Of a DNA stretch of 64,000 nucleotides, positions 1 to 64,000 are shown piece after piece (position 1 is the first letter of the stretch; each line of letters begins with the position of its first letter). Source of the DNA: Streptomyces sp. ITFR-16 (GTDB lineage Bacteria > Actinomycetota > Actinomycetes > Streptomycetales > Streptomycetaceae); assembly GCF_031844705.1 (NCBI RefSeq), contig NZ_CP134609.1, positions 868,001-932,000 of the forward strand, in the 5' to 3' direction. A model generated the notes under the pieces. That model was not told where the DNA came from. It was given only the letters and a program-made list of their open reading frames with translations, and did no database searches. Both the position numbers and the translations under genes were made by a program.

Positions 1-883
1 CGGGCTGGGACCAGGCCCCGTCGTACCACTTGCGCCAGGAGCCGGGGGCCATCTTCGCGGACATCGGGGCGCGGGCGACATGCGCCCGGCTGCCGTCCGT
101 CCAGCCGCCCGGCACACCGCCCTTCGGGATCACCCGGGAGTTGTAGTAGACGTAGAAGTATCCGGACGCGGTGTCCACGAACAGCCGGGGATCGCCGTTG
201 CCGTAGTAGTACGTCTCGTGCGGGAACGCCCCGTCGTCGCCCCGGGCCGTGCTGTGGGGCGAGGTGAGGACATGGTCCTTGATGTCCCAGGTCCTGCCCT
301 GGTTCCTGGAGACGGCGTAGTCGATCGCGTCGTAGTGCAGCCCGTCGCCGAAGGGGCTCGGGGTGAACTCGTTGTGCACCAGGCCGTACCAGTCGCCGGT
401 GTCCGGGTCCACCCACACGCCCATCAGGTCGCAGTAGTTCTTCCGCGCGTAGGACGAGGGGGCGGGGGCGAACGTGGCCTCGCGGCCGGTGGGGCTGTTG
501 TCGCAGCGCCAGGTGGTGTCGTTGTTCCGGTCCTCGGGGCGGGCGGGGTCGGCCGCGTCACTGATCGCGGCCGAGCGGGTCGCCGTGTCGAAGTCCCGGC
601 CGGTGTAGAACGTCCACTCGCGGGGGTCGTCCGCGCCGTACAGGGCGTGGGCGGACTGGTAGTAGAAAGCCCCGTCCTTGTCGGTGTAGGGAGCGGCCGG
701 ACTGTCGTCGGGGTGGGTCCAGGGCCCCTTGGCCCCGACGGAGACGGTGTACGAGGGCGGCTCGGCGGTTCCGCCGGCCGAGGGGGGACCGGCCGATGCC
801 GGACCGCCGGTGAGCGGGCCGAGCAGGACCGCGCCGATGAAGGACAGCGTACGGACGGCTCTTGTTCCGGGACGAGACGGCAC
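1..883 (-). CDS. Secreted beta-propeller glycosidase-like protein (3' part missing)
   Basis: Reading down the minus strand from a GTG at 881-883 gives about 294 codons before the window edge, so the C-terminus is missing. GAGAGGAG sits five bases upstream of the GTG and supports this start. Residues 1-32 look like a Sec signal peptide: arginines, a hydrophobic stretch and an ASA cleavage-like site. The rest is rich in aromatic and Asp residues (YYQSAH, NDTTWRCDN, YYGNGDPRLFVD, YFYVYYNSR, DGSRAHVARA), as in five-bladed propeller glycosidases of the GH43/GH117/sialidase type. I cannot assign a family because the full length is not visible. The divergent ROK regulator suggests sugar-responsive control. 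Codon use matches its neighbours. Confidence 0.6.
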   Translation of the reverse strand, partial: MPSRPGTRAVRTLSFIGAVLLGPLTGGPASAGPPSAGGTAEPPSYTVSVGAKGPWTHPDDSPAAPYTDKDGAFYYQSAHALYGADDPREWTFYTGRDFDTATRSAAISDAADPARPEDRNNDTTWRCDNSPTGREATFAPAPSSYARKNYCDLMGVWVDPDTGDWYGLVHNEFTPSPFGDGLHYDAIDYAVSRNQGRTWDIKDHVLTSPHSTARGDDGAFPHETYYYGNGDPRLFVDTASGYFYVYYNSRVIPKGGVPGGWTDGSRAHVARAPMSAKMAPGSWRKWYDGAWSQP

Positions 884-1012
884 AGCTACTCCTCTCAGGG
901 CGCCCGGACACCCGTCGGGAGAGACGGTCCAGGGCGGCGAGATGTCCGAAAACTGATGGGTGATACCGCATCAGGACCCCGGACGGCGGGGGGTGTTCAC
1001 AGCGTCGTGCTC

Positions 1013-1039
1013 ATTAGTTCAAATAGAATCCGAACTAAT
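1013..1039. promoter_or_regulatory. Perfect inverted repeat, probable ROK operator
   Basis: ATTAGTTC, an 11-base A/T-rich spacer, then GAACTAAT: perfect 8-bp arms in a 288-bp gap between the divergent glycosidase-like gene (start 883) and the ROK gene (start 1172). ROK repressors of the XylR/NagC type bind palindromes of this size in such divergent regions. The assignment to this regulator is inferred from position. Confidence 0.6.
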
Positions 1040-1171
1040 GGAACGGCTGTCAAGGGATCCGAGGCGGCCGCCCGTATACAAGCCCGCGCCCCGGCCGGTG
1101 CGCGGGCTTGCCATCATGAGTGCGACGGCGGCCACGCAGCGGTGACGGCCCGACGAAGGGATGAGGATCCA

Positions 1172-2407
1172 GTGACCGACCCACAGCCGTACGCAGCCCC
1201 CGCCAGGCCCGCCGGCTCACGGGACCGGGCCTCCATCCGGCGCACCAACCTCGGCGTGGTGCTGTGCGCCCTGCGCGACCGGGGTCCGCGCTCGCGCGCC
1301 CAGATCGCCACCGACATCGGGCTGCCCAAACCCACGGTGACCAGCCTCGTCGCCGAACTCGTCGCCCTCGGCCTGGTCCGCGAGGGGCCCGCGCAGCGGG
1401 AGGGCACGGTGGGCCGCCCGGGCACCCTGGTGCACATCGACGGCGGCGACCTCTGCGGCATCGGCGTGGAGATCAGCACCAGTTACGTCCATGTCCTCGC
1501 GCTCACTCTGGACAGCCGGCTCGTCTTCGAGCACCGCGCGGCCGTCGCGGTCGCGGACGCCGGGCCCGAGGCGGTGCTCGACCTCACCGCGCGGAAGGTC
1601 AGGGCCTGCCTCGCCGCCCTCGGCCGCGACGGGATCCGCCCCGTCGGCCTCACCGTCGCCGCCCCCGGCGTCATCGACATGGCCACCGGGGCCGTCACGT
1701 ACGCGCCCGCCATCGGCTGGCGCGAAATCGCCGTCGCCGACGGGCTGCGGGCCCGGCTGTCCCGGACCCCGCAGCAGATCACCGTGGACAACGACGCCAA
1801 GCTCGCGGCACTCGCCGAACACGCCCTGGTGCAGGGCGACGACATCCACGACATGGTGTGCATCACCGGGGAGCGCGGCATCGGCGCCGGCATCATCAGC
1901 GACGGCCGGCTGCTGCGGGGAGCCGGCGGGTTCGCCGGAGAGGTCGGGCACATGCCGCTCGACCCCCGGCAGCGGCCCTGCGTCTGCGGCCGGCGGGGCT
2001 GCTGGGAGGGGATGGTCGGCCTGGACGCGCTCCTGCGCCGGGCCGCGGACGGCGGCGACCCGGTGCACGACCCGGCCGTCGCACTCGAAACCCGGCTCAC
2101 CGAGCTGCACCGCCGCGCCCGCGACGGCGACGCCCGCACCTGCGAGGCCCTGGAGGGCCTGGCGGACGACCTCGGCCTGGGGCTCGCCCTGCTCGCCGAT
2201 GTGCTCAACCCCCGGGCGGTCGTGCTCGGCGGCTACTTCACCCACATCGGCGACCTCGTCGTGGACCGCGTCCGCGACTCGCTCCGCACCCGGGTCATGG
2301 CACCCGACGCGGGCGGCTGCGAGGTCCGGCTGTCCACCCTGGGGTTCACGGCGGCCGCCCGGGGCGGGGCCCTGCTGGCGCTCGACGCGGTCTACCGGAG
2401 TCTGTGA
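1172..2407 (+). CDS. ROK-family transcriptional regulator
   Basis: 411 residues, the usual length for a ROK repressor. An N-terminal winged helix (about residues 15-75; SRAQIATDIGLPKPTVTSLVAELVALGLV) precedes a ROK sugar-kinase-like domain. The zinc motif CVCGRRGCWE (about residue 270), the glycine-rich GIGAGIISDGRLLRGAGGFAGEVGHM stretch (split here only for reading: GIGAGII, then GAGGFAGEVGHM) and the C-terminal VVLGGYF are all present. The GTG at 1172 was chosen because it puts the helix-turn-helix near the N-terminus and AGGA lies just upstream; the frame stays open much further upstream without looking protein-like. It most likely represses the divergent secreted glycosidase-like gene and itself through the palindrome at 1013-1039. 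The inducer is unknown but should be a sugar or sugar phosphate. Confidence 0.88.
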   Translation: MTDPQPYAAPARPAGSRDRASIRRTNLGVVLCALRDRGPRSRAQIATDIGLPKPTVTSLVAELVALGLVREGPAQREGTVGRPGTLVHIDGGDLCGIGVEISTSYVHVLALTLDSRLVFEHRAAVAVADAGPEAVLDLTARKVRACLAALGRDGIRPVGLTVAAPGVIDMATGAVTYAPAIGWREIAVADGLRARLSRTPQQITVDNDAKLAALAEHALVQGDDIHDMVCITGERGIGAGIISDGRLLRGAGGFAGEVGHMPLDPRQRPCVCGRRGCWEGMVGLDALLRRAADGGDPVHDPAVALETRLTELHRRARDGDARTCEALEGLADDLGLGLALLADVLNPRAVVLGGYFTHIGDLVVDRVRDSLRTRVMAPDAGGCEVRLSTLGFTAAARGGALLALDAVYRSL

Positions 2408-2437
2408 CCGGGCCGCCGGAGCGCGGGAACCGCCGTA

Positions 2438-2616
2438 CTAGGGCGTGTCGTCAAACTGGTGTCGTTGCCCGAAGGGCGGCCGGGCGGCGTCAGGTGCGTG
2501 CTCTCGGCGTGCCGGCCCCAGGCCCCTGTACTGGACGTACCGGGGTCTGGGGCCGGTGCGGCGAGAGTGCGTGCATGGCGCCGCCCGGCAGACGCCAGTT
2601 CGACGACACGCCCTAG
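2438..2616. mobile_element. 179-bp palindromic MITE-like element
   Basis: The ends are inverted copies: the left end reads CTAGGGCGTGTCGTCAAACT and the right end is its near-complement ending in ACACGCCCTAG. The palindrome continues inward almost without break (GCCGGGCGGCG / CGCCGCCCGGC; GTGCTCTCG / CGAGAGTGC; GGCCCCAGGCCCC / GGGGTCTGGGGCC), so the whole element folds into one long imperfect hairpin around 2529. It has no coding capacity. CTAG at both extremes fits the target-site preference of IS5/IS112-like elements, and similar GGGCGTGTCGTCAAACT repeats are common in Streptomyces genomes. Its right edge lies nine bases before the YciI start. Confidence 0.75.
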
Positions 2617-2625
2617 CCTGGGATC

Positions 2626-2919
2626 ATGTTCGTACTCGAGTTGTCCTACACCGCCCTGCTGGACCGTGTCGACGCCGCGCTGGAAGCGCATGTCGCCTGG
2701 CTCGACGCGCAGTACGAGGCCGGGGTGTTCATCGCCTCCGGCCGCAAGAACCCCCGGGACGGCGGGGTGATCCTCGCCGTCGGGGACGACCGGGCGGCGA
2801 TCGAGGGGCTGGCGGCGACCGATCCGTTCGTCGTGCACGGCGTCTGCGCGTACCGCATCACCGAGTTCATCGCGACGAAGACGTCGCAAGCGCTCGCCCC
2901 GTACCGCCAACAGCTCTGA
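2626..2919 (+). CDS. YciI-family (YCII-related) protein
   Basis: 97 residues, typical of the small ferredoxin-like alpha/beta barrel YciI family. The pattern of an N-terminal strand, a helix with a conserved His (EAHVAWLD), GVFIASGRKNPRDGGVILA and a C-terminal strand ending in AYRITEF is characteristic. Family members are suspected small enzymes or chaperone-like subunits; the substrate is unknown. The ATG at 2626 lies nine bases from the end of the MITE-like element. TAGCCT at 2614-2619 has the position and sequence of a leaderless -10 box, so transcription may begin at the ATG. There is no convincing ribosome binding site, which fits. Confidence 0.82.
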   Translation: MFVLELSYTALLDRVDAALEAHVAWLDAQYEAGVFIASGRKNPRDGGVILAVGDDRAAIEGLAATDPFVVHGVCAYRITEFIATKTSQALAPYRQQL

Positions 2920-3113
2920 GCGGGCTCCCTTCCCGCGGCTGCCGGGCTCCCGGGCGGAGCGGTCCGGGTGGACCGCCGGTAACGGGGCAGGTGAACAGGG
3001 CGACGGTGTGCGGTGACGCAGCTCACGCCGTCCCCCGATGCACGGATCGACGGCCGGCGTCGTCCTTACGGGTGCCGGGAACCGTTCGTCCGGTCGCGAG
3101 AGGGAGCAGGTTC

Positions 3114-3530
3114 TTGTCCACCGTTATCGAACAGTCCGTACAGGCCCGCATGGTCGCGTCAGCCCCGCAGATGGAGACGCTGCCCGCCGTCCTGACCTAC
3201 GACCGCCAGGACCCCTTCGCCGTGCGCATGGTCTTCCCCGCGCCGGCGACGCTGGAGGGGACCGAGGTGTCCTGGGAGTTCTCCCGGGAACTGCTCGCCT
3301 CGGGAATGGAGGCACCGGCGGGGGTGGGTGACGTACGGGTCAGACCGTTCGGCTACGACCGGACGGTGCTGGAGTTCCACGCCGCCGAGGGGATCGCGAT
3401 GGTGCACGTCCGCACGGCGGAGCTGCGCCGCTTCCTGCGGCGGGCGCAGGAGCTGGTGCCCGAGGGCGACGAGTACCGCTTCCTGGATCTGGACCGGAAT
3501 CTGACGGACCTGCTCGGCGGTCCGTGCTGA
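3114..3530 (+). CDS. SsgA-like protein (SALP), resembles SsgD
   Basis: 138 residues starting at a TTG (STVIEQSVQARMV follows), with GAGGGAGCAGG just upstream as ribosome binding site. SsgA-like proteins exist only in morphologically complex actinomycetes and help localise division and peptidoglycan remodelling during sporulation. The family hallmarks are present: YDRQDPFAVRMVF near residue 30, TEVSWEFSRELLASGM near residue 55, GDVRVRPF near 72 and the C-terminal LDLDRNLTDLL. From memory the sequence and gene order resemble SsgD (SCO6722) rather than SsgB, but I did not align it. It is cytoplasmic with no membrane segment. It is not coupled to the next gene, which has its own promoter-like sequence. 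Confidence 0.85.
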   Translation: MSTVIEQSVQARMVASAPQMETLPAVLTYDRQDPFAVRMVFPAPATLEGTEVSWEFSRELLASGMEAPAGVGDVRVRPFGYDRTVLEFHAAEGIAMVHVRTAELRRFLRRAQELVPEGDEYRFLDLDRNLTDLLGGPC

Positions 3531-3556
3531 GCGCGCGCACGGCGCGGTAAATCCGG

Positions 3557-3585
3557 TTGCCCCCATCCGGGGCCCGGCGTACTTT
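3557..3585 (+). promoter_or_regulatory. Probable sigma-70-type promoter of the ABC-F gene
   Basis: TTGCCC at 3557-3562 and TACTTT at 3580-3585 are separated by 17 bases. Transcription would start near 3592, leaving an untranslated leader of about 260 bases before the ABC-F start codon at 3851. Confidence 0.4.
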
Positions 3586-3591
3586 CGTGCT

Positions 3592-3850
3592 GTCCTTGTT
3601 GTCGCCGAACGGAGTAGGACGTTGCTCGTCTGAGGTCTCGAGACACCGTGTCGCACGCCGTGTCCTGTCTGTCCGTACAGGCACACGTCCGCGTGCCCGA
3701 GTGTGACCTCAGCTCTCCGAGCCGTCCTCCGTGACCAGGTCGTCCCTCCGCACCTCCGGCATTCTTCACTCCCGGACGTCTGCGTGGAACGCCAGTGGCC
3801 GGTGTCTCGCCCCGTTGCCCCTGACCTTCCTCGCAACCGGGAGATTCCTT
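3592..3850 (+). promoter_or_regulatory. Long structured 5' leader of the ABC-F gene
   Basis: About 260 bases without a convincing protein gene. It holds the perfect palindrome GTCTCGAGAC (3635-3644), CCTGT/ACAGG (3664-3668/3677-3681) and a stem GGCACACG/CGCGTGCC (3680-3697, one mismatch). ABC-F resistance genes in Firmicutes and Streptomyces are often controlled by ribosome-mediated attenuation in such leaders. Whether this one works that way is inference; I saw no upstream ORF with a ribosome binding site. Confidence 0.35.
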
Positions 3851-5482
3851 ATGTCTGCCCCCGCCGCCCACATCACCTGCTCGTCGCTCTCCTTCGCCTG
3901 GCCCGACGGCAGCCAGGTGCTCGACGACTTCCAGCTCACCGTGGGCCCCGGCCGCACGGGGCTCATCGGCCTCAACGGCGCCGGCAAGTCCACCCTGCTC
4001 CGGCTGATCGCCGGTGAACTCGTCCCGGCCGGCGGCCACATCAGGACCTCGGGCGAGGTGGGGTACCTCCCGCAGAATCTGGTCCTGGACACCGGGCTGC
4101 GCGTCGACGCCGCCCTCGGCATCGCCGCCGTCCGCGAGGCGCTGCACGCGATCGAGGCGGGGGACGTCGGCGAGGAGCGGTTCGCCGCGGTCGGCGACGA
4201 CTGGGACGTGGAGGAGCGGGCCCGCGCCACGCTCGACCAGCTCGGCCTCGGCCACATCGGACTCGACCGGACGATCGGTGAGATGTCCGGCGGCGAGTGC
4301 GTCCTGCTGCGGCTGGCCGCACTCCTGCTCGCCCGGCCCGAGGTTCTGCTGCTGGACGAACCCACCAACAACCTGGATCTGTACGCACGCGAGCGGCTCT
4401 ACGCGGCGGTGGACGCGTGGCACGGGGTCCTGGTCGTCGTCAGCCACGACCGCGCGCTCCTGGACCGGGTCGACCAGATCGCGGATCTGCGGGACTCCAC
4501 CGTCACCTGGTACGGCGGGAACCTCACGGCGTACGAGGAGGCGCTCGCCGTGGAACAGGAGGCGGCCGAGCGCATGGTGCGGGTCGCCGAGGCCGATGTG
4601 CAGCGGCAGAAGCGCGAGTTGGCCGACGCCCAGGTGAAGCTGGCCCGCCGCAAGCGGTACGGCCAGAAGATGCACGACCAGAAGCGCGAGCCGAAGATCG
4701 TCATGGGGGCCCGCAAGCGCTCCGCCCAGGAGTCGGCGGGCAAGCACCGCATCATGCACGCGGGCCGGCTGGCCGAGGCGAAGGAGCGCCTGGGCGACGC
4801 CGTCGATGCGGTGCGGGACGACGACGAGATCCGGGTCGAACTGCCGCACACCAAGGTCCATCCGGGCCGCGGCGTGCTGGAGCTGCGCGACCTGGAACTG
4901 GCCTACGGGGCACGGGTGCGGGGCTGGCTGGATGTGCGCGGCCCCGAGCGGATCGCGCTGGTGGGGCGCAACGGGGCGGGCAAGACCACCCTGCTGCGGA
5001 CGCTCGCCGGAGAGCTGGAACCGGTCTCCGGCGAGGCCGTCGCGCAGGTGCCGCTGCGCTTTCTGCCGCAGCGCCTCGATGTCCTCGACGACAGCCTGAG
5101 CGTGGTGGAGAACGTGGCGCGGTTCGCTCCGGAGGTCACGGACAACCGGATCAGGGCGAAGCTGGCGCACTTCCTGTTCAAGGGGGCGCGCGCGGACCGG
5201 GCGGCGGGAACCCTGTCGGGCGGGGAACGGTTCCGGGCGGCGCTGGCCGCGCTGCTGCTCGCCGAACCGGCGCCGCAGCTGCTGATGCTGGACGAGCCGA
5301 CGAACAGTCTGGACATGGCGAGCGTGCGCCGGCTGACCACGGCGCTGGACGCGTACGAGGGCGCGCTGATCGTGGCGAGCCATGACATCCCGTTCCTGGA
5401 GTCGCTCGGCATCACGCGCTGGCTGCTGCTCGACGGCGCGCTGCGGGACACCACGGCCGAAGAGGTGCGCGCCGGACTCTGA
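3851..5482 (+). CDS. ABC-F family ATP-binding protein (ribosome protection/translation factor)
   Basis: 543 residues with two ABC domains and no membrane segment, the ABC-F layout. The first domain has Walker A GLNGAGKST (residues 40-48), signature MSGGE and Walker B VLLLDEPTNNLDL. A basic alpha-helical linker with RQKRELADAQVKLARRKRYGQK follows. The second domain has GRNGAGKTT, LSGGERFRAAL and LLMLDEPTNSLDM. ABC-F proteins bind the ribosomal E site and either dislodge antibiotics or aid translation; the long basic linker fits a resistance-type member, but the drug cannot be told from sequence. The ATG at 3851 was chosen for GGGAG seven bases upstream, although the frame is open further upstream. 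Confidence 0.88.
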   Translation: MSAPAAHITCSSLSFAWPDGSQVLDDFQLTVGPGRTGLIGLNGAGKSTLLRLIAGELVPAGGHIRTSGEVGYLPQNLVLDTGLRVDAALGIAAVREALHAIEAGDVGEERFAAVGDDWDVEERARATLDQLGLGHIGLDRTIGEMSGGECVLLRLAALLLARPEVLLLDEPTNNLDLYARERLYAAVDAWHGVLVVVSHDRALLDRVDQIADLRDSTVTWYGGNLTAYEEALAVEQEAAERMVRVAEADVQRQKRELADAQVKLARRKRYGQKMHDQKREPKIVMGARKRSAQESAGKHRIMHAGRLAEAKERLGDAVDAVRDDDEIRVELPHTKVHPGRGVLELRDLELAYGARVRGWLDVRGPERIALVGRNGAGKTTLLRTLAGELEPVSGEAVAQVPLRFLPQRLDVLDDSLSVVENVARFAPEVTDNRIRAKLAHFLFKGARADRAAGTLSGGERFRAALAALLLAEPAPQLLMLDEPTNSLDMASVRRLTTALDAYEGALIVASHDIPFLESLGITRWLLLDGALRDTTAEEVRAGL

Positions 5483-5669
5483 GACGGCGGGCAAGGAGAG
5501 GTGGGAGGGGGCGCGGGAGCGCGGAAACCGGCCGGGATTTTTCTGATTTTCCGAGCCGTTCCGCTCCCCGTCCTGACCCTCTGTAAACCCATCTGAGCTG
5601 GCCTTATGACACTGGGTGAGCATGCGTCGCCCGGACGGGCTTGGCGGCGGCCTTACTGCCGCTTTAACC

Positions 5670-5696
5670 TACGGTCTCGTAACCTACGAAGCCGTA
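5670..5696. promoter_or_regulatory. Tandem TACG-N4-CGTA operator before the desaturase
   Basis: Two palindromes, TACGGTCTCGTA (5670-5681) and TACGAAGCCGTA (5685-5696), lie 15 bp apart within a larger ACCTACGG...CCGTAGGT dyad (5667-5698). They are 29 bp upstream of the desaturase GTG. TetR-type fatty-acid regulators bind such paired sites, but no regulator gene is adjacent. Confidence 0.55.
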
Positions 5697-5724
5697 GGTA
5701 ATTCTCCCGTCCCCAGGAGCCCCC

Positions 5725-6702
5725 GTGACGATCACCTCTCCCCACCTCGGCAGTTCACAGGCGTGGACCGACGCCCAACTGCTGTACGCGCTGGAAGAGG
5801 TGGTGGAGAAGGAACTCAACCGCCATCTCAAGGTCGCCAAGGACTGGATGCCCCACGAGTACGTCCCGTTCTCCGACGGCCGGAACTTCCCCGGCATCTT
5901 CGAGGACGGCGAGGCCTGGCAGGCCGAGCAGTCCAAGGTCACCGACATTGGCAAGATCGCCCTCGTGGTCAACCTCCTCACCGAGGACAACCTCCCCAGC
6001 TACCACCACGAGATCGCCTCGCTCTTCGGCCGCGACGGCGCCTGGGGCACCTGGGTGCACCGCTGGACGGCCGAGGAGGGCCGGCACGGCATCGTGATGC
6101 GCGACTACCTGCTCACCTCGCGCGCCGTGGACCCGGACAAGCTGGAGCAGTTCCGGATGGCGCACATGGCGGAGGGCTTCGAGTCGGACAACCGGCACTC
6201 GATGCTGCACTCCGTGGCCTATGTGGCCTTCCAGGAGCTGGCGACCCGGGTCTCGCACCGCAACACCGGGCACCAGTCGGGCGACCCGGTCTGCGACCGG
6301 ATGCTGGCCCGCATCGCCACCGACGAGAACCTGCACATGGTCTTCTACCGCAACCTCCTGGGCGCGGCCTTCGAGCTGGCCCCGGACCTGACGATGCAGT
6401 CCGTGCGCGACGTCGTCGTCAACTTCCGGATGCCCGGCCACGGCATGCCCGGTTTCGAGCGGGCCGCCGCGCAGATGGCGATCGGCGAGATCTACAACAT
6501 GCGGATCCACCACGACGACGTCATCCAGCCCGTGCTGCGCTATCTCAAGGTGCTGGACATCGACGGGCTGGGCCCGGAGGGGCTGCAGGCGCAGGAGGAG
6601 CTCGGCCTGTACATGAACGGGCTGGACACCGAGGCGTCGAAGTTCGACGAGAAGCTCGCCGCGCGCAAGGCGCGGATGGCGGCCCGCGCCGCCCAGGCCT
6701 GA
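5725..6702 (+). CDS. Acyl-[acyl-carrier-protein] desaturase, soluble diiron type
   Basis: 325 residues, matching actinobacterial DesA-like desaturases. The diiron ligands of the ferritin-like four-helix bundle are visible: an early EDNLPSYHHE, EEGRHG, and DENLHMVFYRN. It would introduce a double bond into acyl-ACP or acyl-CoA in the cytoplasm, using ferredoxin and O2, and so adjust membrane fluidity or supply unsaturated precursors. The GTG start at 5725 has AGGAG six bases upstream. The tandem palindrome at 5670-5696 suggests repression by a TetR-type regulator. A strong hairpin follows the gene at 6717-6747. Confidence 0.92.
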   Translation: MTITSPHLGSSQAWTDAQLLYALEEVVEKELNRHLKVAKDWMPHEYVPFSDGRNFPGIFEDGEAWQAEQSKVTDIGKIALVVNLLTEDNLPSYHHEIASLFGRDGAWGTWVHRWTAEEGRHGIVMRDYLLTSRAVDPDKLEQFRMAHMAEGFESDNRHSMLHSVAYVAFQELATRVSHRNTGHQSGDPVCDRMLARIATDENLHMVFYRNLLGAAFELAPDLTMQSVRDVVVNFRMPGHGMPGFERAAAQMAIGEIYNMRIHHDDVIQPVLRYLKVLDIDGLGPEGLQAQEELGLYMNGLDTEASKFDEKLAARKARMAARAAQA

Positions 6703-6716
6703 CACCGGGCCGCCAC

Positions 6717-6747
6717 GCTGCCCGCAGGGGGCTCTCCTGCGGGCAGC
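6717..6747. terminator. Hairpin terminator between convergent genes
   Basis: GCTGCCCGCAGG (6717-6728), a 7-base loop, then CCTGCGGGCAGC (6736-6747): a perfect 12-bp stem between the desaturase stop (6702) and the convergent HEAT gene stop (6751). There is no T-run, as is common for Streptomyces terminators. It can serve both strands. Confidence 0.75.
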
Positions 6748-6750
6748 GGC

Positions 6751-9700
6751 TCATTCCCGGACCGTGACGTGCGCGTACGCCGCGTCGCGCACCTCCGCCT
6801 CCGGATGGCGCCGCAGCAGGCGCAGCTGGGTGCGCCACGGCCCGCTCCAGTCCGAGTGACGGCCGCCCGCCCCGGTCAGCTCCACGGCCAGCAGCCCCTG
6901 GGCGGTGCCCCGGTCCTCGGCCAGCCGCGCCGCGACCTCCAGCAGGGTGTCCGAGCCGTCCCGGCCGTGCGGTGCCGGCAGCCGGTTGGCGAACACGGCG
7001 GCGGTACGGGCCGCGAGGACGGGCCGGCCCTCGTGCAGGCGGGCGAGCCGGTCAAGCGCGGCGTACAGCGCGTCCGGCCCCTCGTCCGGGTCCACCGCCC
7101 TGACCAGCAGCTCGGCGGCCTGGGGTGCGTGGTCCCGGTACCGGGCCAGCAGCTCGCCTGCGGTGGTGAGGACGGGCCGCAGGGACGTCCCGGTGCGGCC
7201 CCCGGCGGACGAGGCGAGCCGGTTCACGAGGTGGACGAGCCGCTGGCGCTCCGGACGGTCGCGCTCGCTGCCGGCGTCGTCCATGGCCACGGCGTCCGCG
7301 AGGGTGCGCAGCGTCCGGACGAGTGCCTGCGCGGCCTCGCCCGCGGCGGGGGCCGCGGTCACCAGCGCGTCGGCGGCCGACCGCCAGGAGCGGCGGCGCC
7401 CGAGGTCCGTCGTCGCGGCCACCAGGACCTCGCAGGCGCCCGGCTCCCACGGCACCCAGCGGGCCACCACGGCATGGGCGGCGGCGGCCGGCTCCTCGTC
7501 GTGCATACCGCATGCCTCCCGCACCAGCCGGGCGTACCGGGCGCGGTGCGGCGCGGGCAGGTCCGGCGGCCGCACCCGCAGCACGGCGGCGCGCAGCACC
7601 GTGGCGCCGGTGGCCGCGTCCGTCAGCAGCTCCCACATCCGCTCGTCGTCGAGCAGCGAGACGGCGGCGGCCACGCAGACGGCCCGGACGTCGAGGTGCT
7701 GGCCGGGCGCGGCGCAGGCCTCGGCGACCAGGTCGGCGGCCGTGTCCCGGGGCAGCCGGGACACGGCGAGGCGGACCGTCTCCTTGCGGCTGGTCACCTT
7801 CCCGGTGCCGGGGGCCAGCCGGGCGCGGAGCAGCGGGGCGAGCAGGGAGGGGCGTACGTCCTGCGCGGCGCGGCCGGCCGCGAAGACGGCGACCCTGGCC
7901 CGGTCGTCCCCGTGGTGCGCGAGCAGTTCCGGCAGCACCTCGTCGGCCCGGTCGGTGCTGCCGAGCGCGGTGAGGGCGGCCTCGGCGAGGACCACGTCGT
8001 CGGAGCCGGTCCAGTCCAGCACCGCCCGGGCACCGGCCGACGGGACACGGGCCAGGGCGCGGACCGCCGTGGCGCGGGCGTACAGCGGCAGCTTCTCGTC
8101 CCGGGCCGCCCGCTCCAGCGCGCGCAGGGCGGCGCGGCGCTGGCGCGGCACCCAGCGGCGGACGTCCACGGGGTCCACGGTCCACGGAGTGCCGGGCGGC
8201 AGGAAGCGGCCGTACGGCGGCGGGTCGGCGAGGTAGGGGTCGAGGAGGTCGGTGCGGCTGCGGGTCAGGACCCGCAGCACCTCGGGCAGGGCGCCGGCGG
8301 AGGGGTCGGCCGCCAGGATGCGTGCGACGCGCTCGCCGCGGTGCGCGACCGGCTCCAGCCACAGGCCCACCGCGGTTCTGGCCTCGTGGTTCTCCCCGAA
8401 GCGGACCGCCTGCTCCAGCAGGTCCTGCAGCTCGGGGAGTCCGGCCGCGCGGCGGCCGAGCGCCCGGGCCAGCGCGAACACCAGCCCGTGGTCCGCCCTC
8501 TCGGTGCCCGCCTCCATCCAGGGGCGCAGGGCCTCGAAGACCTCGGACTCCTGGCCCCGCCGCAGGGTCCGGTCGAGCCGTCCGAGGTCCGCTCCCCCGG
8601 TGTTGCCGGAGATCCGGACCAGGGTGCGCAGGGCCCAGTTGACCAGGGCGCGGTGCCGGGTCGCGGCGTGTTCGCGCAGGAGGCGCAGGGCGAGTGCGCT
8701 CAGCGCGTGCCGGGTGGCCGGGGAGGAGTCCCTTGCCTCGACGGCGTCGGACGCCGTCCGGTCCAGCGCGGGTTCCACGTCGTCGGTGAACAGGGCGGCC
8801 GGGACCGCCGCCAGGGCGCCCAGCGCGGCCGAGCGGACGGGGTCCTGTTCGTTGCGCAGCCGGGCCATGTCGTCGAGCAGGGCGGCGACCGGTTCCGGGG
8901 CGCCGGAGCGGGCCGCGTTGCGGATGAGCAGCGGCCAGGCCAGGGCCCGGTCTTCGGCGGACGGCCTGCGGGTGGCGGTGAGCAGCCGCTCGCGTACCTC
9001 GGCCACGGGCAGATACGACTCCGCGAGCAGCACGGTGCCCCACTCCGCGCCGCTGCGGGCGGCCCGCTCCGCGAGCCGCCGGGCCTCGTCCGCGACGGCG
9101 CTGCGCGGCAGGGCGTCGAGCACCGCGGCGTCCACGGTGACGGCCGCCCCCCGGCCGAGCCCGGCCACGACCGAGGCGTGGAAGGAGCCGCGGCGCCCCG
9201 GCGGGAGGGCCTGGAGCAGCTGGACCAGCCCCCGGGCGCCCTGCGGCATGGTCCGGCCGAGCTCCACGAGGAGCCCTTCGGGCGCGGTGCGGGCCAGCCG
9301 GTACAGGACGCTCCTGCCGAGGGTGCCCGCCCACAGCATCCGCTGGGTCCCCCCGGGGCGCAGCAGGAGGCGGGCGACCCGGGCGGGGTCGGCGGCGGCG
9401 AGGGCTCCGAGCCGGCCGGTGAGCGGCGGGGGCAGGGTGGGCGGTCCGAAGCGGTCGAGCAGGTCGAGGACGCGGCCTGGGCGGATCGTCGCGGTGGCGG
9501 CGACCCCGGGTGCGTACCGCTGCCACCAGTCGGCGCGGTGGGCCCCGGGCAGATCGGCGAGCTGCCGCTCCACCGCGTCGAGGAGGAGGTCCGGGTGGGC
9601 GCGCGCGAGGGTGCGCGGGCCGCGTACGGCGTGCAGGAGCGCGGGGAGCAGCCGGGCCGCGGTGGCGGTGGTGCAGCCCGGCAGCAGTACAAGGGCCTCG

Positions 9701-10107
9701 GAGTCGCCCCAGACCTCGCGCACCTGGTCGATCAGCCGGTCGGCGAGCGCGGTGCGCCCGTCGGTGACGACGGCCCGGAGCAGCCTGCGGCGTGCGGTGC
9801 GGGGCAGGTCGTCCAGGGCGCGTTCATAGGCCGTGTCCGGGACGCCGAGGCTGTGCGCGACACGCAGGGCGTGCCCCTGCACGAAGGGGTCCGGGTCGGC
9901 CAGGCGCGCGGCGATCCAGTCCCGGTCCTGTCCGGCGGACGCCGCGACGACGGCGGTCTCGCGCTCGTAGGCATCGCCGTCGTCCAGGTCGTCCAGCACG
10001 GCACGGAGCCGCCCGGATGCGGACAGAACGCGCGCCCTGGCGGCGAGTTCGCGCATGCGCCGCGGATACGGGAGCGGGTCGAGGGCCTTCAGCAGGGCGT
10101 CGGTCAT
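6751..10107 (-). CDS. Giant HEAT-repeat-like protein of unknown function
   Basis: 1,118 residues from the ATG at 10105-10107 (MTDALLKALDPLPYPRRM). There is no signal peptide and no membrane segment. Almost the whole length is short amphipathic helices rich in Ala, Leu and Arg, with recurring turns such as DPDPFVQGHALRVAHSLG, ALAALGALAAVPAA, ARATAVRALARVPSAGARAV and LAEAALTALGSTDRADEVL, the pattern of HEAT/armadillo solenoids that bind proteins or nucleic acids. I see no ATPase, nuclease or other catalytic motif. It stands alone: the chitosanase diverges 75 bp away and the desaturase converges. The function is unknown; a scaffold, DNA glycosylase-like HEAT protein or defence-related scaffold are all possible but unsupported. 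Confidence 0.78.
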   Translation of the reverse strand: MTDALLKALDPLPYPRRMRELAARARVLSASGRLRAVLDDLDDGDAYERETAVVAASAGQDRDWIAARLADPDPFVQGHALRVAHSLGVPDTAYERALDDLPRTARRRLLRAVVTDGRTALADRLIDQVREVWGDSEALVLLPGCTTATAARLLPALLHAVRGPRTLARAHPDLLLDAVERQLADLPGAHRADWWQRYAPGVAATATIRPGRVLDLLDRFGPPTLPPPLTGRLGALAAADPARVARLLLRPGGTQRMLWAGTLGRSVLYRLARTAPEGLLVELGRTMPQGARGLVQLLQALPPGRRGSFHASVVAGLGRGAAVTVDAAVLDALPRSAVADEARRLAERAARSGAEWGTVLLAESYLPVAEVRERLLTATRRPSAEDRALAWPLLIRNAARSGAPEPVAALLDDMARLRNEQDPVRSAALGALAAVPAALFTDDVEPALDRTASDAVEARDSSPATRHALSALALRLLREHAATRHRALVNWALRTLVRISGNTGGADLGRLDRTLRRGQESEVFEALRPWMEAGTERADHGLVFALARALGRRAAGLPELQDLLEQAVRFGENHEARTAVGLWLEPVAHRGERVARILAADPSAGALPEVLRVLTRSRTDLLDPYLADPPPYGRFLPPGTPWTVDPVDVRRWVPRQRRAALRALERAARDEKLPLYARATAVRALARVPSAGARAVLDWTGSDDVVLAEAALTALGSTDRADEVLPELLAHHGDDRARVAVFAAGRAAQDVRPSLLAPLLRARLAPGTGKVTSRKETVRLAVSRLPRDTAADLVAEACAAPGQHLDVRAVCVAAAVSLLDDERMWELLTDAATGATVLRAAVLRVRPPDLPAPHRARYARLVREACGMHDEEPAAAAHAVVARWVPWEPGACEVLVAATTDLGRRRSWRSAADALVTAAPAAGEAAQALVRTLRTLADAVAMDDAGSERDRPERQRLVHLVNRLASSAGGRTGTSLRPVLTTAGELLARYRDHAPQAAELLVRAVDPDEGPDALYAALDRLARLHEGRPVLAARTAAVFANRLPAPHGRDGSDTLLEVAARLAEDRGTAQGLLAVELTGAGGRHSDWSGPWRTQLRLLRRHPEAEVRDAAYAHVTVRE

Positions 10108-10182
10108 GCGGCGATTGTGCCGTGCGGGTCCCGGCCCCGGCCCTGGCCCTCCCCGGGATTGCGCGGACCGTACTCTGTGCCG

Positions 10183-11106
10183 GTGAAACCTGTGACCCGC
10201 GTCGTGCTCGTCGGCGCGCCGATACTCATAGCCGCCGCCCTCGTGTTCAACAGCGGCGGCGGGTCCGCGCTCCCCAAGGGCTCCCCCACGGCCGGGGCGT
10301 CGCCCGCCCGGGCCCGGGCCACCGATCCCGACCCCTATCTGGCGGCGGACGCGGACGAGCGCCGCCGGCTGGACGCGCGGGTGAAGGCGGCGCCGGCCGG
10401 GCTGGATGATCCGGCGATGCGCGAGATCGCCTGGAAGCTGTCGTCCAGTGCGGAGAGTTCGACGCTGGACTGGCGCAGCCAGTACGCCGCCATCGAGGAC
10501 AACGGGGACGGCACCGGCTACGCGGCCGGGATCATCGGGTTCTGTTCCGGTACGCACGACATGCTCACGTTCGTCGAGGCATTCACGAAGGACCATCCGG
10601 ACAGTCCGCTGGCACCCTTCGTCCCGGCGCTGCGCTCGGTCGACGGCACCGGCTCGCACGAGGGCCTGGACCCGGGCTTCACGGCCGCGTGGAGGAAGGC
10701 GGCCGAGGACCCGGCGTTCCGCCGGGCGCAGGAGCAGGTGCGGGACAAGCAGTACTTCGAGCCGGCGGTGCGGCTGGCGAAGCTGGACGGGCTCGGCGCG
10801 CTCGGCCAGTTCATCTACTTCGACACGATGGTGCTCCAGGGGGCCGGCGCCGAGGCGGACTCGTTCTACGGCATCCGCAGGGCCGCGTTCGCCGAGGCGG
10901 ACTCGGTCACCGACGGCGGCGACGAGGCGGCCTATCTGGACGCCTTCCTGGACGCGGCCCGGGCCGTGATGAAGTCGAAGAGGAACCAGCAGGACACCTC
11001 GCGCATCGACACCGCCCAGCGCGCGTTCCTGGACGACGGCAATCTGGCGCTGGAGCCGCCGCTGACCTGGAAGATGTACGGGGAGACCTTCACCGTCCCC
11101 TCGTGA
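10183..11106 (+). CDS. Chitosanase, glycoside hydrolase family 46
   Basis: 307 residues. Residues 5-22 form a hydrophobic signal (VVLVGAPILIAAALVF) followed by an Ala/Ser/Pro-rich spacer, so the enzyme is secreted or anchored. The catalytic region is clear: LDDPAMREIAWKLSSSAE carries the acid Glu and the IEDNGDGTGYAAGIIGF segment (broken as IEDNGDGTGY / AAGIIGF) carries the catalytic Asp. CSGTHDML and the C-terminal YFDTMVLQG are also typical of GH46. It hydrolyses beta-1,4-glucosamine links in chitosan by inversion. Two in-frame GTGs exist (10177, 10183). TACTCT at 10171-10176 could be a leaderless -10 for the second. Neither has a good ribosome binding site. Confidence 0.9.
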   Translation: MKPVTRVVLVGAPILIAAALVFNSGGGSALPKGSPTAGASPARARATDPDPYLAADADERRRLDARVKAAPAGLDDPAMREIAWKLSSSAESSTLDWRSQYAAIEDNGDGTGYAAGIIGFCSGTHDMLTFVEAFTKDHPDSPLAPFVPALRSVDGTGSHEGLDPGFTAAWRKAAEDPAFRRAQEQVRDKQYFEPAVRLAKLDGLGALGQFIYFDTMVLQGAGAEADSFYGIRRAAFAEADSVTDGGDEAAYLDAFLDAARAVMKSKRNQQDTSRIDTAQRAFLDDGNLALEPPLTWKMYGETFTVPS

Positions 11107-11123
11107 CCCGCCCGGCCCGCCTC

Positions 11124-11157
11124 GGCGAGAGTGCGCGATGGCGTCGCCTGGCAGACG
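11124..11157. mobile_element. Relic of the MITE-like element
   Basis: This 34-base stretch (GGCGAGAGTGCG...ATGGCG.CGCC.GGCAGACG) matches the right inner half of the element at 2438-2616 (about 2560-2594) with only a few differences. The outer terminal repeat and the left half are absent. It lies exactly where the 3' end of the GMC remnant should be. Confidence 0.5.
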
Positions 11158-11162
11158 GGAAC

Positions 11163-11460
11163 GGCCGGACAGGCCCCAGGCGCGGCGTCCTGTCTGATCA
11201 GCTCGGCCGCCTTCTCCGCGAGGGCGACGGTCGGCGCGTGCGTGTGGCCCCGGGTGATGCGCGGCATCACCGACGCGTCGACGACGCGCAGGCCCGTCAC
11301 CCCGCGCACCCGCAGCGCCGGGTCGGTGACGGAGCCCGGGTCCTCGCCCATCCGGCAGGTGCCGACGGGGTGGTAGAGCGTCTGCGCGGCGGACCTGGTC
11401 GCCTCCGCCAGGCGGTCGTCGTCGACCGGTCCCGGGTAGGGGGCCATCGGACCGGCGGAG
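11163..11460 (-). pseudogene. GMC oxidoreductase, C-terminal remnant
   Basis: The minus strand encodes the conserved C-terminal block of glucose-methanol-choline oxidoreductases: AQTLYHPVGTCRMG, DPALRVRGVTGLRVVDASV, MPRITRGHTHAPTVALAEKAAELI. The flavin-binding N-terminal GxGxxG domain and everything before about residue 430 of a normal protein are missing. No native stop follows: the frame runs on into sequence antisense to the chitosanase. Upstream it merges into the region after the Wbl gene. This is a decayed gene; the MITE relic beside it suggests an insertion or deletion event. Confidence 0.75.
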
Positions 11461-11508
11461 CCCCGCAGGCTCTCCTGCGGGCCGAAACCTCGCACGGACA
11501 AGGGTGGT

Positions 11509-11763
11509 TCACCCCTGGTCTCGGCCAACTCGGCGCAGCCGCTCGCGCTCCTTCTCGGAGAGCCCGCCCCACACGCCGAAGCGCTCGTCGTTGTCGAGGG
11601 CGTACTCCAGGCAGGCCTGGCGTCCTTCGCAGGCGTTGCAGAGCTGCTTGGCCTCGCGGGTGGAGCTGCCGGGGGCGGGGAAGAAGAACTCGGGGCCCGC
11701 TTGCGCGCACAGCGCGGTCTCCTGCCAGGCGAGAGCGGGGTCGGTAGCGGCGTTGATCAGCAT
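11509..11763 (-). CDS. WhiB-like (Wbl) iron-sulfur regulator
   Basis: 84 residues from the ATG at 11761-11763 (a second in-frame ATG at 11775 would add four residues). It has the four conserved cysteines that hold a [4Fe-4S] cluster (ALCAQ; LCNAC; QAC), the STREAKQLC helix, the GVWGG turn and a basic C-terminal tail (ERERLRRVGRD). Wbl proteins bind sigma factor region 4 and redirect transcription in development, redox response or drug resistance. It resembles WhiB itself in spacing but I cannot name the paralogue. The start codon lies inside a nested inverted repeat (11747-11808), which suggests control of translation or autoregulation. Confidence 0.9.
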   Translation of the reverse strand: MLINAATDPALAWQETALCAQAGPEFFFPAPGSSTREAKQLCNACEGRQACLEYALDNDERFGVWGGLSEKERERLRRVGRDQG

Positions 11764-11808
11764 GGTGCACACCATGCCCCGCCGCGATAAACGACTGATC
11801 AACGCCGC
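11747..11808 (-). promoter_or_regulatory. Nested inverted repeat around the Wbl start codon
   Basis: Outer arms GCGGCGTTGATCAG (11747-11760) and CTGATCAACGCCGC (11795-11808) are a perfect 14-bp inverted repeat. The inner sequence reads, on the coding strand, GCATGGTG-TG-CACCATGC, a perfect 8-bp stem that contains both possible ATG starts. In the mRNA the 5' leader would pair with codons 2-6 of the gene and hide the start. Confidence 0.6.
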
Positions 11809-11838
11809 GTCAATCGGTCGCCCGCGGCCGTGGCCGGA

Positions 11839-12639
11839 TCAGCTCCCGGGCCGGGTCGCGCTCCTGATCACGGCGAACGCCGCGCCGAACGGATCGGTGA
11901 CGTCGGCGAAGGTGCCCACGTCGGCCATCTCCAGCGGTTCCAGGGTCAGTTTGCCGCCGAGCCGCTCGACCTCGGCCACCGTGGCGTCACAGTCCCCGAC
12001 CTCGATGTACGGCAGCCAGTGCGGACCTTGAGCCGCCCGGACGGGTACGGCGTCCAGCGGTACGAGCCCGCCGAATCCGGCGTCCTGCCCGCCGCCCGCG
12101 GTCCTGATCACGGTGTACGCGCCGTCCCCGCCCGGGTAGGGCGTCCGGGCGGTCTCCCAGCCGAAAACGGCCGAATAGAACGCCGCTGCGGCCGGTACGT
12201 CCGGGGTGTACAGCTCGGCCCAGCACAGGCTCCCGGGGTCGCCGACGACGCCGAGCCCGGGGTTCGCCCTCGGCTGCCAGACGCCGAAACAGGCGCCCGC
12301 CGGGTCGTGGAACCCGCCCATCCGGCCGTACTCCAGCACGTCCATCGGCGGGAAGAGCGCGGACCCGCCGGCCTTCTCGACGGTCCTGGCGGTCGCCTCG
12401 GCGTCGCCCGACTGGAAGTACACCGACCAGGACGCCGCCGCCTGGTCCTCGGGGACCGTCATGACGCCGCCGGTCGTCCGCCCGTTCAGCGTGAACATCC
12501 CGTAGCCCCCGGTCTCGGGGCCTCCGGCCTCGTACTCCCAGCCGAACAGGGCGGTGTAGAAGTCCGCGGCCCCTTCGAGATCCGGGGTGCCGAGATCCAT
12601 CCAGTCGGGGGCTCCGTCGGTGAAACGGGTGGTGAGCAT
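11839..12639 (-). CDS. Two-domain VOC (glyoxalase/bleomycin-resistance-like) protein
   Basis: 266 residues made of two vicinal-oxygen-chelate modules. Module 1 is about residues 5-120 (GAPDWMDLGTPDLEGAADFY, FFGWEYE-like FGWEYEAGG, FHDPAGACFGVWQP). Module 2 is about residues 130-260 (LCWAELYTPDVPAAAAFYSAVFGWE, DPFGAAFAVI). Family members are metal-dependent lyases, dioxygenases or drug-binding proteins; the substrate is not evident. The ATG at 12639 has GAAGGAG at ideal spacing. A perfect 14-bp inverted repeat sits 27 bp upstream (12666-12700) and could be its operator. Confidence 0.85.
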   Translation of the reverse strand: MLTTRFTDGAPDWMDLGTPDLEGAADFYTALFGWEYEAGGPETGGYGMFTLNGRTTGGVMTVPEDQAAASWSVYFQSGDAEATARTVEKAGGSALFPPMDVLEYGRMGGFHDPAGACFGVWQPRANPGLGVVGDPGSLCWAELYTPDVPAAAAFYSAVFGWETARTPYPGGDGAYTVIRTAGGGQDAGFGGLVPLDAVPVRAAQGPHWLPYIEVGDCDATVAEVERLGGKLTLEPLEMADVGTFADVTDPFGAAFAVIRSATRPGS

Positions 12640-12665
12640 GGTGCGCTCCTTCGGTGGTCCCGTCC

Positions 12666-12700
12666 TCGGACACATCAGGGGTCCGGCCTGATGTGTCCGA
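12666..12700. promoter_or_regulatory. Perfect 14-bp inverted repeat: operator or terminator
   Basis: TCGGACACATCAGG (12666-12679), 7 bases, CCTGATGTGTCCGA (12687-12700). It follows the last gene of the sulfonate operon by 45 bp and precedes the VOC start by 27 bp on the same strand. Arms are less GC-rich than a typical Streptomyces terminator and no T-run follows, so an operator role is at least as likely. Confidence 0.55.
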
Positions 12701-12744
12701 GTCTGGCACCGGGCACGGACAACCGCAGTCCGTGCGCACCGGGC

Positions 12745-13818
12745 TCAGCGTGTGATGCCCAGGGCCGGGAGCACGGTCTCGGCCACCCGGTAGGCCTCCT
12801 CCAGCAGCGGGTTGCCGGAGAGGATGAAGGTGTCGACGCCCAGGTCCTCGAACTCCTTGAGCCGCTCGACGACCTGGGCCGTCGAGCCCACCACCGCCGT
12901 TCCCGGGCCCGGCCGGAACAGGCTCATGCCGGGCCACATGTTGGGGTGGACCTCCAGCTCACGGGCGTGCGCGGGGACCCTGCCGCCGTGCTGGCGGAAC
13001 TGCCGTTGCCAGCCCACACCGTCCTCACCCGTCCGGTCGCCGAGCTGCCGGGCGTAGGTGGCGTCGCTGGTGACGTCCAGCAGCCGGTCGGCGGCGGCCC
13101 ATGCCTCGTCCTCGGTGTCGCGGACGATCAGATGCAGCCGCAGGCCGATCCTGAGCGTGCGGCCGTACGCGGCGGCCCTGGCCCGGACCCGGTCCAGCTT
13201 CTCCTTCAGCAGGTGCGGCGGCTCTCCCCAGGTCAGGAAGACGTCGACGTGCTCGGCCGCCATCTCGATGCCGGGGTCGGACGAGCCGCCGAACCAGAGC
13301 GGGATGTGCCCGTCCTGGACGGGCTTCAGCTCCCGGAAGGAGGCGCCGGCGTTCTTCAGGTCGTAGAAGCGGCCCTTGTGGTCGAAGACCTCGCCGGCCG
13401 TCAGCCGCTTCACGATCGACCAGTACTCCGCGCTCAGCTCGTACCGTTCGTCGTGCTCCACATGGAGTCCGTACTCCTGGAGCGACTTCGTTGAACCATT
13501 GACCACGTTGAAGCGCAGCCGGCCCCCGAAGAGGGTGTCGAAGCTGAGCGCCATCTTGGCCAGCAGGGTCGGTGAGATCAGTCCGGGGTGGACCGCGAGC
13601 AGCGGCTTGAAGCGGGTGCCGGTGGAGGCGGCCAGCGCGCTGCCGAGCGGCCAGACGTCGTACAGGTCGGTGGCGAGGAGCGCGCCGGTGTAGCCGAGCC
13701 GTTCGACCGTGCCGGCGAGCTGGGCGAGATAGCCGAGGTCGACCGGGCGGCGGCCCGCCGGCTCCCAGGGGTAGGCGCCCTCGCGCGGAATGACGTACCA
13801 GAGGACTTCGGTCGCCAT
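12745..13818 (-). CDS. ssuD: FMN-dependent alkanesulfonate monooxygenase-like (SsuD/LLM class)
   Basis: 357 residues, slightly shorter than E. coli SsuD. The TIM-barrel flavin monooxygenase pattern is clear: LLATDLYDVWPLGSAL, FKPLLAVHPGLISPTLLAKM, FNVVNGS, HDERYELSAEYW, PLWFGGSSDPGIEMAAEHVDVFLTWGEP (read as PLWFGGSSDPGIEMAAEH then VDVFLTWGEP) and the C-terminal GVDTFILSGNPLLEEAY. With FMNH2 and O2 such enzymes convert alkanesulfonates to aldehyde and sulfite. It is the last gene of the operon, four bases after the preceding stop. The flavin reductase SsuE is not in the window and must come from elsewhere. Confidence 0.85.
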   Translation of the reverse strand: MATEVLWYVIPREGAYPWEPAGRRPVDLGYLAQLAGTVERLGYTGALLATDLYDVWPLGSALAASTGTRFKPLLAVHPGLISPTLLAKMALSFDTLFGGRLRFNVVNGSTKSLQEYGLHVEHDERYELSAEYWSIVKRLTAGEVFDHKGRFYDLKNAGASFRELKPVQDGHIPLWFGGSSDPGIEMAAEHVDVFLTWGEPPHLLKEKLDRVRARAAAYGRTLRIGLRLHLIVRDTEDEAWAAADRLLDVTSDATYARQLGDRTGEDGVGWQRQFRQHGGRVPAHARELEVHPNMWPGMSLFRPGPGTAVVGSTAQVVERLKEFEDLGVDTFILSGNPLLEEAYRVAETVLPALGITR

Positions 13819-13822
13819 GTCG

Positions 13823-14710
13823 TCATACCGCCTTGTCGGCAGGCACCCGGGCCAGGGCCTGGGCGACGGTCACCGGGCGGTCGATGAACCCGGTGCGGTG
13901 GAAGATGTCGGCGGCCTCCTGCTGCTCGGCGATGAACGCGTCGGAGACGGGCTCGATCGTCCAGGGCAGCGAGGCGAGCGCGGTCTCCCAGTCGTCGGCC
14001 GATCCGCCGAGGTCGGCGGCGGCGATCTCGGCGGCCTGCCGGGGGTGGGCGGCCGCCCAGTCGTCGGCGCGCCGGAGCGCCCGGGTCAGGGCCTCGACGA
14101 CCTCGGGCCGGGACTCGGCGAGGTCGCGGCGGGTGAAGAACACGGAGCGGTCGCTGATGACGTCGCCGGTGCGGACGAGGGTGCGCAGCCCGCCGGTGCG
14201 ACGGGCGGCGGCCAGCTCGGCGCCCTGGGCGACCCAGGCGGCGATCCCGCCGGTGCGCAGCAGCTGCTCGCTGTCGGCGTTGCTGCGGACGGCGGTGATG
14301 TCGTCGGCGTAGGAGAGGCCGGCGTCGTCGAGGGCCTTGGCGATCAGATGGGTCTGCCAGGAGCCGATCGCGAGGTGCACGGTCGAGCCCCTGAGCTCGG
14401 CGACGGTCCGCACGGGGCTGTCCTCGGCGACCAGCAGCGCGCCGTGTTCGGGGCGCGGGGCGGAGACCGCGGTGTAGACGATGTCGTGCCCGGCGGCCTG
14501 GGCGGTGACCGGCGGGGTGGAACCGGTGCCGCCGAAGTCGATGACGCCCCGGGTCAGCAGCTCGCCGGTGCGTACGCCGTTGCTGTACGGGTGGAAGACG
14601 ACGCTCTCGCCGAGCGGCGCCAGCTCCTCCTGGGCGAAGCCCAGCCGGGAGAGGTGGTACAGGTGGTAGAGGGACGGGTTGCTGCTGTGGACACCGATGG
14701 TGAGGGTCAT
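13823..14710 (-). CDS. Signal-less SsuA-like substrate-binding-fold protein
   Basis: 295 residues of the SsuA/NMT1-type periplasmic-binding fold: TIGVHSSNPSLYHLYHL, LTRGVIDFGGTGSTPPVTAQAAG, LLVAEDSPVRTVAELRG, VHLAIGSWQTHLIAKALDDAG, GGIAAWVAQG, FFTRRDLAE, VVEALTRAL. It starts directly at MTLTIGVHSS with no signal peptide, no lipobox and no cysteine, and an upstream extension is impossible because the ATG abuts the SsuB stop. It therefore appears to stay in the cytoplasm. It may hold the substrate or cofactor for the monooxygenase, or be an enzyme that uses the binding fold as DszB does, but the DszB Cys-His-Arg triad is absent. Confidence 0.75.
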   Translation of the reverse strand: MTLTIGVHSSNPSLYHLYHLSRLGFAQEELAPLGESVVFHPYSNGVRTGELLTRGVIDFGGTGSTPPVTAQAAGHDIVYTAVSAPRPEHGALLVAEDSPVRTVAELRGSTVHLAIGSWQTHLIAKALDDAGLSYADDITAVRSNADSEQLLRTGGIAAWVAQGAELAAARRTGGLRTLVRTGDVISDRSVFFTRRDLAESRPEVVEALTRALRRADDWAAAHPRQAAEIAAADLGGSADDWETALASLPWTIEPVSDAFIAEQQEAADIFHRTGFIDRPVTVAQALARVPADKAV

Positions 14711-15469
14711 TCAGATCACTCCGGCTTCGGTACGGTCGGGGGACGGGAGGGACGGCGCGGCGCTCTCGACGCCGAGGTCGGCCAGCAGGCGGCGGCGCAG
14801 GGCCGCGAAGGCGGGGTCGCCGGGGTCCCGCGGCCGGTCGACGTCGACGGTCTCGTCAGTGACGAGCCGCCCGTCGCGCAGCACGGCGACCCGGTCGGCC
14901 AGCCGTACGGCCTCGTCGACGTCATGGGTGACGAGCAGGACGGCGGGCCGGTGGCGGCGGCACAGCTCGCCGACCAGATCCTGCATCTTCAGCCGGGTCA
15001 GCGCGTCGAGCGCGGCGAACGGCTCGTCGAGCAGCAGGAGTTCGGGCTCCCGGACCAGGGCGCGGGCGAGGGCGACGCGCTGGGCCTCGCCGCCGGAGAG
15101 GGTGGCAGGCCAGGCCTCGGCGTGGCGTTCCAGGCCGACTTCGGCCAGGGCGCGCAGCCCGTGGGCGGCGCGGCTGCGGGGCAGTGCGACCGTGACGTTG
15201 GCGAGGACCTTCTTCGACGGGACGAGGCGGGGCTCCTGGAAGACGATGGTGCGGGCCTCGGGGACGAACACCTCTCCCCCGTCGGCCCCGTCGAGCGCCC
15301 CGAGGATGCGCAGCAGAGTCGTCTTGCCGCTGCCGCTGGCCCCGAGCAGGGCGACGAACTCGCCCCGGGCGATGTCCAGTCGCAGTCCGTCGAGGACGGG
15401 GCGCTCACCGAAGACGCGGCGCAGGCCCCGTACCCGTACGGCGGGTGCGGACGAGGCGGGATCGGTCAT
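14711..15469 (-). CDS. ssuB: SsuB-type ABC transporter ATPase
   Basis: 252 residues. Walker A GASGSGKTT, Q-loop VFQEPRLVP, signature LSGGEAQRVALARAL, Walker B LLLLDEPFAALD and the switch histidine in VTHDVDEA are in the normal order for a nitrate/sulfonate/taurine importer ATPase. The LVP after the Q-loop is typical of SsuB/TauB. The start ATG overlaps the permease stop (ATGA), which shows translational coupling. The product pairs with the permease encoded just before it and should energise sulfonate uptake at the inner face of the membrane. Confidence 0.9.
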   Translation of the reverse strand: MTDPASSAPAVRVRGLRRVFGERPVLDGLRLDIARGEFVALLGASGSGKTTLLRILGALDGADGGEVFVPEARTIVFQEPRLVPSKKVLANVTVALPRSRAAHGLRALAEVGLERHAEAWPATLSGGEAQRVALARALVREPELLLLDEPFAALDALTRLKMQDLVGELCRRHRPAVLLVTHDVDEAVRLADRVAVLRDGRLVTDETVDVDRPRDPGDPAFAALRRRLLADLGVESAAPSLPSPDRTEAGVI

Positions 15470-16299
15470 CGCGCGGCTCCCTGGGGGGTGCGCCACGGCA
15501 TCAGCAGGCGCTCCAGCAGCCGCACGAGGATGTCGGCGGTCAGTCCGAGGAGCCCGTAGACGAGGATGCACACGGCGAGGATGTCGGTGCGGGCGTAGCT
15601 CTGGGCCTGCGACATCAGATAGCCGATGCCGGCGGTGGCGTTGATCTCCTCGGCGGCGATCAGCGCGATCACGCTGAGGGTCATCGACAGACGCAGCCCG
15701 GCGAGCAGGGAGGGCAGTGCGCCGGGCAGGACGACCTCGCGGACGAGGGCGAGGCGGCCCATGCCGAAGCTGCGCATGGCCTCGATGAGTTTGGGGTCGG
15801 TGTTGCGGACCCCGCTCGATGTGGACACGTACATCGGGAAGGTGGTGGCGACGGCGATGAGGAGGATCTTCGCGGTCTCGTTGATCCCGAACCAGACCAT
15901 GAACAGCGGCACCAGGGAGAGGAAGGGGATGGTGCGCAGGGTCTGGAGCGAGGAGTCGAGGAGTTCGTCGCCGAGGCGGGTGAATCCGGTGGTGATCCCG
16001 AGGGTCAGACCGGCGGCGAGCCCGATGAGGAGGCCGAGCCCCGAGCGGGTGAGGGAGGTGGTGAGGGCGTCGGGCAGCTGCCCGTTGCCCCACAACTCTC
16101 CTACGGCGCCCAGCACTTCGCCGGGTGAGGCCAGCACGTCGGGGGTGAGGAGTCCGGTGGCGGACGCCGCCCACCACAGGACCAGCAGCGCCACCGGGCC
16201 GATGGCGCGGACGGTCAGCGCGTAGCCCCGGCCGCGGGCCATGCTGACCCGGGGGCGCGGCCGGACGAGTCCTGCGGGCGCGGCGGCGGTGTCGCTCAT
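15466..16299 (-). CDS. ssuC: SsuC-type ABC transporter permease
   Basis: 277 residues with about six hydrophobic helices (first at roughly residues 30-50, VRAIGPVALLVLWWAASATG). The EAA-loop motif for contact with the ATPase is visible (IEAMRSFGMGRLALVREVVLPGALPS, in two pieces: EAMRSFGMG and EVVLPGALPSLLAGLRLS), followed by AEEINATAGIGYLM typical of SsuC/TauC/NrtB permeases. The start overlaps the lipoprotein stop by ATGA, and its stop overlaps the ATPase start. Confidence 0.9.
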   Translation of the reverse strand: MSDTAAAPAGLVRPRPRVSMARGRGYALTVRAIGPVALLVLWWAASATGLLTPDVLASPGEVLGAVGELWGNGQLPDALTTSLTRSGLGLLIGLAAGLTLGITTGFTRLGDELLDSSLQTLRTIPFLSLVPLFMVWFGINETAKILLIAVATTFPMYVSTSSGVRNTDPKLIEAMRSFGMGRLALVREVVLPGALPSLLAGLRLSMTLSVIALIAAEEINATAGIGYLMSQAQSYARTDILAVCILVYGLLGLTADILVRLLERLLMPWRTPQGAAR

Positions 16300-17318
16300 G
16301 TCAGCTTCCCGACGTCGAGCAGGTGCGCGGCGACGTCGACCCGGTCCTTGGTGACCTTCTGCTCGGCGTAGAACGCGGCGACGTCCTCGAAGCGGGCGAT
16401 GTCCTCGGGCCCGATCGGGTCGACCGTGCCGCCCTTCGCGGTGAACGCGGTCTGGACCTCCTTGGCCTTGCCTGTCACGGCCGTGGGGCCGACGTCGGTG
16501 AAGACGTTGAGGTAGGCGGCCGGGTTCTGCTTCTCCTTGGCGCTGGCCTCGTGGAGGTACCGGTAGAGGGCCTGGACGACCTTCGGGTGCTGTTCGGCGA
16601 ACGCGGTCCGCACGGCGTTGAGGCTGTAGTTGTCGGAGCCGATCGCGGCGCCGTCGGCGACGAAGTGGGCCTTGCCGCTGCCGATCTCGGCGACCGCGTA
16701 GGTGGCCCAGACGGCCCAGGCGTCGACCTTGCCTGCGTTGAAGACGGCCGCGGTCTGGTCGGGGCGCAGATAGACCCGGGTGACCCTGTCCGCCGGGATG
16801 CCGGCCTTGGCCAGGGCCTTGAGCAGCAGGTACTCGCCGGTACCGCCCTGGTTGACGGCGACCTTCTTCCCGACCAGGTCGGCGACCGAGTCGATCCCCG
16901 AGCCGTCGCGGACGAGGATGCCCTCGCCGGCGGCGTCCGGGTCGACGGCGGTGAAGAACTTGAAGCCGGGCTTCTGGGCGAGCGAGGTGATGCCGGAGGT
17001 GATGGAGCCGGTGGCGATGTCCAGCTGGTCGGCGTTCATCGCCTGGGCGGCGGGGGCGAACGGGCCGGCGCTGCCGGTCCACTTCACCTTGGCGCCCGCC
17101 TTGGCCAGGGCCTTGTCCAGGCTGCCGTCCTTCTTGCCCAGGGCGAGCACCCCGGAGTTGCCGGGGTCGGGGATGCGGACGGTCACGGTGGACCTGCCGC
17201 CGGAGCCCCCGTCGGCGCTGTCGGCCTCGGATGTGCCGCAGGCGGTGAGGGCGACGAGCGCGGAGACCGTGAGGAGCGCCGGGAGAGCGGTCGTACGCAG
17301 TGGTCGGGCGAGATTCAT
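16296..17318 (-). CDS. ssuA: SsuA-type sulfonate-binding lipoprotein
   Basis: 340 residues with a lipoprotein signal (hydrophobic LLTVSALVALTAC, lipobox Cys near residue 27) and a short acidic/Gly/Ser linker. The binding fold follows: VTVRIPDPGNSGVLALGKKDG, DQLDIATGSITSGITSLAQ, GEGILVRDGSGI, GKKVAVNQGGTGEYLLLKAL, KVDAWAVWATYAVAE. Such proteins capture aliphatic or aromatic sulfonates outside the membrane and pass them to the permease. The GSGIDSVADLVGKKVAV region and DAWAVWA are typical of the SsuA group. The ATG overlaps the stop of the DszB-like gene (ATGA). Confidence 0.88.
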   Translation of the reverse strand: MNLARPLRTTALPALLTVSALVALTACGTSEADSADGGSGGRSTVTVRIPDPGNSGVLALGKKDGSLDKALAKAGAKVKWTGSAGPFAPAAQAMNADQLDIATGSITSGITSLAQKPGFKFFTAVDPDAAGEGILVRDGSGIDSVADLVGKKVAVNQGGTGEYLLLKALAKAGIPADRVTRVYLRPDQTAAVFNAGKVDAWAVWATYAVAEIGSGKAHFVADGAAIGSDNYSLNAVRTAFAEQHPKVVQALYRYLHEASAKEKQNPAAYLNVFTDVGPTAVTGKAKEVQTAFTAKGGTVDPIGPEDIARFEDVAAFYAEQKVTKDRVDVAAHLLDVGKLT

Positions 17319-18343
17319 GATGAGGGGTCCTCGGGGCTCAGGGGTACGGGGGTGCGGCGGGCCAGTGCGGTCGCACGGCGCAGCGGTTCGGGGTCGGCCC
17401 AGGCCGTGACGTCGACGGGCTCGGGCAGGAAGCCGTGGGCGCGCAGCCCTGCCTCCTGTGCGGCGAGCAGGGCGAGGCGTCCGGCGGACAGGTCGGGGTG
17501 GAGGGTGAGATGGGTGCCGGGCCGGTAGGCGCCTGCGACTCCGTCGGCGCCGGCCCCGGTCTCGGCGCCGAGGATGCGGGCGACCTCGCCGGGCTGTCCG
17601 GCGGCCCAGTCCGCGGCCCGCAGCAGGACGGCCAGGAACCGGTCGACGAGGTCCGGGTGGTCGTCCAGCAGCTGCTGGTGGACGGTGATGGGGCGGGGTG
17701 TGCCGTTGTTGACGCGGAAGCGGCGGTCGGGCAGGTCGTCGAGTTCGACGGCGACCTCGGCCCCGGCCCGGCGGGCCGCCTCGACGGCCAGCGCGCCCTT
17801 GACGTACACGGCGTCGACGTCGCCGCGGCGCAGCGCGGCCAGTTCGGCGGCCCACTGGCCCTCGTACCCGTCGGCGGGTACGTCGGCCAGGGAGGCGTCG
17901 TCGAGCGCGAGTCCGGCGGAGGCGAGCGCTCCCTCGAAGCCGCGCAGCGCCATGGCCCGCCAGAAGTCGATGGCGATGGTGTGCTTCGGCACGGCGAGCC
18001 GCAGCCCGCGCAGGGCCTCGGCGCCCCGGATGCCGGAGCCGGGTGCGACCAGGACGGTCTGCCGTTCCTCGATCCAGGTGAGACCGATCAGCCGGGTGCG
18101 CTCGCCGCGCGAACGGGCCCACAGGGCGGGCACGTTGCCGCCCTCCCGGAAGAGTCCGGGCAGGGCGTGGGTGTAGTGGGCGGCGCGGTCGGCGTCCGGG
18201 GAGGCCTCCTGGAGGGAGCGCACCGCGATGCCGTCGGCGGCGAACTCCTCGGTGAGCCAGCGCCGGTCGGCGGCGATGCCGGTGGCGGTGGGCACGGGAC
18301 AGCGGGTGAACCAGAGGGTCGGGGGCAGGACGGCAGACGTCAT
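17315..18343 (-). CDS. DszB-like sulfinate desulfinase candidate
   Basis: 342 residues with no signal peptide. The N-terminal third lines up with Rhodococcus DszB (2'-hydroxybiphenyl-2-sulfinate desulfinase): CPVP around Cys15 matches the catalytic CPVP, His56 and Arg66 (in FREGGNVPAL) match the DszB His60/Arg70 pair with the same ten-residue spacing, and RLIGLTWIEERQTVLV matches RLLGITPLLGRQGFFV. DszB uses Cys, His and Arg to release sulfite from an aromatic sulfinate. By overall fold it would otherwise be called an ABC binding protein, but the missing signal argues against transport. As first structural gene of an Ssu-type operon it probably desulfinates an imported or processed organosulfur compound. 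Its real substrate is unknown. The alignment was made by eye from memory of DszB. Confidence 0.7.
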   Translation of the reverse strand: MTSAVLPPTLWFTRCPVPTATGIAADRRWLTEEFAADGIAVRSLQEASPDADRAAHYTHALPGLFREGGNVPALWARSRGERTRLIGLTWIEERQTVLVAPGSGIRGAEALRGLRLAVPKHTIAIDFWRAMALRGFEGALASAGLALDDASLADVPADGYEGQWAAELAALRRGDVDAVYVKGALAVEAARRAGAEVAVELDDLPDRRFRVNNGTPRPITVHQQLLDDHPDLVDRFLAVLLRAADWAAGQPGEVARILGAETGAGADGVAGAYRPGTHLTLHPDLSAGRLALLAAQEAGLRAHGFLPEPVDVTAWADPEPLRRATALARRTPVPLSPEDPSS

Positions 18344-18503
18344 GGAGTCTTCCCGGGGATCGGTGAAGCGGGGGTGGCGGCGGGCGCGGCTCGCACGGCC
18401 CCTCGGCGGGCGGCGCGTACGGCGGCGGGGCCCGCGCGGCGTCGGACCGGCGCGGCGGGCGGCGAGGGAGCGAGGAGGAAAGAGAAGGGGGCGGTGCGGG
18501 AGG

Positions 18504-18614
18504 TCAGCGACAGGCGGCGCTGGACACGCGGGCCAGGTCGATGTGGCGGCGCAGCGTGAGGGCGAGCGGGACCGGAGCGGCGTGGGCGGGGGTCGCGGTT
18601 CGGCGGCCGGCCAT
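18504..18614 (-). CDS. Putative regulatory leader peptide (RRHIDL...CR type)
   Basis: A 36-codon frame, ATG at 18612-18614, with GAAGGGAG as ribosome binding site. The second half reads LRRHIDLARVSSAACR followed directly by a stop. Short peptides with RRHIDL near the end and a C-terminal Cys-Arg precede sulfur-assimilation genes in many actinobacteria and are thought to sense cysteine supply by attenuation. The next gene begins 160 bases downstream after a very GC-rich stretch able to form strong hairpins (18365-18470). Position and sequence together make a leader role likely. Confidence 0.7.
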   Translation of the reverse strand: MAGRRTATPAHAAPVPLALTLRRHIDLARVSSAACR

Positions 18615-18688
18615 GGCACTGCTCCCTTCGGCTCGTCGATGATGACGGCTGCAGCCTGCCACGGCGCCCGGCCCGCCCACAACTCGCT

Positions 18689-18703
18689 TCCCATGATGTG
18701 GGA
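18689..18703. promoter_or_regulatory. Short palindrome between the sulfonate operon and IclR gene
   Basis: TCCCA-TGATG-TGGGA in the 192-bp divergent region between the leader peptide (start 18614) and the IclR gene (start 18807). IclR proteins bind short palindromes of this type; the assignment is positional. Confidence 0.35.
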
Positions 18704-18806
18704 TTACATATGAACGCAGTGTTTCACCAGGCCGTATCGGACCGATGGGGCTCCCGTAATGTGGCAACGTCAGGACCCGCATCCCCACGAGCGGAGAGTG
18801 AGCACC

Positions 18807-19589
18807 ATGACCGAGGCCGCCGCAGTACGCGCTCCGGGCGGAGCGCAGGCGGTACAGCGCGCCCTGGACGTCCTGCACTGTTTCCACGACAACGGCCCCG
18901 ATCTCAGCGCGTCCGATCTCGCCCGCCGCCTCGCGCTGTCGGTCTCCACGGCCCACCGGCTGGCCCGCACCCTGCTCGGCGCCGGCTTCCTGGAGCAGGA
19001 CGCCCGCACGTCCCGCTACCGGCTCGGCCCCGCCGTGACCGAGCTGGGCCGGCTCTCGTACCACCAGCGCGGGCTGCATCTGGCCGCCCCCGAGCTGGCC
19101 GATCTCGCCGAACGCACAGGCGCCACCGCCGACCTGGCGCTGCGCAGCGGGCCGCACGCGGTGATCGTGGCGGGCGGTTCGGTGACGCCCAAGGTGGGGC
19201 TGCGCCGGCCCCTGCACTCCACCGCCCTGGGCAAGGTGCTGCTGGCCTGGGCTCGGCCGGGCGAGGGCGGCCCCTCCTCGCTGCCGCCGCTGCCCGCCTT
19301 CACCGAGCGCACGATCGTGGACCCGGCGGCCCTGGAGAAGGAGCTGACGCGGGTACGGGCCGAGGCCTACGCCGTCAACGACGGGGAGTCGGCCCACGGC
19401 GTGCGGACCCTGGCGGTGCCGGTGCTGGACGGCGCCGGGTACGCGCGCTTCGCGCTGGCGGTCCGGGCCACCCCGTCCGTGATCACCGAGGCCCGCACCG
19501 ACTGGTTCCTGGAGCAGGCGCGCGCCTGCGCCCGCGCCCTGGAGGTGCTGCTGCTCTCCCCGGCGGAGCGGCGGCCCCCCGCGCGCTGA
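18807..19589 (+). CDS. IclR-family transcriptional regulator
   Basis: 260 residues. The N-terminal winged helix (about residues 12-75) is textbook IclR: AVQRALDVLHCFHDNGPDLS, ASDLARRLALSVSTAHRLARTLLGAGFLEQD (in two pieces, SDLARRLALSVST and HRLARTLLGAGFL). The C-terminal GAF-like effector domain contains RRPLHSTALGKVLLAW and AYAVNDGESAHGVRTLAVPV. The ATG at 18807 was chosen over a GTG at 18798 because GGAGAG gives better spacing. It diverges from the sulfonate/desulfinase operon and probably regulates it, sensing the substrate or a sulfur metabolite. Confidence 0.88.
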   Translation: MTEAAAVRAPGGAQAVQRALDVLHCFHDNGPDLSASDLARRLALSVSTAHRLARTLLGAGFLEQDARTSRYRLGPAVTELGRLSYHQRGLHLAAPELADLAERTGATADLALRSGPHAVIVAGGSVTPKVGLRRPLHSTALGKVLLAWARPGEGGPSSLPPLPAFTERTIVDPAALEKELTRVRAEAYAVNDGESAHGVRTLAVPVLDGAGYARFALAVRATPSVITEARTDWFLEQARACARALEVLLLSPAERRPPAR

Positions 19590-19697
19590 GCCCGGGGCCT
19601 GTCCGCTCCGGCTGTCAGTCGCGCGTGGGACGATATGAGTCGCTCCGGGCGGATGCGGACGGAGCGGCGGCGAGGCGGCGGGGACAGAGGGACGTAC

Positions 19698-21887
19698 ATG
19701 ACTGAGGCGGGGTCCACGCAGGGCGGGGCACCGACCGGGCGGGCCGCCCGGGAGCTGCTCGCACGCGCCGATGAGCTGCTGGGCGCGGCGCGCGGGGTGC
19801 TGGCCGACCACACCCGCGCGGTCGACGCCGTGCGCACCGCCCTGGACCCGCTGCTCGACGCCCTCGTCCGGGACGAGCTGACGTCCATCCCGGTCGCCCG
19901 GCTCAAGGACGTCACCGAGGGCCGGCTGCGCCTCGGTGCGGTCGAGCAGGCAGGTTTCACGACGGTCGGGCAGGTGTACGGGACGAGCCGTTACGAGCTC
20001 CGCCAGATCCCCGGGGTCGGTGCGCAGACCGCCGACCAGACCCTGGCCGCCGCGGGCCAGATCGCGCACGCGGTGCGGGACACCGTCGCGCTGCGGATAG
20101 ACGTGGACACCCCGGACGGTCCCACGACCGCACTGGTCACGGCGTTGTACCGGCTGGTGGAGGCCGGGCCGGACGTGCGGCGGGCGGTGGACGGGGCCCG
20201 CCGGCTGACCGGGCGGCTGGAACCCTTGCTGGAGACGGCCGGCCCGGCCCGGGGCCGGCTGCGGATGCTCTTCGCGCGGCGGCGGGCCCGCGCGCAGGCG
20301 CTGGAGGCCGTCGCCGGTGTGCGGGCGGCCGTGGCCGACGCGGTGGAGCGCGAACTGCCGTTGCTGTTCGGGCAGGTGTCGGTCGATCTGCTGCGGGCCC
20401 CGGAGTCCGATGTCGCGGTCTGGGTGGACTTCGAGCTGCGGTCCGCCGAGTACTACAGCCTGCTGGCGGAGATGTCCGGCACGGGGCCCGACCGGGACGC
20501 GGCCGAGGGCTTCCTGCCGTCCGGGATCGCGGACCGGGTGCGCGGGCTGCGGCTGGACGACGCCCGGCTGCGGGTGTCCCTGCGCGGCTACCAGTCCTTC
20601 GGCGCGCGCTTCGCGCTGGCGCAGAAGCGGGTGATCATCGGCGACGAGATGGGGCTCGGCAAGACCGTCCAGGCCATCGCCGCGCTGGCCCATCTCGCGG
20701 CGCGCGGTCAGACGCACTTCCTGGTGGTGTGCCCGGCGAGCGTGCTGATCAACTGGACGCGCGAGGTCCGTGCCCGCTCCACCCTGCGGGCGCTGCCGGT
20801 CCACGGCCCCGAGCGGCGCGAGGCGTTCGCCGAGTGGTGCGCGGGCGGCGGGGTCGCCCTGACCACCTTCGACGCGCTGCACACCCTGCCGGCCGCCGGC
20901 GACAGCGGTGTGCGCCCCGGCATGCTCGTCGTCGACGAGGCGCACTACGTGAAGAATCCGGCCACCCGCCGGTCCCGGGCGGTGTCCGGCTGGTCGGAGC
21001 GGACCGAGCACGTCCTGTTCCTGACCGGCACCCCGATGGAGAACCGGGTGGAGGAGTTCCGCGCCCTGGTGCGCCACCTCCAGCCCGAGCTGGCGCCCTC
21101 GATCAGCGCCGGCCACGGCGTGGCGGGGTCGCAGGCGTTCCGCCGGGCCGTCGCCCCCGCCTATCTGCGGCGCAATCAGCAGGACGTCCTGACCGAACTC
21201 CCCGCCGTGGTGCAGGTGGACGAGTGGGAGGAGTTCAGCGAGGCCGATCTGCTGGCCTACCGCGAGGCGGTGGGCGCCGGGCACTTCATGCGGATGCGCC
21301 GGGCGGCGTACGCGCACCCGGCCACCTCCGCGAAGCTGAACCGGCTGCGGGAGCTGGTCGCGGAGGCGGCGGGCAACGGCCTCAAGGTCGTCGTGTTCTC
21401 CTACTTCCGCGAGGTGCTGGAAACGGTCCGGCAGGCCCTGGACGAGGGCGTTTTCGGCCCGCTGTCCGGCAGCCTGCCGGCTTCCCGGCGCCAGGAGCTG
21501 ATCGACGGCTTCGCGGCGGTGGAGGGCCACGCGGTGCTGCTGAGCCAGATCCAGGCCGGCGGGGTCGGGCTGAACATGCAGGCCGCGTCGGTCGTCATCC
21601 TGTGCGAACCGCAGATCAAGCCGACGATGGAGCACCAGGCCGTCGCCCGCGCGCACCGGATGGGCCAGATACGAACGGTCCAGGTGCACCGCCTCCTCGC
21701 CGCGGACAGCGTCGACCAGCGGATGCTGGACATCCTGGCCCGCAAGGAGCGGCTGTTCGACGCCTACGCCCGGCGCAGCGACCTCGCGGAGACGACGCCG
21801 GACGCCGTGGACGTGTCGGAAGGGTCGCTGGCCCGCCGGATCGTCGAGGAGGAACAGCAGCGCCTCGCGGCGAAGGCCGGGGCCTAG
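19698..21887 (+). CDS. SNF2-family DEAD/DEAH helicase with N-terminal HhH
   Basis: 729 residues. A helix-hairpin-helix segment lies near residues 75-125 (AGFTTVGQVYGTSRYELRQ, IPGVGAQTADQTL). The SNF2 motor begins near residue 300: GDEMGLGKTVQA (motif I), LVVCPASVLINW (Ia), VVDEAHYVKN (II, here DEAH), FLTGTPMENRVEEF (III), and in the second lobe VVVFSYFREVLE (IV), LLSQIQAGGVGLNMQAA (V) and ARAHRMGQIRTVQVHRLL (VI). Such proteins translocate on double-stranded DNA and remodel protein-DNA complexes or help repair. The ATG at 19698 has AGAGGG upstream. It converges on the laccase gene with a 4-bp gap. Confidence 0.87.
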   Translation: MTEAGSTQGGAPTGRAARELLARADELLGAARGVLADHTRAVDAVRTALDPLLDALVRDELTSIPVARLKDVTEGRLRLGAVEQAGFTTVGQVYGTSRYELRQIPGVGAQTADQTLAAAGQIAHAVRDTVALRIDVDTPDGPTTALVTALYRLVEAGPDVRRAVDGARRLTGRLEPLLETAGPARGRLRMLFARRRARAQALEAVAGVRAAVADAVERELPLLFGQVSVDLLRAPESDVAVWVDFELRSAEYYSLLAEMSGTGPDRDAAEGFLPSGIADRVRGLRLDDARLRVSLRGYQSFGARFALAQKRVIIGDEMGLGKTVQAIAALAHLAARGQTHFLVVCPASVLINWTREVRARSTLRALPVHGPERREAFAEWCAGGGVALTTFDALHTLPAAGDSGVRPGMLVVDEAHYVKNPATRRSRAVSGWSERTEHVLFLTGTPMENRVEEFRALVRHLQPELAPSISAGHGVAGSQAFRRAVAPAYLRRNQQDVLTELPAVVQVDEWEEFSEADLLAYREAVGAGHFMRMRRAAYAHPATSAKLNRLRELVAEAAGNGLKVVVFSYFREVLETVRQALDEGVFGPLSGSLPASRRQELIDGFAAVEGHAVLLSQIQAGGVGLNMQAASVVILCEPQIKPTMEHQAVARAHRMGQIRTVQVHRLLAADSVDQRMLDILARKERLFDAYARRSDLAETTPDAVDVSEGSLARRIVEEEQQRLAAKAGA

Positions 21888-21891
21888 GGCC

Positions 21892-22902
21892 CTAGTGGCC
21901 CTTGTGCGCCTCCGTCTTCGCGGGCCCGTCCGGCGGTGTCGACGCCATCGTGTGACCGTCGTGCCCCGGTACGGTGCCGTCCGCCTTGGCGACCAGCAGC
22001 ATTCCGGCCATGCCCATGTCGGAGTGGCTCTGCACATGGCAGTGGTACATCCAGGCGCCCGCGCCCACGTGTTCGCCCGCGATGACCTGGAAGCCGAAGG
22101 AGTCCGCGGGCCCGACGATCTTCGTGTCGATGACCCTGGTCGGGTCGTCGGGCCCGGTGAGCAGGCCGGTGCGGTTGTCCGCCCAGCGATGACCGTGGAC
22201 ATGGAAGGTGTGGTAGTACTCGCCGTGCGTGATCATGACGACTTCCAGCCGGTCCCCCACCGTGGCCTCGAAGTCGGGGCTCTGGTCGGCGGGTTTGTTG
22301 TTGATCGTCATGTCGTTGAAGACGATCGTGATCGTCTTGTCCGGCAGGATGTCGCCCTGGCGCCGCACGATCAGCGGGCCGTACAGCCCCTTGCGGATGC
22401 CGCCCGTGCCGTGGTCCGTGCCGACGGTGTGGTCGTGGTAGTGCCAGTAGCCCGCGCTGCCGGGCTGCCAGGTCCCGTCCTTGCGCCGGCCCGGGGCATG
22501 GGTGCGCCAGGTGTACGTACGGGACTCGCCCGGTTCGACGATGCTCCGGTTCATCCGGGTGCCGTCGCTCGCGATGTCGTAGTCGACGCCGTGCGCGTGC
22601 AGGCTGGCCGCCACGTCCATCGTGTTCTCGAACTCGATGTGCAGCGTGTCGCCCTCGTTGATCTCGATGAGCGGTCCGGGGATCGAGGCCTTGCCCTTCT
22701 CCAGCCCGTAGCCCATCGAGCCGTCCGCCAGCTTCTCGGCGTACAGCTTGAGATGGCGCACCACCCCGCCGGCCGGAGCCGTACGCGGCGGGTTCTCCGC
22801 GGAGGTGGCCTCGATCGCGCCGAGGGACAACGATGTCACGCCCGTCGCGGCGACCACCCCGCCGCCCATCAGCACCCGCCGGTTGAAGCTCCTGCGATCC
22901 AT
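21892..22902 (-). CDS. Small two-domain laccase (multicopper oxidase, SLAC type)
   Basis: 336 residues, the two-domain length of Streptomyces small laccases (about 340) rather than the three-domain size. The N-terminus [18 protein letters not shown] is a Tat signal, so the enzyme is folded and loaded before export. All four copper motifs are intact: [25 protein letters not shown] and [14 protein letters not shown]. It oxidises phenols and other electron donors and reduces O2 to water, working as a trimer. The ATG at 22902 has GGGGAG at good spacing. It diverges from the ThuA/PQQ-dehydrogenase gene. From memory this corresponds to SCO6712 of S. coelicolor. Confidence 0.92.
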
Positions 22903-23083
22903 GTCGAACTCCCCACTGTGGGACGGATGTTGCGGAGAACGGGCCACACCGTAGCCCGGGGATCTTCGTTTATCCACACTAAGGACAAAGTTGGTGCCAT
23001 CCCTGCCATAGCTATTGGCGAGTCGCGAAAAGAGGTCTAGCTTCATGCGCTGTTGCAGTGACCAAAGAGGGGTGGGTGACCAC

Positions 23084-25576
23084 ATGCAGCGCACACCACA
23101 TCACAGGTCCAGATCGCGACGCGGACTTGCGGCGGCCCTGGCGGCCGGCGCACTGACCGCATCCCTGCTCGGCGGCAACGCCGCCAGTGCCAGGCCGGAC
23201 CCCGGCGCCCCGGGCGCCATGGCGACAACGTTGTCCCTGCCGTCGCCACCCGGCGGCGCCAACGTCAAGGTGCTCGTGTTCCACGCCTCCGCCACCGAGG
23301 AGTCCCCGACCGTCGACGCCGGAATCGCGGCGATCGAGAAGATCGGGCTCACCGGACCGGAGGCGGGACGTTTCAAGACCGTGGCGACCGACGACCCGGC
23401 GGTCTTCACCAACGGCAAGAAGCTCGGCACGTTCAACGCCGTCGTCTTCCTGACGGGCGGCGGGGATGTGCTCGACCCGGAGCAGGAGGCGGGTCTTGAG
23501 GCGTACATGGAGGCCGGGGGCGGATTCCTCGGCATCCATGACGCGGCCCGCACCGAGCCGTACTCGGACTGGTTCACCGGCCTGGTCGGTGCCCGTCCGG
23601 CGGCCGGCAGCCCCACCTCCGTCCAGCGCGCGACGGTCGAGATCGGCGACCGGCAGCACCCGGCGACCAAGAACCTCCCGCTGGAGTGGAAGCGCCCGGA
23701 CAAGTGGCTGAACTGGAAGGACAATCCCTCCGGGGACGTGCACACCGTGGCGCGCGTCCGGGAGATCACGTACAAGCCGGGTACGAGCGCCAACGGCTGG
23801 GACCACCCGGTCTCCTGGTGCCGCGACTACGACGGCGGCCGGTCCTTCTACACCGCGATGGGCGGTACGGTCGACAGCTTCGCCGAGGCCGACTTCCGGG
23901 ACCATCTGCGCGGCGCGCTCGACTGGACGACACGGATCTCGCAGGCCGACTGCAAGGCGACGATCACCTCCAACTACAAGGCGGAGCGCGTCACCCAGCC
24001 CAACCAGCCGGGCAGGAACGACCAGATCGGCGAGCCGCACGGGCTGGTGACCGCCCCCGACGGACGGGTGCTGTACATCGGCCGGGGCGGCGCCGACAGC
24101 AGTGTGCCGGTCGTCACCGACTGGAAGGACCCGAACGTCGGCAAGGGCCTGGGCCAGATCCACGTCTACGACCCGACGACCAGGAAGGTCACCCTCGCCG
24201 GTGAGCTGACCGTCTTCGGCAACAAGGGCGGCGGCGACGAACTGGTCAAGGTCGAGGAGGGGTTGCTCGGCATCGAGCTCGACCCGGACTTCGAGAAGAA
24301 CGGCTGGGTGTACCTGCACTACACACCCCATGACAAGATCGACCGCGACAAGCAGATGGCGGTCCGTCAGGTCTCCCGGTTCACCCTCGACCTGGCGACG
24401 AACAAGCTGGACCTCGCCTCCGAGAAGGTCCTGCTGCACTGGCCGGTCCAGATCCACAGCTGCTGCCACGCGGGCGGCGGCATGGCCTGGGACTCCAAGG
24501 GCAACCTGTACATCGCGGCCGGGGACAACAACTCCTCCGGATTCAGCGACGGTTACTCGGGCAACAACCCCGAGCCCAACTACAAGGGCGTTTCGTTCGC
24601 CGACGCCCGGCGCACCGCGGGCAACACCAACAACCTCAACGGCAAGATCCTGCGGATCCACCCCGAGGACGACGGCACCTACACCCTGCCCGATGGCAAC
24701 CTCTTCACCGGCAAGGAGACGGACGAGGGCGGCGGCAAGACCCGCGGCGAGATCTATGTGATGGGGGTGCGCAACCCGGCGAGGATCTCGATCGACAAGT
24801 CGACCGACACGCTGTACGCGGGCTGGGTCGGCCCCGACGCGGGCGAGCCCAGCACCACCTGGGGCCCGGCGAAGTACGACACGTTCGCCGCGATCACCAA
24901 GGCGGGCAACCACGGCTGGCCGTACTGCATGGGCAACAAGCAGCCCTACCGGGACCGCAACCTGCCCGACCCTGGTAAGCCGCTCGGCTGGTACGACTGC
25001 GACCACCCCAAGAACGAGTCGCCCAACAACGACGGCCTGGTGAACCTGCCGCCGATCACCTCCAACACCATCTGGTACTCGCCGCAGGGCGGTGGCGTGG
25101 ACTACCCGCGCGACGAGAACGGCATCCCGAGCTACAAGGTCGAGGACCAGAAGGAACTGCTGCCCTGGCTCAAGGGCGGCGGCCAGGCCACGATGAACGG
25201 CCCGGTCTACCGGTACGACGCGGCGAGCACCAGCGCCGACAAGTGGCCCTCGTACTGGGACGGCAAATGGTTCGTCGGTGACTTCTACGACGACACCCAG
25301 CCCCGGCACGCGGTGCTCACCGACCCGAAGACGGTCGGCAAGGGCGGCCTGCCCACCCATGCCGAGTCGCTGAAGGAGATCATCCCGGTCGGCGCGGACG
25401 GCATCCGCAACCTGATGGACTGGAAGTTCGCCCCGGACGGATCGCTGTACGTCCTGGACTACGGGCGCGGCTTCTTCACCTCCGACTCCAAGTCCGCCCT
25501 GTGGCGCGTGACGTACAAGGGCGGCGCACCGACCCCGGCCGTCAAGGACCTGGCCAGGAAGGCGGCAGTGAAGTGA
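23084..25576 (+). CDS. Secreted ThuA-like domain fused to PQQ-type sugar dehydrogenase
   Basis: 830 residues. A signal peptide with [22 protein letters not shown] (shown as SRRGLAAAL then AAGALTASL) is possibly Tat type. Residues about 60-290 are a ThuA-like class-I-glutamine-amidotransferase fold: [50 protein letters not shown]. Residues about 310-830 are a six-bladed quinoprotein glucose/sorbosone dehydrogenase-like propeller: [93 protein letters not shown]. The adjacent CysCys after HS is notable. ThuA proteins act on 3-keto sugars. Upstream GTG 23072 and ATG 23045 are alternative starts; AGAGGGG fits the ATG at 23084 best. It overlaps the next gene by four bases. Confidence 0.82.
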
Positions 25577-27810
25577 GACACCGTTCGATCTTCTTCCGCG
25601 GGCGCCACCGCCCCGCGCGGCTCTGGCTCGCGCTGCTGGGATCGTTCCTGATGGTGCTGGGGCTGACCTCGACGGCGGCGTACGGCCGTACGCCGGCCCC
25701 GGCGGACACGGCGGCCGACCAGGTGCTCACCTGGACGGCGGGCGACCCGATCGACCACTACCTCTCCGCGCCCGGTACGGCGGTGGCCGGCAAGGCGACC
25801 ATCGTCTTCGAGAACAGCGAGGCGACGGGGAACACCACCGGCATGCCGCACACGCTGACCTTCAGCGTCTCGGACCCGGAGTTCAACAACGACGTACCGC
25901 TGAACCTGCTGGCCAACCCGGGCGATGACAAGGGCGGCAAGCAGACGGCGGAGGTCACCCTCACCCCCGGCCGGTACTTCTACCACTGCACCATGCCGGG
26001 ACACGAGGCGATGCAGGGCATCCTGACCGTCACCGACGGGGGCGGCGGTGAGGACACCACCGCTCCCGAGACCTCGGCGAAGGTCGACGGCGACAAGAAC
26101 GCCGACGGTGCCTACGTCGGCCAGGCCACCGTCACCGTCGCGGCCACCGACGAGGGTTCGGGCGTCGACACCGTCGAGTACGCGGTCGGGGCGGACGGTG
26201 CCTGGCAGCCGTACACCGTGCCGGTCGTGGTGGACGAGGTCGGCGCGCACACCATCCGCTTCCGCGCCACCGACAAGGCGGGCAACGCCGCAGCCGAGAA
26301 GAAGGTGGACTTCACCGTCGCCGCCCCGCCGACGGACGACACCACGGCCCCGGAGACCTCGGCGACCGTGTCCGGGGAGAAGGACGACCAGGGGCAGTAC
26401 CTGGGCATGGCGACGGTCACCGTGACCGCGTCCGACACCGGCTCCGGCGTCAACACCATCGAGTACGCGCTCGGGGCGGACGGTGCCTGGCAGCCGTACA
26501 CCGGCCCCGTGATGGTGCACGAGGCCGGGGCGCACCAGGTGCGCTACCGCGCCACCGACAAGGCGGGCAACGCCGCAGCCGAGAAGAAGGTGGACTTCAC
26601 CGTCGTCGTGCCGCCGGCCGAGGACACGACGGCGCCGGAGACATCGGCGCGGGTCGAGGGCGACCGGAACTCGGACGGCGCCTTTCTCACCAGCGCCAAG
26701 GTGACGGTCGTCGCGACCGACGACGACTCGGGGGTGGACAAGGTCGAGTACTCCCTCGACGGCGGGCCCTACCTCGCCTACACCGCCGCGGTCCTCGTCG
26801 ACCGGGTCGGCTACCACACCGTCGACCACCGGGCGACGGACAAGGCGGGCAACACCTCCGGGGCCCAGCGCGTCTCGTTCACCGTCGCGCAGAGCGGCGG
26901 CGTCCCGGCGCCGAACTGCCCGGAGTTCGACGAACGGCGCACCGTCATCGTGGGCACCGTCGACACCGGGGTGCCCAACCGCATCACCGGCAACCGCTGC
27001 ACGATCAACGAGCTGATCGAGGACGAGAAGGACTGGTCGTCGCACGCGCTGTTCCTCAAGCACGTGGACAAGGTCCTCGACCAGCTCTTCGGCGCCGGGG
27101 TGATCGACGCCCGCGAACAGAAGAAGATCTACAAGGCGGCCAAGCAGTCGGGCATCGGCAAGCCGGGCCAGGACGAGGGCTACCGCAAGCTCTTCGACGG
27201 CACGCCCGCCTCGCTCGCCAAGTGGCAGCAGGTCGGCGGCGGGCAGTTCGCGCTGAACGAGGAGGAGGGCGCGATCACCAGCTCCACCACCGTGGACGGC
27301 ATGGGGATGCTGTGGTTCCCGGGCCGCCAGTACGGGGACTTCTCGCTGAAGCTCCAGTGGCGGGACGACGCGCCCGGCACGGGCAACGCCAACGGCGGGG
27401 TGTTCGTACGGTTCCCGAACGTCCACGACAACCCGGAGGAGCAGAACCCGGAGTGGGTCGCCATCAAGTACGGCCATGAGATCCAGATCAACGACCGGCC
27501 GGACGGCGACATGTACAAGACGGGTTCCGTCTACGGGTTCGACCGGGTGGGTCTCGCGGGTGCCGGGGTGACCCCCAAGGGCACCTGGAACGACTACGAG
27601 ATCCGGGTGGTGGACCAGCACTACTCGGTCTACCGCAACGGCGTCCTGCTCAACGAGTTCGACAACAACGGCGGCCAGCTCTTCGAGCCGCCGCGGGACG
27701 ACGACCCGGGCACCGACGGCCGGCGGTACGCCTCCGGCTACATCGGGCTCCAGGTCCACAGCACCTCGGACGTGATCTCCTACCGGGACATCCGTATCAA
27801 GGAGCTGTGA
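25573..27810 (+). CDS. Secreted cupredoxin / OmpL47-like repeats / DUF1080 protein
   Basis: 745 residues from a GTG that overlaps the upstream stop (GTGA), so it is translationally coupled. A Sec signal (LWLALLGSFLMVLGLTSTAA) is followed by a plastocyanin-like cupredoxin (about residues 45-155) with type-1 copper ligands His in MPHTLTF and Cys/His/Met in YFYHCTMPGHEAMQG. Three OmpL47-type Ig-like repeats follow (about 160-440), each with DTTAPETSA, a VEY strand and DKAGN. After a linker comes a C-terminal DUF1080 domain (about 535-745; YRKLFDGTPASLAKWQ, DFSLKLQWRD, NGGVFVRFPN, HEIQIND), now known in other bacteria as a 3-keto-disaccharide hydrolase/lyase fold. It probably works outside the cell with the ThuA/dehydrogenase protein. 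Confidence 0.82.
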   Translation: MRHRSIFFRGRHRPARLWLALLGSFLMVLGLTSTAAYGRTPAPADTAADQVLTWTAGDPIDHYLSAPGTAVAGKATIVFENSEATGNTTGMPHTLTFSVSDPEFNNDVPLNLLANPGDDKGGKQTAEVTLTPGRYFYHCTMPGHEAMQGILTVTDGGGGEDTTAPETSAKVDGDKNADGAYVGQATVTVAATDEGSGVDTVEYAVGADGAWQPYTVPVVVDEVGAHTIRFRATDKAGNAAAEKKVDFTVAAPPTDDTTAPETSATVSGEKDDQGQYLGMATVTVTASDTGSGVNTIEYALGADGAWQPYTGPVMVHEAGAHQVRYRATDKAGNAAAEKKVDFTVVVPPAEDTTAPETSARVEGDRNSDGAFLTSAKVTVVATDDDSGVDKVEYSLDGGPYLAYTAAVLVDRVGYHTVDHRATDKAGNTSGAQRVSFTVAQSGGVPAPNCPEFDERRTVIVGTVDTGVPNRITGNRCTINELIEDEKDWSSHALFLKHVDKVLDQLFGAGVIDAREQKKIYKAAKQSGIGKPGQDEGYRKLFDGTPASLAKWQQVGGGQFALNEEEGAITSSTTVDGMGMLWFPGRQYGDFSLKLQWRDDAPGTGNANGGVFVRFPNVHDNPEEQNPEWVAIKYGHEIQINDRPDGDMYKTGSVYGFDRVGLAGAGVTPKGTWNDYEIRVVDQHYSVYRNGVLLNEFDNNGGQLFEPPRDDDPGTDGRRYASGYIGLQVHSTSDVISYRDIRIKEL
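26187..26605 (+). repeat. Intragenic 285-bp tandem repeat (two copies)
   Basis: Two of the Ig-like repeats share long identical DNA tracts at a 285-bp offset: 59 bases at 26262-26320 equal 26547-26605, and about 30 bases around 26187-26217 recur at 26472-26502. The third repeat has diverged. This points to recent duplication or gene conversion. Confidence 0.7.
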
Positions 27811-27830
27811 CCACCGGGCACCTCCCGGGA

Positions 27831-28925
27831 TCAGCCGGCCGCGGCCGCATGCCGGTGCATGCGGTCGCGGCCTCCCGGGTGCCGGTGGCGCCACACCCAG
27901 AACACGGTGCACGAGACCAGCGACCAGGCCGCGAGCACCAGGAACGGGAAGACCTTCTGATAGCCCTGGTAGTAGACGGCAGTGTGCTGGGCGTTGACGG
28001 AGGCGCCCGGCGGCAGCCAGCGTCCGATGTGCCCGAGCAGCGAGGGCAGCAGCGGCCAGGACACCGCGCCGCCGGAGGACGGATTGCCCAGGAGCACCAT
28101 CACCCCCCAGGTCGGGAGCATGGCCCAGCGCCCCATGAGGGTGTTGAACATGGTGAAGACCATGCCCGAGGTGAACATCGTGAACGCCAGGATCAGCCAG
28201 GACTCGAAGAACGGCAGATCGACCGCGCCCAGCCACCAGTCGACGACGGCGGCGATGGCGAAGGCCCCGAGCAGCGCGTAGCCCACGGTGAACGCGATGC
28301 GCTCGGCCGGGATCAGCGAGCGGGCGTGCACGCTGAGCTGGATGGCGCCGACGAAGCCGATGATGACGGCGGCGAGCGAGATGTAGAAGAGCGCGAGTCC
28401 GCGCGGGTCGCCCTTCTGGAGCGGCTTGACGTCCGTGACCGCGACCGGGACATGGAGGGTGTCCCCCACCTTCACCGCCGATTCGGCGAGCAGCTGGGCG
28501 ACGGCGGCTCCGGACGCCCCGGCGACGTCCAGCGACACCCCGCGCGGGCCGGACCGGAAGATCGCGAAGACCTCCTGCTCCTCCAGGGCGTGGCGGGCCC
28601 GGGCGGGGGTCGCGAAGACATGGATGTCGAGCGAGGCGTCCAGGGCCTTGTCCATCGCGGCGACGAACTCCTTGCCGCGCGCGGTGTCCGGCTGGCTGAC
28701 CACGGCGGCCGGGATGCGGTGCGGGGTCGGGTTGGCCATGGCGTACGTGTAGGAGCCGGCGAAGAGCCCGGCGGCGGCCGCGAGGATGAACAGCAGGACG
28801 GTCGCCGAGAAGTAGGGGGACTCCTTGAACGCCGCCCACTTCGCGCCCCGGGCGGGCGGTCTGCCGTGCGCGCCGTGCGGTGCGCCGGGTCCGGGGTGAC
28901 CGGCTCCGGGGCCGGGCTCGGTCAT
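27831..28925 (-). CDS. DUF3533 / YhgE-Pip-like membrane protein
   Basis: 364 residues. One N-terminal membrane helix (about residues 38-60) is followed by an extracytoplasmic domain of about 140 residues (AAVVSQPDTARGKEFVAAMD, VFAIFRSGPRGVSLDVAGASG) and then five helices to the C-terminus, where WLILAFTMFTSGMVFTMFN and GNPSSGGAVSWPLLP (typical of the DUF3533/ABC-2-like group) are visible. The layout resembles YhgE/Pip and permease-like export proteins; its cargo is unknown. The start overlaps the stop of the polymerase-domain gene by four bases, so the two are co-translated although no functional link is obvious. The stop converges on the cupredoxin gene 20 bp away. Confidence 0.78.
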   Translation of the reverse strand: MTEPGPGAGHPGPGAPHGAHGRPPARGAKWAAFKESPYFSATVLLFILAAAAGLFAGSYTYAMANPTPHRIPAAVVSQPDTARGKEFVAAMDKALDASLDIHVFATPARARHALEEQEVFAIFRSGPRGVSLDVAGASGAAVAQLLAESAVKVGDTLHVPVAVTDVKPLQKGDPRGLALFYISLAAVIIGFVGAIQLSVHARSLIPAERIAFTVGYALLGAFAIAAVVDWWLGAVDLPFFESWLILAFTMFTSGMVFTMFNTLMGRWAMLPTWGVMVLLGNPSSGGAVSWPLLPSLLGHIGRWLPPGASVNAQHTAVYYQGYQKVFPFLVLAAWSLVSCTVFWVWRHRHPGGRDRMHRHAAAAG

Positions 28926-29953
28926 GCGTCCTCGTCCCCGTCGTGGCGGGCCCGGCTGGGCTGCACGCGCTTCGGCTCGCCCGGCATCTTCGGGTACTCC
29001 GGCGGGTACGGCAGGTCGCCGGGGCCGCCGTCGGCCCGGTGGCGGTCGGCGAGCTCCAGCAGCGAGTCGAGCCGGAAGGCCTCCTGGTCCATGTCCGCGT
29101 GCACATCGCCCTGTTCCGCGTAGCGCACGGGCATGGTCCGGATGTCGAAGTCGCGGGGTTCGGCGTCCTCGATCTCCTCCCAGCGCAGCGGGGCGGAGAC
29201 CGGGGCGTGCGGGAAGGGGCGCACCGAGTAGGCGGAGGCGATCGTGCGGTCCCGGGCGGTCTGGTTGTAGTCGACGAAGATCCGCTCGCCGCGCTCCTCC
29301 TTCCACCAGGCGGTGGTCACCCGGTCGGGCATCCGGCTCTCCAGCTCGCGCCCCACCGCGATGGCGGCCCGCCGGACCTCGGTGAAGGTCCAGCGCGCCT
29401 CGATGGGGACGAAGACATGGATGCCCCGGCCGCCGGAGGTCTTGGGCCAGCCGCGCAGCCCGTGCTCCTCCAGGACGGAGCGCAGTTCGAGGGCGGCCCG
29501 TACGGCGTCGGCGTAGTCGGTGCCGGGCTGCGGGTCGAGGTCGATGCGCAGTTCGTCGGGGTGCTCGGTGTCCCCGCCGCGCACCGGCCACGGGTGGAAG
29601 GTGAGCGTGCCGAGGTTGGCCGCCCAGATGACGGCGGCGACCTCGGTGGGGCACATCTCCCGGGCGCTGCGGCCGCTCGGGAAGGCGATCTCGGCGGTGG
29701 GGATCCATTCGGGGAGGTTCTTGGGCGCGCGCTTCTGGTAGAAGAACTCCCCCTCCACGCCGTCCACGAAGCGCTGGAGGGTGGTGGGCCGGTTGCGCAG
29801 GGCGCGGAGGATCCCGGGGCCCACGGCCAGGAAGTACTCGGCCACGTCCCTCTTGGTGTACCCCTTCTCCGGGAAGTAGATCTTGTCCGGATGGGACAGC
29901 CGTACCGCCCGTCCGGCCGCTTCCAGCTCCACCGCATTGCCCGCTGCTGCCAT
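28922..29953 (-). CDS. LigD-type NHEJ polymerase/primase domain protein
   Basis: 343 residues: a stand-alone archaeo-eukaryotic-primase-like polymerase domain as found in bacterial non-homologous end joining. Hallmarks are VRLSHPDKIYFPEKGYTKRD, the catalytic Asp pair in LRIDLDPQPGTDY, KTSGGRGIHVFVP and ERIFVDYNQTARDRTIASAYSVRP (as ERIFVDYNQTARD / IASAYSVRP). It adds nucleotides, preferably ribonucleotides, at broken DNA ends held by Ku. The ATG at 29951-29953 begins just before VELEAAGRAVRLSHPDK. It diverges from the ATP-dependent ligase 76 bp away; together they do what the fused LigD does in mycobacteria. Ku is not in the window. Confidence 0.9.
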   Translation of the reverse strand: MAAAGNAVELEAAGRAVRLSHPDKIYFPEKGYTKRDVAEYFLAVGPGILRALRNRPTTLQRFVDGVEGEFFYQKRAPKNLPEWIPTAEIAFPSGRSAREMCPTEVAAVIWAANLGTLTFHPWPVRGGDTEHPDELRIDLDPQPGTDYADAVRAALELRSVLEEHGLRGWPKTSGGRGIHVFVPIEARWTFTEVRRAAIAVGRELESRMPDRVTTAWWKEERGERIFVDYNQTARDRTIASAYSVRPFPHAPVSAPLRWEEIEDAEPRDFDIRTMPVRYAEQGDVHADMDQEAFRLDSLLELADRHRADGGPGDLPYPPEYPKMPGEPKRVQPSRARHDGDEDA

Positions 29954-30029
29954 GTCGGACACGGTAGGCCGGGCACACATATGCCGCATATCGGAGGACT
30001 CCGGTCGCCGTACGGTCCACAATCGGGGC

Positions 30030-31091
30030 ATGGACCTGCCGGTGATGCCGCCCGTGAAGCCGATGCTCGCCAAGTCCGTGAAGCGGATCCCGCCGGGCAT
30101 GCAGTACGAGGCCAAATGGGACGGCTTCCGGGCGATCGTGCACCGGGACGGCGACGAGGTGGTCATCGGCAGCCGCACCGGCAAACCCCTCACCCGCTAC
30201 TTCCCCGAGCTGGTCGCAGCGTTCCGGGAGAACCTTCCGCCGCGCTGCGTGGTGGACGGCGAGATCGTGATCGCGTACGACGGGCGGCTCGACTTCGACC
30301 GGCTCAGTGAGCGCATCCACCCGGCCGACTCGCGGGTCCGGATGCTGGCCGGGCAGACGCCGGCCTCCCTCATCGCCTTCGACCTCCTCGCGCTCGGCGA
30401 CGACTCACTGATGGACACCCCGCAGGCGGACCGGCGCAGGGTGCTCGAGGCGGCGCTCGCCGACGCCGCGCCGCCCGTGCGTCTGGCGCCCGCGACCACC
30501 GACCCGGCCGAGGCGCGGGAGTGGTTCGAACGGTACGAGGGGGCCGGGCTCGACGGCGTCGTCGCCAAACCCCTCGATCTTCCCTACCGGCCGGACACCC
30601 GGGCGATGTACAAGATCAAGCACGAGCGGACCGCCGACTGCGTCGTGGCCGGATACCGCTTCCACAAGAGCGGCCCGGTCGTCGGCTCGCTGCTGCTCGG
30701 CCTGTACGACTCCGGGGGCGCGCTCCAGCACGTCGGGGTGTGCGCGGCCTTCCCGATGAAGCGCCGCGCGGAACTCGTCACCGAGCTCGAACCCCTGCTC
30801 ACCGACATCGCCGACCATCCCTGGGGTGCCTGGGCGGACGCCGAGGCGCACGCGGGCGCGCGACTGCCCGGGGCCCCGAGCCGCTGGTCCGGGAAGAAGG
30901 ACCTGTCCTGGGTGGCGGTGCGTCCGGAGCGGGTCTGCGAGGTGGCGTACGACCACATGGAGGGCGACCGCTTCCGCCACACGGCCCAGTTCCGCCGCTG
31001 GCGGCCGGACCGGACCCCTGTCGGCTGCACGTACACGCAGCTGGAGGAGGTCGTGCGCTACGACCTGGCCGATGTGTTGTCCGGCGGCTGA
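30030..31091 (+). CDS. ligC: ATP-dependent DNA ligase (LigC/LigD-ligase type)
   Basis: 353 residues. Nucleotidyltransferase motif I EAKWDGFRAI carries the lysine that takes AMP. RTGKPLTRYFPEL, VVDGEIVIA (motif III), FDLLALGD (IIIa), LDGVVAKPLDLPYRPD (IV) and MYKIKHERTADCVVAG (V) follow, then an OB-fold with PERVCEVAYDHMEGDRFRHTAQFRRW (as PERVCEVAYDHMEG / FRHTAQFRRW). It seals nicks in DNA ends repaired by the divergent polymerase-domain protein. The ATG at 30030 sits 76 bp from that gene's start. From memory the pair corresponds to SCO6707 and SCO6709 of S. coelicolor. Confidence 0.9.
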   Translation: MDLPVMPPVKPMLAKSVKRIPPGMQYEAKWDGFRAIVHRDGDEVVIGSRTGKPLTRYFPELVAAFRENLPPRCVVDGEIVIAYDGRLDFDRLSERIHPADSRVRMLAGQTPASLIAFDLLALGDDSLMDTPQADRRRVLEAALADAAPPVRLAPATTDPAEAREWFERYEGAGLDGVVAKPLDLPYRPDTRAMYKIKHERTADCVVAGYRFHKSGPVVGSLLLGLYDSGGALQHVGVCAAFPMKRRAELVTELEPLLTDIADHPWGAWADAEAHAGARLPGAPSRWSGKKDLSWVAVRPERVCEVAYDHMEGDRFRHTAQFRRWRPDRTPVGCTYTQLEEVVRYDLADVLSGG

Positions 31092-31113
31092 ACCCCGGTC
31101 GCGCGGTCCCGGG

Positions 31114-32337
31114 TCAGTCGGCGGTGGGCGGGACCGTCGGGGTGGAGCAGGGCTCGTCGGTGCCGGTCGGCTCGGGCGAGGGCGGGTCGGTGGGTGCGGT
31201 GGTGTCGGTGGGGTCCGGTGACGGGCTGTCCGTCGTGCAGCCGGGGCCGGGCTCAGGGGTGCTCGGGTCCGGGTCGGGCGTGGTGCTCGGGTCCGGGCCG
31301 GTGCCGGGGTCCGGCGTGCTGGAACCGGTGTCGGTGGGGTCGGGCGACGGGCTGGTCGAGCCGCCCGGGTCCGGGGAGCCCGAATCGCCGGGTGTCGGGT
31401 CCGGGGAGGCCGGTGCCGAGGGGTCCGGTGTGCGGCTTGGCTGCGGGCCGACCTCGATGCCGCCGCCCTTGCCGCCGGAGCCGCCGTCCACGGGGTGCTC
31501 GGGCTCGTTGGGGCCGCCCGCGCCGGGGCTCCTCGGGACGGTGCCCTTGCCGTCGGCCACCGGGTGGGTGCCGTGGCGGTAGAACTCCAGCCAGGACAGC
31601 ACGGTGCGCAGATAGGTGTCGGAGTGGTTGTAGCTCAGGATCGCCCGGTCGAGGTCGGCCCGTACGCTCAGATCGCGCGGCCCGGCGCAGAGATACGCCC
31701 CGGCGGCCAGCGCCGCGTCGTAGACGTTGCCCGGGTCGCTGCGGCCGTCGCCGTTGCCGTCCCGCCCCCAGTGGGCCCAGGTGGAGGGGATGAACTGCAT
31801 TGGGCCGACCGCCCGGTCATAGGTCTTGTCCCCGTCGTACGCCCCGCCGTCGGTGTCCGGGATGTTGGCGAAACCGGCGCCGTTGAGCACGGGCCCCAGG
31901 ATCGGGGAGAGCGTGGTGCCGTGGGCGTCGACCCGGCCGCCGGCCGCGTGTCCGGACTCGACCTTGCCGATCGCCGCCAGTAACTGCCACGGCAGCCGGC
32001 AGCCCGGGTCGCTGCGGCCGAGCGCGCTCTGCGCCTTGCGGTAGGCGGCCAGCACCGTGGCGGGGATGCCCGCCTCGGCCCACGACCGCACGGCCTGCGG
32101 GCTCTGCTTGACGCCCGGCTTCGGCGGCACGGGGCTTTTCAGCGGCGGGAGTTCGGTGTGGTACGCGTCGTCGTTGGCGACCTCGGACCAGGTGACCTCG
32201 TCCGCCGCCCGGCGCTGCTTCGGCGTCTCCTCGGGGGCGGCGAGCCCTGGGGCCTGGGACGCGGTGAGCGCGGCCATCGCGGCGACGGCCGCCGCGGTGC
32301 CGCCGAGTCCGCGGCGCATGGTGCCGTTGAACCTCAT
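31114..32337 (-). CDS. Secreted lytic murein transglycosylase with Pro/Asp/Ser-rich tail
   Basis: 407 residues. A signal peptide (about residues 1-33, ending GLAA) is followed by a transglycosylase domain of the MltB-like SLT type (about residues 85-270): LPWQLLAAIGKVESGHAAGG holds the catalytic Glu, and GPMQFIPSTWAHWGRDGNGDG (as GPMQFIPSTWAHWG / DGNGDG), NVYDAALAAGAYLC and ILSYNHSDTYLRTVL complete the fold. The last 130 residues are a low-complexity tail of PDPS/PDPT repeats, probably spanning the cell wall. It cleaves the glycan strand to anhydromuropeptides. Only 22 bp separate it from the four Mce-associated genes, so it may be transcribed with the mce operon. Confidence 0.88.
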   Translation of the reverse strand: MRFNGTMRRGLGGTAAAVAAMAALTASQAPGLAAPEETPKQRRAADEVTWSEVANDDAYHTELPPLKSPVPPKPGVKQSPQAVRSWAEAGIPATVLAAYRKAQSALGRSDPGCRLPWQLLAAIGKVESGHAAGGRVDAHGTTLSPILGPVLNGAGFANIPDTDGGAYDGDKTYDRAVGPMQFIPSTWAHWGRDGNGDGRSDPGNVYDAALAAGAYLCAGPRDLSVRADLDRAILSYNHSDTYLRTVLSWLEFYRHGTHPVADGKGTVPRSPGAGGPNEPEHPVDGGSGGKGGGIEVGPQPSRTPDPSAPASPDPTPGDSGSPDPGGSTSPSPDPTDTGSSTPDPGTGPDPSTTPDPDPSTPEPGPGCTTDSPSPDPTDTTAPTDPPSPEPTGTDEPCSTPTVPPTAD

Positions 32338-32359
32338 GCGTGCTCTCCCCTCTCCGGAG

Positions 32360-33085
32360 TCACCGGGTGAACGTGTCGATGGCGGAGATCCGCCAGGTGC
32401 CGCCCTTGCGGACGGCGTCCACCGCGAACATGGCCGCGGCGTAGGTGGTCTCGTCGGACTTGCCGGTACGGGTGTTGCTCTGGTCGGCGAAGATCAGCAG
32501 CCGGGCCCGGTCGCCGTCGAGCATCTCCACCCCGCTGTCGCTGACGGTCGTGGTGAGGACGAGCTTCTGCCGGGGCGCCTGCGCCCGTACCCCGGCGAGC
32601 ATGTCCGCGTGCTGCCGGACCGCCTTGCCGGTCAGATAGCTCTTCACCGCGGCGTCCGCCTTCGCGGGCGAGGCGTAGTTGTACGAGAAGACCGCGCCGA
32701 CCGCCTCGGTGATCTGCCCCTTCACCTCGCTGGTGCGGCTGATGTCGGTGAGCGCGCTGTTCCGCCGGGCCGGCTCGTCGCGCAGGCTGTCCGCCGAGGC
32801 GAACGCCCAGGCGGCGAAGGCGCCCAGGAGCACGGTGAGGACGCACAGCACGACGGGCAGCCGGATCCGGAGCCGGGTGCCGAGGGGCTGTCGGGGCTTC
32901 TTCCCTTCGGGCTGCGGCTCCGGGCCGGGCTCACCGGGGCCCCCGGACACCTCCTCGTCGACCGGTTCGAGTTCCGCGGGCTTGCGGCCGACGGGCTTGC
33001 GTACGACGGGGGGTGCGGCGGTGCGTTCGGCGGCGACGGTGGCCAGGCGGCGCTGCCGGTTGACGAGGTGACGGGTGGTCGACAT
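32360..33085 (-). CDS. Mce-associated membrane protein (long type, copy 2)
   Basis: 241 residues. A charged, proline-rich cytoplasmic N-terminus (about 75 residues) precedes one membrane helix (LPVVLCVLTVLLGAFAAWAFA) and an extracytoplasmic domain with SALTDISRTSEVKGQITEAVGAVFSYNY, typical of Mas proteins. Mas proteins associate with Mce complexes and stabilise them. It is the last of four such genes after mceF and pairs with the preceding 176-residue protein. It resembles 33718..34389 in layout (RRNSALTD, VFSYNYA versus SNRALTD, VFSYSPG), suggesting duplication. Confidence 0.8.
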   Translation of the reverse strand: MSTTRHLVNRQRRLATVAAERTAAPPVVRKPVGRKPAELEPVDEEVSGGPGEPGPEPQPEGKKPRQPLGTRLRIRLPVVLCVLTVLLGAFAAWAFASADSLRDEPARRNSALTDISRTSEVKGQITEAVGAVFSYNYASPAKADAAVKSYLTGKAVRQHADMLAGVRAQAPRQKLVLTTTVSDSGVEMLDGDRARLLIFADQSNTRTGKSDETTYAAAMFAVDAVRKGGTWRISAIDTFTR

Positions 33086-33123
33086 GGCGGGGGTCCTCTC
33101 GGGGCGGGGTGGGAGCGGGCGCG

Positions 33124-33654
33124 TCAGCCGGCGGTGTTGCCGACGGGCGCCTGGCCGAGGGCGCTGAGCTTCCACCCCTCGGAGGTGCGGGTGAGCTGCC
33201 CCAGCATCCGGCTCTCCTTCACCGCGGGCTTGCCCTTGGGTGCGGTCACGGTCACCCGCAGCGCCACCATCACCCCGGCCTTCCCGGCCCGGTCGTCGAG
33301 CTCGGTGACCGCACCGGACAGCACCTTGGCCGTGCTGACCGTCTTCGCCTCCTGGATCTGCTTCACGAACCCGTCACGTCCGTCGACGAGTTGCCGGTGC
33401 AGGTCCCCGGTGGCGGAGTCCTCCCAGCTGTCGAGCCCCTGGCCGAGCCGCGCGTGGTCGAGCGTGTTCATGTTCTGCACGGCCTGCTCGCCGGCGGCCA
33501 GCACGTCGTCGCGGGTCTGCGCGTAGGCCGCCGAGCCGTCGTGCGCCGCCTGGTACCGGGAGACCCCGCCCCAGCCCGCGGCGCCGACCGCCGCGACCGT
33601 CAGCACGATCGCCGCCGCCACCAGCGGATTCCTCGTCATCCGTACCCGTGCCAT
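33124..33654 (-). CDS. Mce-associated membrane protein (short type, copy 2)
   Basis: 176 residues with an N-terminal membrane helix (NPLVAAAIVLTVAAVGAAGWGG) and an extracytoplasmic domain: YAQTRDDVLAAGEQAVQNMNTLD, LDSWEDSATGDLHRQL, GAVTELDDRAGKAGVMVAL, RTSEGWKLSALG. The closest relative in the window is 34386..34907, which shares the same order of motifs (SLD..., LASWLESSTGPLHDQL, TEVDDRAG, ADGWKVKAL). A role in assembling or stabilising the Mce complex is inferred from family and position. Confidence 0.8.
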   Translation of the reverse strand: MARVRMTRNPLVAAAIVLTVAAVGAAGWGGVSRYQAAHDGSAAYAQTRDDVLAAGEQAVQNMNTLDHARLGQGLDSWEDSATGDLHRQLVDGRDGFVKQIQEAKTVSTAKVLSGAVTELDDRAGKAGVMVALRVTVTAPKGKPAVKESRMLGQLTRTSEGWKLSALGQAPVGNTAG

Positions 33655-33717
33655 CGCTGCCTCTCCCTGCCGGCCGGTCTGTGCTGTGTGTGCTGTGTGT
33701 GCTGGGTGCTGGGTGCG

Positions 33718-34389
33718 CTATCTGGAGGTGATGTCGGTGATCGTCCAGTGGCCCTCGCGCAGTTGGGCCGTGACGGACAGCTGGGCGGCCGCCGTGCTCG
33801 CGGGCCTGCCCTTGCGCTCGTAGACCTGGTCGAGGAAGACGAGCAGATGGGCGCTGTCGGGGGTCAGCCGGGTCACTCCGGCGCGCACGACATGCGTCGT
33901 GAGGGTCAGTTTCTGTTCGGTGGACTGCTTCTCGACCTGGCCGAAGAGCGCCGCGTACTGCTGGAGCGCCCTGCCCGCCAGCAGCCGCTTCGCGGACTCC
34001 TTGGTGGCGGCGGTCTCGCCGGGGCTGTACGAGAACACCTTGCCGAGTGCGCTGGTGACGTCCCCGGCGACCTGGGTGGTCGCCGCGCTGTCGGTGAGCG
34101 CCCGGTTGGAGGTGGCGGGGGTGTCGCGGAGCTGTCGGCCGGCGACGTGGAACGCGCCCCCGGCGGCGAGCAGGACGACGACGAGCACCCCCGCCACCAC
34201 CCTCGGCCACCGCCGGCCGGGGCCCGCGTCGGTGTCGGCTCGCGGATCCTCCGGCTCGTGGCCGGACCGGTTCTCCCCGGCCGTGTCCTGCGTGACGAGC
34301 TCCGCCTCCTTGGTGACGACCTCCGTGTCCTGCGTGACGAGCTCCGGCTCCTCGGTGACAGCGTCCGTCGTCGTGCCGCCCGGCTTCAT
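33718..34389 (-). CDS. Mce-associated membrane protein (long type, copy 1)
   Basis: 223 residues. The cytoplasmic N-terminus contains near-repeats of ELVTQDTEVVTKE, then comes a membrane helix (VVAGVLVVVLLAAGGAFHVAG) and an extracytoplasmic Mas-type domain (SNRALTDSAATTQVAGDVT, LGKVFSYSPGETAATKESAK). Its ATG overlaps the stop of the upstream short-type gene (ATGA), so the pair is translationally coupled. Confidence 0.8.
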   Translation of the reverse strand: MKPGGTTTDAVTEEPELVTQDTEVVTKEAELVTQDTAGENRSGHEPEDPRADTDAGPGRRWPRVVAGVLVVVLLAAGGAFHVAGRQLRDTPATSNRALTDSAATTQVAGDVTSALGKVFSYSPGETAATKESAKRLLAGRALQQYAALFGQVEKQSTEQKLTLTTHVVRAGVTRLTPDSAHLLVFLDQVYERKGRPASTAAAQLSVTAQLREGHWTITDITSR

Positions 34390-34907
34390 GTGCCGCTCCC
34401 TGTGCCGAGTGCCGTGAGCGCCTTGACCTTCCAGCCGTCCGCCGTACGGGCGAGCGTGGCCTCGAAGCGTTTGCGTTCGGTGCCCGCCTTTCCGGTGCGC
34501 GGGGTGACCTCGATGTCGACGGTCGCGATCATCAGCGCGGTCCCCGCCCGGTCGTCCACCTCGGTGAGCGCGGCGTCGGTGACCTTGCCGCGCGCCGTGG
34601 TGCCGGACTTCTTCAGATCGGCCGCGTCCTTCTTCCGGGTCCGCCGCAACTGGTCGTGCAGCGGCCCGGTGGAGGACTCCAGCCAGGAGGCGAGCCCGGC
34701 GTCGACGCTCGCGGCGTCCTTGCCGTCCAGGCTGTTGAGCCGCGCCAGGTCCTGCCGGCCGTCCGCCAGCGCGGCGTCCCGGCTCTTGGCGTACGCCAGG
34801 TCGTCGTCGCCGCGCGCCTGCGCGTACGACCAGCCGCCCAACGCGCAGACGAGCACGGCGGCGAACAGGGCGGCCCAGCCGCCGAGGGTGCGGGTACGGG
34901 GGCTCAT
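34386..34907 (-). CDS. Mce-associated membrane protein (short type, copy 1)
   Basis: 173 residues: one N-terminal membrane helix (LGGWAALFAAVLVCALGGWSYA) and an extracytoplasmic domain with LDGKDAASVDAGLASWLESS, GPLHDQLRRTRK and TADGWKVKALT. It follows mceF with a 4-base overlap and is itself overlapped by the next Mas gene, which shows that the Mas genes belong to the mce operon. Confidence 0.8.
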   Translation of the reverse strand: MSPRTRTLGGWAALFAAVLVCALGGWSYAQARGDDDLAYAKSRDAALADGRQDLARLNSLDGKDAASVDAGLASWLESSTGPLHDQLRRTRKKDAADLKKSGTTARGKVTDAALTEVDDRAGTALMIATVDIEVTPRTGKAGTERKRFEATLARTADGWKVKALTALGTGSGT

Positions 34908-36169
34908 GCGCCGCTCCCCCCGGCCAGGCCCAGCAGTCCGGCCATGCCCCCGGCGGCGGGGACGGGGTCCGTCCCGGTACCGAGCACTCCGGGCAGCCGG
35001 TCCGCCGTGTCGTCGACGCCGAGGGGCAGGGTGCCCGGCTTGGCCGGTGCGGGCAGCGGCCCGCCCTTCGGGGCGTTCGCGCTGCCCCGGACGTTGATCC
35101 CGGTACCCGGCGACGAGGCGCAGCGGGCCTTGGTGTTGAGGGCGGGAGCGGGACCGAGGTCGAGCCCGTTGCGGTAGGCCGTCCCGCTGTAGCCCGAGGT
35201 GCAGGGCAGCGGCTCGAAGAAGGTGACCGACATACCGAACCGGGCCCCGTCCTCGTCGACGGCGCTGGCGCCCGCCGCCGCGACGGCCGGGAGTTTCACG
35301 AGGAGTTCCTCCAGTCCGCGCTGCCGGGTGACGGCGACGTCCGAGGTGGTGAGGAGGTTGGCGACGACGACCCCGAAGCTCGGGTCGAGGTCCCGCAGCA
35401 GCCCACTGATCTGCCCGGTCGCGTCGGGCGCGGCGGCGATGAGCTTGCGCAGGTCGGTGTCGGAACCCTTGAGCTGGGCCGCCAGTTCCTTGGCGCCGGA
35501 GGCGAACCCCTTGAGCGCCTCGCCCTGTTCGGCCTGGGTCCGCAGCACGGTCTCGCCGTCCGCCATCAGCCGGGTGTTGACGGGCAGTGCCTCGTCGGCG
35601 GCGTCGACGAAGTCGCTGCCGGTGTCCAGAAGGACCTGGAGGTCGTCCCCGCGCCCGCTGAACGCGGTGCCGAACTCATCGACGACGGTGCGCAGCGACT
35701 CCAGGTCGACGGAGGAGGCGAGGTCGTCGACGCTGGTGAGGACGTCCGTCACCGGGGCGGGGACGGTGGTCTCGGCCTGGTCGATGACCGAGCCGTTGGC
35801 GAGGTAGGGGCCGTCGGTGCGGGCCGGGCGCAGATCGACGTACTGCTCACCGACGGCGGAGAGGCTGGCGACGACGGCCTTCAGGTCGTCGGGGATGGGC
35901 GGCGCGGACTTGTCGATCCGCAGCTCGGCCTCCACTCCGTCGTCGGTGAGTTCGATGGGGCCGACCCGGCCCACGGAGACTCCCCGGTAGGTCACGTTGG
36001 AGTGGGTGAACAGGCCTCCGGTGCGCGGCAGTTGCATCTTCACGGTGTAGTAGTCGCGCATCCCGACGTAGTGGCCGAGGTCCGCGTAGCGCACGCCCAG
36101 ATAGCCGAGAACCAGGACGGCGATGATCAGGAAGGCGATGTTCTTCAGCCGGACGGCGAGGGTGATCAT
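34904..36169 (-). CDS. mceF: MceF, MCE-family lipid transport protein
   Basis: 421 residues. An N-terminal signal-anchor (LKNIAFLIIAVLVLGYLGVRYA) precedes the MCE domain (about residues 38-115; YTVKMQLPRTGGLFTHSNVTYRGVSVGRV in pieces YTVKMQLPRTGGLFTHSNV and RGVSVGRVG) and a long helical region that in Mce complexes forms a needle-like lipid channel. The C-terminal 90 residues are Pro/Gly-rich. It is the sixth and last Mce subunit. The ATG at 36169 overlaps the mceE stop. Confidence 0.88.
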   Translation of the reverse strand: MITLAVRLKNIAFLIIAVLVLGYLGVRYADLGHYVGMRDYYTVKMQLPRTGGLFTHSNVTYRGVSVGRVGPIELTDDGVEAELRIDKSAPPIPDDLKAVVASLSAVGEQYVDLRPARTDGPYLANGSVIDQAETTVPAPVTDVLTSVDDLASSVDLESLRTVVDEFGTAFSGRGDDLQVLLDTGSDFVDAADEALPVNTRLMADGETVLRTQAEQGEALKGFASGAKELAAQLKGSDTDLRKLIAAAPDATGQISGLLRDLDPSFGVVVANLLTTSDVAVTRQRGLEELLVKLPAVAAAGASAVDEDGARFGMSVTFFEPLPCTSGYSGTAYRNGLDLGPAPALNTKARCASSPGTGINVRGSANAPKGGPLPAPAKPGTLPLGVDDTADRLPGVLGTGTDPVPAAGGMAGLLGLAGGSGA

Positions 36170-37329
36170 CGCTTGCCCCCCTCGGTGGCCGGGTTCGTGC
36201 GGGGCGTGGTGGCCGGGGGAAGCGGCAGCGGCAGTCCGGCGCCGGCGAGCGCGTCGGTCCCTCCCGGGGTCGCGGCGTCCGGGTCGTAGGCGGGAATGAT
36301 CTGGGTGCCGGGCGCGGCCGTCATGTCCAGGTACACGTTGAGGTAGTCGCCCTTCACACCGCGCAGCACCTCGTCCGTGAACGGGTAGGTGAGCAGCACT
36401 TGGAGGGAGTCCGGCAGATCGTCGCCGGAGTCGGCCAGCGCCCGCAGGGTGGGGGCGATGGCCTTGAGGTCGGCGATCATGTCGGCCTTGCTCCGGTCGA
36501 TGGTGTCGACGGCGACGGTGGAGAGCGTGTCCAGGGAGCGGAGCATGGTCATCAGCGAGCCGCGCTGTTTCTCCAGGACCTTCATCCCGGGGCTGAGCCC
36601 GGTGAGAACCGTTCCGACGTCCTGTTTGCGGGTGGCGAGGGTGGTGGAGAGGCGGTTGACGCCGTCGAGCGCCGATGTGATGTCGCCCCGGTGGTCGTCG
36701 AGGTTGGTGATGAGGGTGTCGACCCGGTGGAGCATCGACTTGACCTGGGGTTCCTGCCCGGCCAGTGCCTTGTTGAGTTCGGTGGTGATGGTCTTCAGCT
36801 GGTTGATGCCGCCGCCGTTGAGGAGCATCGACAGGGCGCCGAAGACCTCCTCGACCTCGGGGTTGCGGTTGGTCCGGGTGAGCGGGATCCGGTCGCCGTC
36901 GGCGAGGGTGCCGCGCGCGGTGCCCTTGGCGGGGGGCGAGAGCTGGATGTACTTCTCGCCGAGCAGGCTGGACTGTTCCAGGTGGGCGTAGGCGTTGGCG
37001 GGCAGGTCGATCTTCCCGTTGACCTTCATGGTGACGCGAGCCTGCCAGCTGCCCGGGGTGAGGGAGATCCTGGTGACGCGCCCGACGGCGACGTCGTTGA
37101 CCTTCACCGAGGACTGCGGGGCGAGGCTGAGCACGTCCCCGAAGTCCGCCGTGATCTCGTACGGGTGGTCGCCGAGGTCCGCCCCGCCGGGCAGCGGCAC
37201 CTGTTCGATGCCGGAGAAGTGCGGGGCGCCGCAGCCGGTGAGGAACAGGGTGCCGCACAGGCCGAGGGCGATCAGTGCGGGTGCGCTCGTGGTGGCGAGG
37301 GCGCCGGGGCGGCGCGGGGTCCGGTTCAT
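36166..37329 (-). CDS. mceE: MceE, MCE-family lipoprotein
   Basis: 387 residues. The signal ends in a lipobox (LFLTGC, Cys near residue 33), the mark of the MceE subunit in actinobacterial mce operons. The MCE domain runs from about residue 55 (YEITADFGDVLSLAPQSSVKVNDVAVGRV; key block SSVKVNDVAVGRVTRISL), ending LLGEKYIQLSPP. A long helical segment follows (RVDTLITNLDDHRGDITSALDG). It is fifth in the six-gene set, with a 4-base overlap to mceF. Confidence 0.9.
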   Translation of the reverse strand: MNRTPRRPGALATTSAPALIALGLCGTLFLTGCGAPHFSGIEQVPLPGGADLGDHPYEITADFGDVLSLAPQSSVKVNDVAVGRVTRISLTPGSWQARVTMKVNGKIDLPANAYAHLEQSSLLGEKYIQLSPPAKGTARGTLADGDRIPLTRTNRNPEVEEVFGALSMLLNGGGINQLKTITTELNKALAGQEPQVKSMLHRVDTLITNLDDHRGDITSALDGVNRLSTTLATRKQDVGTVLTGLSPGMKVLEKQRGSLMTMLRSLDTLSTVAVDTIDRSKADMIADLKAIAPTLRALADSGDDLPDSLQVLLTYPFTDEVLRGVKGDYLNVYLDMTAAPGTQIIPAYDPDAATPGGTDALAGAGLPLPLPPATTPRTNPATEGGKR

Positions 37330-38477
37330 CGGTTCGCCCCCTTCTCGTCGCTGCTCTTCGCGCTGCCCTTCGCGCTGCTCTTCTTCGCCGGGGTGTCTTT
37401 CGGCGTGCCGTAGACGGTGCCGACGGCCGGCAGCGGCAGTCCGGGCAGGGAGCGCTGCCGCTCCGCGTCCACCGGGGAGAGCCCTTCGAGGCCGGGCGCC
37501 GCCTCGGTGAGCGGGCCGCCCATGCTGAGCTCGTTGAGGTCGGTGCGGCCGTTGAGGGTGCGGTGCGCCGGGTCGTACGCGTTCAGCACGTTGCCCGCCG
37601 AGAGCGGCAGGACGTCGAGCGACTCGGCCAGCGAGGCGCGCTGGTCGACGAGGGTCTGGGTGATCGGCACCAGGGCGTCCACGTTGTCCTTCAGAGCGCC
37701 CCGGTTGTCCTTGATGAAGGTCTTGACCTGGCCGAGTGCGGTGCCGAGTTCCTTGAGCGCGGCCCCGAGGTTCCTCTTGTCGTCCGCCAGGAAGCCGGTC
37801 ACGGAGTTCAGCTGGTCCTCGGCGGCGCGGACATTGCCGTCGTTGTCCTTCAGCATGCTGGTGAAGGTCTGCAGGTAGGCCAGCGTGTCGAAGAGGTTGC
37901 CGCTGCTCTTGTCGAGGGTCTTCGTCGCCTTGCCGAACTGCTCGATGGAGTCACCGATGTCCTTGCCGTTGCCCTTGAGGTTCTTCGCGCCGGTGTCCAG
38001 GAGCCCGGCGAAGGCGCCCTGGGCGTTCGCCCCGTCCGGGCCGAGCGCGGTGGAGAGTTCGGTGATGGACGCGTACAGCTGGTCCACCTCCACCGGGGTG
38101 GCGTTGTCCGCGGCGGGCAGTTCGGCCCCGTCCGCGAGCACCGCTCCCCCGGTGTAGGCGGGGGCGAGCTGGACGTACCGGTCGGCCACGAGGCTGGGGG
38201 CGACGACCACGGCGTGCGCGTCCTTCGGGACCCGGACGCCCTTGTCGACGCGGAGCACGACCTTCACGTCCTTGCCGCGCGGCTTCACCGACTCGACCCG
38301 GCCGACCCTCACTCCGAGGATCCGCAGGTCGGATCCGGCGTAGACGCCGGTGGCCTGGTCGAAGTAGGCGGTGACGGTGGTGGTGCCCTCCTCCTCCATG
38401 GCCATCACACCGGAGGTGGCCGCGACGGCCACGACGACGAGGCCGGCACCGATGCCGATGACGCGGGTGAGTCTCAT
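37326..38477 (-). CDS. mceD: MceD, MCE-family lipid transport protein
   Basis: 383 residues with an N-terminal helix (VIGIGAGLVVVAVAATSGVMA), then the MCE domain (about residues 32-110; ATGVYAGSDLRILGVRVGRVESV, SLVADRYVQLAP) and a helical channel-forming region (SITELSTALGPDGANAQGAF, SIEQFGKATKTLDKSSGNLF). The Lys/Ser-rich tail (PAKKSSAKGSAKSSDEK) is unusual among the six. Its start lies one base after the mceC stop. Confidence 0.88.
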   Translation of the reverse strand: MRLTRVIGIGAGLVVVAVAATSGVMAMEEEGTTTVTAYFDQATGVYAGSDLRILGVRVGRVESVKPRGKDVKVVLRVDKGVRVPKDAHAVVVAPSLVADRYVQLAPAYTGGAVLADGAELPAADNATPVEVDQLYASITELSTALGPDGANAQGAFAGLLDTGAKNLKGNGKDIGDSIEQFGKATKTLDKSSGNLFDTLAYLQTFTSMLKDNDGNVRAAEDQLNSVTGFLADDKRNLGAALKELGTALGQVKTFIKDNRGALKDNVDALVPITQTLVDQRASLAESLDVLPLSAGNVLNAYDPAHRTLNGRTDLNELSMGGPLTEAAPGLEGLSPVDAERQRSLPGLPLPAVGTVYGTPKDTPAKKSSAKGSAKSSDEKGANR

Positions 38478-38478
38478 C

Positions 38479-39498
38479 TCAGCGCCCGCCTTCCTGCCGG
38501 GGAGGCATGCATCCGGTCGCGGGGGGTGTGCCGGCCGGCAGGTAGTTCTTCGGGACGACGCCGCACACGTAGTTGTCGAACCAGCGGCCGTTGCCGAGGG
38601 TGTTGCCGACCAGCCTGTTGTACGAGCCGGCCAGCGAGAGCACCTTGTCGAGGCTCTTGCGGTTCTTGTTGAGCACCGCGGTGACCCGGCCCAGTGCCTT
38701 GAGGGTGGGCTTCAGCTGCTTGTTGTTGTCGGCGACGAGCCCGGTGAGCTGGGTGCCCAGGTCCCGGGTGCCGGTGAGCAGCAGATGGATGGAGTCGCGG
38801 CGCGCCTGGATCTCGCCGAGGAGCAGGTTGCCGTCCTTCAGCAGGGTCTCGAAACCGCTCTTCTTGTGGGCGAGGGTCTTGGTGAGCCGCTTGCTGCCCT
38901 TGAGGAGCGTCGCCAGCTGGGCGTCCCGCTCGGAGACGGTCCGGGAGAGCGCGGAGAGCCCCTTGGCGGCGCTCTTCACGTCCGGCGGGGAGTCCTTGAA
39001 GGTGGCGGAGATCGTCTCGAAGCTCTTGGCGAGCTGTTCGGTGTCGATCTCCCCGATGGTCTCGCCCAGTCCGTTGAACGCCTGGGTGACGTCGTACGGG
39101 GAGGTGGTGCGGCCTGCGGTGATGCGCTCGTCCGGGTCCTGCGGCGCGTCGCCGAGCGGGTCCACGGCGAGGTACTTCTCGCCGAGGAGCGTCTTGATGG
39201 CGATGCCGACGGTGCTGGCGTTGCCGATCCAGGCGTCCTTGACCTTGAAGGTGACCTTCACCTTGGCCCCGTCGAGGGAGACGCCGGTGACCTTGCCGAC
39301 CTTCACCCCGGCGATCCGCACCTCGTCGCCGTCGCCGAGTCCGGCGGACTCGGTGAAGTCGGCGCTGTAGGTGGTGCCGCCACCGATGAAGGGCAGCGAG
39401 TCGGCGCGGTAGGCGCCGTATCCGATGAGGGCGAGGACGAGGAGGCCGACGATGCTGACGGCGACGGGATTGCGGTCGCGTAAGGGCTTGATTCTCAT
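38479..39498 (-). CDS. mceC: MceC, MCE-family lipid transport protein
   Basis: 339 residues. The N-terminal helix (VAVSIVGLLVLALIGYGAY) is followed by the MCE domain (about residues 35-115; YSADFTESAGLGDGDEVRIA, GVKVGKVTGV, LLGEKYLAVDPLG) and a helical region with SLAGSYNRLVGNTLGNGRWFDNYVCG (core NTLGNGRWFDNYVCG), a conserved near-C-terminal motif of the MceC-type subunits. The ATG at 39498 overlaps the mceB stop (ATGA) and is preferred over an ATG nine bases earlier. Confidence 0.88.
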   Translation of the reverse strand: MRIKPLRDRNPVAVSIVGLLVLALIGYGAYRADSLPFIGGGTTYSADFTESAGLGDGDEVRIAGVKVGKVTGVSLDGAKVKVTFKVKDAWIGNASTVGIAIKTLLGEKYLAVDPLGDAPQDPDERITAGRTTSPYDVTQAFNGLGETIGEIDTEQLAKSFETISATFKDSPPDVKSAAKGLSALSRTVSERDAQLATLLKGSKRLTKTLAHKKSGFETLLKDGNLLLGEIQARRDSIHLLLTGTRDLGTQLTGLVADNNKQLKPTLKALGRVTAVLNKNRKSLDKVLSLAGSYNRLVGNTLGNGRWFDNYVCGVVPKNYLPAGTPPATGCMPPRQEGGR

Positions 39499-40526
39499 GA
39501 CAGACACCTCGGCTGGGTGATCTCGATGCCGGTCGGCGGGGTGCTGCCGTCGCTCGTCGTCACACCGCTGACCCTGGCCTCGCAGAGATAGAGGTTGAGC
39601 CAGGAGCCGTACGAGGCGAGGCGGCTGATCGCCTCCATCTTGGCCGGGGTCTTCGTCAGGAAGTTCTCGATCTTCGGTGAGTTGTCGGCCAGTTGGCCGG
39701 AGAGGCGGCCGAGCTGCTTGATGTCGTCCTTGAGCGGTTTGCGCCCGTCCTTGAAGAGGTCCGCCGTGACCGTGGTGAGCGCGCCCATCGCGGTGACGGC
39801 CTCGCCGAGCGGCTTGCGGTCGCCCGCGAAGCCGGTGACGAGCTGCTGGAGGGTGTCGACGAGGTCGTTGAACCCGGCCTCCCGGTCGTTGACGGTCTTC
39901 AGGACCGTGTTGAGGTTCTTGATCACCTCACCGATCACCCGGTCCTTGGCGGCGACGGTCCCGGTCAGCGAGCCGACGTGCTGGAGGATGCTGTCGACGG
40001 TGCCGCCCTCGCCCTGGAGGACCTGGACGATGGAGCCGGCCAGTTCGTTGACGTCGGGCGGGGAGAGCCCTTCGAAGAGCGGCTGGAAGCCGTTGAAGAG
40101 CTGGGTGAGGTCGAGCGCCGGGGTGGTGCGCGAGAGCGGGATGGTGGCGCCCTCGGCGAAGCTCCTGCCGACCGGGCCCGCGCCCTGGTCGAGGTCGATG
40201 TAGCGCTGGCCGACCATGTTGAGGTACTTGATCGAGGCGGTCACCGACGCCGGCAGCTTCTGGCCCTTGCGGACGGTGAAGCCGACTTCGGCGAGCCTCC
40301 GGTCCGCCACCTCGATGGACTCGACCTGGCCGACCTTGACCCCGGCGATCCGGACGCTGTCGCCGACGACGAGGCCGGTGGCGTCGGTGAACCGGGCACG
40401 GTACGAACGGGTGTCGCCGACACCGGTGTTGGCGATGGACAGGGCCAGCACCGTGGTGGCCAGGGTCGTCACCAGGATGAAGACGACCGATTTCGCGAGC
40501 GGTCCCGCGAGGGAGCGGCGCTTCAC
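39495..40526 (-). CDS. mceB: MceB, MCE-family lipid transport protein
   Basis: 343 residues from a GTG that overlaps the mceA stop (GTGA). The N-terminal helix (SVVFILVTTLATTVLALSIA) leads to the MCE domain (about residues 38-120; YRARFTDATGLVVGDSVRIA, GVKVGQVESI, NMVGQRYIDL) and helices including PLFEGLSPPDVNELAGSIVQ, the PLFxxLSPxDVNxLSxxI motif found in MceA/B subunits. The C-terminus has a Cys pair (YLCEARVSG, QPRCLS). Confidence 0.88.
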   Translation of the reverse strand: MKRRSLAGPLAKSVVFILVTTLATTVLALSIANTGVGDTRSYRARFTDATGLVVGDSVRIAGVKVGQVESIEVADRRLAEVGFTVRKGQKLPASVTASIKYLNMVGQRYIDLDQGAGPVGRSFAEGATIPLSRTTPALDLTQLFNGFQPLFEGLSPPDVNELAGSIVQVLQGEGGTVDSILQHVGSLTGTVAAKDRVIGEVIKNLNTVLKTVNDREAGFNDLVDTLQQLVTGFAGDRKPLGEAVTAMGALTTVTADLFKDGRKPLKDDIKQLGRLSGQLADNSPKIENFLTKTPAKMEAISRLASYGSWLNLYLCEARVSGVTTSDGSTPPTGIEITQPRCLS

Positions 40527-41830
40527 TTAAGCTTCACCTCCACACCGCGGAAGGCCGGCCCGATGAGCACGCTGCTCCACTCGGGCAGGGCCTGCGGCCG
40601 GACCTTCAGTGAGGGAGCGACCAGTTCGTTGACGAGCCGGCTCTCCTGCGGGGAGTTGGGCATGCCGAGCGAGGCGTCCGCCGCCGGTACCTCCTTCGGG
40701 GCGGCCGTCTCCGGTGCCGCCGGGGTGGCGCGGTCCGGGGCCGTCCTGGCGTCGGCGGTCGGCAGGGCCTGGCCGACGTAGGGGACGGAGTAGCAATGCG
40801 GTCCGCCGGTCGCGTCGTAGACCGGGGTGTCCCGGCCCGCCACGTACTTCCCCCTGGAGGGGACGGTCTTGAGCGTGACGTGCAGGCCCGGCTCGCCGGT
40901 GCCCTTGCCGAGCGCCTTGTCCATGGCGGGTACGAACCCGGCGACGGTGCGCAGGGTGCAGGGGAATTCCGAGGAGTACTTCGCGAGGGTCTCCAGCGTC
41001 GGCCGGCCCGACGTCGCGAGCCGGATGAGGTTGTCCTTGTTCTTCTGCAGGAACACGGTGAGGTCGCGGGCGGAGGCGGTGGTGGAGCCGTACAGGTCGG
41101 CCAGTTCGGCCTGCTGGTCGGCGAGGGTGCCGCTGGTGGTGGTGAAGTCGGTGAGTGCGTCCAGGACGTCGGGGGCGGCGTCCGCGTAGACCCGGCTCAC
41201 CTTGACGAGCTCCTTGATGTCCGCGTTGAGCATGGGGAGTTGCGGGTTGAACTTCTGGAGGTGCGCGTCGAGTTTCACGAGGGTGTCGCCCAGCTTCTCG
41301 CCGCGGCCCCGGAGGGCCTGGGAGACCGCGTTGAGGGTGGCGGAGAGCTTCTCCGGCTTGACCGCGGTCAGCAGCGGCAGGACGTTGTCGAGGACCTGTT
41401 CCAGCTCGATGGCGTTGCTGGAGCGGTCCTGCGGGATGACGGCCCCGGCCCGCAGGGTCCGCGCGGAGGGCACGGCGGGCGGGACGAGCGCCACGAAGCG
41501 CTCCCCGAAGAGCGTGGTGGGCAGCATCTGGGCGGTGACGTCGGCCGGGATGCGGTCGAGCTTGTCGGGCTGGATCGCCAGGGTGAGCCGGGCGCCGTCG
41601 CCGTCGGCCGCGATGTCGCGCACCTGGCCGATGACGACGCCGCGCAGCTTCACATCGGCGTTGCCGTGCATCTCGTTGCCGACGCGGGAGGTGCGTACGG
41701 TCACCGTGGCATCGTCGGTGAAGTCCTTCTCGTACACCGAGACCGAGACCCAGACGAGTACGGCGGGGACGAGGAAGAAAGCGATCCCGGCGAGTCTGCG
41801 GCCGGTGGTCCTCGTGGTCCGGGATCTCAT
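40523..41830 (-). CDS. mceA: MceA, MCE-family lipid transport protein
   Basis: 435 residues. The N-terminal helix (AGIAFFLVPAVLVWVSVSVY) is followed by the MCE domain (about residues 38-120; VTVRTSRVGNEMHGNADVKL, RGVVIGQVRDI, LFGERFVALVPP) and long helices with the VLPLLTAVKPEKLSATLNAVSQAL motif (core TAVKPEKLSATLNAV) of MceA subunits. The C-terminal 90 residues are rich in Ala, Pro and Thr. The ATG shares a base with the yrbEB stop (TGATG). Confidence 0.9.
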   Translation of the reverse strand: MRSRTTRTTGRRLAGIAFFLVPAVLVWVSVSVYEKDFTDDATVTVRTSRVGNEMHGNADVKLRGVVIGQVRDIAADGDGARLTLAIQPDKLDRIPADVTAQMLPTTLFGERFVALVPPAVPSARTLRAGAVIPQDRSSNAIELEQVLDNVLPLLTAVKPEKLSATLNAVSQALRGRGEKLGDTLVKLDAHLQKFNPQLPMLNADIKELVKVSRVYADAAPDVLDALTDFTTTSGTLADQQAELADLYGSTTASARDLTVFLQKNKDNLIRLATSGRPTLETLAKYSSEFPCTLRTVAGFVPAMDKALGKGTGEPGLHVTLKTVPSRGKYVAGRDTPVYDATGGPHCYSVPYVGQALPTADARTAPDRATPAAPETAAPKEVPAADASLGMPNSPQESRLVNELVAPSLKVRPQALPEWSSVLIGPAFRGVEVKLK

Positions 41831-42633
41831 CAGCCGGCCACCTTCACAGTCGTCGTGGCGCCCCAGATGGCGAGCGAGAGGAAGAAGTCGGTGACGCTGA
41901 TCAGCACGATCGCGTTGCGCACCGAGCGGCCCACGGCCACCCCCACCCCGGCGGGTCCGCCGGTGGCGTGGTAGCCGTAGTAGCAGTGCGCGAGGATCAC
42001 CATCACGCTGAAGATCAGCACCTTGAGCACCGACAGCAGGACGTCCTGCGGGGAGAGGAACAGATTGAAGTAGTGGTCGTACGTGCCCGCCGACTGGCCG
42101 TTGAACAGGACGGTGACGTAACGCGAGGCGACGTACGAGGAGAGCAGCCCGATCGCGTACAGCGGGATGATGGCGACCACCCCGGCGATGATCCGGGTGG
42201 TGACGAGGTAGGGCATGGAGCGCACCCCCATGGACTCCAGGCCGTCGATCTCCTCGTTGATGCGCATGGCGCCGAGCTGCGCGGTGAAGCCGGCCCCTAC
42301 GGTCGCGGAGAGGGCGAGGCCCGCGACGAGCGGGGCGATCTCCCGGGTGTTGAAGTACGCGGAGATGAAGCCGGTGAAGGCCGCGGTGCCGATCTGGTTG
42401 AGGGCCGCGTACCCCTGGAGGCCCACCACCGTGCCGGTGGCGAGGGTCATCGCGATCATGACGCCGATGGTGCCGCCGACGACCCCGAGGCCGCCGCTGC
42501 CGAAGGCGACCTCGGCGAGCAGGCGCTGCACCTCCTTGAGGTAGCGGCGCAGCGTGCGCGGAATCCAGACCAGGGCCCTTACGTAAAAGGTGAGTTGGTC
42601 TCCGGACCGGTCGAGCCAGCCGAGCATGGACAT
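41830..42633 (-). CDS. yrbEB: YrbEB, MlaE-family permease of the Mce system
   Basis: 267 residues with about five membrane helices and the MlaE/YrbE permease fold. The conserved segment AALNQIGTAAFTGFISAYFN (about residue 80), REIAPLVAGLALSATVGAGF, INEEIDGLESMGVRSMPYLV (the EQIDAL-like coupling loop that meets the ATPase) and the C-terminal GYHATGGPAGVGVAVGRSV are all present. It pairs with YrbEA to form the membrane port for lipids delivered by the Mce needle. Confidence 0.92.
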   Translation of the reverse strand: MSMLGWLDRSGDQLTFYVRALVWIPRTLRRYLKEVQRLLAEVAFGSGGLGVVGGTIGVMIAMTLATGTVVGLQGYAALNQIGTAAFTGFISAYFNTREIAPLVAGLALSATVGAGFTAQLGAMRINEEIDGLESMGVRSMPYLVTTRIIAGVVAIIPLYAIGLLSSYVASRYVTVLFNGQSAGTYDHYFNLFLSPQDVLLSVLKVLIFSVMVILAHCYYGYHATGGPAGVGVAVGRSVRNAIVLISVTDFFLSLAIWGATTTVKVAG

Positions 42634-42636
42634 CGG

Positions 42637-43488
42637 TCAGCTCCCCTTCGCGGGGACGATCTGGAGGTAGATCGCCGTGAGGACCATGTTCACGAAGAAC
42701 AGCAGCATGAAGGTGATGACGACGGACTGGTTGACCGCGTCCCCCACACCCTTCGGTCCGCCGCGCGGGTTGAGGCCCCGGTAGGCGGCGACGATGCCGG
42801 CGATGAAGCCGAAGATCAGGGCCTTGATCTCGCTGACGTAGAGGTCGGGCAGCTGGGCCAGCGCGGAGAAGCTGGAGAGGTAGGCGCCCGGGGTGCCGTC
42901 CTGGAGGATCACGTTGAAGAAGTAGCCGCCGAGCGTGCCGACGACGGACACCAGGCCGTTCAGCAGGACGGCCACCAGCATGGTGGCCAGCACCCGGGGG
43001 ACGACGAGGCGCTGTACGGGCGAGACGCCCATGACCTCCATCGCGTCGAGTTCCTCGCGGATCTTGCGCGAGCCGAGGTCGGCGCAGATGGCGGAGCCGG
43101 CCGCCCCGGAGACCAGCAGCGCCACGATGATCGGGCTGGCCTGCTGGATGACGGCGAGGACGCTGGCGCCGCCGGTGAACGACTGGGCGCCGAGCTGCTG
43201 GGTGAGCGAGCCGACCTGGAGGGCGATGACAGCGCCGAACGGGATGGAGACGAGGGCGGCGGGCAGGATGGTGACGCTGGCGACGAACCAGAACTGCTCG
43301 ATCAGCTCGCGCACCTGGAAGGGCCGGCGGAAGGTCTCCCGGCACACGGTCCCGGCCAGCGCGAACAGCCGCCCGGTCTCGCGCAGCGGGGCCGTCAGCC
43401 TGCTGGGGCGCCGCTCCTGGGGGGCCTCGTCCTGCGGGACGCGGTCCACCGGCTGCTGAGGCGGCCGCACGGGCAGCGGGGCCGTCAT
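42637..43488 (-). CDS. yrbEA: YrbEA, MlaE-family permease of the Mce system
   Basis: 283 residues. After a proline-rich N-terminus of about 35 residues come the MlaE helices: ALVSIPFGAVIALQVGSLTQ, SPIIVALLVSGAAGSAICAD, the coupling loop KIREELDAMEVMGVSPVQRL, and GLNPRGGPKGVGDAVNQSVV near the C-terminus. It starts four bases into the end of the ATPase gene, so ATPase and permease are co-translated. Confidence 0.92.
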   Translation of the reverse strand: MTAPLPVRPPQQPVDRVPQDEAPQERRPSRLTAPLRETGRLFALAGTVCRETFRRPFQVRELIEQFWFVASVTILPAALVSIPFGAVIALQVGSLTQQLGAQSFTGGASVLAVIQQASPIIVALLVSGAAGSAICADLGSRKIREELDAMEVMGVSPVQRLVVPRVLATMLVAVLLNGLVSVVGTLGGYFFNVILQDGTPGAYLSSFSALAQLPDLYVSEIKALIFGFIAGIVAAYRGLNPRGGPKGVGDAVNQSVVITFMLLFFVNMVLTAIYLQIVPAKGS

Positions 43489-44480
43489 GGGCGCCCACCG
43501 CCCACGGCCGGGCTGTAGCTGTTCAGGATGGCGGTACGGGCCGCCTCCGGCAGCTGCCCCATCATCGACATGACCCGCTCCCGGCGGCGCAGCGCGCCCT
43601 GACGCACCGGCAGGCCCGGCGAGGGCTCCAGCTGGGGGACGACGGTGCGCGGGGCGTTGGCCGAGCTGATGCCGCGGCCGTAGCCGTTCATCTCCTCGGC
43701 GGCGAGGGTGGCCGCGTCCTTCTCCTCGGACATCCCGATGGGCCCCTCGCAGCGGCCGGCGAGGAACTGGTTGACGACGGGCAGATCGCTGGTCAGCAGC
43801 ACCTCGCGCGGGCCGAAGGTGACGAGGTTGCGGCAGAAGAGCATCCCCATGTTGTCCGGGACGGTGGAGGCGATGTCGAGGTTGTGGGTGACGATGAGCA
43901 TCGTCGCGTCGATCTGGGCGTTCAGGTCGACGAGCAGTTGGGAGATGTAGGCGGTGCGGACCGGGTCGAGCCCGGAGTCGGGCTCGTCGCAGAGGATGAT
44001 CTGCGGGTCCAGCACGAGCGCCCGGGCGAGTCCGGCGCGCTTGCGCATACCGCCGGATATCTCGCCGGGCAGCTTGTCCTCGGCGCCGAGCAGACCCACG
44101 ACGTCGATCCGCTCCATGACGATGCGGCGGATCTCGGATTCCTTCTTGCGGGTGTGCTCGCGGAGCGGGAAGGCGATGTTGTCGAAAAGCGACATCGAGC
44201 CGAAGAGCGCGCCGTCCTGGAACATGAGGCCGAAGAGTTTGCGCGCCTCCATGATGTCCCTTTCGGAACCGTTCACCATGTCGACACCATTGACGAGAAC
44301 GCGGCCGCGTTCAGGCTTCAGCAGGCCGATGATGGATTTCAGGAAGACGGTCTTCCCCGTTCCGGAGGGACCGAGCATGACGCTCACCTCGCCGGCGGGC
44401 AGGGTGAGGCTGACGTCCTGCCAGATGTTCTGCTTTCCGAAGGATTTCGTCAGGCCTTCCACGACTACTTCGATTCCCAT
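43485..44480 (-). CDS. mceG: MceG/Mkl-type ATPase of the Mce lipid importer
   Basis: 331 residues. Walker A GPSGTGKT, Q-loop FQDGALFGSM, signature ISGGMRKRAGLARAL, Walker B IILCDEPDSGLD and switch His in VTHNLDIA match the MlaF/MceG type (note SGGMRKR). The C-terminal 90 residues extend beyond the ATPase fold, as in MceG, where this part holds the complex together. GAGGGAGG precedes the ATG at 44480. In mycobacteria this gene is unlinked, but here it heads the operon. Upstream lie a perfect palindrome and two direct repeats that may be operators. Confidence 0.92.
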   Translation of the reverse strand: MGIEVVVEGLTKSFGKQNIWQDVSLTLPAGEVSVMLGPSGTGKTVFLKSIIGLLKPERGRVLVNGVDMVNGSERDIMEARKLFGLMFQDGALFGSMSLFDNIAFPLREHTRKKESEIRRIVMERIDVVGLLGAEDKLPGEISGGMRKRAGLARALVLDPQIILCDEPDSGLDPVRTAYISQLLVDLNAQIDATMLIVTHNLDIASTVPDNMGMLFCRNLVTFGPREVLLTSDLPVVNQFLAGRCEGPIGMSEEKDAATLAAEEMNGYGRGISSANAPRTVVPQLEPSPGLPVRQGALRRRERVMSMMGQLPEAARTAILNSYSPAVGGGRP

Positions 44481-45038
44481 CGGCCCTCCCTCGTCGTGTC
44501 GGTGAACGAAGACATCAGTCAGTACTCCGGCTCTGAGAAATCCAATGGCGGCTCGTCACACATGCACCAGGAGGCGCACGTTATGTCCGCCGAAACCGCC
44601 AGGACAAGCCGTTGAACAGCGGAAATCGACGAATCGATGGCTCGTGTCGGATCTCTTGTCACTGAGTGACAAACCCCTCGGGCGGGCTTGTCGGAATCTG
44701 CGCAAGCGACGCCGGCGTGCGGACCGGTGGTACGACTCCCCTCGCCAGGGTGCGGGTTCGGGGTCATTCCGATGGAAGGAATCCCGGTCGGAGGTGCGGT
44801 GACCGGGCCCTCATGCCTGTGGGACACGATGTCCGTCGCCCCCCAGTGCGGACGCTACGGCCCGGTAACCTGAGTTCGCAATACTGGTTCGCAAGATTTC
44901 TCGGCCGTTGTCCCCGGTCGCGAAATTCTTGTCCCGCAGTGAGTAAAGAGATACCGGAAACTATCCGGATGTGAGCCGTTTCGAGGCGGCCGGCCGCTGC
45001 GGCGCGGAAGCATTTCATCACCCCCGGACATGACGCGG
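44481..45038. other. Regulatory region upstream of the mce operon, no gene seen
   Basis: 558 bases with only weak, poorly coded frames. It holds a perfect 17-bp palindrome (44656-44672) and the repeat GTTCGCAA twice (44874-44881, 44887-44894), 13 bp apart. GC content is lower than in flanking genes, as expected for a promoter region. Confidence 0.55.
44656..44672. promoter_or_regulatory. Perfect 17-bp palindrome, candidate mce operator
   Basis: TTGTCACT-G-AGTGACAA is a perfect dyad 176 bp upstream of the mceG start. The size and symmetry fit a GntR/FadR- or TetR-type operator; mycobacterial mce operons are controlled by such regulators. The cognate regulator is not identified. Confidence 0.55.
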
Positions 45039-45073
45039 CCCGCCCCGGTCAGGGATGACCTGACCGGGGCGGG
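45039..45073 (-). terminator. Strong hairpin terminator
   Basis: CCCGCCCCGGTCAGG (45039-45053), GATGA loop, CCTGACCGGGGCGGG (45059-45073): a perfect 15-bp stem 69 bases after the stop of the minus-strand secreted-protein gene at 45142. Confidence 0.82.
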
Positions 45074-45141
45074 CGCGAACGCGGGACGGCAGGGAGCACG
45101 CACGGAGTGACAAATACGCTCTGCCGTTCCGGAGGGGCCGG

Positions 45142-46092
45142 TTACTTCACCGCGGAATGCCAGTTGTCGGAGAGGACCTTTCCGGCGTTGGGGACGACGG
45201 CCCCCGGCGCGGTCAGACCGGCGGTGTACGTCGAGGCGTTGTTCAGCACCAGGTTGTTCTTCCCCGACCCCGCGGGCAGCCCGGTCTTGAGGTCGAGCAC
45301 ACCGTTGAGGATGCCCGCCAGCCCACAGCCGGTGGACTTGGGTACGGAGAAGGTGCTGTCACCCTGGGAGGCACCGGTCAGCGCGAACTGGATCAGCGAA
45401 CCCTCCGGGTTCGTCGCCCCGTTGGGGTCGAACAGCGTCACACCGAGCTCCGGCTGGCTCAGGTTGCCCGGGTGCAGCAGGATCGGGTTGGAGGACGAGC
45501 CGAGGTAGCAGCCCGATCCGAGGAACGGGTTCTCCAGGTGGATCCTGATCGGCAGGGAGACGATCGGCCCGGAGCTGAGGCCCGCCACCAGGTCGAAGTC
45601 GCTCGGCGCACCCGCCGACTCGACCGTGGCCGTGACCTTGTTCAGTGTGCCGTTGGTGATCTGGTTGCAGATGTTCGTCACGAACGGGATGTTGCTCGGG
45701 CACATCAGCCCGAGCAGCCCGCCGGGGATGGTGGTCCGGTCACTGATGACGGAGCCGGCGGCCGGCGGTACGACGCTGTACGTGCCCTCGGCCGGGTGCT
45801 GGACGACACCGAACTGGAGATTGGTCGCCCCGGTCGTCGCCGTGGTGTTGCCGAGCTTGATCGTGCCGCTGGGGGAGGTCGAGGTCACGCACAGCGCGAT
45901 CTCGGCGTCGCCGTCCGTGGCCAGCATGGCGGGGGCGTCCACCGGACACCGGTTGAACGGCGCCCAGTTGCCGTTGAGCTGAGGGGCCGCCGCTGCCGCA
46001 CCCGCGGGCGAGGCGACCACCGGTACGACCAGTGCTGCGGTGGCCGCGGCCGCGAGAAGGCCGGTCAGCCGGCTCTTCGGGACAGGTCTCAT
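45142..46092 (-). CDS. Secreted protein of unknown function
   Basis: 316 residues with a clear Sec signal (SRLTGLLAAAATAALVVPVV, cleavage near SPAGAAA). The mature part has six or more cysteines spaced along the chain (NRCPVD, ALCVTS, GLMCPS, NICNQ, SGCYLG, TGCGL) and beta-rich, Gly/Ser/Thr-rich sequence; the Cys pattern suggests disulfides. LHPGNLSQPELGVTLFDPNG and AGLTAPGAVVPNAGKVLSDN look like conserved family blocks. I do not recognise the family. It ends the three-gene secreted set beside the mce operon and is followed by a strong terminator. Confidence 0.7.
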   Translation of the reverse strand: MRPVPKSRLTGLLAAAATAALVVPVVASPAGAAAAAPQLNGNWAPFNRCPVDAPAMLATDGDAEIALCVTSTSPSGTIKLGNTTATTGATNLQFGVVQHPAEGTYSVVPPAAGSVISDRTTIPGGLLGLMCPSNIPFVTNICNQITNGTLNKVTATVESAGAPSDFDLVAGLSSGPIVSLPIRIHLENPFLGSGCYLGSSSNPILLHPGNLSQPELGVTLFDPNGATNPEGSLIQFALTGASQGDSTFSVPKSTGCGLAGILNGVLDLKTGLPAGSGKNNLVLNNASTYTAGLTAPGAVVPNAGKVLSDNWHSAVK

Positions 46093-46175
46093 TGTTCCCT
46101 CGATTCGTTTCGCGCATCAGTGGAATGCCGGGCTCGGTGCGATGGGTGGCCTGGTGTGGCGCGGGGCGAGCCGGT

Positions 46176-47678
46176 TCAGCGCTCCGCGACGGGTACGGAG
46201 ACCGGCTGCCCGTCAGGGGTGCAGTACAGGGGGTCGGCGCTCACGGTCGCGCACGGTGCCCCCTGGGTCTGCTTGACGCGGCCGGACTCCCCGGAGATGG
46301 ACGCCGTGAACAGGCTGTCGAGGTCCTCACCTGCGGTGCCGCACCCGCTGAACGGCGGGATGGTGACCGAGCCGGTCAGCACACCGCCGCCGACCAGGGT
46401 GTATCCGTCGACGACGCCGTCCGGCGTCCGGGTCATCCGCCCCTCCAGCGCGAGCTGGAACGGCTTGCTCGTGCGGCACGAGTCCCCGACGTCCATCGGT
46501 ACGCCGTTGACCTCGACATCGCGCAGCCGCAGCATGAAGTCCATCGTGATGACCGTGATGTTCTTGCTGGAACTGTCCGAGAGGTCGATCGCGATGTCGG
46601 ACTTGATGTTGGGGACGGGGATGCCGTCGGCGCCGATCTTCGGCGGTATCTGGGTCATCTCCATGACCGCCGTGGTCGGTACGAAGCCGAAGGTCAGGAA
46701 GGTTCCCGAGGCGGGTGGCAGCTCGGGTCTGCCGTGGTAGTCCAGCACGACCGCGGAGTCCTGGTAGATGTGGAGGAATCCGGGCTCGGAGAAGTCGGGA
46801 CGGGTCTCCCCCTGGGTGATCTGCGCACAGGCCAGGGGGAACTTGGTCGCGCTCCTGAGCTTCGTCACGTCGGCGTAGCCGGTCACGTAGGCCACCATGT
46901 TCAGCCCGTCGTCCGGGTCACCCACACAGGGCGGTGCCGAGGCGGAGGCCGAGCGCTCCTTGCGCGCGCCGACCTTGGGCGCGGCGGGGTCCTTCGGTTT
47001 GGCCCGGCCGCTCTCGTCGTCACCGGGCCAGGTGGGCTCCGGCGTGGCCTCGGGCTCCTCACCCGTGATCAGCACCTTTCCCAGCGCGGTGGGCCGGTCG
47101 GCTCCGGGGGTGCAGGCGAGTGCCGTGGTGGCCGGTTCGACGGCGGTCCCGTCGGTCTTTCCGGGCGTGAGGGCACCGGCGAGCCCGACGGCCTCGAACG
47201 CGAGGTCACCGGCCGCCAGAGGCTTGACGAAGGGGACCTCGCCGGTCGATCTCAGGGTCAGCGGGCCCGAGGCGGGTAGCGGCACCGGGCTGCCGGTGGT
47301 GCCGATCCACTCGGTCTCCGCGCGGTGATCCTGCTGCCCGACCCGGATGGTGAGCCGGGTCTCGGCGCTCAGCGTGTCCGCGCCCGCCCCGGCCAGGTCC
47401 TTGACCAGTGCCTCCGGAAGGGTCACCTCCGTCACGACATCGGTGGGCGTGATCGTCTCACCGGCCTTGGCGGAGTCGGGGACCGTCGCGGTGACACCCA
47501 CCTGGACCTGCTGCTCGCCCGATGCGAAGGCGCACGTGTAGACGAGGTCGGCATCGATCTCGTGATCCCCGGCCGTCGCCTGGGCGCCGGACAGCATCCC
47601 GCCCAGAAGCACCGCGGTGGCCACGACCGCGCCACGCGCCGTGGTTCGGCGCCGGACCCCCGGCGTGAGGATGCGCAT
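46176..47678 (-). CDS. Secreted DUF6801-like protein
   Basis: 500 residues. A signal peptide (GAVVATAVLLGGMLSGAQATA) is followed by a DUF6801-like beta domain (about residues 38-190; LVYTCAFASGEQQVQVGVTA, FVKPLAAGDLAFEAVGLAG), then a Pro/Glu linker with TPEPTWPGDD and a second half containing GDPDDGLNMVAYVTGYADVTKL, LACAQITQGE, YHGRPELPPASGTFLTFGFVP. The second half resembles its neighbour at 45142 in style. Function is unknown; localisation is extracellular or cell wall. The ATG at 47678 has GAAGGGAG somewhat far upstream; an in-frame GTG at 47681 is possible. Confidence 0.72.
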   Translation of the reverse strand: MRILTPGVRRRTTARGAVVATAVLLGGMLSGAQATAGDHEIDADLVYTCAFASGEQQVQVGVTATVPDSAKAGETITPTDVVTEVTLPEALVKDLAGAGADTLSAETRLTIRVGQQDHRAETEWIGTTGSPVPLPASGPLTLRSTGEVPFVKPLAAGDLAFEAVGLAGALTPGKTDGTAVEPATTALACTPGADRPTALGKVLITGEEPEATPEPTWPGDDESGRAKPKDPAAPKVGARKERSASASAPPCVGDPDDGLNMVAYVTGYADVTKLRSATKFPLACAQITQGETRPDFSEPGFLHIYQDSAVVLDYHGRPELPPASGTFLTFGFVPTTAVMEMTQIPPKIGADGIPVPNIKSDIAIDLSDSSSKNITVITMDFMLRLRDVEVNGVPMDVGDSCRTSKPFQLALEGRMTRTPDGVVDGYTLVGGGVLTGSVTIPPFSGCGTAGEDLDSLFTASISGESGRVKQTQGAPCATVSADPLYCTPDGQPVSVPVAER

Positions 47679-47778
47679 CACTGACGATGTCTCCCTTCGG
47701 ACGGACCGGACGGCGGCTCGCACGGCGGGAAACCCCCGCCGTGCGAGCCCGTTCCGGCCGGATCACGCAGTGGCCGGA

Positions 47779-48411
47779 TCAGCTGTAGACGATGGTCGGC
47801 TTGGTGGTGCCGCCGGCCGGGGTGACCGCCGAGTAGGAGGCGGTGAACGTCGGGACGTCACCGACCTTGGCGATGCCGCTGCAGCCGCTGGCGCTGACCG
47901 TCGCGACGGACAGCTTGTAGGTGGCGTTGTTGGAGACCGCCAGCTTGCCGGTGGAGTTGGTGTAGGTCGCCGCGACCTTGCCCGTCACCGTGAAGGTGCA
48001 GGTGAGCACCTTGATGGTGGCCTGGACACCGTCGATGTAGCCGCTGGTGACCCCACCGCTGTAGGTGTTGGCCACCAGACGCCACGCCGGCGAGGTGTTG
48101 GTGGTCGGCGTCACCGTGCCGAACGGGCTGGTGCAGCCGCTGAACGTCAGCGGGGCGATCGTGCCCACCTGGACGTTCGTGGTGCCGCTGGCCGAGGTCA
48201 GCACACCGCTGGCGGCGGACCCCGAACAGGTCATCGGGATGCTGTTGAGGGTGAGCACCGCGCTGGTGGTGCTGGCCGAGAAGGTCTCGGGCGAGCTGGG
48301 ACCGACGGTCCAGACAGCCGTCGCCCCGGCCGTTGCGGCGGGGGCGGCGAGAACGACGGCGGCGGCGGTGGCGCCGGTCGCGACTGCGAGCCTTCTGAGG
48401 GAGTTGCGCAC
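47779..48411 (-). CDS. Small secreted Ser/Thr-rich protein of unknown function
   Basis: 210 residues from a GTG with GGAGGAA at good spacing. The signal peptide is RNSLRRLAVATGATAAAVVL with cleavage after AATA. The mature protein is almost all Thr/Ser/Val/Gly beta-strand sequence with four cysteines (MTCSGS, SGCTSP, LTCTFT, SGCSGI), probably two disulfides. It looks like a cell-surface beta-sandwich. I do not recognise a domain. It is the first gene of the three secreted proteins, preceded by a 1-kb non-coding region. Confidence 0.7.
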   Translation of the reverse strand: MRNSLRRLAVATGATAAAVVLAAPAATAGATAVWTVGPSSPETFSASTTSAVLTLNSIPMTCSGSAASGVLTSASGTTNVQVGTIAPLTFSGCTSPFGTVTPTTNTSPAWRLVANTYSGGVTSGYIDGVQATIKVLTCTFTVTGKVAATYTNSTGKLAVSNNATYKLSVATVSASGCSGIAKVGDVPTFTASYSAVTPAGGTTKPTIVYS

Positions 48412-49475
48412 AGTAGTTCCTCCGATTCGACAATGCGGATGCACTGTTGCGGGGACGCACCGGGAATCCTGCACCGAGGCAGGAAGTGCGGGATGAACCG
48501 TGTTGCGTGGGGGCCGTGCCCTGTTCAGCCACACACGTTCTGTGACAGGCCGTGACGTTACTTGCGGGAAACTTTCAGCACAATCCTGCCGGTCAAGATT
48601 CTCCGTAAGAGATTTTTTCCTCGTCCGCAGGTCACTAATTTGAGCGAACGGGTTAGCACTTACTGCGCAGTTTCCCGGCCATGGCCGGACGGTAGGCCCC
48701 GGCCGCCCGATCCGGCGCATACGGGTACGCCGCACCATTTCACGCTGTCCGGAGGCCTCGGATCGGCGCCGGTGGGGGCGGGTTGCCCTTCCCGCTTCGA
48801 TCCGTCGGGCGTTCACGGCGGCCGAAGGGCGGCGGCACTTTTGTCAGTTGATGAGCGAGGCGCGAGGCGCTCCGCTCGGATATTGCGCGGACCCGCCCCC
48901 CGGGGGACACCGCCCGCACGGCATCGCGGAGTCCGCGACGACCCTCCACCCGGGGCGGAGCGATACGGGGTCCCCCTCTTCCTCCGGCCGGCCGGGCCGG
49001 ACCCGGTGACGGACAGTGAGGTCCCGGTCTTCGGGGAAGACGCGGCGCGAATATCGGAATGAGCGCCTCCGATCTCTTTCGTCGCACACGGCCCGAAATA
49101 CCAAGACATCGGAAACTCCCGAGCGCACAGCCGCACCGAACGGAATGGGACACCTCCCGGCTCCTTTCCGTGCGGGCGACGAATCGCGCCGAGCCCTCCC
49201 ACCCGCCCATTACCCAGGGTTACTTCATTGTCCCGAGAAGAGTAAACGGCCGAAAAACATTGTCTTGAAGTGAGCATTCGCGTCCGACCTGCACGGAAGC
49301 GCCACAACGCGGCCGGGATGTGTGGCCCCTGCACTTCGACCTTGTTCAAGTGGTGTGCACGGTGCCTGACTTGGTCTATCTTCATCGCGGACTTGGTACG
49401 CACCTGTCGGTTTGTGGGAGCGCTTTCCCCCACTGCCTCACCCCCCACCGGGCGCCGGAGAGCAAGGGGACAGTC
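48412..49475. other. 1.06-kb divergent region without a convincing gene
   Basis: Several short frames exist on both strands but none has a ribosome binding site plus Streptomyces-like codon use. The part near 48560-48660 is unusually A/T-rich for this genome and includes a T-run (48613-48618). Near the PucR start the octamer GACTTGGT occurs twice (49368-49375, 49390-49397). It must contain promoters for both the secreted set and the PucR gene. Confidence 0.5.
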
Positions 49476-50690
49476 ATGGCGCATCACATTCATCCGTCCG
49501 ACGCCGGCGATCCGCTGGGGCCACTCCCCCAGGAGTTCGCCGCAATCATGCGGCCCGAACTTCCCAGCCTCATCAAGGAAATAGGCGTCGAGGTGACGCG
49601 GGCGTATCCGGAGTACGCCCGTCTGCTCGACGGGCCGAACGGGCAGGCGTTGCGGGTCGGCGTCGAGCAGAGCCTCTCCTCGTTCGTCGATCTGGTCGCG
49701 GAGCCCTCCACGTCCACCAGCCTGCGCGACGACATGTGCCGGCGCTTCGGCCGGTTCGAGGCCTACGAGGGCCGGAGCATGGAGGCACTGCAAGGGGCCT
49801 ACCGTCTCGGCGCCCGGGTGGCGTTACGCAGGGCGAAGAAGGTCGGCCAGAGCTACAGCTTCTCCCCCGCGCTCATGCTCAGCTTCGCCGACGCCCTCTT
49901 CGCCTACGTCGACGAACTGGAGGCGCTGTCGCGGGAGGGCTTCCTGGAGGTCCAGTCCCAGTCGGGCGAGCAGAGCGAGGCCACGCGCCGCCGCCTGCTC
50001 CACCTCATCCTCGCCGGGCGGCCGGTCCCGCGCACCGCCATCGCCGAGCTCTGCGAACAGACCGGCTGGCCCCTGCCCGAGCAGGTCACCCTGGTCGCCG
50101 CCCGGGCCCCCGCCGGGCTCGACCGGGTCGACGCGGACCGCGACATGCTGGTCGACCTCAGCAGTCCGCAGCCGCACCTGCTCATACCGGGACCGCTGGA
50201 CGAGGGCCGCAGACAGATGCTCGAACGGGCCCTGATCGGCACCCGTGCGGCGATCGGCCCCACCGTCCCGACGGCGCAGGCATCGGACTCCATCCGCTGG
50301 GCCCGCCGGGTGCTGGAACTCATCGACAGCGGGATCATCGACGACGCGCCGCTCGTGCTGTGCGAGAACCATCTGGTCACGCTCTGGCTGCTGTCCGACC
50401 CCGCGTTGCTCGACCAGCTCGCGCAGCGGGAGCTCGCCCCGATCGCGGGCATCAGCGCCACCCGGCGGGACCGGCTGATCGAGACCCTGCGCATCTGGCT
50501 CGACACCCGGGGCACAGCGGCGCACATGGGCGCCCTGCTCGATGTGCACCCGCAGACCGTCCGCTACCGCATGCGCAACCTGGAGACGATATTCGGCGAA
50601 CAACTCATCGATCCGGAGAGCCGGTTCTCGACGGAGGCGGTACTGCGCGCGCTCCAGTTGCGCGCGCGCAGCGAGGACATCCCTCTCTGA
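49476..50690 (+). CDS. PucR/CdaR-type transcriptional regulator
   Basis: 404 residues. The N-terminal 160 residues (LPSLIKEIGVEVTRAYPEYA, YRLGARVALRRAKKVG, ADALFAYVDELEALSREGF) match the RsbRD-like domain often joined to PucR proteins. A GGDEF-like central domain follows (LVAARAPAGLDR). The C-terminus is the PucR helix-turn-helix: LIETLRIWLDTRGTAAHMGA, LLDVHPQTVRYRMRNLETIFG. Regulators of this class control purine, gamma-aminobutyrate or lipid catabolism genes. The ATG at 49476 has AGGGGA five bases upstream. It lies between the secreted/mce block and the SCP2/acyl-CoA dehydrogenase genes and may regulate either. Confidence 0.85.
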   Translation: MAHHIHPSDAGDPLGPLPQEFAAIMRPELPSLIKEIGVEVTRAYPEYARLLDGPNGQALRVGVEQSLSSFVDLVAEPSTSTSLRDDMCRRFGRFEAYEGRSMEALQGAYRLGARVALRRAKKVGQSYSFSPALMLSFADALFAYVDELEALSREGFLEVQSQSGEQSEATRRRLLHLILAGRPVPRTAIAELCEQTGWPLPEQVTLVAARAPAGLDRVDADRDMLVDLSSPQPHLLIPGPLDEGRRQMLERALIGTRAAIGPTVPTAQASDSIRWARRVLELIDSGIIDDAPLVLCENHLVTLWLLSDPALLDQLAQRELAPIAGISATRRDRLIETLRIWLDTRGTAAHMGALLDVHPQTVRYRMRNLETIFGEQLIDPESRFSTEAVLRALQLRARSEDIPL

Positions 50691-50754
50691 CCTCTCCGAG
50701 CAGGGCTCCGGCCGCGCGAGGCGACGGCCGGGGCGGGTACGTCACGACAGGTCA

Positions 50755-50772
50755 ACTTACCTACGGGTAAGT
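50755..50772. promoter_or_regulatory. Palindrome ACTTACC-TACG-GGTAAGT
   Basis: Perfect 7-bp arms with a 4-base spacer, 150 bp upstream of the 87-residue gene at 50924. The half-site resembles those at 51265-51295, suggesting one TetR-like regulator acts on both. Confidence 0.5.
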
Positions 50773-50923
50773 GGAAATAGCCGGTCAGTCCCGAACGGTT
50801 GCCACACGGAGACGTTCTCAACGAGAAACCCGGAACTGCGTCCCGTACACATGGAGGAGTCGTCCGCCCACCCGGCGGCCGCAAGTCCGACCTCCTGGCC
50901 ACCATTCGAGAGGGAACCCCCCG

Positions 50924-51187
50924 ATGACCGCCTCGCACCTGCTCGTACCCGTACCGATCCCGGACCGCATCGCCGCGCTCATCGGGTCCTGCATCCCGCC
51001 GCACATCCTGGAGGCGGAGTTCGAGGCCGAGTGCGCCGCACGCGAGGTCCGCAGGTTCCGCGGGCCCCGGCTCGGAGTCGAGGACCAGGCCGACCGTGAG
51101 CAGGCCCTCTCGGAGCTGGCCCGCGCCAACAAGGTGCTCGCCGCCCATCACCCCCGGCTGGCGGTGCGCCCCGGCAGCTCCTGGTGA
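50924..51187 (+). CDS. Small conserved-looking protein of unknown function
   Basis: 87 residues, ATG with GAGAGGGA eight bases upstream. It is mostly helical: LIGSCIPPHILEAEFEAECA, EDQADREQALSELARANKV. There is no signal peptide or membrane helix and no domain I recognise. It sits between the PucR gene and the SCP2 gene and is flanked on both sides by similar palindromes (50755-50772 and 51265-51295), so it may share regulation with the lipid genes. Confidence 0.6.
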   Translation: MTASHLLVPVPIPDRIAALIGSCIPPHILEAEFEAECAAREVRRFRGPRLGVEDQADREQALSELARANKVLAAHHPRLAVRPGSSW

Positions 51188-51264
51188 CTCCACGCCACAG
51201 CACCGTCGCACCGTCGCTCCCGCAACGCCGCACCGGCCTTGCGCGGCCGGGACGCGACGCTTAC

Positions 51265-51295
51265 CTTACTCAAAAGTAAGTTTACTCCAGAGTAA
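51265..51295. promoter_or_regulatory. Two adjacent TTACT-type operators before the SCP2 gene
   Basis: CTTACT-CAAA-AGTAAG (51265-51280) and TTACTC-CA-GAGTAA (51282-51295) are perfect dyads. A further half-site CTTACC precedes them at 51260-51265. The second dyad overlaps the AAGGA ribosome binding site of the GTG at 51305. Such TTACT/AGTAA sites suit TetR-family regulators of acyl-CoA metabolism. Confidence 0.6.
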
Positions 51296-51304
51296 GGAAC
51301 TGGC

Positions 51305-51778
51305 GTGGCCGACAACAGCAGCGGCAACCTGACCGGTGAACTGGCCGCACTCGACTTCGCGGCCGTCTCCCCGCCGGAGTTCGCGCGGATCGTGAAGGGC
51401 CTGTCCGGCCAGCAGCTCGGCGAGGTCATGCACGGCGAGCTGCGCACCCGCATCCTCGGCGAGGTCTTCGGCCGGATGCGGCAGCAGTTCCGCCCCGAGG
51501 CGGCGGGCGCGCTCACGGCCCTGATCCGCTGGAAGATCACCGGTGAGACCGACGAGGTCTACGAGACCTCCCTCGCGAACGGCACCTGCACCGTCAGCCG
51601 CGGCCGTTCCGAGGCCGAGCCGCGCACCACGCTGGTGATGGCGGACGCGGAGTTCCTCAAACTGGTGTCGGGCAACGGCAATCCCGTGACGATGTTCATG
51701 ATGCGCAAGCTGAAGGTGGCCGGTGACGTCGGCCTGGCCTCGGGCCTCACCCGCTACTTCGACATACCGAAGGCCTGA
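51305..51778 (+). CDS. SCP2 sterol-binding-domain protein
   Basis: 157 residues. The central and C-terminal part matches the SCP2 sterol carrier fold: AALTALIRWKITGETDEVYE (as ALIRWKITGETDEVYE), CTVSRGRSEAEPRTTLVMAD, AEFLKLVSGNGNPVTMFMMRKLKVAGDV (core FMMRKLKVAGDVGLA). Such domains bind sterols or fatty acyl chains in the cytosol. It starts with GTG and is followed after four bases by an acyl-CoA dehydrogenase, so the two are an operon. The adjacent operators imply induction by a lipid or acyl-CoA. It is a plausible receiver of substrate imported by the nearby Mce system. Confidence 0.85.
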   Translation: MADNSSGNLTGELAALDFAAVSPPEFARIVKGLSGQQLGEVMHGELRTRILGEVFGRMRQQFRPEAAGALTALIRWKITGETDEVYETSLANGTCTVSRGRSEAEPRTTLVMADAEFLKLVSGNGNPVTMFMMRKLKVAGDVGLASGLTRYFDIPKA

Positions 51779-51782
51779 GCCG

Positions 51783-52997
51783 ATGAGTCACTTCTCCCTC
51801 GCGCTCACCGAGGAACAGCAGGATCTGCGCAACTGGGTGCACGGCTTCGCCGCCCAGGTGGTGCGCCCGGCGGCCGCCGAGTGGGACGCCCGCGAGGAGA
51901 CGCCCTGGCCGGTGATCCAGGAGGCCGCCCGGATCGGACTGTACGGATTCGAGTCGCTGGCCGACATGTACGGCGATCCCTCGGGGCTCTCCCTCCAGAT
52001 CGCCAACGAGGAGCTGTTCTGGGGCGACGCCGGCATCGGCATGGCGCTCTTCGGCACCTCGCTCGCCGTCGCCGGCATCTTCGCCTCCGGCACACCGGAC
52101 CAGCTCGCCGAATGGGTCCCCCAGTGCTACGGCGACGCCGACGACCCGAAGGTGGCGGCGTTCTGCGTCTCCGAGCCGCAGGCCGGCTCCGACGTCTCCG
52201 CGATGACCACGAGGGCCCGCTACGACGGGGCCAGGGACGAGTGGGTCCTCTCCGGCCAGAAGGCGTGGATCACCAACGGCGGCATCGCCGGGATCCACGT
52301 GGTCGTCGCCTCCGTCGATCCGTCGCTGGGCGCACGCGGGCAGGCCGCGTTCATCGTGCCGCCCGCCACCGAGGGCCTGGCGGCGAGCCGCACCATCAAG
52401 AAGCTCGGGCTGCGCGCCTCGCACACGGCGGACGTCTTCCTCGACGACGTCCGGGTCCCCGGCCACTGCCTGCTCGGGGGCAGGGAGAAGCTGGATGCCC
52501 GCCTCGCCCGCGCCCGCGAGGGCACCAACGCCAAGGGCCAGGCGGCGATGGCCACCTTCGAGGTCAGCCGCCCCACCGTCGGCGCCCAGGCGCTGGGCAT
52601 CGCCCGCGCCGCGTACGAGTACGCCCTGGAGTACGCCGGGGACCGCGAGGCGTTCGGCCGGCCCATCATCGAGAACCAGTCGATCGCCTTCGCGCTCGCC
52701 GACCTCCGTACGGAGATCGAGGCCGTACGGCTGCTGATCTGGCAGGCCGCCTGGATGGCCCGCAACGACCGCGTCTTCGACGCCGGCCAGGGCTCCATGT
52801 CCAAGCTGCGCGCGGGCGAGCTCGCGGTGTCCGCGACGGAGAAGGCCGTCCAGATCCTCGGCGGCGCCGGGTACAGCCGGGAGCATCCGGTCGAGCGGAT
52901 GTACCGCGACGCCAAGATCTACACGATCTTCGAGGGGACCAGCGAGATCCAGCGCCTGGTCATCGCGCGCGCGATCTCGGGCCGTCACATCCGCTGA
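51783..52997 (+). CDS. Acyl-CoA dehydrogenase
   Basis: 404 residues with the three usual domains. The N-terminal helices start LTEEQQDLRNWVHGFAAQVV. The middle strand domain has FCVSEPQAGSDVSAMTTRA and WVLSGQKAWITNGGIAGI (FAD-binding). The C-terminal helices contain GREAFGRPIIENQSIAF-like DREAFGRPIIENQSIAFALA, ILGGAGYSREHPVERMYRDAK and the catalytic glutamate in IFEGTSEIQRLVIAR. It makes the alpha,beta double bond of an acyl-CoA and passes electrons to ETF. The chain-length preference is not evident. The ATG is four bases after the SCP2 stop. Confidence 0.92.
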   Translation: MSHFSLALTEEQQDLRNWVHGFAAQVVRPAAAEWDAREETPWPVIQEAARIGLYGFESLADMYGDPSGLSLQIANEELFWGDAGIGMALFGTSLAVAGIFASGTPDQLAEWVPQCYGDADDPKVAAFCVSEPQAGSDVSAMTTRARYDGARDEWVLSGQKAWITNGGIAGIHVVVASVDPSLGARGQAAFIVPPATEGLAASRTIKKLGLRASHTADVFLDDVRVPGHCLLGGREKLDARLARAREGTNAKGQAAMATFEVSRPTVGAQALGIARAAYEYALEYAGDREAFGRPIIENQSIAFALADLRTEIEAVRLLIWQAAWMARNDRVFDAGQGSMSKLRAGELAVSATEKAVQILGGAGYSREHPVERMYRDAKIYTIFEGTSEIQRLVIARAISGRHIR

Positions 52998-53089
52998 GCG
53001 TCGGCCGGGGACGGGGGCGGCGGCCGGGCGGCAGGACGGGTTGGCGAGGATGGGCGGGTCCGACCGCCGTCACACCCTGGGGAACCGCC

Positions 53090-53917
53090 ATGCCCGCCGG
53101 CCCGCGCCCGTCCGTCCTCTTCGTCACCGACCTCGCCTACGAGGCGCGCGGCCGCCGCTACTGCGACGAGGACATCCGTCTGACCGCCCGGCTGCGCGAG
53201 GACTTCGACCTCGCACTGTGCCACCCGCGCGACGCCGCCGCGCTGCTGGACGGCTTCGACGCGGTCGTCGTCCGCAACAGCGGCCCGGTGCTCCACTACC
53301 AGGAGGCGTACGACGCCTTCCGCGCGCGGGCCGGTGAGCTGGGCACCAAGGTCTACAACCCGCTGACCGGCCGGGGAGACATGGCGGGCAAGCAGTATCT
53401 GGTCGACCTCAGCCGTGCCGGATATCCGGTGATACCCACCGTGGACCGGGCAGCCGACCTGCGACTGCTGCCGGCGGCCGACAGCTATGTGATCAAGCCC
53501 AAGCTCGGCGCGGACTCGGTCGGGCTGCGGTTCGTGACGACGCCCGACCCGGCGCCCGACGAGGACGGCACCCTCCTGATCCAGCCGCGGATCGACTTCC
53601 GCTACGAGGTGTCCTTCTACTTCGTCGACCAGGACTTCCAGTACGCGCTGCACGCCCCGCACCCGGACCGGCGCTGGGTGCTGGAGCCGTACGGGGCGAG
53701 CGCTGCGGACCTGGAGTTCGCCCGGTCGTTCATCGCCTGGAACACCCTGGACCACGGCATCCAGCGGGTCGACGCGTGCCGGACGGCGGACGGCGGACTG
53801 CTGCTCGTCGAGCTGGAGGACCTCAATCCGTATCTCTCGCTGGACCGGGTGGCGGAGCCCGTACAGGCGGCTTTCGCGGCCCGGATGAAGGCGTCGCTGC
53901 GGGATCTGCTGGGCTGA
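53090..53917 (+). CDS. ATP-grasp-like protein of unknown substrate
   Basis: 275 residues. The N-terminal part resembles a pre-ATP-grasp domain (VLFVTDLAYEARGRRYCDED, FDAVVVRNSGPVL). The central part has YVIKPKLGADSVGLRFV, like the ATP-binding KP...G..S.G strand-loop, and LIQPRIDFRYEVSFYFVD. The C-terminal VELEDLNPYLSLDRV matches the metal-binding E..N.. motif of ATP-grasp ligases. Such enzymes join a carboxylate to an amine or thiol through an acyl-phosphate. No partner gene beside it reveals the substrate. The ATG at 53090 follows CTGGGGAACC. Confidence 0.65.
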   Translation: MPAGPRPSVLFVTDLAYEARGRRYCDEDIRLTARLREDFDLALCHPRDAAALLDGFDAVVVRNSGPVLHYQEAYDAFRARAGELGTKVYNPLTGRGDMAGKQYLVDLSRAGYPVIPTVDRAADLRLLPAADSYVIKPKLGADSVGLRFVTTPDPAPDEDGTLLIQPRIDFRYEVSFYFVDQDFQYALHAPHPDRRWVLEPYGASAADLEFARSFIAWNTLDHGIQRVDACRTADGGLLLVELEDLNPYLSLDRVAEPVQAAFAARMKASLRDLLG

Positions 53918-53972
53918 CACGTCCGGCGGTCCCCGGCATGCGGGTGACAGGGCGCGGTGTGAGCGTGTAGAC

Positions 53973-56045
53973 GTGACCACTGCCAGCGAGACCGCCCCCG
54001 CCGCGCAGAGTGCCGCCGCGCCGCCCCTGCTCGATCCCCGCCGCCGCAACATCGTCTTCGCCACGATCGTGCTGGGCATCCTGCTGGCCGCACTGGACCA
54101 GACGATCGTGGGCACCGCGCTGCCCACGATCGTCTCGGACCTCGGGGGCGCCGCCCATATGTCCTGGGTGGTCACCGCCTATCTGCTCGCGGAGACCGTG
54201 GCGACGGTCCTGGTCGGCAAGTTCGGCGACCTGTTCGGCCGGAAGATCGTCTTCCAGCTGTCGGCGGTCATCTTCATCACCGGTTCGTTCCTCTGCGGTC
54301 TCGCCACCAACATGACGCTGCTGATCGTGTGGCGCGGTCTGCAGGGCATCGGCGCCGGCGGTCTGATGGTCACCTCGATGGCGCTCATCGCCGATGTCAT
54401 CCCGCTGCGCGACCGGGGCAAGTACCAGGGCGCCATCGGCGCGGTCTTCGGTGTCTCCACCGTCATCGGGCCGCTGCTCGGCGGGCTGTTCACCGACCAT
54501 CTGACCTGGCGCTGGGCGTTCTACGTCAATGTGCCGATCGCGATCGTGGTGGTCATCGCGGCGGCCCGTACGATCCCGTCCGTCAAGGCCGCGGGGCGTC
54601 CGGTCATCGACTACCTGGGCATCGCGATGGTCACCGTCGGCGCGAGCGCCCTGATCCTGGCGACGAGCTGGGGCGGCAACCAGTACGCCTGGGGCTCCTC
54701 GGTCATCATCGGCCTGTTCGTCCTCGGTCTGGTGGCGCTCGCGGTCTTCTGCCTCGTCGAGTTCCGCGCGAAGGAACCGATGCTGCCGATGCGGCTGTTC
54801 GCCAACCCCGTCTTCACGGTCTGCTCGATCCTCAGCTTCATCGTGGGGTTCGCGATGCTCGGCGCGATGATCTTCCTGCCGACGTATCTCCAGTACGTGG
54901 ACGGGGACTCCGCGACCCTCTCGGGGGTGCGGACGCTGCCGATGGTCGTGGGGCTGCTGGCCGCCTCGATCTTCAGCGGCAACGTGGTCAGCAAGACCGG
55001 GCGCTACCGGATCTTCCCCGTCGTGGGCTCGCTGGTCATGGCGGCCGGGCTGTATCTGCTCTCCCGGATGGGCCCGGACAGCGGGGTCTGGCTGGAATCG
55101 CTGTACATGCTGGTGCTCGGGCTGGGCATCGGCCTCTCGATGCAGGTGCTGACGATCGCGGTGCAGAACACGGTCGACTACGCGGACCTGGGCACGGCGA
55201 CCTCGGGCGTGACGTTCTTCCGCACCCTCGGCAGCTCCTTCGGCACAGCGGTCTTCGGGACCATCTACGCCAACGCCCTCGGCCCCAATCTCCGGGACGG
55301 CATCGCGCAGGCGGCCCGCGCGGGCGGCGATCCGGCCGTGCTGGCGAAGGCCTCGCAGAGCCCGGAGGGACTGCACGCGCTGCCCGGAACCCAGTCCGCG
55401 CCCCTGGCCCAGGCGTATGCCGACACGCTGCACACGGTGTTCCTGTGGACCGTGCCGGTCGCCCTGCTCGGCTTCGTCGTGGCGCTGTTCCTCAAGCAGG
55501 TGAAGCTGCGGGACACCGTACGGGCCGGCTCGACGGACATGGGCGAGGGGTTCGCCTCACCGAGCGCCGGGGACTCCGCGAAGCTGCTCGAATTCTCCGT
55601 GGCCAAGATCCTGCGGCGGGTGGACCCGGACACGGCCCGGCGGATCGTGGCCGCTTCGGACACCCGGCTCGACATGGCGGGAGCCTGGGCGGTCATGCAG
55701 GTCGAGCTGTTCACCCGCATGGTCGGCCACGCGGGGCTCCGGCTGATCGCGGCCCGGCACCGGATCCCGCCGGAGGTCCTGGTGCCCGTCTTCGACCGGA
55801 TGATCGAGGAGGGCTATCTCACGGGCGACGGCCATCTGTTCACGCACACCGCCGCGGGCAGCCGGGAGGCCGCGACCATCACGGAGGCGTGGGCCCGCTG
55901 GCTCGACGAGCAGCTGGGCGAGCGCGGCGAGCGCCCGGACGACGAGCGGCTGCGCGCCGCCGTCGATGTGATCGCCAAGCGGCTGCTGGCCGAGGACCTC
56001 ACCCAGGAGCTGTCCCCCGCCGCCCCGGCGGGCGCCCCGGTGTGA
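53973..56045 (+). CDS. DHA2-family MFS exporter fused to a winged-helix-like domain
   Basis: 690 residues. Residues about 25-510 are a 14-helix DHA2 drug:proton antiporter: LAALDQTIVGTALPTIVSDL (motif D1), KFGDLFGRKIVFQLSA (motif A), GLQGIGAGGLMVTSMALIAD (motif B) and AIGAVFGVSTVIGPLLGGLF (motif C). After residue 540 comes an extra 150-residue soluble domain with FSVAKILRRVDPDTARRIVA, MAGAWAVMQVELFTRMVGHA and VFDRMIEEGYLTGDGHLFTH, which reads like a MarR-type winged helix. The GTG start gives a normal N-terminus. A transporter with a built-in sensor or DNA-binding-like tail is the best description. The fusion is continuous in one frame. Confidence 0.87.
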   Translation: MTTASETAPAAQSAAAPPLLDPRRRNIVFATIVLGILLAALDQTIVGTALPTIVSDLGGAAHMSWVVTAYLLAETVATVLVGKFGDLFGRKIVFQLSAVIFITGSFLCGLATNMTLLIVWRGLQGIGAGGLMVTSMALIADVIPLRDRGKYQGAIGAVFGVSTVIGPLLGGLFTDHLTWRWAFYVNVPIAIVVVIAAARTIPSVKAAGRPVIDYLGIAMVTVGASALILATSWGGNQYAWGSSVIIGLFVLGLVALAVFCLVEFRAKEPMLPMRLFANPVFTVCSILSFIVGFAMLGAMIFLPTYLQYVDGDSATLSGVRTLPMVVGLLAASIFSGNVVSKTGRYRIFPVVGSLVMAAGLYLLSRMGPDSGVWLESLYMLVLGLGIGLSMQVLTIAVQNTVDYADLGTATSGVTFFRTLGSSFGTAVFGTIYANALGPNLRDGIAQAARAGGDPAVLAKASQSPEGLHALPGTQSAPLAQAYADTLHTVFLWTVPVALLGFVVALFLKQVKLRDTVRAGSTDMGEGFASPSAGDSAKLLEFSVAKILRRVDPDTARRIVAASDTRLDMAGAWAVMQVELFTRMVGHAGLRLIAARHRIPPEVLVPVFDRMIEEGYLTGDGHLFTHTAAGSREAATITEAWARWLDEQLGERGERPDDERLRAAVDVIAKRLLAEDLTQELSPAAPAGAPV

Positions 56046-56049
56046 GGGG

Positions 56050-56505
56050 TCAGTCGGTGAAGACGGCCGACTCGTAGACCCAGGCCCCTTCGTGGCGGAC
56101 GAAGCGGCTCTTCTCGTGGAGCGAGCCGGGGGTGCCGTCGTCGAGGTAGTGCGCCCGGAAGGTGACGGTCCCGGTGGTGTGGAAGGCCGAGCCGTCCGTC
56201 GTCCCCAGGATCTCCAGCCCCTGCCAGCGCAGCCCCGGGTCGAGGTCGAGGACGTCCGGCCGGTGGTCCGGGTGCCAGGTGCGCAGCAGGTACGCGGCGT
56301 CCCGGACGACGAAGGCGGCGTACCGCGAACGCATCAGCGCCTCGCAGGTCGGCGCCGGGGCCCCGGCGTGCAGCCGCCCGCAGCACTCCGCGTACGGGGC
56401 GGGCCGCCCGCACGGGCACGGCGAGGCCGCGGTGACCTCGGGGGCGGGTACGGCACGGGGGCTCGTGGCGGAGGGGCGCCGGGGGCGTGAGCTGCGTCGG
56501 GACAT
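56050..56505 (-). CDS. YchJ-family (UPF0225) SEC-C motif protein
   Basis: 151 residues. The metal-binding SEC-C type motif is SPCPCGRPAPYAECCGRLH (about residues 29-47), and the core of the family follows: LMRSRYAAFVVRDAAYLLRT, HTTGTVTFRAHYLD, LHEKSRFVRHEGAWVYES. The fold is NTF2-like. The biochemical role is unknown; SEC-C motifs bind zinc and often contact ribosomes or SecA. It converges on the MFS gene, with five bases between stops. Confidence 0.87.
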   Translation of the reverse strand: MSRRSSRPRRPSATSPRAVPAPEVTAASPCPCGRPAPYAECCGRLHAGAPAPTCEALMRSRYAAFVVRDAAYLLRTWHPDHRPDVLDLDPGLRWQGLEILGTTDGSAFHTTGTVTFRAHYLDDGTPGSLHEKSRFVRHEGAWVYESAVFTD

Positions 56506-56542
56506 GGGTCCATTGTGACCCGGGGCGCCGGCCGGGTGTGTC

Positions 56543-57349
56543 TCAGCCCTTGCGGGCCACGCCCGCGTAACCGGGGATCGGATCGTCGCCCGGGACGTCG
56601 ATGACCTCACCGAGTTCGGGGTGCCAGTCGGCGGAGAGCGAGACACCTGGACCGACGAGGTCCAGGCCGTGGAAGAAGGCGGAGAACTCGGCGTGGCTGC
56701 GGGTGCGCAGCGTCATGCCGCGCGCCCGGTACAGGGCGGCCGCCTGCGCGGCGCCCTCCGGGTCGAAGTCGCCGGTGGTCTGCGAGAGGACGAGGTAGCT
56801 GCCGGGTGCCAGCTCGTCGACGAGGTGGTCCACCAGGGCGGCGCCGTCCTCGTCGTCGATGAAGTGCAACAGGGCGAGCAGCGACAGGGCGATCGGCCTG
56901 CTGAAGTCGAGGACCTTGCCGGCCGCCTCCAGGATCGCCTCGGGGCTGCGGGCGTCGGCCTGGATGTACTCAGTGGCGCCCTGCGGGGTGGAGCGCAGCA
57001 GGGCCGCCGCGTGGGCGAGGACGATGGGGTCGTTGTCGCAGTAGACGATGCGGGCGTCCGGCGCGGTCCGCTGGGCGATCTGGTGGAGGTTGGGTTCGGT
57101 CGGTATGCCGGTGCCGATGTCGAGGAACTGCCGGATGCCGCTCTCGGCCAGCCAGCGGGTGGCGCGGTGCATGAACGCCCGGTTGACCCGTGCCATGTCG
57201 CGCCCCCGCGCGTCCAGGGCCAGCAGTTGCCGGGCCATCTGCTCGTCGACCGGGTAGTTGTCCTTCCCGCCGAGGAACCAGTCGTACATCCGCGCGGGGT
57301 GCGGCTTGCTGGTGTCGATCTCGACGGCGGGGGGCTCGTGCCCGGTCAT
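56543..57349 (-). CDS. DUF574-family S-adenosylmethionine-dependent methyltransferase-like protein
   Basis: 268 residues of the SAM-methyltransferase-like DUF574 group that is abundant in Streptomyces: IDTSKPHPARMYDWFLGGKDNYPVDE (as SKPHPARMYDWFLGGKDNYP), QFLDIGTGIPTEPNLHQIAQ (SAM-binding motif I), VYCDNDPIVLAHAAALL, and LLALLHFIDDEDG. The substrate is unknown. These genes are commonly found near XRE/DUF397 loci, as here. The gene starts at 57349, 58 bp downstream of the DUF397 stop. Confidence 0.88.
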   Translation of the reverse strand: MTGHEPPAVEIDTSKPHPARMYDWFLGGKDNYPVDEQMARQLLALDARGRDMARVNRAFMHRATRWLAESGIRQFLDIGTGIPTEPNLHQIAQRTAPDARIVYCDNDPIVLAHAAALLRSTPQGATEYIQADARSPEAILEAAGKVLDFSRPIALSLLALLHFIDDEDGAALVDHLVDELAPGSYLVLSQTTGDFDPEGAAQAAALYRARGMTLRTRSHAEFSAFFHGLDLVGPGVSLSADWHPELGEVIDVPGDDPIPGYAGVARKG

Positions 57350-57407
57350 GGCGCGCTCCTTGGGTCCGTGGGTCGGCGAACAGGAAGGACAGGCCCGGTC
57401 GGCCGGA

Positions 57408-57644
57408 TCAGGTCAGGAGGAAGTCCGCCTGGCCGGCCTTGGCGCCCTGGATGAAGGCGGCGATCTCGCGGTGGGTGTAGATGAGGGCCGGGCCGTCCGG
57501 GTCCGCGGACTGGCGCATGGCGATTCTTCCGTCGGCCAGCTTCATGGCCTCGACGCAGTTGCCGCCGTTGCCGCCGCTCCACGGCTTGTACCAGCCCTCG
57601 GAGCCGAGTTCGGTGGCCGGCATGCCGTTGTATATGGGTGTCAT
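57408..57644 (-). CDS. DUF397-domain protein
   Basis: 78 residues; WYKPWSGGNGGNCVEAMKLADGRIAMRQSADPDGPALIYT in outline (key block SGGNGGNCVEA, DPDGPAL, EIAAFIQGAKAGQADFL) is the DUF397 pattern. Such small proteins are partners of the XRE regulators encoded next door, in WhiJ-like development loci. Its ATG overlaps the stop of the regulator (TGATG), so the pair is translationally coupled. Confidence 0.9.
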   Translation of the reverse strand: MTPIYNGMPATELGSEGWYKPWSGGNGGNCVEAMKLADGRIAMRQSADPDGPALIYTHREIAAFIQGAKAGQADFLLT

Positions 57645-58519
57645 CACAGCTCCTTGCGGAAGTCCCGGAGGATTTCCTTCGTGCGTTGTGCAGTCGCGGC
57701 CTGGGCCGCCATGCGGTCCATGACCTCGAGGTAGGAGGCCACCTCCGGGCGCGCGTCGAAGTAGACGGCTCCGGTCAGATACTCGCTGTAGACCATGTCC
57801 GGGAGTTCGGGCACCGCGAACCGGAAGAGCACGAACGGCCCGTAGGTTCCCGGGTGATGGCCGGTGGCGAACTCCGCGATCTGCACGGTCACGTTGGGCA
57901 GCGCGGTGGCTTCGAGCAGCTTGTCGATCTGGGCGCGCATGATGTCGGGGCTGCCGACCGGGCGGCGCAGCACGGTCTCGTCCATCACGACCCACAGCTT
58001 CGGGGCGTCGGGACGGACGAGCAGGGACTGCCGCTGCATCCGCAGCGCCACATGGCGCTCGATGTCCTCGGGCCTGGTCTGCCCGACCGCACCGGTGCGC
58101 AGCACCGAGCGTGCGTAGTCCTCGGTCTGGAGCAGCCCGGGGATGAAGTGCGGTTCGTACATGCGCAGCAGGCCGGCCGAGCCCTCCAGGCTGACGTACA
58201 TGCTGAACCAGTCGGGCAGCACGTCGTGGTAGCGCTGCCACCAGCCCGGCTTGTTGGCCTCCTCCGCGAGTTCGACGAAGGAGTCCGCCTCGTCCTCCGT
58301 GATCCCGTAGGCCTTCAGGAGAAGCTGCACATAGGGAATCTTGAGAGCGACCTCGGCGGTCTCCATCCTGCGTATCGTCGCCGGGGCGACCCGCAGCACC
58401 TTGGCAGCCTGGTCCCGGCTCAGGCCGACACGCTCCCGCAGATCCTGCAGGCGCTTGCCGAGAACGACCTGACCCACGGTCGGGGCGGACCGCGGTTCGC
58501 TCACTTCAGACCTCCCCAT
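57644..58519 (-). CDS. XRE-family regulator with DUF5753 domain (WhiJ-like)
   Basis: 291 residues. The N-terminal Cro/C1-type helix-turn-helix (about residues 18-75) reads LGKRLQDLRERVGLSRDQAA, KVLRVAPATIRRMETAEVAL. A DUF5753 effector domain fills the rest (YEPHFIPGLLQTEDYARSVL, VALRMQRQSLL, VTVQIAEFATGHHPG, LPDMVYSEYLTGAVY). Such regulators control aerial-hypha formation and secondary metabolism together with a DUF397 partner. The ATG at 58519 gives the expected short N-terminus before the helix-turn-helix. Confidence 0.9.
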   Translation of the reverse strand: MGRSEVSEPRSAPTVGQVVLGKRLQDLRERVGLSRDQAAKVLRVAPATIRRMETAEVALKIPYVQLLLKAYGITEDEADSFVELAEEANKPGWWQRYHDVLPDWFSMYVSLEGSAGLLRMYEPHFIPGLLQTEDYARSVLRTGAVGQTRPEDIERHVALRMQRQSLLVRPDAPKLWVVMDETVLRRPVGSPDIMRAQIDKLLEATALPNVTVQIAEFATGHHPGTYGPFVLFRFAVPELPDMVYSEYLTGAVYFDARPEVASYLEVMDRMAAQAATAQRTKEILRDFRKEL

Positions 58520-58706
58520 GCTGTTTCGAGCAGTGTGCCATGCGTATGCCGCCAAAGACACAGCCACTCTGGATTTTTCAGAGTGCCCCTTGCCAAGTGT
58601 TCGCGACAGGGGGAGAGTTGGTGTCAGAACCAGTTGACCTGTCATGCCCGCCCTCTTCCGGCAAGATCGCGATGCGTGACGCAGCCCCCACTGTGAGGAT
58701 TCGGTC

Positions 58707-59165
58707 GTGGCACCTGGCAGTGCGCTCATCCCCCGGCTCATGGACCTCAGCCCCGGGACCGAAGCGCTCCGGTACTGCTTCGCGCTGCCCGCGCACCCCG
58801 AGTCGGTCGCCGGTGCCCGACGCCGTACCCGCTCCCGGCTGGACGAGTGGCGGCTGGACGGCGACGCCTGCGAAGCGGCGGTCCTCATCGTGTCCGAACT
58901 GGTCACCAACGCGGTGGTGCACACCGCCAGCACGCGGGTCGTGTGCGAACTGCGCTGCCTCGACGGCCGGCTGCGCATAGCCGTGCAGGACCAAGGACAT
59001 CAGCCCGGCGGCCCGCGTCTGGGCCGCAGCGCCGACGACGAGCACGGACGCGGCCTGCTGCTCGTGGACGCGATGTGCAGCGCCTGGGGGTCCCGCGACG
59101 CCGGGGACCGCTCGGGCCGCATCGTCTGGGCGGAACTGCCGCACGGCTCGGAGCACACATGCTGA
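58707..59165 (+). CDS. HATPase_c (anti-sigma/GHKL-type) ATP-binding protein
   Basis: 152 residues of the stand-alone GHKL ATPase fold used by SpoIIAB/RsbW-like proteins. The N-box SELVTNAVVHTAS, G1 box VQDQGHQPGG and G2 box DDEHGRGLLLVDAM are intact. Streptomyces has dozens and one often accompanies each XRE/DUF397 pair. It may phosphorylate an anti-sigma antagonist or bind a partner protein. It diverges from the XRE gene with a 187-bp gap. The stop lies inside the next gene, whose ATG starts seven bases before the end of this frame. Confidence 0.85.
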   Translation: MAPGSALIPRLMDLSPGTEALRYCFALPAHPESVAGARRRTRSRLDEWRLDGDACEAAVLIVSELVTNAVVHTASTRVVCELRCLDGRLRIAVQDQGHQPGGPRLGRSADDEHGRGLLLVDAMCSAWGSRDAGDRSGRIVWAELPHGSEHTC

Positions 59166-59596
59166 AGAACGCCATGTCCCATCTCCTCGGAACCCGCCGC
59201 TCCCGCGAGCCCGGACACCTCGCCGTGGGCCGGGTCCAGCTGCCCCTGCCGACGACCCTCTCGGCCACCCTGGGCTGCGACGCCGTGGGCGTGCCCGCGC
59301 GCTACGGCTTCCGGCTGATGTCGCACCTGCCGCGCACCGGCTGCGTCTTCGCCGACGCCGAGCGGTGGTGGTGGATCGTGCCCTCGGGTTCCGACCTCGA
59401 CCTGGACTGGCCGGAGCAGGCCGCGTATGCGCGCGGTACCTGCGTCCCGGCGGTACGGCCCCGGCTGATCCACCAGCCCGACAGCCGTACCCCGTACACC
59501 CCGCCCATCCCGCTCTTCCTGATGGTCTGCCAGGTGACGGGCGTGGCCCCCTCCTGGGCCCCGGCGGGCGGCCGCCGGGTGGTCTCCGCGCCCTGA
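59159..59596 (+). CDS. Hypothetical protein coupled to the HATPase gene
   Basis: 145 residues, starting seven bases before the end of the upstream frame, so translation is coupled. The sequence contains HLAVGRVQLPLPTTLSATLG, GCVFADAERWWWIVPSGSDL and YPVHP-like TPYTPPIPLFLMVCQVTG. The WWW cluster and the late LFLMVCQVTG are distinctive. There is no signal peptide or domain I recognise. Proteins of this layout often follow a HATPase gene in Streptomyces, so it is probably part of the same signalling unit. Confidence 0.7.
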   Translation: MLKNAMSHLLGTRRSREPGHLAVGRVQLPLPTTLSATLGCDAVGVPARYGFRLMSHLPRTGCVFADAERWWWIVPSGSDLDLDWPEQAAYARGTCVPAVRPRLIHQPDSRTPYTPPIPLFLMVCQVTGVAPSWAPAGGRRVVSAP

Positions 59597-59611
59597 CCGG
59601 ACGACAGACGG

Positions 59612-59627
59612 CAGGCCCTAGGGCCTG
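59612..59627. terminator. Palindrome over the GH4 stop codon, possible terminator
   Basis: CAGGCC-CTAG-GGCCTG is a perfect 16-bp palindrome in the 21-bp gap between convergent genes and spans the stop of the GH4 gene (59618-59620). It is a weak but symmetric candidate for a bidirectional terminator. Confidence 0.4.
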
Positions 59628-60964
59628 TCCAGATAGGCGAGGCCCGGGTGGGCCTCGCGGTAGCCGTCGACCAGGCGGCGGGCGACGGAGACCGAGTCGA
59701 CCAGCGGGTGCAGGGCGAACGCCCGCACCGCGTCGGCGGCCGAGCCGCTCTCCGCCGCATCGAGCACCGCGCGCTCGACGGCCTTCACCGAGGTGACCAG
59801 GCCGACCGCGTGGTACGGGAGCGGGTCGACGGCGACGGGAAGGGCGCCGTTCGCGTCCACGAGGCAGGGCACCTCGATGACCGCGTCCGCGTCGAGCACC
59901 GCAAGCGTGGTGCGGTTGCGGACGTTGAGGATCAGCGACGTCTGCTCGTCACGGGCGACGGCCCGCATGAGGGCCAGCGCCACCTGCTCGTAGCCGCCGG
60001 ACTCCAGATCGCTCTCCTCGCGCTCCCCCGCACCGGCGACCTCACGGTTCTCGGACATGTAGGTCGCCTCGCGCTCGGCACGGGTGCGGTCCCAGGTGGC
60101 CATGGCGGGCGTGGCGGGGTCCTTCATCCGGCCGTAGAAGCCCTCCTGCTGCTCGCGGAGGAAGGCGCCGCGGGTCTGCTCGGCGTCCTGGTAGGCGCGG
60201 ACCGCCTCGCGGTTGAAGTAGTAGTAGTGCAGGTACTCGTTGGGGATCGCGCCCAGGGAGCGCAGCCAGTCGGCGCCGAAGAGCCGGCCCTCCTCGAAGG
60301 AGCCGAGCAGCTCGGGGTCGGCGAGCAGGCGCGGGAGTTCGTTCCGGCCCTCGACGTACAGCCCGCGCACCCAGCCGAGGTGGTTGAGGCCGACGTAGTC
60401 GATCCGGGCCCGGCCGGGGTCGGCGCCGAGCACCCGGGCGATCCGGCGGCCGAGGCCCACCGGCGAGTCGCAGATGCCGATGACGCGGTCGCCGAGGTGC
60501 CGGGACATGGCCTCGGTGACCAGGCCGGCCGGGTTGGTGAAGTTGATGACCCAGGCGTGCGGGGCGAGCCGGGCGATGCGCCGGGCCAGGCCGACGGCGA
60601 CGGGCACGGTGCGCAGCCCGTAGGCGATGCCGCCCGCGCCGACGGTCTCCTGGCCGAGGACGCCCTCGTCGAGCGCGACCCGCTCGTCCGCCGCGCGGCC
60701 CGCGAGGCCACCGACACGGATCGCGGAGAAGACGAAGTCGGCGCCGCGCAGCGCCTCGTCCAGGTCGGTGGTGGCGACTACGGCGGGCGCGTCCGGGACG
60801 CCCTCGGCCTGCTCGGCGAGCACCCTGGCGACGGCGGTGAGCCGGCCGGCGTCCGTGTCGTAGAGGGTGACGGCCGAGACCCGGCCCTCGGCGTGGTCGG
60901 CGAGCAGCGCCCCGTACACCAGAGGTACCCGGAATCCGCCGCCGCCCAGAATTGTCAGCTTCAC
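59618..60964 (-). CDS. Glycoside hydrolase family 4 (6-phospho-beta-glucosidase-like)
   Basis: 448 residues. The N-terminal Rossmann fold binds NAD+ (LTILGGGGFRVPLVYGALL). The GH4 metal site is visible as Cys in VIGICDSPVGLGRR and His in VGLNHLGWVRGL. INFTNPAG and GAGGIAYGLRTVPVAV are also family hallmarks. GH4 enzymes cleave glycosides by an unusual oxidation-elimination mechanism needing NAD+ and Mn2+. The 6-phospho preference is suggested by the family name but not proven here, and no PTS gene is adjacent. The ATG at 60964 follows an intergenic gap of 81 bp from the P450 gene. Confidence 0.88.
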   Translation of the reverse strand: MKLTILGGGGFRVPLVYGALLADHAEGRVSAVTLYDTDAGRLTAVARVLAEQAEGVPDAPAVVATTDLDEALRGADFVFSAIRVGGLAGRAADERVALDEGVLGQETVGAGGIAYGLRTVPVAVGLARRIARLAPHAWVINFTNPAGLVTEAMSRHLGDRVIGICDSPVGLGRRIARVLGADPGRARIDYVGLNHLGWVRGLYVEGRNELPRLLADPELLGSFEEGRLFGADWLRSLGAIPNEYLHYYYFNREAVRAYQDAEQTRGAFLREQQEGFYGRMKDPATPAMATWDRTRAEREATYMSENREVAGAGEREESDLESGGYEQVALALMRAVARDEQTSLILNVRNRTTLAVLDADAVIEVPCLVDANGALPVAVDPLPYHAVGLVTSVKAVERAVLDAAESGSAADAVRAFALHPLVDSVSVARRLVDGYREAHPGLAYLDRP

Positions 60965-61045
60965 GCTTCCGCATGGTACGTGGGGTGCGGGCGCGGCGCG
61001 GTGACGCGGCGGGCCGGTGAGGCCCGTCGCGTCACCGGCCGGTGG

Positions 61046-62605
61046 TCAGTAGCCGTTCCACCAGCGGGTCACCACGCGCCACAGCCGGGCGGGGGCTGCG
61101 GGCCTGCGCTGCTGCGGGATCATCCCGGACCGGGCGTCGGCGGAGCCGTCGGCGGTGGCGGTGGCCCCCGCCGGGACCGCGCCGACCGGGGCCCGGCCCA
61201 AGTCCTGGGGCGCCGTGGTGCGGACCGGGGTGGGCGCCGTGTGCCGTACGGCGGACTGCACCTCCCAGTCCTGGCGGGCCTGGTTCGGCTTGCCCATGGA
61301 CGGGGGTTCCCGGTCGTCCTGCGGGGAGCGCGGGGCGAACTCGGCGGGGAGCTCCACCAGATGGCGGCCCATGATGTTGCCGACCCAGCGCAGTTCGCCC
61401 TCGTCGACGGCGAGTTCGAGGTCGGGCAGGCGCATCAGCAGGGCGTCGACGCCGACGTCGGCGATGGCGCGTCCGATGTCCTGGCCCGGGCACTCGTGGG
61501 GCCCGCCGCTGAACGCGAGGTGGGCGCGGTTGCCCTCCATGTCGGCGTTGAGGTCGGGCCGCACCACCGGGTCGGTGTTGGCCGGGGCGATGCCGACGAT
61601 CAGCGCGTCACCGGCCTTGATGCGCTGGCCGCCCAGCTCCGTGTCGCCGACTGCCCAGCGGCCGAAGACGGCGGTGAACGGCGGCTCGTCCCACAGGGTC
61701 TGCTCGACCGCCTCGGGGACGGTCATGTGCCCGCCGCTGAGCCGGGCCCGGAAGCGCGGGTCGGTGAGCACCATGCGGAGCACATTGGCGATCAGGTTGG
61801 CGGTCGACTCGTAGGAGGCGATCAGGATGAGCCGCAGATGCTCGGCCACCTCCTGGTCGTTCATGTCGGCGGGGTGCTCGACGAGCCAGGTGGCGAAGTC
61901 GTCCGCAGGTTCGCGGCGGCGCCGTTCGACGAGGCGGCTCAGCGCGGCGAGCACATAGGCATTGCTCTCGACGGCCGTCGCGGTGCCCCGGGTCATGTCG
62001 CGGGCGGCCTGCACCATCCGGTCGTTGTACTCCTCGGGCATGCCGAGGATCGCGCACATCACCATCATGGGCAGCCGCTCGGCGAACTCGCTGACCAGGT
62101 CGGTGCGGCCCTGCTGGCAGAAGTCGTTGACCAGCCGGTTGCTGTAGCGGTTGACGTGACGCCGTACGCCGCGGGTGTCGATCCGGTTCATGGAGTCGGT
62201 GACGGCGCCGCGCTGGCGTTCATGGGTGGCCCCGTCGGCGAACACGCAGATCGGCTGCCAGGTGAAGATCGGGGCCAGTGGGTGGTCCGGGGCGACGGAG
62301 CCGTCCTGGAGGGCACGCCAGCGCCGCGAGTCGCGGGAGAACTGCGAGGGCGTACGGGTCATTTGCAGGTTCTCGCTGTGCCCGAGGACCAGCCAGGCGG
62401 GCACGTCGCCGTGCAGCAGCACGGGCGCCACCGTGCCGTGCTCGGCGCGCAGTTTCTCGTACAGGCCGTGCGGGTCCTGCTCGGCCTCGGGGCCGTAGAA
62501 CCGTCGCAGGCCGCCGGGGCCGATGCCGAGGCCGTGGGCCGGGCACTCGGGGGGCGGGAGCGGTCCGGTGGCCTCGCCGGGCTCATAGTGGAATGGGGTT
62601 GTCAC
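61046..62605 (-). CDS. Conservon cytochrome P450 (CvnE-like)
   Basis: 519 residues. The P450 fold spans about residues 25-410. The ExxR-like WDEPPF region and the heme loop AFSGGPHECPGQDIGRAIAD with the Cys ligand (about residue 365) are present. The heme loop has Ser where most P450s have Gly (FSGGPHEC instead of FGxGxHxC). The I-helix reads LILIASYESTANLIANV, so the usual AGxxT is ASYEST. The C-terminal 110 residues are a Pro/Ala/Gln-rich extension absent from typical P450s, ending RVVTRWWNGY. Conservon P450s work with the GTPase-roadblock module encoded upstream. The oxidised substrate is unknown. Confidence 0.87.
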   Translation of the reverse strand: MTTPFHYEPGEATGPLPPPECPAHGLGIGPGGLRRFYGPEAEQDPHGLYEKLRAEHGTVAPVLLHGDVPAWLVLGHSENLQMTRTPSQFSRDSRRWRALQDGSVAPDHPLAPIFTWQPICVFADGATHERQRGAVTDSMNRIDTRGVRRHVNRYSNRLVNDFCQQGRTDLVSEFAERLPMMVMCAILGMPEEYNDRMVQAARDMTRGTATAVESNAYVLAALSRLVERRRREPADDFATWLVEHPADMNDQEVAEHLRLILIASYESTANLIANVLRMVLTDPRFRARLSGGHMTVPEAVEQTLWDEPPFTAVFGRWAVGDTELGGQRIKAGDALIVGIAPANTDPVVRPDLNADMEGNRAHLAFSGGPHECPGQDIGRAIADVGVDALLMRLPDLELAVDEGELRWVGNIMGRHLVELPAEFAPRSPQDDREPPSMGKPNQARQDWEVQSAVRHTAPTPVRTTAPQDLGRAPVGAVPAGATATADGSADARSGMIPQQRRPAAPARLWRVVTRWWNGY

Positions 62606-62698
62606 GATCGCTCCAGGGATCAGGCTGCCAAGGGCCGGACGAATGGGGGTACGCGATGGGGGCGCGCGAAAGCGGGTGCGGGCGACGCGTGCGGGAGG

Positions 62699-63313
62699 TC
62701 AGCCGAGCGGCAGGGCCAGGCTGTGCAGATAGCGCATCAGGGTCATCAGCACATCGCGGCTGGAGGCGCGCAGCCGGGCGTCGCAGTCGATCATCGGGAC
62801 CTCGTCGGGCAGGTCCAGGGCGCTGCGCAGCGCCTCGACGGGGTGCTTGGGCGCGTCGGGGAAGGTGTTGACGGCGACGACGAACGGCACGCCGCGCTCC
62901 TCCAGTCGCCCGATGACGTCGAAGCTGACTTCGAGCCGGCGGGTGTCGATGAGGACGACGGCGCCGAGCGCGCCCTCGAACAGGCCGTTCCACAGGAACC
63001 AGAAGCGTTCCTGGCCCGGGGTGCCGAAGAGGTAGAGGATCAGCTCCTCGCTGATGCTGATCCGGCCGAAGTCCATGGCGACGGTGGTGGCGGTCTTGCT
63101 CTCCACCCCGAAGTTGTCGTCCACGCCGACGCCGGCCTGCGTCATGGTCTCTTCGGTGGTCAGCGGCCGGATCTCGCTGACCGAGCCGACCATGGTCGTC
63201 TTGCCGACCCCGAACCCTCCGACGATCACGACCTTCACCGCGGCGGTGGCCGTGGTGGGAAGGACGTCCTCGCTCCGGGGGCCCGTGATCGTGTCAGAGT
63301 TTCTGAAGTCCAT
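62699..63313 (-). CDS. cvnD: Conservon small GTPase CvnD
   Basis: 204 residues of the Mgl/Rab-like GTPase family used in conservons: P-loop GGFGVGKTTMVGSVSEI, switch II LYLFGTPGQERFWFLWNGLF, and VNTFPD in place of the classical NKxD. It acts as a G-protein-like switch on the CvnA sensor and CvnB/CvnC. The ATG overlaps the end of cvnC by 20 bases. Confidence 0.9.
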   Translation of the reverse strand: MDFRNSDTITGPRSEDVLPTTATAAVKVVIVGGFGVGKTTMVGSVSEIRPLTTEETMTQAGVGVDDNFGVESKTATTVAMDFGRISISEELILYLFGTPGQERFWFLWNGLFEGALGAVVLIDTRRLEVSFDVIGRLEERGVPFVVAVNTFPDAPKHPVEALRSALDLPDEVPMIDCDARLRASSRDVLMTLMRYLHSLALPLG

Positions 63314-63665
63314 GCATCACCGCTTCGAGGAGGGACCTGTCCGGGAGGGTTGCGCGGACGATCGGCGCGCGCGATTCGATCAGTTCGGTCGCGAGGAGTT
63401 CGGTGAGAAGCGAGGTCACCACGCTGAACGGCAGGCTGAGGTAGGCGGAGATCTCCGCGACGGACAACGGGGCCTGGCAGAGCCGCAGGATCACGGCCTG
63501 CTCGGGCTGGACCGTCGGTGACGGCTCCGACTTCGAGACCACCATGGTGACCAGGTCGAGTGCTGCCCGTTCGCTGCCGTCGGGATCGCCGGTGATGACG
63601 TACAGCCGTTCCGGGTCGCTCAGCGCCGGATCGGCCTTGCGGCGTTCTCGCCGGGAAGAACTCAT
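63294..63665 (-). CDS. cvnC: Conservon DUF742 protein CvnC
   Basis: 123 residues. The DUF742 winged-helix-like core is QPEQAVILRLCQAPLSVAEI and AYLSLPFSVVTSLLTELLAT, followed by the usual APIVRATLPDRSLLEAVMHGLQ ending in LQKL. It bridges CvnB and CvnD in the conservon signalling complex. Its ATG overlaps the cvnB stop by four bases. Confidence 0.9.
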   Translation of the reverse strand: MSSSRRERRKADPALSDPERLYVITGDPDGSERAALDLVTMVVSKSEPSPTVQPEQAVILRLCQAPLSVAEISAYLSLPFSVVTSLLTELLATELIESRAPIVRATLPDRSLLEAVMHGLQKL

Positions 63666-64000
63666 CCGGCCTGCCCGTCGTGGCGGGGCGGGCTCGTCAG
63701 ATGGGCGCCGATCCGTACGACCATGTCGCGCATCCGCGATCCGACGAGTCCGGCGTCCACCGTCTCCCCGGCGAGCACCGCGAGGTACGCGCCGGCGCCT
63801 GCCGCCATCAGATAGAAGAAGCCGCCGGTGACCTCGATGACGACGAGCCTCATCCGGCCGTCGCTGTACGGGATCTCGGAGGCGACGGCGGCCGCCAGGC
63901 TCTGCAGTCCGGCGCAGGCCGCGGCGAGCCGGTCGGCGACGTCGGGGTCCCCGCCGTGCCGGGCGATGCGCAGACCGTCGGCGGAGAGCACGACGATCTG
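63662..64000 (-). CDS. cvnB: Conservon roadblock/LC7 protein CvnB (5' end cut by window)
   Basis: 113 residues are visible, from QIVVLSADGLRIARHGG to the stop; the true start and about 15-25 more residues lie beyond the right edge. The roadblock/LC7 fold is recognised from VLSADGLRIARHG, RMRLVVIEVTGGFFYLMAAG and GAYLAVLAGETVDAGLVG. It should interact with the GTPase CvnD and the sensor kinase CvnA, expected further upstream outside the window. Confidence 0.88.
   Translation of the reverse strand, partial: QIVVLSADGLRIARHGGDPDVADRLAAACAGLQSLAAAVASEIPYSDGRMRLVVIEVTGGFFYLMAAGAGAYLAVLAGETVDAGLVGSRMRDMVVRIGAHLTSPPRHDGQAG

Follow-up and report, generated by a model that had tools for sequence, protein, structure and literature searches.

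A small laccase, a ThuA-GSDH protein and a cupredoxin-DUF1080 protein encoded as a conserved unit in actinobacteria

Genes and promoter region of the locus

The window, a 64,000-nucleotide stretch of the genome of Streptomyces sp. ITFR-16, carries at 21892-27810 the gene of a SLAC-type two-domain laccase, which diverges from two coupled genes for a ThuA-GSDH protein and a cupredoxin-DUF1080 protein (Table 1). The original prediction of three genes, with a laccase diverging from a coupled pair that encodes a ThuA-GSDH and a copper protein, was right in content and layout. The GTG start of the cupredoxin-DUF1080 gene at 25573 overlaps the TGA stop of the ThuA-GSDH gene (GTGA).

Table 1. Features of the locus, in window coordinates
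Feature	Position	Strand	Evidence or remark
Two-domain (small) laccase, SLAC family, twin-arginine signal	21892..22902	-	3cg8 match, copper motifs
Conserved 24-bp block, divergent promoter region	22969..22992	.	imperfect dyad TTTATCC-N7-GGACAAA
Secreted ThuA domain + GSDH beta-propeller	23084..25576	+	alternative start 23045
ThuA domain	23267..23929	+	Pfam; residues 85-305 of the ORF from 23015
Propeller Cys-Cys-His	24461..24469	+	His = sGDH H144, second Cys = D143 (alignment)
Propeller Arg-Asn	24770..24775	+	aligned with sGDH R228-N229
Propeller Gly-Pro	24863..24868	+	aligned with sGDH G247-P248
Secreted cupredoxin + three OmpL47 + small domain + DUF1080	25573..27810	+	
Type-1 copper domain	25681..26046	+	ligand invariance, profile matches
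Copper ligands His, Cys, His, Met	25849-25851, 25987-25989, 26002-26004, 26011-26013	+	
Small 88-residue domain	26905..27168	+	ORF residues 469-556; common to ThuA-GSDH-DUF1080 chains
DUF1080 / 3-keto-disaccharide hydrolase-like domain	27169..27807	+	Pfam, fold of predicted model

The laccase gene runs on the minus strand from ATG 22902 to a stop at 21892. Its product begins with MDRRSFNRR, a twin-arginine motif, and a longer open reading frame to 23094 is not needed. Its best match in the PDB, at E 2.5e-170 over residues 65-384, was 3cg8, the small laccase of S. coelicolor, and the His, Cys and Met copper motifs were found in an 18-residue stretch and in HCHVQSH..M. By the full-length match and the ligand motifs the protein is of SLAC type, with a predicted activity as an O2-reducing phenol oxidase. 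The ThuA-GSDH gene probably starts at ATG 23084, because the 52 sequences aligned there had ATG in 30 cases, GTG in 3 and a gap in 16, whereas the alternative ATG at 23045 was kept in 3 of the 52. Beyond what had been predicted, the third protein has three OmpL47 repeats and a small domain that separate its copper domain from DUF1080. The small domain had no Pfam match at E 0.01 and one plasmid match, which lay within the same type of cluster.

Of 52 named loci of Streptomyces type, 48 have the 24-bp block between the divergent genes with no more than 3 mismatches, and at this threshold the block at 22969..22992 is the sole copy in its own genome. It is not a mark of every cluster: seven collinear loci of other genera (L110, L113, L115, L116, L118, L120 and L188) differ, their best block having 8-10 mismatches. 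No sigma-70-like site was found in 22880-23100. The sequence GGTCTAG near 23036 was dropped as a DasR box, because it is only a half match to the consensus.

Co-occurrence of the three genes

The survey within the genus covered 150 genomes, 92 with the ThuA-GSDH gene and 58 without. The laccase gene was adjacent and divergent in 91 of the 92, and the copper gene lay next to ThuA-GSDH in the same orientation likewise in 91, counts that come from genomes which are not independent of each other; both exceptions, one for each gene, were contig ends. Outside the genus a laccase lay within 10 kb of all 22 ThuA-GSDH orthologues and a cupredoxin at 19, the other three being at or beside contig ends. 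As for paralogues, one of the 99 places listed was less than 10 kb from a laccase (in genome G304, 8 kb from the cluster itself), and no cupredoxin of this kind was found within 10 kb of any of the 99. Together these counts rule out chance neighbours, and we concluded that laccase, ThuA-GSDH and copper gene are a real unit. In the survey the laccase thus did not stand apart from the other two genes, as a refutation of the original proposal would have required.

The best 80 of 388 named candidate loci included 78 with a laccase (none at L131 and L178) and 75 with a cupredoxin (none at L119 and L131). The laccase gene was divergent in 51 of these 80 and collinear and upstream in 18; the copper gene preceded it in 7, two of which show only the later copper-gene domains at a contig start, and followed it in 2. 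Gene order and domain fusions vary outside the genus. DUF1080 followed ThuA-GSDH in 27 of the best 80 of 388 loci, and in 11 loci ThuA, GSDH and DUF1080 formed a single open reading frame of 1345-1417 residues, which strengthens the predicted tie between these domains. Six places (G058, G116, G147, G144:C31, G165:C15 and G176:C3) had a laccase without the partners, and G048 had an eroded cluster. Across 74 loci, laccase, GSDH and cupredoxin correlated in their pairwise identities (r 0.80-0.85), as species relatedness alone would also produce. Because of this correlation, one recent transfer as the sole cause is unsupported.

A search of 396 genomes of the phylum for cupredoxins of this kind outside the cluster gave matches in 17 genomes. 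Eight matches reached at least 182 bits, all in the own genus, and the rest were at or below 45 bits. None came from the cluster families f17, f19 and f28, which the sample may lack.

The propeller protein and the PQQ question

Pfam assigned ThuA (2e-58) and GSDH (1.8e-24) to the first of the coupled genes. Membership in the ThuA family follows from the profile over the whole domain together with the predicted fold (4jqs, Z 23.5, rmsd 2.8, 226 aligned). The propeller model matched 3a9g (Z 33.5, rmsd 2.5, 335 aligned), 3das (by its title a PQQ-bound S. coelicolor enzyme; Z 30.8) and hedgehog-interacting protein (Z 26.4). Since the last shares the GSDH fold, the fold alone is no proof of an enzyme. 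In the alignment to 1c9u, which left out the C-terminal PQQ contacts, seven pocket residues of sGDH were readable and five of them kept: H144, R228, N229, G247 and P248. Q76 is replaced by Glu and D143 by Cys. We take the sGDH His to be catalytic, Gly-Pro to be the Ca2+ site, and Q76 and the C-terminal basic residues to be further PQQ contacts. Cys-Cys-His, Arg-Asn and Gly-Pro were invariant in 47 of 47 sequences.

The own genome had no match to PqqC and none over the cut-off to PqqE. PqqC over the cut-off was absent from 74 of the 92 cluster genomes of the genus and from all 23 genomes outside it. Within the 150 genomes it was found in 18 of 92 with and 14 of 58 without the cluster, so that PQQ supply does not predict the cluster (Fisher p 0.54). 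Of the predicted ThuA-quinoprotein dehydrogenase, the fusion stood, with five of seven pocket residues, while PQQ as its cofactor found no backing in the search for PqqC and PqqE. The refuting absence of PQQ, calcium and copper ligands was not what the alignments showed: the copper ligands were invariant and five of the seven readable pocket positions kept, with Q76 and D143 changed.

The protein shares fold and these five residues with the PQQ sugar dehydrogenases of GSDH fold (sGDH, Asd, S. coelicolor Adh 3das; AA12). It differs from them in the ThuA fusion, in the invariant Cys-Cys before the His and in the Glu for Q76, and in most of its hosts PqqC was not found. Known GSDH relatives oxidise at C1, and we know of no PQQ enzyme that makes 3-keto sugars, which weighs against a keto-glycoside product. 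The propeller might be considered a sugar-binding scaffold like hedgehog-interacting protein, with redox chemistry carried out by laccase and cupredoxin only, on polysaccharide-bound phenol. The scarcity of PqqC among the hosts and the common fold agree with this, but the conservation of the His, Arg-Asn and Gly-Pro positions in every sequence does not. E. coli Asd, by its PDB title a soluble aldose sugar dehydrogenase, also argues against a scaffold, although to our knowledge E. coli makes no PQQ. We regard a mere scaffold as quite unlikely.

Cupredoxin, laccase and a possible electron route

In the copper protein, Pfam Copper-bind scored 18.5 bits, below the cut-off of 21.2. The family profile matched auracyanin A (2.6e-6), the cupredoxin domain of the nitrite reductase 2dv6 (6.6e-6), plastocyanin (4.1e-5), rusticyanin and azurin, and the type-1 ligands His-Cys-His-Met were invariant in 33 of 33 and 24 of 24 sequences. 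With a 3keto-disac_hyd match of 3.5e-33 and three OmpL47 matches in the same chain, the predicted fusion of a type-1 copper protein to a DUF1080-like domain was borne out. The domain arrangement in the predicted model is unreliable (pTM 0.44). The DUF1080 model matched the 3-keto-glycoside eliminase/hydratase 8rr2 (Z 18.6, rmsd 2.8, 196 aligned), and fold and family-conserved residues were both present. The matches after 8rr2 were lectins and a CBM66 module (Z 15.4), so DUF1080 might only bind sugar.

At three loci (G232:C1, G282:C54 and G165:C34) laccase and cupredoxin occur together without the sugar proteins. Such pairing would fit a cupredoxin domain that stores copper or delivers it to the laccase instead of carrying electrons. 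The complete, invariant type-1 site and the profile matches speak against this role, auracyanin, plastocyanin, rusticyanin and azurin being electron carriers, and we consider it highly improbable.

The co-inheritance of laccase, ThuA-GSDH and cupredoxin suggests joint extracellular oxidation and breakage of sugar compounds with O2. In the reading that we favor, at a little short of an even chance, the three proteins are a secreted unit for the oxidation of sugars or glycosides, whose activity, substrate, cofactor and electron route we infer from family membership, co-inheritance, folds, copper ligands and the conserved pocket residues. Outside the cell, the propeller would oxidise a hydroxyl group on a sugar or glycoside, using a quinone-type cofactor that most hosts would have to import ready-made. 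The cupredoxin would hand electrons on to the laccase at its type-1 copper, and the laccase would reduce O2 to water, while DUF1080, aided by ThuA, may act on the resulting 3-keto-glycoside by elimination or hydration. The fused cupredoxin of three-domain copper nitrite reductases presumably passes electrons in a similar way. Those enzymes (2dv6, 6tfd), presumably an extra cupredoxin domain on a two-domain copper enzyme, resemble the present pairing by profile match, but there the cupredoxin is fused into one chain with an enzyme that reduces nitrite, whereas the present cupredoxin is a protein of its own with a laccase as partner.

The 3-keto-glycoside pathways (Caulobacter LacABC with DUF1080, Agrobacterium dehydrogenase with eliminase, Bacteroides BT2157) share the DUF1080 fold and its family-conserved positions, and oxidation is followed by keto-sugar cleavage as proposed here. 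For Caulobacter, an excerpt places this sequence in the periplasm as a proposal (PMC9007349). The Caulobacter and Agrobacterium dehydrogenases are, as far as the excerpts go, of other kinds than GSDH (membrane-bound LacABC and a flavoenzyme), and neither laccase nor cupredoxin is mentioned in the excerpted accounts (PMC9007349, PMC10628242).

The laccase may also serve another end than as terminal oxidase of the cupredoxin. It might oxidise phenols that the dehydrogenase and DUF1080 release from aryl glycosides or lignin-carbohydrate bonds, or make quinones as acceptors for the dehydrogenase. Passages from the literature agree with this: an S. ipomoeae mutant in the laccase gene silA solubilised less straw lignin (33 vs 113 mg/g) and respired less on straw (PMC5675413), 12 of the 23 phenolics tried with SLAC were oxidised (PMC3918160), C3 oxidation of a phenolic glucoside with beta-elimination is a known route (PMC10628242), and quinone-reducing sugar oxidoreductases have been reviewed for plant biomass breakdown (PMC13353379). 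It leaves unexplained, however, why loci that lack the sugar proteins still pair a type-1 cupredoxin with the laccase, and we judge it rather unlikely.

Returning to the electron route through the cupredoxin, its furthest form would be a membrane-free, fully secreted actinobacterial chain from extracellular glycosides over the propeller and a dedicated cupredoxin to the laccase, whose donor would be a protein and not a phenol. The redox centre of the propeller would be altered, the invariant Cys-Cys by the catalytic His perhaps forming a vicinal disulfide, and the cofactor need not be PQQ. This full version is doubtful. If the electron route is true, the natural electron donor of small laccases is a blue-copper protein and these enzymes are part of an extracellular system for sugar oxidation, with consequences for the actinobacterial breakdown of plant glycosides and lignin-carbohydrate material. 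The partner set persists in the actinobacteria surveyed although gene order and domain fusion change, and it makes small laccase function directly testable, both genetically and biochemically.

Streptomyces small laccases are much studied, with many PDB entries and a long applied literature. The present laccase matches SLAC (3cg8), and we take EpoA and SilA to be of the same family; as far as the excerpts go, these laccases have been studied as phenol oxidases by themselves. Their roles are called speculated in the excerpt of a review (PMC7036934). The literature matches listed held no paper on ThuA-GSDH and cupredoxin partners of a small laccase; those listed for ThuA and laccase concerned, by title, mycotoxins, food, shrimp and one Stenotrophomonas genome study. 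The S. griseus locus L155 carries the cluster.

Gene layout and conservation within the genus

The window corresponds to C1:868001-932000 of the 8.1-Mb genome of the strain (G000). Domain matches from Pfam and NCBIfam in the three genes comprised ThuA, GSDH, 3keto-disac_hyd, three OmpL47 and two laccase domains. The layout agreed with the original prediction, with the laccase on the minus strand and overlapping genes for ThuA-GSDH and the cupredoxin-DUF1080 protein (copper protein) on the plus strand. A public record names the set 'multicopper oxidase domain-containing protein', 'ThuA domain-containing protein' and 'family 16 glycoside hydrolase'.

Features at the locus (window positions)
Feature	Position	Strand	Remarks
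Laccase	ATG 22902 to 21892	minus	twin-arginine motif MDRRSFNRR
24-bp conserved block	22969-22992		between laccase and ThuA-GSDH; imperfect dyad symmetry
ThuA-GSDH	about 23084 to 25576	plus	
Cupredoxin-DUF1080 gene	GTG 25573 to 27810	plus	start overlaps ThuA-GSDH stop codon (GTGA)
Small domain without Pfam match	26905-27168		ORF residues 469-556 of the copper protein; adjoins DUF1080
LigD primase-polymerase domain gene	28922-30193		beside the cluster

The LigD domain gene belongs to a gene family (c3) that recurs in 14 gene-called sources; its neighbourhood with the cluster is probably shared synteny only.

One set of 150 genomes of the genus was searched with each of the three proteins. With ThuA-GSDH orthologues defined by at least 67% identity (the next group among the matches listed reached at most 47%), 92 of the 150 genomes possessed one. 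In 91 of these 92 the laccase was the neighbouring gene on the other strand, and in 91 the copper gene was the neighbour on the same strand; both exceptions were at contig ends, G073 being without the laccase and G120 carrying the copper gene on another contig. The laccase was found in 95/150 genomes (E 1e-60 or better), and five entries were without partners, namely the laccases of G058, G116 and G147, the second copy of G144 and a G048 fragment. The last (G048:C83, L079), where the 3' part of the laccase adjoins the final 129 codons of the copper gene and a ThuA-GSDH orthologue is missing, is an eroded cluster; the same fragment was the 93rd of 93 genomes matched by the copper protein (P0003). 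The 2x2 table of co-occurrence (91, 1, 4, 54) gave a p of 9e-35 for genomes that, being of one genus, are non-independent.

The partner-less laccases at G116:C268 and G147:C59 (L081, L082) had neighbours of the same gene families as at the usual place. G120 carries an extra ThuA-DUF1080 gene of 579 residues (L084:129-1868) as the second gene past the laccase.

The cluster outside the genus and its paralogues

A class-wide survey of 246 genomes yielded ThuA-GSDH orthologues of 56-59% identity in 22 genomes outside the genus, with the laccase less than 10 kb away in all 22 and the cupredoxin in 19. The remaining three were G210 and G224, where a contig end truncates a cupredoxin gene of greater divergence (43% identity), and G305 with the cupredoxin at the start of another contig. 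Thus the survey proposed with the original prediction did not find the laccase separate from the other two genes (91/92 adjacent within the genus, 22/22 within 10 kb outside), and the three genes are one unit.

The best 80 of 388 relatives were retained in a scan of named genomes, spanning Streptomyces, Micromonospora, Streptosporangium, Jiangella, Promicromonospora, Virgisporangium, Georgenia, Cellulosimicrobium, Saccharomonospora, Amycolatopsis and others. Among these 80 loci the laccase was present in 78 (absent from L131 and L178) and the cupredoxin in 75 (absent from L119 and L131, and from L112, L117 and L136 at contig ends). The laccase was divergent from ThuA-GSDH in 51 loci, collinear and upstream in 18, and had the copper gene in front of it in seven and after it in two. 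DUF1080 followed ThuA-GSDH in 27/80, the cupredoxin, where present, being a separate gene; in 11 gene-called loci outside the named set ThuA-GSDH-DUF1080 was a single chain of 1345-1417 residues. The cluster persists outside the genus and through rearrangement.

Two further ThuA/GSDH systems were seen in G000, at C1:999776-1002610 (L109:4225-7950) and C1:5629050-5631997 (L003, L004). One of these paralogues is a 1241-residue chain that carries GSDH, ThuA and DUF1080 in this order. Through such fusions the three domains are linked to one process. As a control, 99 places of GSDH paralogues with 38-48% identity were taken from 59 genomes among the matches listed. Of the 99, a single one, in G304, had a laccase less than 10 kb away; this place is 8 kb from the cluster of that genome. 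No cluster-type cupredoxin was found within 10 kb of any, in or outside the genus. Thus, among the matches listed, laccase and cupredoxin accompany this ThuA-GSDH subfamily only.

Domains and putative chemistry

The AlphaFold2 model of ThuA-GSDH (pLDDT 83.9, pTM 0.87) matched the PQQ sugar dehydrogenase 3a9g (Z 33.5, rmsd 2.5, 335 aligned) and 3das, titled as PQQ-bound from S. coelicolor (Z 30.8, rmsd 2.7, 323 aligned). In a profile alignment with 1c9u the propeller kept H144, R228, N229, G247 and P248, with Q76 replaced by Glu and D143 by Cys; in sGDH these positions have functional roles. The Cys-Cys preceding the propeller His was invariant (47/47) and also occurred in both own-genome paralogues aligned, and hence is not peculiar to this cluster. 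HHIP, which is not known to be an enzyme, has the same fold (Z 26.4).

Fold and five of seven aligned pocket residues agree with the predicted PQQ dehydrogenase, but PqqC (TIGR02111) was not found in the own genome and PqqE gave no match over cut-off there. PqqC was patchy in the genus, exceeding the cut-off in 32/150 genomes (18/92 with the cluster vs 14/58 without), with weak matches in three more. Outside the genus it matched none of 23 genomes (22 with the cluster plus G165) in a search whose controls gave no match either; the same model did give matches in the 150-genome survey. Thus PQQ may be taken up, another cofactor may be used, or the domain may not be redox-active.

The Copper-bind match of the copper protein was below the Pfam cut-off, and therefore a cupredoxin family profile was built. 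It matched auracyanin A, nitrite reductases, plastocyanin, rusticyanin and azurin, and the four type-1 copper ligands were invariant in both alignments (24/24 and 33/33 sequences), bearing out the assignment as a type-1 copper protein. Nitrite reductases with an additional cupredoxin domain, which the profile matched, are a likely precedent for a cupredoxin-laccase step. One title reportedly links small laccases with nitrite reductases.

The DUF1080 model matched the 3-keto-glycoside eliminase/hydratase 8rr2 (Z 18.6, rmsd 2.8, 196 aligned) and BT2157 (3osd, Z 18.4), with DUF1080 structures followed in the ranking by a CBM66 module at Z 15.4 and by lectins at about Z 14. E104, Q106, Y122, N157-G158 and a G-L-Q-x-H motif are kept in 20 sequences. 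From the model, the domain may serve either keto-sugar cleavage or sugar binding alone.

As our best, though tentative, reading the propeller would oxidize a glycoside, DUF1080 together with ThuA would eliminate or hydrate the keto-sugar, and electrons would pass via the cupredoxin to the laccase and on to O2. The main rival, that the laccase acts on phenols freed or recycled by the same system, appears rather unlikely to us; it agrees with the silA mutant (PMC5675413) and with the known C3-oxidation/elimination of a phenolic glucoside (PMC10628242). Further related papers concern keto-sugars in Caulobacter (PMC9007349), SLAC and phenolics (PMC3918160), laccases in review (PMC7036934) and quinone-reducing sugar oxidoreductases (PMC13353379), with PMC12705666 in addition. 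The component parts are already known. Among the matches listed from open-licence literature there was no description of this cluster, nor any match for SCO6713 or SCO6714; as far as searched, the fixed gene set and its cupredoxin link are undescribed.

Association of cupredoxin and laccase

The cupredoxin goes with the laccase. Three loci of one genus (g17; G232:C1, G282:C54, G165:C34) had laccase genes and a cupredoxin-OmpL47 gene with no ThuA, GSDH or DUF1080 among the matches. The layout in G282 was read from match coordinates alone; in G165 the cupredoxin lies at the contig start and no ThuA-GSDH orthologue was among the matches listed. The small domain adjoining DUF1080 was also seen at the end of cupredoxin-OmpL47 chains in other actinobacteria.

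Locus L111 of Streptomyces sp. RB17 looks like a mosaic whose parts had differing origins and were rejoined. By identity its GSDH chain is closest to L135 and L110 (Dactylosporangium, Planosporangium; 84-85%) and its cupredoxin to Streptomyces loci (76%); the laccase most resembles that of a Streptomyces (75%), then that of a Streptosporangium locus (73%).

The 24-bp block occurred with at most three mismatches in 48/52 Streptomyces-type named loci; in G000 it is the sole copy when up to three mismatches are allowed. In four laccase-only loci (L080, L081, L082, L107) and in seven collinear clusters from other genera the best match had 8-10 mismatches. Weaker versions were located between laccase and ThuA-GSDH in L072 (five mismatches) and L071 (six), and between laccase and cupredoxin in L111 (three), L078 (four) and L088 (seven). 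These weak versions are suggestive but no proof.
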